This document shows, piece after piece, positions 1 to 14,431 of a stretch of DNA of 14,431 bases. The notes beneath the pieces are model-generated. The model searched no databases, was not told where the DNA came from, and saw nothing but the letters and a program-made list of their open reading frames with translations. How positions within the stretch are numbered: position 1 is the stretch's first letter; each line of letters starts with the position of its first letter. Location of the stretch: contig JALLPB010000588.1 in NCBI GenBank assembly GCA_036939975.1, forward strand, positions 1 to 14,431, in the 5' to 3' direction. Position numbers and translations under genes: made by a program. This DNA comes from Cyclostephanos tholiformis (taxonomy: Eukaryota > Bacillariophyta > Thalassiosirophyceae > Thalassiosirales > Thalassiosiraceae).

Positions 1-162
1 CCACATGAATGAAAACCATCCGAAAAATCGGATTGTAAGAATTGAAATGGAGGCTATTTAGCTTTCCCCTTATTATTTTGAAACTCATTCTACTTCAATC
101 GTGTCTTCGGAAATCGGGCTAACTTTTTTAAACACAGTTGAATAAAAAAGGCGGATTATTTA

Positions 163-359
163 CTACAGTAGTGCCCAGTACAGTTGTCCCGAGGCAAAAA
201 TCTAGATTTTCGTTTTTGTACTATTCCTACCAGTAGACCCCAACGAGAAGTTTGGAGAAAGAAGAGGCGGCCTAACTTCCCTCAGAGGCCTATTATAGGA
301 ATAGTACTGAGGCAAAAATCTAGATTTTTGTCTCAGGACAATTGTACTGGGCGCTGTAG
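163..359. mobile_element. Non-autonomous TA-flanked inverted-repeat element (MITE)
   Basis: Two arms of about 70 bp face each other. The left arm runs from 163 to about 236 and the right arm from 359 back to about 290. Both begin CTACAG, continue with CCCAGTACA, TTGTCC, the palindromic core CAAAAATCTAGATTTT, and then GTACTATTCCTA. They differ by a 3-nt gap and scattered substitutions. The unit is flanked by TA on each side (161-162 and 360-361), which fits a TA target duplication. The centre is only about 50 bp and encodes nothing. Terminal inverted repeats plus a TA duplication are the hallmark of Tc1/mariner-type MITEs, so I infer mobilisation by such a transposase; none is encoded here. 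Copy number in the genome is unknown. Confidence 0.72.
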
Positions 360-742
360 TATCTTGTCAATTTACTGGGAGTGTTTGGACCTGCCCTCTA
401 CACAGATGATATGTGGGAATTGTATCGATTTGTCCTTTATGTGTATATGCGAATGGCGTTGTTCTTTGTTGTTCGAGTGCACGATACAACGTCATGTGCT
501 CTTTAGGTGAAAAAAAGCAGATGTAATGTGCCAACTTTTTTCCTTTTTCCAGGTGCTTTTTACTGCATGCAGGATAAACGAAAAGGATGCTCAACGAAAA
601 TTCCCATATCTTCAACACGCCCTGTGTTATTTTCTCATCACAAAAAATCTCTTAGACAAACAAGTCGATCATAAAAAAAAATAGAGACCACAGTTGATCT
701 CAAACGAGCAGATATCACACCTCAACAACCTATCGAACCACC
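360..742 (+). promoter_or_regulatory. Upstream region of the HSF gene
   Basis: No convincing gene is seen here or in 1-160. The ATG of the HSF gene lies at 743 in a favourable context (CGAACCACC before the ATG). A two-unit heat shock element, GAA-AA-TTC, lies at 596-603, about 140 bp upstream of the ATG; a third unit in correct spacing is missing. This could allow autoregulation by the HSF, but a six-base match of this type has an appreciable chance of arising randomly in a region this size. Confidence 0.3.
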
Positions 743-2011
743 ATGTGCGTCACCAGTACAGCCCGTAGGCGAAGCCTTACTATGCTCGTGCTTCCAAACA
801 ATCTGTTGCAGCCGTCCTCGGGGGCGGCACCGTTCAAGTTTAAGACGACCGCGGTGCCGATGAAGACGCCTTCAGCGGAGATTGCCATGACGTCGACATT
901 CATGCCGGAGTTTCAACCAAGTTCATCTTTCTTTGATGACGTCAAGACACACTACAGGAACTCCAGCGCATCCAACCAACTCTCCTATCAAGGTAGCTCG
1001 ATGACGGAACGTCATTACTCTGATCACGCCGCCGACCAGACCCTCGATCCCAACATGATCAAGTATAAGGCCAAGGGCGGTGTCATCTTCCCGTTCCCTG
1101 TCAAGTTACACGAGATGCTAGAACAGATCGAATCTGATGGTCTAGCCGATGTCGTGTCATGGGCGAGTCATGGTCGATGTTTTTGTGTACACAAACCCAA
1201 GGAGTTTGTGCATCACGTCATGCCACAGTACTTCAAGCAGACGAAGATGGCCAGCTTTCAAAGGCAATTGAACCTATACGGATTCAGCCGGCTAACGGCA
1301 GGGCCGGACAAGGGTGGTTACTATCACGAGTTGTTTCTTCGGGGCAAAGTCAGCTTGGCGTACAAACTCCATCGAATAAGGGTCAAGGGTACAGGGGTAC
1401 GTTTGCCTACCAATCCTGACAACGAGCCAAACTTCTATGCATTGCCTCCCTTAACCAAGGATGCACTTCCCGCAATTACAAGCATGGACGTGACGTCGAG
1501 TGCCTTGGCACCGGTACCCGTACTTTCCAAGCGAACGATTCTCGATGCTTGTGCCGCGCCCTCGTTTGAATCTCATGACTATTCGAAAAAGGTTGCACAG
1601 ACCCAGAAACAGGAACAAAAACAGCAAGCCTTGATTGACGATGTCCTCTTTTTTGAAGGCAATCCATTCCACTACATCGATTCTAGTGACTTTGTAAACC
1701 TCAACACCAAGGAGTCTCAACAAGCACTTTCAATTAAGGAGCCCCCCCTGGCTGTGCCACCAAACTTGGTACATTCCTATTCCAACATTGTTTCCGAATC
1801 CGACTCGGATTGTGACGATACTATCATATCCAGTTTCTTACAGACCGCGGACGAGGTCACAAATTCGGATCCTTCTCCACTTGAGGAAGACATTGACTTC
1901 TTTTTCCAGTCTATTGACATGCCAACGGACATGTATCACGAACAGATTGAACTCATGCGCGACGACGACGACGACGCGTTTGGTGATTTGCTCGAGAGAG
2001 CCATTATTTAG
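743..2011 (+). CDS. Heat shock factor (HSF)-type transcription factor
   Basis: A 422-residue protein from a single exon. Residues about 112-215 form an HSF DNA-binding domain: FPVKLHEMLEQ, then the W140 region (VSWASHGRCFCVHKPKEF), then the recognition-helix signature SFQRQLNLYGF at 171-181, then GGYYHELFLRG and a basic end KLHRIRV. HSFs bind nGAAn arrays in the nucleus and activate stress or other genes; the family is greatly expanded in diatoms. The first 105 residues are Ser/Thr-rich. After the domain there is a short Gln/Lys-rich stretch (281-297) but no long, clear HR-A/B coiled coil. The C-terminus is acidic with bulky hydrophobics (EEDIDFFFQSID at 381-392; DDAFGDLLERA near the end) and looks like an activation domain. 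Five GAC repeats at 1961-1975 encode part of its Asp run. Start chosen as the first ATG in a good context; a downstream Met remains possible. Convergent with the Duc1-like gene. Confidence 0.93.
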   Translation: MCVTSTARRRSLTMLVLPNNLLQPSSGAAPFKFKTTAVPMKTPSAEIAMTSTFMPEFQPSSSFFDDVKTHYRNSSASNQLSYQGSSMTERHYSDHAADQTLDPNMIKYKAKGGVIFPFPVKLHEMLEQIESDGLADVVSWASHGRCFCVHKPKEFVHHVMPQYFKQTKMASFQRQLNLYGFSRLTAGPDKGGYYHELFLRGKVSLAYKLHRIRVKGTGVRLPTNPDNEPNFYALPPLTKDALPAITSMDVTSSALAPVPVLSKRTILDACAAPSFESHDYSKKVAQTQKQEQKQQALIDDVLFFEGNPFHYIDSSDFVNLNTKESQQALSIKEPPLAVPPNLVHSYSNIVSESDSDCDDTIISSFLQTADEVTNSDPSPLEEDIDFFFQSIDMPTDMYHEQIELMRDDDDDAFGDLLERAII

Positions 2012-2237
2012 CGAGCTCCTGACGAATCATGTGTCTTTTGGGCACGTAACGATGCCTTCATTTCTGTAACATTGACAAGAGAGTTGACTACCTCATGATA
2101 CGAAGCCCATTCAACCGTCAAACTTCTGGGTTGGTACAAGGAAATCCTCTTATTGTTCCCTAGCACAATGTAGCACTACCTAAATGTAATATAGTTTCAT
2201 GATGATCATGGTCTTTAGTCTTAGAGTTAATAATCAC

Positions 2238-3314
2238 TCAGGCTTTTTCCATGAAGAGTCTTGCTAGAGGCCCTGGTTTCTCGTCAGAGTTGAGTAATCG
2301 CCGGTGCCACATCTCCGTCGCCCAAAAGTACTCTGCGGTATCTTTCTCTTTAGCCATTGCCATGAAAAGTGGATAACCATTGAATAAGGGTATTACATCG
2401 ATCGAAAAGAACGTCGTAAGCTCCATTCGATAGCGTGCAGGCGAGAAGAAGTTGACATAGGTGTCGAAAGTGTAAACAAAATCAGGCTCAAAGTAGAATT
2501 GTTCCAGATTGCAATTCTTTGAAAAGTATTTGCGTCGAGCGATTCCATCTTGGGGGACGGAATCGTCTCTCAACAGATGTGTATCTTCGATGACATTGCC
2601 GTCCTCTCCGATACCATGCAAATCATCATCGAGGAGACCTTCCAGGTCCTCTGGCTTATCGATACGAAAGTGTTGACAACCCGACAACAGTGGATGCTCA
2701 ATCCTTGGCTCATCAGACAACAAATCACATTGATATGCCTCCGGAAGTTTACTTTTCAACAATTCAAGACCTTTCTTTACCACCAATGACGATGGTCTAT
2801 TCCGAAAGGGCCTGCCAAAGTCTTGACCAGTTACAACCTTATCAAATCGTACTCTTTTCTTGAATCGACCTTGGATGCACCATTGGTATTGGCGAGATCT
2901 GTTGTGAAAGTATTCATGGTTGGGAAGTAAATTGCCTTCGAAAGTTGAAGTCGAATCAACGTCTCTTATGCGAGAAACGAGCTTGCCTTCAAAATTTGGC
3001 CCGTTAAATGCTATGGGACATCCATTCACTGGTATCACCTTAAGCCTCGATTCTCCATCGCCGGAATTTCTACTAGAGAGTTGGAATTCAATATCTCTTG
3101 CTCTCTGGGATGGAAGAACGAGTAACATAGAGTTGCTTGCCCACTCAGCCAAAGATGCCGTCAGGCCTGACCGCTCAGCGTAGGCCGAGAAGGCCGTCTT
3201 GTCTTTGTCTCCAATCGCTTCGGGGACGTCTGTCATGGGTCGTGGACTTGTCGTCATCGACGTGCGGAAGACTGATGACCTGATGACCGCTTTTTTTTGT
3301 GAATAGTTTTTCAT
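2238..3314 (-). CDS. Duc1/DUF1769-family protein
   Basis: A 358-residue intronless protein. I recognise the layout of the DUF1769 (Duc1, 'domain of unknown function at the cortex') family: FEGKLVSRIRDVD at 108-120, YFHNRSRQYQWCIQGRFKKR at 135-154, FEPDFVYTFDTYVNFFSP at 275-292 followed by YRMEL, and a closing block YFWATEMWHRRL at 329-340. In fission yeast the family member sits at the cell cortex and is linked to phosphoinositide binding; no enzymatic activity is known to me. Residues 1-60 are polar and probably disordered. An acidic loop (223-252) interrupts the domain. There is no signal peptide or membrane segment. The start at 3314 is the first ATG; Met20 is an alternative. The assignment is from recalled motifs, so the family name is likely but not certain, and the role in this organism is unknown. 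Confidence 0.8.
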   Translation of the reverse strand: MKNYSQKKAVIRSSVFRTSMTTSPRPMTDVPEAIGDKDKTAFSAYAERSGLTASLAEWASNSMLLVLPSQRARDIEFQLSSRNSGDGESRLKVIPVNGCPIAFNGPNFEGKLVSRIRDVDSTSTFEGNLLPNHEYFHNRSRQYQWCIQGRFKKRVRFDKVVTGQDFGRPFRNRPSSLVVKKGLELLKSKLPEAYQCDLLSDEPRIEHPLLSGCQHFRIDKPEDLEGLLDDDLHGIGEDGNVIEDTHLLRDDSVPQDGIARRKYFSKNCNLEQFYFEPDFVYTFDTYVNFFSPARYRMELTTFFSIDVIPLFNGYPLFMAMAKEKDTAEYFWATEMWHRRLLNSDEKPGPLARLFMEKA

Positions 3315-3716
3315 GTTTTATTTTTCTTCTCCAAAGTACGGAGGATGAAACTCCCAAGTGGGGGCCATTGTCTTATCCACACTTCCTTCAATTGATAACA
3401 CTCGGATAATTGGTACTGCACCCTCGTGGTGATTAATTCCAGATCGTGCATGGGACGTGTTCAGCTTCCATCAAAATCCATCGGGCTGATGATGAACCGG
3501 GCGATCGACGATACATATTTTTACATTTTCTTGGAGATTACAGGAAGCGAATTGCTGTGATCGATCGGCAATATTGTATTTTGCCGAAAAAAAATATATA
3601 TATAATGAAAGTAGGATGAAAGTTTATCTGACACGAGGGGGAGCTGCTACGATCTCATCTCTGTGTGTTGAGTGGGTGGAGGTGCAGTCCATGAAGACCG
3701 GTTTTTCCGATGATGC
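3315..3716. other. Intergenic region upstream of the Duc1-like gene
   Basis: No coding region can be supported on either strand. It contains a small perfect inverted repeat, TCGGCAA (3565-3571) and TTGCCGA (3581-3587) around a 9-nt spacer, followed directly by an A8 run and a TATATATATA stretch. It presumably holds the promoter of the minus-strand gene starting at 3314 and the downstream flank of the LHC-like remnant. Confidence 0.4.
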
Positions 3717-4201
3717 TTATCGATCGGAAGGAAGAAAACGTGCATTCCGAGGGTGCCAGACCGGGAGAGAACCGGGAACATTCTCATTCGAAAGACATCC
3801 CGCCATTGCCATCATGGCAACGCGTCCATTCTTCATCTCCATCATGCAAAGTTTGGGAACTCCTTCGAATCTCACCCACCCTCGAGAGGATCATACACGA
3901 ATGCTCCCGGGATGGGCCTCTCGTCGAGCCACTGACGCCTCCAGCCATTTCTCTCGATAAGGCCCGGCAGCAAAGAGGATCTGAAGCCAGTCCTCGACGG
4001 GAACCATGGCGATAGTATTCAGGGGGTCGGCCTCGGCGGTGTCCGAGGAGGCGACTTCGATGATGGACGCAATGAGCCAATCCTTCAACTAAACCTGGTG
4101 GAGTACGTTAGACCCGCTAACGTCCTTGGTAATTGAGTCGTGGGGTCGAACGCGGACGCGGATGCATATAGGGTGACGGCGATGGCAGCGGCGGTCGTCG
4201 T
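3717..4201 (-). pseudogene. Broken LHC/FCP-like light-harvesting protein sequence
   Basis: Read on the minus strand, several pieces look like parts of a chlorophyll-binding LHC/FCP protein, but not in one frame. From 4201: TTTAAAIAVTLYASASAF, a hydrophobic leader ending in an ASAF-type plastid cleavage motif, but its first codon is ACG and a TAA lies six codons upstream. From 4088: a GC3-rich open stretch with VPVEDWLQILFAAG, like the second LHC helix, ending near HPGSIRV. Then a stop in that frame at about 3894, with YDPLEGG readable in the +1 frame. Then, back in the first frame, MMEMKNGRVAMMAMAG at about 3846-3796, which carries the ExxNGRxAM signature of a pigment-binding helix. That frame closes at 3717. 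One pigment-binding helix is missing. I infer a decayed gene; a functional gene with unrecognised introns or sequence errors cannot be excluded. Confidence 0.5.
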
Positions 4202-4413
4202 GAGGGAGGGGTCGCTTTAAGGTTGATGCGTGTTGAGTGTGTTTTCAAAAGAAAAAAGATGAGTCTCCGCGAGACTCCTTCCCGCCATCCACTACCACGC
4301 AGGCTCGCTCGCACACCGGCGAGGGGGCGGGCGGGCGGGGTGTGTCCGTTAGCGAGCATAAACGTGTCATCAATTTCAGCTTCCGTCCCATAAACCGTAA
4401 TGCACTAAAGAAA

Positions 4414-5718
4414 ATGAGCCCCGTACGCCCTCGTGTCCCCTATAGTAGGGCGATACAATTCCTATTGATTACCTTCCTTTCGTCTCCAGCCCTTGGGTTC
4501 ACCTGCTCTCGTCGTCATCTGGTGATAGTGATCGCATCTTCGTTGCGACCGACGAAAAAATCGATCCGTAATGAACAGTCATCTTCGCATCTGTTCATGT
4601 CTCGGACCGACGAATTTGATCTGAAGAGATCCGACTTTGTATCTAAAAGTCTGTTCGGCTTTTTCGTTGCGTGTTTTCCCGGTGTCGCGAACGCATTCGA
4701 CGGGGGTGTCGGGGGGTTAGGTATGTCGCCACACGTTGTAGAGTAATCTGTTTCAGGAGAAGAAGACGATGGTCATCCCGCCGTCCCTCCACGATGTGTG
4801 AAATAACGTATCCTTCCGCGTATCACTCTAGGGAAAACTAGGCCGCAGACTGGAGTCGTGTTTCGCGATCCAGAAGCCGCTGCGGAGACGACACAATCAA
4901 AGTCGGGGGATGTCAGCTACGAATTGGTCGCCCCGGACGGAAGTCCGGTGTTCCTTTCATTCTCCTCTCCGTGGGTGAGTGAATGATGACACGCTTGATG
5001 GGAGATCGACCTTTTCATATCAATGAAGTTATCGCACGCGCTCGTTCTCATGCAGTGGAAAACCGTCGGCATTCTCTCCTGCGAATAACATTAGCCCCTA
5101 TCGAAAAGTGCCGCTGGAATAGAAGCTAGAGATAACACTGGTGGATACGAGTCATCTTTTGTCATCGTTGCAGAATTGCCAAAGGGGACATCTCTGTCCA
5201 ACATTAAGCCAGCTCTTATATCGCAAACAATATTTGGTTCTACTGGAAAATTCGGGTACGTTCGTTCATATAAGGTGGTACTCATGAGGCACCTATTGTG
5301 TTTATTTCTGCGCTAACATATAGTTCTCACTTTGCCTCTTAGGATGTACGGCTCACCGACCGATGTAAAAATAAAGAAACTGGACAATAATATAGCAGGA
5401 ATGGATATTTACGAGGCATCGTTCACCACACTTACCCCTGCCATGAGAGAAAGGTTAGTCGGTGTGAAGAACATTTTTTTCTTCCCGATCTTCTCAATGA
5501 TTCCTCACACTGTCTCGCATGTTACTACCCCCCCCCCCCCCCCCCTCCCAAGCGATCGCAAAGCATATATCAGCGCGTCGGTAGTTGGTGATGGTCTATT
5601 TCTCCTGGTAACAACAACAACCTCGGCGCGGTTTCGAAAGTTAGACACGTTGCGTCAAGTCGCCGATTCATTTTCTGCCATACCAGCGCCGAAATCCGAA
5701 CTTAATCAGCGAAAATGA
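4414..5718 (+). CDS. PsbP-domain thylakoid lumen protein (five exons)
   Basis: Exons 4414-4720, 4832-4974, 5095-5255, 5343-5453 and 5553-5718 join in phase to 888 nt (295 residues). All introns are GT-AG. The leader has three parts: an ER signal (1-28) ending SPALG with F29 at the new N-terminus, as diatom plastid import requires; a Ser/basic transit-like region (29-70); and a hydrophobic lumen signal (about 72-94) ending VANA before FDGG, a thylakoid processing site. The mature protein begins GGVGGLGKTRPQTGVVF and then shows a PsbP fold pattern: VSYELVAPDGSPVFLSFSSPW (129-150, split by an intron), GYESSFVIVAELP, YEASFTTLTPA and the ending LRQVADSFSAIPAP. PsbP relatives bind or help assemble photosystem complexes on the lumen side; whether this is an oxygen-evolving subunit or an assembly factor cannot be told. 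The upstream in-frame GTG at 4237 is not a credible eukaryotic start. Confidence 0.88.
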
Positions 5719-6279
5719 CGTGAAATGTGTGTAACTTTGACAAGAAAAAACGAGGTAGGAAAGTTGCCGGTTTGGTACCGTATTCATTTAATAGGAGTAT
5801 TGTTCATCGGAACTATGTTTTATCATATGCCTGTTGCTTATGTCATCAATCTACTCGAAATGGTACTTCACTCCAAAAGCATATCTGTGTCCCATGATGA
5901 GAGCTGGAAATAGCAGCCCCTCCCTCAATCATGCATTTATGTTAATTTGGCATAATACGAAAGTATGTAAAAGCACGATTTAGCGAATTGCTGCTGCTAT
6001 TCATCCCACCTGGAGTATCTAGTGCAGTAACCGAGAGGCGGTTAGTGTCTAGATAGGAACGCTTAGAACTGTAATTTTTCGGTTGAGCTCGCAAGCACAC
6101 ATGCCCGAAATCCTCTGACGTGGGCGTAAGAAATCATTGACCCACTACACGTTCCGTTTTAGTGATGATTAAACTGCATTCATTTTGTTTTACTTCAGCA
6201 CTATCAAATATCAACCCTCACACATCTCAACAACCGATGAATTCCATGTCTTATTTTCTCTCTCTTCGACTGCTTTTGA
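5719..6279. other. Intergenic region between convergent genes
   Basis: This 561-bp stretch holds the 3' flanks of the PsbP-like gene and of the minus-strand membrane-protein gene. I see no protein-coding gene I can support and no tRNA. An open frame at 5725-5913 starts 7 bp after the PsbP-like stop but has no recognisable similarity. The only clear structure is the hairpin at 6016-6055. Confidence 0.5.
6016..6055. repeat. 40-nt two-stem inverted repeat (hairpin)
   Basis: Outer arms TATCTAG (6016-6022) and CTAGATA (6049-6055) pair perfectly. Inner arms TAACCG (6028-6033) and CGGTTA (6039-6044) pair perfectly around a 5-nt loop AGAGG. A small internal loop (TGCAG against GTGT) separates the two stems. 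It lies between two convergent genes. It could form in a transcript from either strand; the function is unknown. Confidence 0.6.
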
Positions 6280-6997
6280 TTACATCTGCTTATGGTAGCA
6301 TCCACCAGCACCTAAACGCATCGCGGCGCCTGGACCACTGAACGACTTCATTAAACTCTGGGGCAAAAATATTAGACCATTTCCGCCTTCGCAGGCGCAC
6401 TGCCAACCTCCAACGTTTTCGTTGTTTGACAATTTGAGTTCTATCCGCTGCTCGCTGTCACTGTTTTTCTTCGTGAAGTAATCTGGATCGATGATATCAC
6501 TGATATTGTTTTTTGTTTGGGATTTTTTTCGACCATCGATGTCATGTTTCGCGTTGCCGCCTTTATCGCCCGACTCCTTCGTCCGCGTCTTCGACAATTT
6601 CAAATGGACGGCGAGTAAGATTATTATGAACAACACGGCCGACGAAACCATCGCCACTCGCGCCCATGACAACCATGGGGGCATGTATTGACTTCGCCCA
6701 CGTAGGGGTTTGCGGATTACTTTTCTGCGGCTCAGCGATGCAACTACTAGGTAATCGACTGAGTTCCTACTTAAAGATAGCCATGGTGTCGTGGCGATGC
6801 CTCCTTTCAAAACCAATCGGTGAATAGTATTCTCACCATCGACTACATACAGTGCCCAGTATGGTACAAAAGAATATCGAGGCATACGTACCTAGATCTC
6901 TAGAGAGATCAAAAAATATTAATGTATCTGCGACGACGGTCAGAAAAAAGGCGCGCCACGATAGCCCCTCAAAGAGGACACCAAAACCAACCATCAT
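6280..6997 (-). CDS. Small single-pass membrane protein, unknown function
   Basis: The secure part is 6280-6684 (134 residues from an ATG at 6684): MPPWLSW, a membrane segment ARVAMVSSAVLFIIILLAVHL (about 8-28), a Lys/Asp/Ser-rich tail, and a C-terminus with three cysteines (GGWQCACEGGNG and GAGGCYHKQM). With no cleavage site after the helix it reads as a signal-anchored protein. The frame is open up to an ATG at 6885 (201 residues), but that upstream part looks less like coding DNA. A third model starts at 6997, with exon 6892-6997 ending at a good donor (CTAG/GTACGT), an 88-nt intron (6804-6891) and exon 6280-6803; phases match and give 209 residues with an extra hydrophobic N-terminus. I do not recognise the family. 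The gene is divergent from the POL5 gene, with at most 413 bp between the two starts. Confidence 0.55.
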
Positions 6998-7098
6998 CTG
7001 GGGAGAACTGAGTTGGATAGTAGTAGTAGTAAGTTCCACAAAATCGTCAAAACCACCGCTCACCGCTCACCCGTCAACCTACCCATGTGGAAATAAGC

Positions 7099-10000
7099 AT
7101 GAGTCGAATGAGGAAAATGAAAGTAAAAGCCTCGCCGCCTGCCGATGCAGTCAGTGACGACGTAACAGTGCAAGAAAGTGTTCACGAGAATGACGGCGAC
7201 ATGCAGATGAATTCCGCAGATGACGACATTCCGGAAATCCTTGACAAAGATACTGACGCCAATCACAATGATGACGGGGATGCAACTGCAGTGGTCGACA
7301 AACAGGTCAAAAAGAATGGCGAGAAAACTATCCATGCGAAGAAGCAGCAGCAAACAACTTCGACTACAACAAAAAAACAGGCTCCGATTCCATTCATGGA
7401 TACCTTTTTTCAACTATCCTCGGAGGAATCTCTGAACGATCGTTCGGTCGCCGCGCGCGATTTGATTCATCATTGCCTCCTAGATGAATGCGGCGTCAAT
7501 CATAAGGACGCTGCTTATGCGCTAACCCGCCTGATGAATGGACTGTGCACTGGTCGCGCTGCGAGTCGACAGGGATTCGCATCGTGCCTCTCTTCATTCC
7601 TTCGTGTGGTGTATTCTCCCTCGTTGAATAGTGATGATTGTAGTAGCAGCGCTTCTCTCGAAAGAATTTTGAAGGAGGATGCATATTCCAAACAGTTCGT
7701 GGAAGATTCAACGAAAGAAGATGCTTCTTGCAATGCCGCCGTGATTGTTCGTCACAAACTACTGTCAACCACTGCAGTTGAACCAACCAACAACAGTAAT
7801 GAAAAAGGTCAAAGGAAGAATCATTATGGTGGAAAGATGAAGGAAACTGAAAAACGAGATCATTCGTTTGGTAGATTGTTTGGTATCTTGGCCGTCGTTC
7901 GAAGTGGGATACTTGGGTTGAATGATTTTCCTTCAGAGGTGAGTACCGCAAACCCCTGCCTTTCATACTTGCACCATTCAAATGTTGAGAAATGCATATG
8001 CAATGATTGATGAACTACCCATAAACGTTTGCAGTAAAAGCTGATTGAGCTGAGTCTCATGGAGCGTATATAACTTCCTTGGATGTCTGAGCGTATTGCA
8101 ATCTCTATCCCAATACATGTCTTACAAGTGTTGCCAATGGTACTCATTTTAACAACTCATTTCACTTTTTTTCTCATTCCGACCGCTGAAATACCCAGGC
8201 TGTTAAAGGATATGCTAAAGACCTGATTGATCTATATAATTATAAGACTTGGATGAGAGAACCGGCTGCTCATGCTCTAATTGAACTCTTGTCATCGCTC
8301 GATACCGAGTCCAATCAAAATCTTATTGAACAAGTTGTAAACGATATCATCATTCCCACATTTCTACTCTCAAGAGCGAATATCGATGTGTCGAATGAAT
8401 CTCGAGCTCAATGGTTGCAGGAAATAACCCCGGAACAAGTTGCTGTCGTTTTGCACCTGCAAACCCCTCGAAAGTGTGCCATCAAATATAACCACCCACT
8501 TGATACTACTTTTGTTTCGCCTGAATCAATCCCAGCTCTCTCCGTGGCGTTTGCCTCGACCTCATGTGCCGTCTACCCTAGATGTCATATCGTCTGGAAC
8601 ACTCTATGGACGTATCTAACGGAGGAAACGAAGATTAAAGGTCACCGACAGCTACGAATGAATGAAGAGTTCCCATCGATCGTCAAAAAGATTGTTCAAC
8701 ATGTAGTCGTTGATGTTCTTCTGGGTAATGGGGAAGAGTGTACCACGTCAACTCATGAACGCCGCTCTCTGGCTCTTCAAATCGTCTGCGCTCTCAGTGG
8801 ATCATCTGATCGTAGAATTTCCCTGCCGCCAAGTCTCATCGGAAGTGTCCTCCGTCCGGATGTAATTACGGGTGTGTTCCTGAATGTTCTTTGTGCCAGT
8901 GGAGGAATCGGACAGAAAAGCTCCAAAATGGGTTGTGGTGTGGAACATTATCTTAAACCATTGACCTCTCAGGCGCTCGCTGACTTGACAGATCACTGCT
9001 GTGAAGAAGATGACATTGATCGCCGATTAGCTTTAGCCAAAGCATTTTTAGGTGCAGATCATCGGTTTGACACTAGGACCAAAACAAAAACAGTAAGCAA
9101 TCTATTGATGCTTGAGAGTAGTGTCTCCAAAATGACCGACGAGTCCAAGAGTAAACGACAAGTTATATGGCAGAAATATCTTTCTTTTTTGGAAGATGAG
9201 ATTGTTTCGGCGACAAGTTTGCACAATGCAACCGTCCGTATCGAACTTATGTATAGGGTGGCAAAGCTTGACCTCACCAAAGCTCCTGCCGATGCAGCCC
9301 GCAGAATACTTAGATTTTTTATGTCTGGCGCCTTCTTTGACTGCTCAAGTATGGACTCATTATATAGCACAAAGAAAGCTTTGTCAAAGAAAAAGAGGAA
9401 AGACAAGTCGAATCAAACATTGACAACTCCTCCTACCGAACTTTTATCGGGACTTCGCATAAAAGAAATCTTACATGCGAATGGAATGAAATCCATATCT
9501 CACCCCATCCGATCTATCATGTCTGCGAGGTTTTACTCCTTGGTAGCAGACTTAACTTCTTCTATCTATTCAAATAATCATGGAAGTAGACAGGGTAGTA
9601 GGCCTGAATCGATCTATCGAGCATTGTCTGAGATTTGCGACATTTCATCTCTCCTTGAGGCAAGTGGAGCCAAGAAGTTTCCATCTCAATATGCTAATTT
9701 AGACTCCGATGATACCTCAGACGTCGAGGACTCCATGGAAACTTCAAAGAAATGCATGCTTCAAGTCCAGGCAATCGCTAACGGGGCCTTAGTCGAGGAA
9801 TGTAATGACTCTGGCAATAAAGACATTTTACGTGCAAAAGCAGTATTTGCCACTGGATGCGCCGCACTCATGATGTCTCTTTATCTTCAACTGAATAACT
9901 GCGGTGCGCCAGACATAAATGGCGACGAGCAGGAAGAAGAAGAGGACGAAGACATAGTTGAATGTCTCCATGAATACATATCAGATTTAGCCGACTGTGT

Positions 10001-11769
10001 TGATGGATTCAACAAAATATTTGGGGGCGACTTCAGTTCCAAGAAGGATGAGAGCAAAGTAAATCCCTTAGCAAATATGGCTGGATTGCTAGTGAACATT
10101 CTATCTTCGCCAGTAGGAGGGGAAGACTCGAGGAAAACAGGGGCGTCAAAACTAACCAGGGAGACTGTAAAGGTGGCATGGTCTGGAATGCTATCAGCTG
10201 TCACTGGTTTGTGTGCAAACAACAAATCATTAAATAGCTTAGTCGATGAGGATGTCATGGTTATTTTAATTCAATCTATCTGTGGAGAGAAAGCAATGGG
10301 GGATGACGACAAGGATGTTGACAATGAATCTATTGCAGAAAGTAGCTCCTCTGAAGATGATTTGGGCGAGAGTGCTATTTTTGTCGATGCAGCAGTGGTC
10401 GGAGTGAATCTGGATGAAGTGAAAGATGATGATTCTGACGTTTCCAAGAGGAGCAACGAGATTAGTGAGAACAGCACTGATGTAGGTGGAGATGATGACG
10501 ACGACATCGAGCTTGATCCTGCGAAACTTGAAAACCTTCTGCTAGAGGATAGTGATGCCGAAATGAGTAGCAATGGGGTCAGCGGGATACTGGAACATCA
10601 TGCAGGAGCCGACAAGGCGCTTGGACAGCTCATCAAGTTGAAGCAAGAAGCTCGCAAAGCAGCTCAGATGGAGCGTGATCGCATTGATCTTTGCAATAGA
10701 TTGAGATGCGCTACCTTACTTGACTTGCTGTTTACACCATCGGTATTCAAGAGTGGCTGGCTGCCTGTTGAGGCGGTGCTAGGATCGATTGTTCCTATAC
10801 TGCGTTCTTACAAGGCCATCGCCAAGAGTATTCAAGTATCATCATCTGCAAATGCAAAGAAGTCTCTTGGTGAGAAGAATGCACTCCTCGACCGTCTGTC
10901 TGAATTGTTGAAGAATAAAATCTCCAAATTCCGTCAGATTGACGGATCAGGCGCAGGTGAGGTAGCACTCAAGGCATCATCTGATATAGTACAAGAAATG
11001 AATCGAAGCTTGAATGCATCACATTGTTCATGTTGTAGTGTGGCTTTAACCACAGCTCTAAGATGTATCCCTAATGCCCATGAAAGTGTAGCGGTCAAGG
11101 ATATATACAGCAAGGCAATCCATGACTGGAGCTCACGAAAGGCGACAAAGATACATTCTTGCGTATTTGATGATTTAATCAACCGAATGCCAAGGTATGT
11201 CATACTTCTATTGCTTTTGAATTGGCCTGTGTTTACACCTTTTAACCTTTAATATATATTTTTTCTATAGTCTGGCATCAGAAGTTCTGATTGAGCCCCT
11301 CATGGGTGCAGCAAGGGATGCTCATTCTCCCTTTTTGAAATGTGAATCAATCAAGCTTTTGTCCGCCATATACAAGCAGTCAAACAACGAAGAAAGCATG
11401 ACCGAGGAATCAAGAAGAAAGATGAAGAAAAAATGCAGTAAAGTCGCGGAAACATTGAAGAGTGCCTTGGGAGACTTGAACCTCCAGAGGTCCAAGCACA
11501 GAGATGAGGTACTTATCGCCACAAAATGCTTCGTTAACTTTCTGAAGGCTCAAGATGAAGGAATCTTAACTGAATTAGAACTCGTTTCATTGCAAGAAAC
11601 CCTGACAAAGGTTGCAGGAACCTGTAAGAGCGGAGGAATGAAGCAGCTGTGCGGACAAGTGTCACAGACGATAGCAAATGTAGCCTGGCGAGCTGACGAT
11701 GTAGAGCAGAAACCTAAACGCTCCAAAGAACCAAGGAGTAACAAGAAGCAAAAGAAGTCTAAAAAGTAG
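7099..11769 (+). CDS. POL5: DNA polymerase phi / MYBBP1A-POL5 homologue (three exons)
   Basis: Exons 7099-7938, 8199-11194 and 11271-11769 join to 4335 nt, 1444 residues. The junctions are GAG/GTGAGT...CCCAG/GCT (phase 0) and CAAG/GTATGT...CTATAG/T (phase 2), and both restore the frame. Residues 1-92 are acidic and polar. From about 93 comes the family N-terminal block: FMDTFFQLSSEESLNDRSVA, then YALTRLMNGLCTGRAASRQG (about 138-157) and a leucine-rich alpha-helical repeat body. Acidic tracts lie at about 853-865 (EQEEEEDED) and 987-1066 (SSSSEDD, DDDDDIELDPAKLENLLLED). The C-terminus is a basic nuclear/nucleolar tail (KPKRSKEPRSNKKQKKSKK). Despite the polymerase name, family members act as HEAT-like nucleolar proteins in rDNA transcription and ribosome biogenesis. 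At 1444 residues it is somewhat longer than the yeast and human proteins. The start is the first ATG; the in-frame GTG at 7087 is rejected. Intron 1 contains the U14 snoRNA. Confidence 0.92.
7999..8100 (+). ncRNA. SNORD14: Intronic box C/D snoRNA U14 (SNORD14 / snR128 homologue)
   Basis: It lies within the 260-nt first intron of POL5, on the same strand. Elements in order: terminal stem TGCAAT (7999-8004); box C UUGAUGA (8007-8013, one base off the RUGAUGA consensus); domain A CGTTTGCAGT (8026-8035), complementary with one G-U pair to 18S ACTGCGAACG near the rRNA 5' end; a possible box D' CTGA (8041-8044); domain B CTTCCTTGGATGT (8074-8086), a 13-nt perfect complement to the universal 18S stretch ACATCCAAGGAAG; box D CTGA (8087-8090); and closing stem ATTGCA (8095-8100). 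The fifth base upstream of box D pairs with the C of ACATC, the site U14 is known to methylate (C414 in yeast, C462 in human). Box C to box D is 84 nt. U14 is also needed for 18S processing through domain A. It presumably matures from the spliced intron. The rRNA sequences are recalled, not searched. Confidence 0.9.
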
Positions 11770-11979
11770 GCGGGGAACGCCCAGACTAGTTTTAATCTAA
11801 TACAATATAACGCTTTTAATGCTTCCAAATCCAAAGGTTTCTTGCTTCGATTGTGGCTTTCAGGCAGTATCAGCCATCGATTTGCTATTGAGCAGTATCA
11901 CACCGTGACTTAATATCATACTCAGATTTGTCTTTCTACTTTTGTTTCATCACACACATGACATTTCCCTTTTAGTAAA

Positions 11980-14149
11980 TCATGACAATTCTGACATCAA
12001 TTCACACAGCGCACTACCTTTGTCCTCACTTAATTCATCATATGTCCCTTCCTCCACAACTTTACCATCCTTCAAAACTATAATCAAGTCTGCAATCTGC
12101 AATGTAGATGCACGATGCGTAATAAGCAACAACCCCATAGACTTGCAATTATCGCCATTGCGGCAAGCATGCACTGCATCAGTGACAGCACTCTCCCCTT
12201 CAGCGTCTAATGCACTACTCGGTTCATCCAAAATGAGGACACAGGGTTTAGATACCAATGCACGCGCAAGAGCAAGGCGTTGGCGTTGACCCCCAGAGAG
12301 CCGCATGCCATTTCTCCCAACACGGAAGTTCAAGCCATCATCCAACTTGTCAATGAAATCATTGCAATTTGCGATTGTGAGTGCCTTCTTGATTTCTTCG
12401 TCAGAAGCATTTAGATTCGAGTACGAAACATTGCTCTTGATTGTAGCGTCAAAGAAGGCAGGATGCTGAGGCACGACTTGGATCAAAGATGTTTGAGACT
12501 CCCTGACTAATTCATTGAAATCTACTCCGCTTGGTTGAAGTGTGATTTTTCCATCTTGCGGAGTATATAAGCCGGCAATGACTGATGCTAATGACGTTTT
12601 GCCAGACCCATTCTTTCCCACAAGTGCAATAACTTTGCCTCGTTCAAGCCTGAGCGATACACTATCGAGAACAGTTGTTTTGGAGGAGCTCTTGTATGAG
12701 AACGAGACATTTTGAAGAATTATTGACTCCACTGATTCTGTATCAATAGGCTGTTTTTTGCCTTCGCTGCTTGATTTTGCATCAAGCGAGCCATCCATTA
12801 AACTGTAAACCCTATCTGCACTGACAAGACCCTGAGTCAGCTCTCCAAGCGCTTTGAAAACGCCTGAGGTGCCCAAGCCTAGCAAAAAGGAATATGTAGC
12901 AAAGGAAGTAAGTTCACCACTTGTCATGCGTCCAGTTGCCACGGCTGCCCCTCCCGCGTTGAACACCGTGTATAAAGCACCTCCAGTAGCTGCAAAGGTG
13001 AAGCCCATGAAAACGCCTTTGGCAGAATTGACTTTCCTGCCCAAACGGACGCATTCTTCCTGTAGCTGAACATATTTCTCCACCTCTTCCTCTTCTCTGT
13101 TGGCAAGCTTGACCGTCATAATATGGGTAATCCTCTCCTCCGCGAATGATGCAGCCTGCTCCGCACATTCTCTCTGTTTCGCTGTTGCCTTTTTGACAAA
13201 CTTATTCAATACTACCGCTGCCGCTCCTACCACTGGAACGATGCTGACCGAAATCCCAAAGAGTGATGGATTAAGTGAAATCATGTGATACGTGGCAAAC
13301 GCACAAGAGCTACAACTTCGCAAAATGTTGGCAAATACAGTTGTGACTGACTCCGATGCTTTGTTGCAATCTTCAGCGAGGATGGATCCAATAGCTCCAG
13401 GAGATGATGCCGATGTTTGATATGTAGGAACGGTCGCTGCATCTGATTGGTTATTACCATCCTTCGAGTTCTCACCCTCAGACTTGGCACCACCCCCAGC
13501 AACGAACCATTCCATATCACGATTTGTAAGCACAGCGCTAAATAGCTTGGTACGCAGTCGCTGTGCTATGTTGTCTTGTGCTCGATTAAGCATGGTCGTT
13601 CGTAAGAAAGACGCGAACCCCCCACCAATCACCACAATTGCAAGTGCCTTGGACGCGCTGCCTGAGTTGCCACTGTGTGAGCATATCTCATCTACGCCAC
13701 ACGACATATTTTTTAGTGAAGTACTTTTCTCATCCAGAAGCCTGCCAAGAAGCTTGGGGAGTGCTGATAGCACGCGTTGACAGTGAAAAATAAATATGAA
13801 ACGAGTTAGAAATGAACCATCGTCGGGGAGTGCAGCAAGTCACACGTCATCTACCTTGATTTGACAGCGCCGATGCCATCATAGCCAGTGTTCCCACCGC
13901 CAGGGATCGAATATCCGTGCTTGCCTCATCATTCAGACGAGCTTTCACATACTTCTTGCGCGACGCCTCCAGCGACTTGGCTTTCTTGGCAGAAGGCGCA
14001 TCTCCTTTGGTGGACATGTTTCTATCAAAGCCAGCTTCCTCCCGCGCAGTCCTCGAGCGTTTGTGCTTTGGTCTGAAAAGGCGGTCTACGATAGACCCGT
14101 TCTTTCTCCTGGTGATCTTTGCTTGGCTCGGTTGGATGTGCTCTGACAT
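11980..14149 (-). CDS. ABCB/TAP-like half ABC transporter (two exons)
   Basis: Exons 13855-14149 and 11980-13763, with a 91-nt GT-AG intron between them, join in phase to 2079 nt, 692 residues. Splicing creates the first membrane helix: LAVGTLAMMASALSNQ joined to ALPKLLGRLLDE, exactly the TM1 pattern of the family. Residues about 1-84 are a basic cytosolic extension. The membrane domain spans about 85-420, including FLRTTMLNRAQDNIAQRLRT after TM2. The ATPase domain has Walker A GKNGSGKT (481-488), Q-loop Q531, signature LSGGQ (587-591), Walker B VLILDE (607-612), D-loop SALD and switch His648, all intact, so it should hydrolyse ATP. With one membrane and one ATPase domain it must pair to work. 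A Gly/Ser/Asn-rich insert (about 186-225) lengthens the first intracellular loop. Substrate and membrane (ER, vacuole, mitochondrion) cannot be told; no clear mitochondrial presequence is seen. Confidence 0.92.
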
Positions 14150-14207
14150 GTTGCCCGTCGGTCCCGGACAATTAGGTAATTATTGTGCGGGTGCTCGCTA
14201 GATAATA

Positions 14208-14234
14208 TGTACCATACCTATGATGTGTACCATA
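14208..14234. repeat. Short direct repeat upstream of the ABC transporter gene
   Basis: The 9-mer TGTACCATA occurs at 14208-14216 and again at 14226-14234, 18 bp apart and about 60-85 bp upstream of the transporter ATG (14149, minus strand). It could be a paired regulator site or 5' UTR sequence. Nothing else recognisable is seen up to the window end. Confidence 0.35.
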
Positions 14235-14431
14235 TCTTAGCTGGACGGAGGGAACAAAAAATACCTATCGTACCTACTACTTAGGGAGGTAATTCATTTT
14301 TTGTGTGTGGTGAGGGGATGGGAGAGAAGCGGAAATAGAGTTAAAAACCAAATTAGATTGCCTTCTACTCTCCTTTCTTGTCAAATGAAAATTAATTAGC
14401 ATTATTTGTATTCTGTACGGAGTATTATGTT

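Follow-up and report, generated by a model that had tools for sequence, protein, structure and literature searches.

A stretch resembling the U14 (SNORD14) box C/D snoRNA lies within intron 1 of a POL5/MYBBP1A-type gene in the diatom Cyclostephanos tholiformis, which raises the question of whether a working guide RNA is made from it. U14 is described as an RNA that both guides one methylation and acts in pre-18S processing (PMC6315972). The best explanation of the observations below is that a working U14 is produced from this intron, a reading to which we give a probability of about 0.93. The window, i.e., the whole stretch of 14,431 nucleotides that was analyzed, contains the following features:

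7099-11769, plus strand: host gene of the POL5/MYBBP1A (DNA polymerase phi) type, 1444 amino acids (open frame, PF04931, homologues)
7099-7938, 8199-11194 and 11271-11769, plus strand: host exons (joined, they give one uninterrupted frame of 1444 codons)
7939-8198, plus strand: host intron 1, 260 nt, GT-AG (frame-keeping splice pair)
7999-8100, plus strand: putative U14 (SNORD14) snoRNA including the terminal stem (Rfam RF00016 at 7998-8094)
7999-8004, plus strand: 5' strand of the terminal stem, UGCAAU (sequence and predicted fold)
8007-8013, plus strand: box C, UUGAUGA (sequence; region seen in the translated intron tails of relatives)
8026-8035, plus strand: domain A, CGUUUGCAGU (pair count, duplex energies, five relatives)
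8041-8044, plus strand: possible box D', CUGA (sequence only)
8050-8053, plus strand: second CUGA near the possible box D' (sequence only)
8074-8086, plus strand: domain B guide, CUUCCUUGGAUGU (pairing; together with box D unique in 25 Mb)
8087-8090, plus strand: box D, CUGA (sequence)
8095-8100, plus strand: 3' strand of the terminal stem, AUUGCA (sequence and predicted fold)
11195-11270, plus strand: host intron 2, 76 nt (frame-keeping join of the exons)

The host gene and its predicted intronic RNA

A POL5-type host had been proposed in the preliminary description of the locus, and this was borne out: the DNA_pol_phi domain (PF04931) matches host residues 140-686 over profile positions 1-441 of 765, with an E-value of 1.4e-34 and 119.9 bits, well above the cut-off of 27.6. 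A protein search with the host (7992 candidates scored) returned 71 homologues, among them proteins that carry the source name DNA polymerase phi, and the two species-named ones are both from diatoms, namely Thalassiosira profunda (55% identity) and Nitzschia inconspicua (31%). A nucleolar, rDNA-linked function of the host is putative, being assigned by homology only. Elsewhere in the window, open frames encode a protein with a heat-shock-factor-type DNA-binding domain (698-2011, plus strand; PF00447), a Duc1 domain protein (2238-3317, minus strand; PF08588) and an ABC transporter (11980-13839, minus strand; PF00664 and PF00005).

For intron 1, splicing at 7943/8208 would preserve the frame as well; this alternative pair is disfavoured by homologues that read FPSE-[AV]VEGY over the junction, as the chosen pair does; homologue P0008 has FPSEAVEGYTKD at this point versus FPSEAVKGYAKD in the host protein. 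The length of 260 nt given earlier for intron 1 holds, whereas the statement that it is two to three times longer than the other introns is loose, as the single other intron of this gene has 76 nt, a ratio of 3.4. The RNA starts 60 nt past the donor and ends 98 nt before the acceptor of intron 1. No guest RNA was found by Rfam on the own strand of intron 2, where the sole match is antisense and under the cut-off (E 5.8).

The segment 7999-8100 is, judged from its sequence, a box C/D snoRNA of the U14 family. In agreement with the preliminary description, the 84-nt span from box C to box D is closed by a terminal stem of six Watson-Crick pairs, which the predicted fold extends by G8005-U8094, and the first nucleotide of box C deviates from RUGAUGA. 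Boxes C and D are joined by this stem, a feature of the U14 family. The global fold is unremarkable (z +0.36; 124 of 200 shuffled sequences have an equally good fold), which is normal for C/D RNAs. The comparison with the Rfam U14 model suggested at the outset gave a divided result, as RF00016 aligns end to end, over 7998-8094, at an E-value of 8.8e-5, while its 37.6 bits lie under the gathering score of 64. SNORD14 is the top Rfam match within the window, though under the gathering score, and the seven further matches (E 1.6 to 7.9, all under the cut-off) were taken as chance. A diatom U14 gene is thereby gained that the Rfam cut-off would miss.

Intron 1 in related diatoms

Conservation was read at the amino-acid level, from protein predictions on unspliced, metagenomic contigs. 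The open reading frames (ORFs) of relatives continue past the donor site of exon 1 and terminate at a stop codon within intron 1, so that their C-termini are translated intron DNA. Exon 1 protein searches gave 91 proteins and the best 120 of 132, which combine to 122 distinct exon-1 ORFs among the matches listed, including the window's own (P0072). A donor was placed by script in 119 of these 122 listed ORFs and not in the remaining 3, and tails of at least 20 residues are present in 32 of the 119 (31 without the window's own). The scripted donor lies too far upstream in P0151, P0154 and P0163, whose tails measure 15, 15 and 20 residues by eye. Whole-tail ungapped scoring gave nothing for P0118, P0143 and P0144, and local element scores were used instead.

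Both box C and domain A are present in 5 of the 31 long tails among the matches listed, and one more, P0140, has a clear box C (CAMIDEL) and stops before domain A. The tail end of P0093, AMIDELPINVCSKS, is identical to the window RNA in that frame and carries domain A without a residue change, while the tail of P0090 differs by one residue from the translation of the window RNA. P0118 and P0144 end in HKRLQ and P0143 in HKLLQ; when back-translated, these ends match the domain A region apart from a slight shift in spacing. Among 3000 shuffles per tail, either element was reached by none for P0090, P0093 and P0118, by one for P0144 and by three for P0143, the domain A score of which (4.5) is slightly over that of the best uninvolved rows (4.0). 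In the look at other diatom POL5 introns that the preliminary description proposed, the intron 1 tails of five listed relatives thus show both elements. Domain B was seen in none of the relatives' tails.

Weaker evidence comes from P0079, which ends in CND* at box C like the window's own ORF, and from P0139, which ends in the same way with a tail of only 15 residues. P0083 and P0132 (ending in MQ*), P0080 (CICDD*) and P0141 fit box C weakly and were left out of the count, as were P0075 and P0086 (ND*, score 4.0), because the same score is reached by P0172, which falls outside the clade, and by P0159 within coding sequence. Within the clade, neither element was found in the tails of P0105 (42 residues) and P0084 (29), and P0108 (28) has VCSK only, with no box C; the RNA of these three may be located further into the intron, or be absent. 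Most of the 119 listed tails are too short to be informative.

A quick tree of 136 exon-1 regions places the five two-element sequences and P0140 in a 64-row group (support 90) that also contains the window's gene and T. profunda. A 49-row subgroup of it (support 89) still includes these six sequences, with the five occupying two separate branches. (The tree label "box C only" on P0140, P0079, P0139, P0080, P0075, P0086, P0083 and P0132 is looser than the final count.) Outside the 64-row group no long tail has both elements, including those of P0190 (55 residues), P0172 (49), P0152 (41), P0156 and P0193 (37 each), and the best single element scores there are 4.0, which is chance level. As the signature tails all belong to one POL5 clade, the location of U14 would have been kept across it, and U14 seems to have stayed in the same POL5 intron in several related diatoms. 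In P0039, P0059, P0064 and P0068, which belong to the set with N. inconspicua, the protein is continuous over the intron 1 site, and their origin from metagenome contigs of 10 to 26 kb suggests that intron 1 is absent; some other continuous POL5 rows could represent spliced models or transcripts. The diatom POL5 set that includes Nitzschia thus seems to lack intron 1, and U14, if it exists there, must lie elsewhere in those species. On the simplest account, the ancestor of at least the 49-row subgroup already carried U14 in intron 1 of POL5, and the RNA is elsewhere or deeper in other diatoms. More generally, translated intron tails in protein databases can reveal where a snoRNA is located.

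Pairing with 18S rRNA and copy number

The domain B guide directly abuts box D and forms 13 of 13 Watson-Crick pairs with canonical 18S ACAUCCAAGGAAG (-22.3 kcal/mol; the 18S was typed and is not this organism's), which agrees with the perfect complementarity claimed before. The target C is faced by G8082, the fifth nucleotide before box D (N+5). In yeast, the domain B target is C414, a position also named in the preliminary description. A table row in the literature assigns SSU C462 to SNORD14A/B and C416 to U14a-d (PMC6461891). Guide and box D together (17 nt, at most 3 mismatches) have a single match in the window, which is exact, and any match at all occurs in 12 of 200 shuffles. As a side observation, the printed consensus of the Rfam eukaryotic SSU model RF01960 reads CAcuuCuAAGGaag at positions about 411-425, where CACAUCCAAGGAAG is the usual reading.

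Domain A forms nine Watson-Crick pairs and one G-U pair with 18S ACUGCGAACG, and eight and two, respectively, with 18S ACUGCGAAUG (both typed, not the organism's own). For the second element claimed at this place, the site in the 5' half gives 10 consecutive pairs with typed 18S GAAACUGCGAAUG, one or two of them G-U depending on the 18S variant. On its own, domain A is within chance expectation (2 window matches at up to 1 mismatch, 1.60 expected). The duplex is more stable with GAACG (-16.0 kcal/mol) than with GAAUG 18S (-14.2 kcal/mol), whereas the longer domain A of the Rfam consensus prefers GAAUG (-21.7 versus -17.3 kcal/mol with GAACG). Diatom 18S presumably has GAACG at this site, the reading that the preliminary description also gives; if so, the preference of domain A would be co-variation.

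The short domain A gives rise to a rival reading, in which the RNA is a methylation guide only, with a working domain B, a vestigial domain A, and pre-18S processing left to other RNAs. The weaker duplex over 10 positions with one or two G-U pairs, compared to the longer pairing of the consensus, speaks for it, as does the separability of the two domains, a fly U14 without domain B having been reported (PMC6315972). The element is, however, legible in the same intron of five relatives, unchanged in P0093 although weaker in P0143, and we regard this guide-only reading as rather improbable.

The organism's own assembly (24,953,341 bases in 1566 contigs) was searched for further copies. The SNORD14 covariance search of this assembly found no second U14 (450 candidates, 99 scored), and guide plus box D, with at most one mismatch, occurs once in the 25-Mb genome, at the window locus. 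Relaxing the search to a pattern of box C plus domain A gave the window locus and one other, on contig C175. The latter was rejected as a second U14, since Rfam has nothing there at E ≤1 and guide plus box D is missing at up to 3 mismatches. A better U14 elsewhere, which the preliminary description had named as a possible objection, was thus not found in the 25-Mb assembly. A U3 covariance search of the same genome was uninformative, as the controls were also without a match.

A pattern search of the 25-Mb assembly for the organism's 18S gene (domain B target and flank, 1 mismatch) found none. A match to the 18S domain A site with one mismatch, on contig C626, looks like chance, since it has no Rfam match at the gathering score and no domain B target. 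As the pattern searches found no 18S gene, rDNA is probably missing from the assembly, which is incomplete given its fragmentation and the missing 18S gene. Viral contigs gave no match in scans for the U14 pattern or for the 18S site. In a metagenome-assembled genome (MAG) labelled Clostridium, positions 1649-6060 of contig JALFQD010000114.1 are eukaryotic rDNA (18S, 5.8S and part of 28S), and the contig is therefore foreign to that MAG; its 18S was rejected as a stand-in for diatom 18S, as it has GAACG at the domain A site but not the domain B target.

The incompleteness of the assembly leaves room for a locus that is a relic or transposed copy no longer made, with the working U14 encoded in the missing parts. 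Against this stand the perfect guide, boxes and stem, and the conservation in relatives with 48-53% identity in POL5 exon 1, which make such a relic very unlikely. That the intron contains a chance look-alike, as the sub-threshold Rfam score and the chance-level domain A might suggest, is hardly credible in view of the E-value of the covariance match, the uniqueness of guide plus box D in 25 Mb and, strongly, the intron tails of the relatives. The U14 identity put forward initially is thus supported by the end-to-end covariance match, both guides in U14 order, the lack of a better locus in the genome searched, and the relatives' introns.

Proposed function and known U14 systems

Once spliced out, an intron that carries a single C/D snoRNA is debranched and then trimmed back to the core bound by proteins. 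The diatom U14 would accordingly be released by splicing and debranching, followed by exonuclease trimming to the C/D core protected by snoRNP proteins. Domain B would direct fibrillarin-mediated 2'-O-methylation of the 18S cytidine in ACAUC, and domain A would pair near the 5' end of 18S and aid folding and cleavage of pre-18S. The nested position would already have existed in the ancestor of the diatom clade that includes T. profunda, so that each host transcript could yield one ribosome-biogenesis mRNA and one U14. A coupling of host and U14 expression is plausible, yet the two need not be made in a fixed ratio even from one transcript, since the high level of one intronic snoRNA in Ostreococcus tauri is described as uncorrelated with host expression, for which the authors point to stability (PMC7671301). 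More tentatively, POL5 intron 1 could be the sole U14 source of one diatom clade, under one promoter and one splicing event, with a domain A that co-varied with a lineage-specific 18S change; we consider this full version doubtful. If true, an rDNA-linked protein would depend on the same promoter and splicing event as a key pre-18S RNA.

Expressed vertebrate snoRNA hosts are reported to be enriched in ribosome biogenesis and translation (PMC10234308), and a POL5 host therefore fits a known pattern. Among the matches listed, open-access titles and abstract starts contain no snoRNA in a POL5/MYBBP1A gene and no diatom U14, which does not prove absence from print; the main text of a diatom small-RNA paper does not mention U14 (PMC4247016).

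Like vertebrate intronic U14, the diatom RNA is a single C/D RNA in an intron of a gene for protein synthesis or folding, and has the same two 18S elements, of which domain A is putative. The vertebrate hosts are introns of HSC70-family and ribosomal protein genes, whereas the diatom host is of the POL5/MYBBP1A type; the diatom box C moreover begins with U, and its domain A differs from that of the Rfam consensus, CAUUCGCAGU. The yeast U14 (snR128) gene is not intronic. Its RNA belongs to the same family and is described with an extra Y domain (PMC6315972). Ot-CDsno13 of O. tauri is likewise the U14 of a unicellular alga, but is reported in a cluster of four C/D snoRNAs, while the diatom U14 is alone in its intron (PMC7671301). 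In land plants, U14 is described as conserved nearly everywhere, and snoRNAs as mostly polycistronic, unlike the single intronic RNA of the diatom (PMC5122169). Tetrahymena TtnuCD25 and TtnuCD32 and the fly U14 are U14 relatives with altered elements, reportedly without a canonical domain B, whereas the diatom RNA keeps domain B whole and differs in domain A (PMC6315972). The RNA family and the intronic mode are ordinary; what is new is the POL5 host, together with its conservation across a clade.
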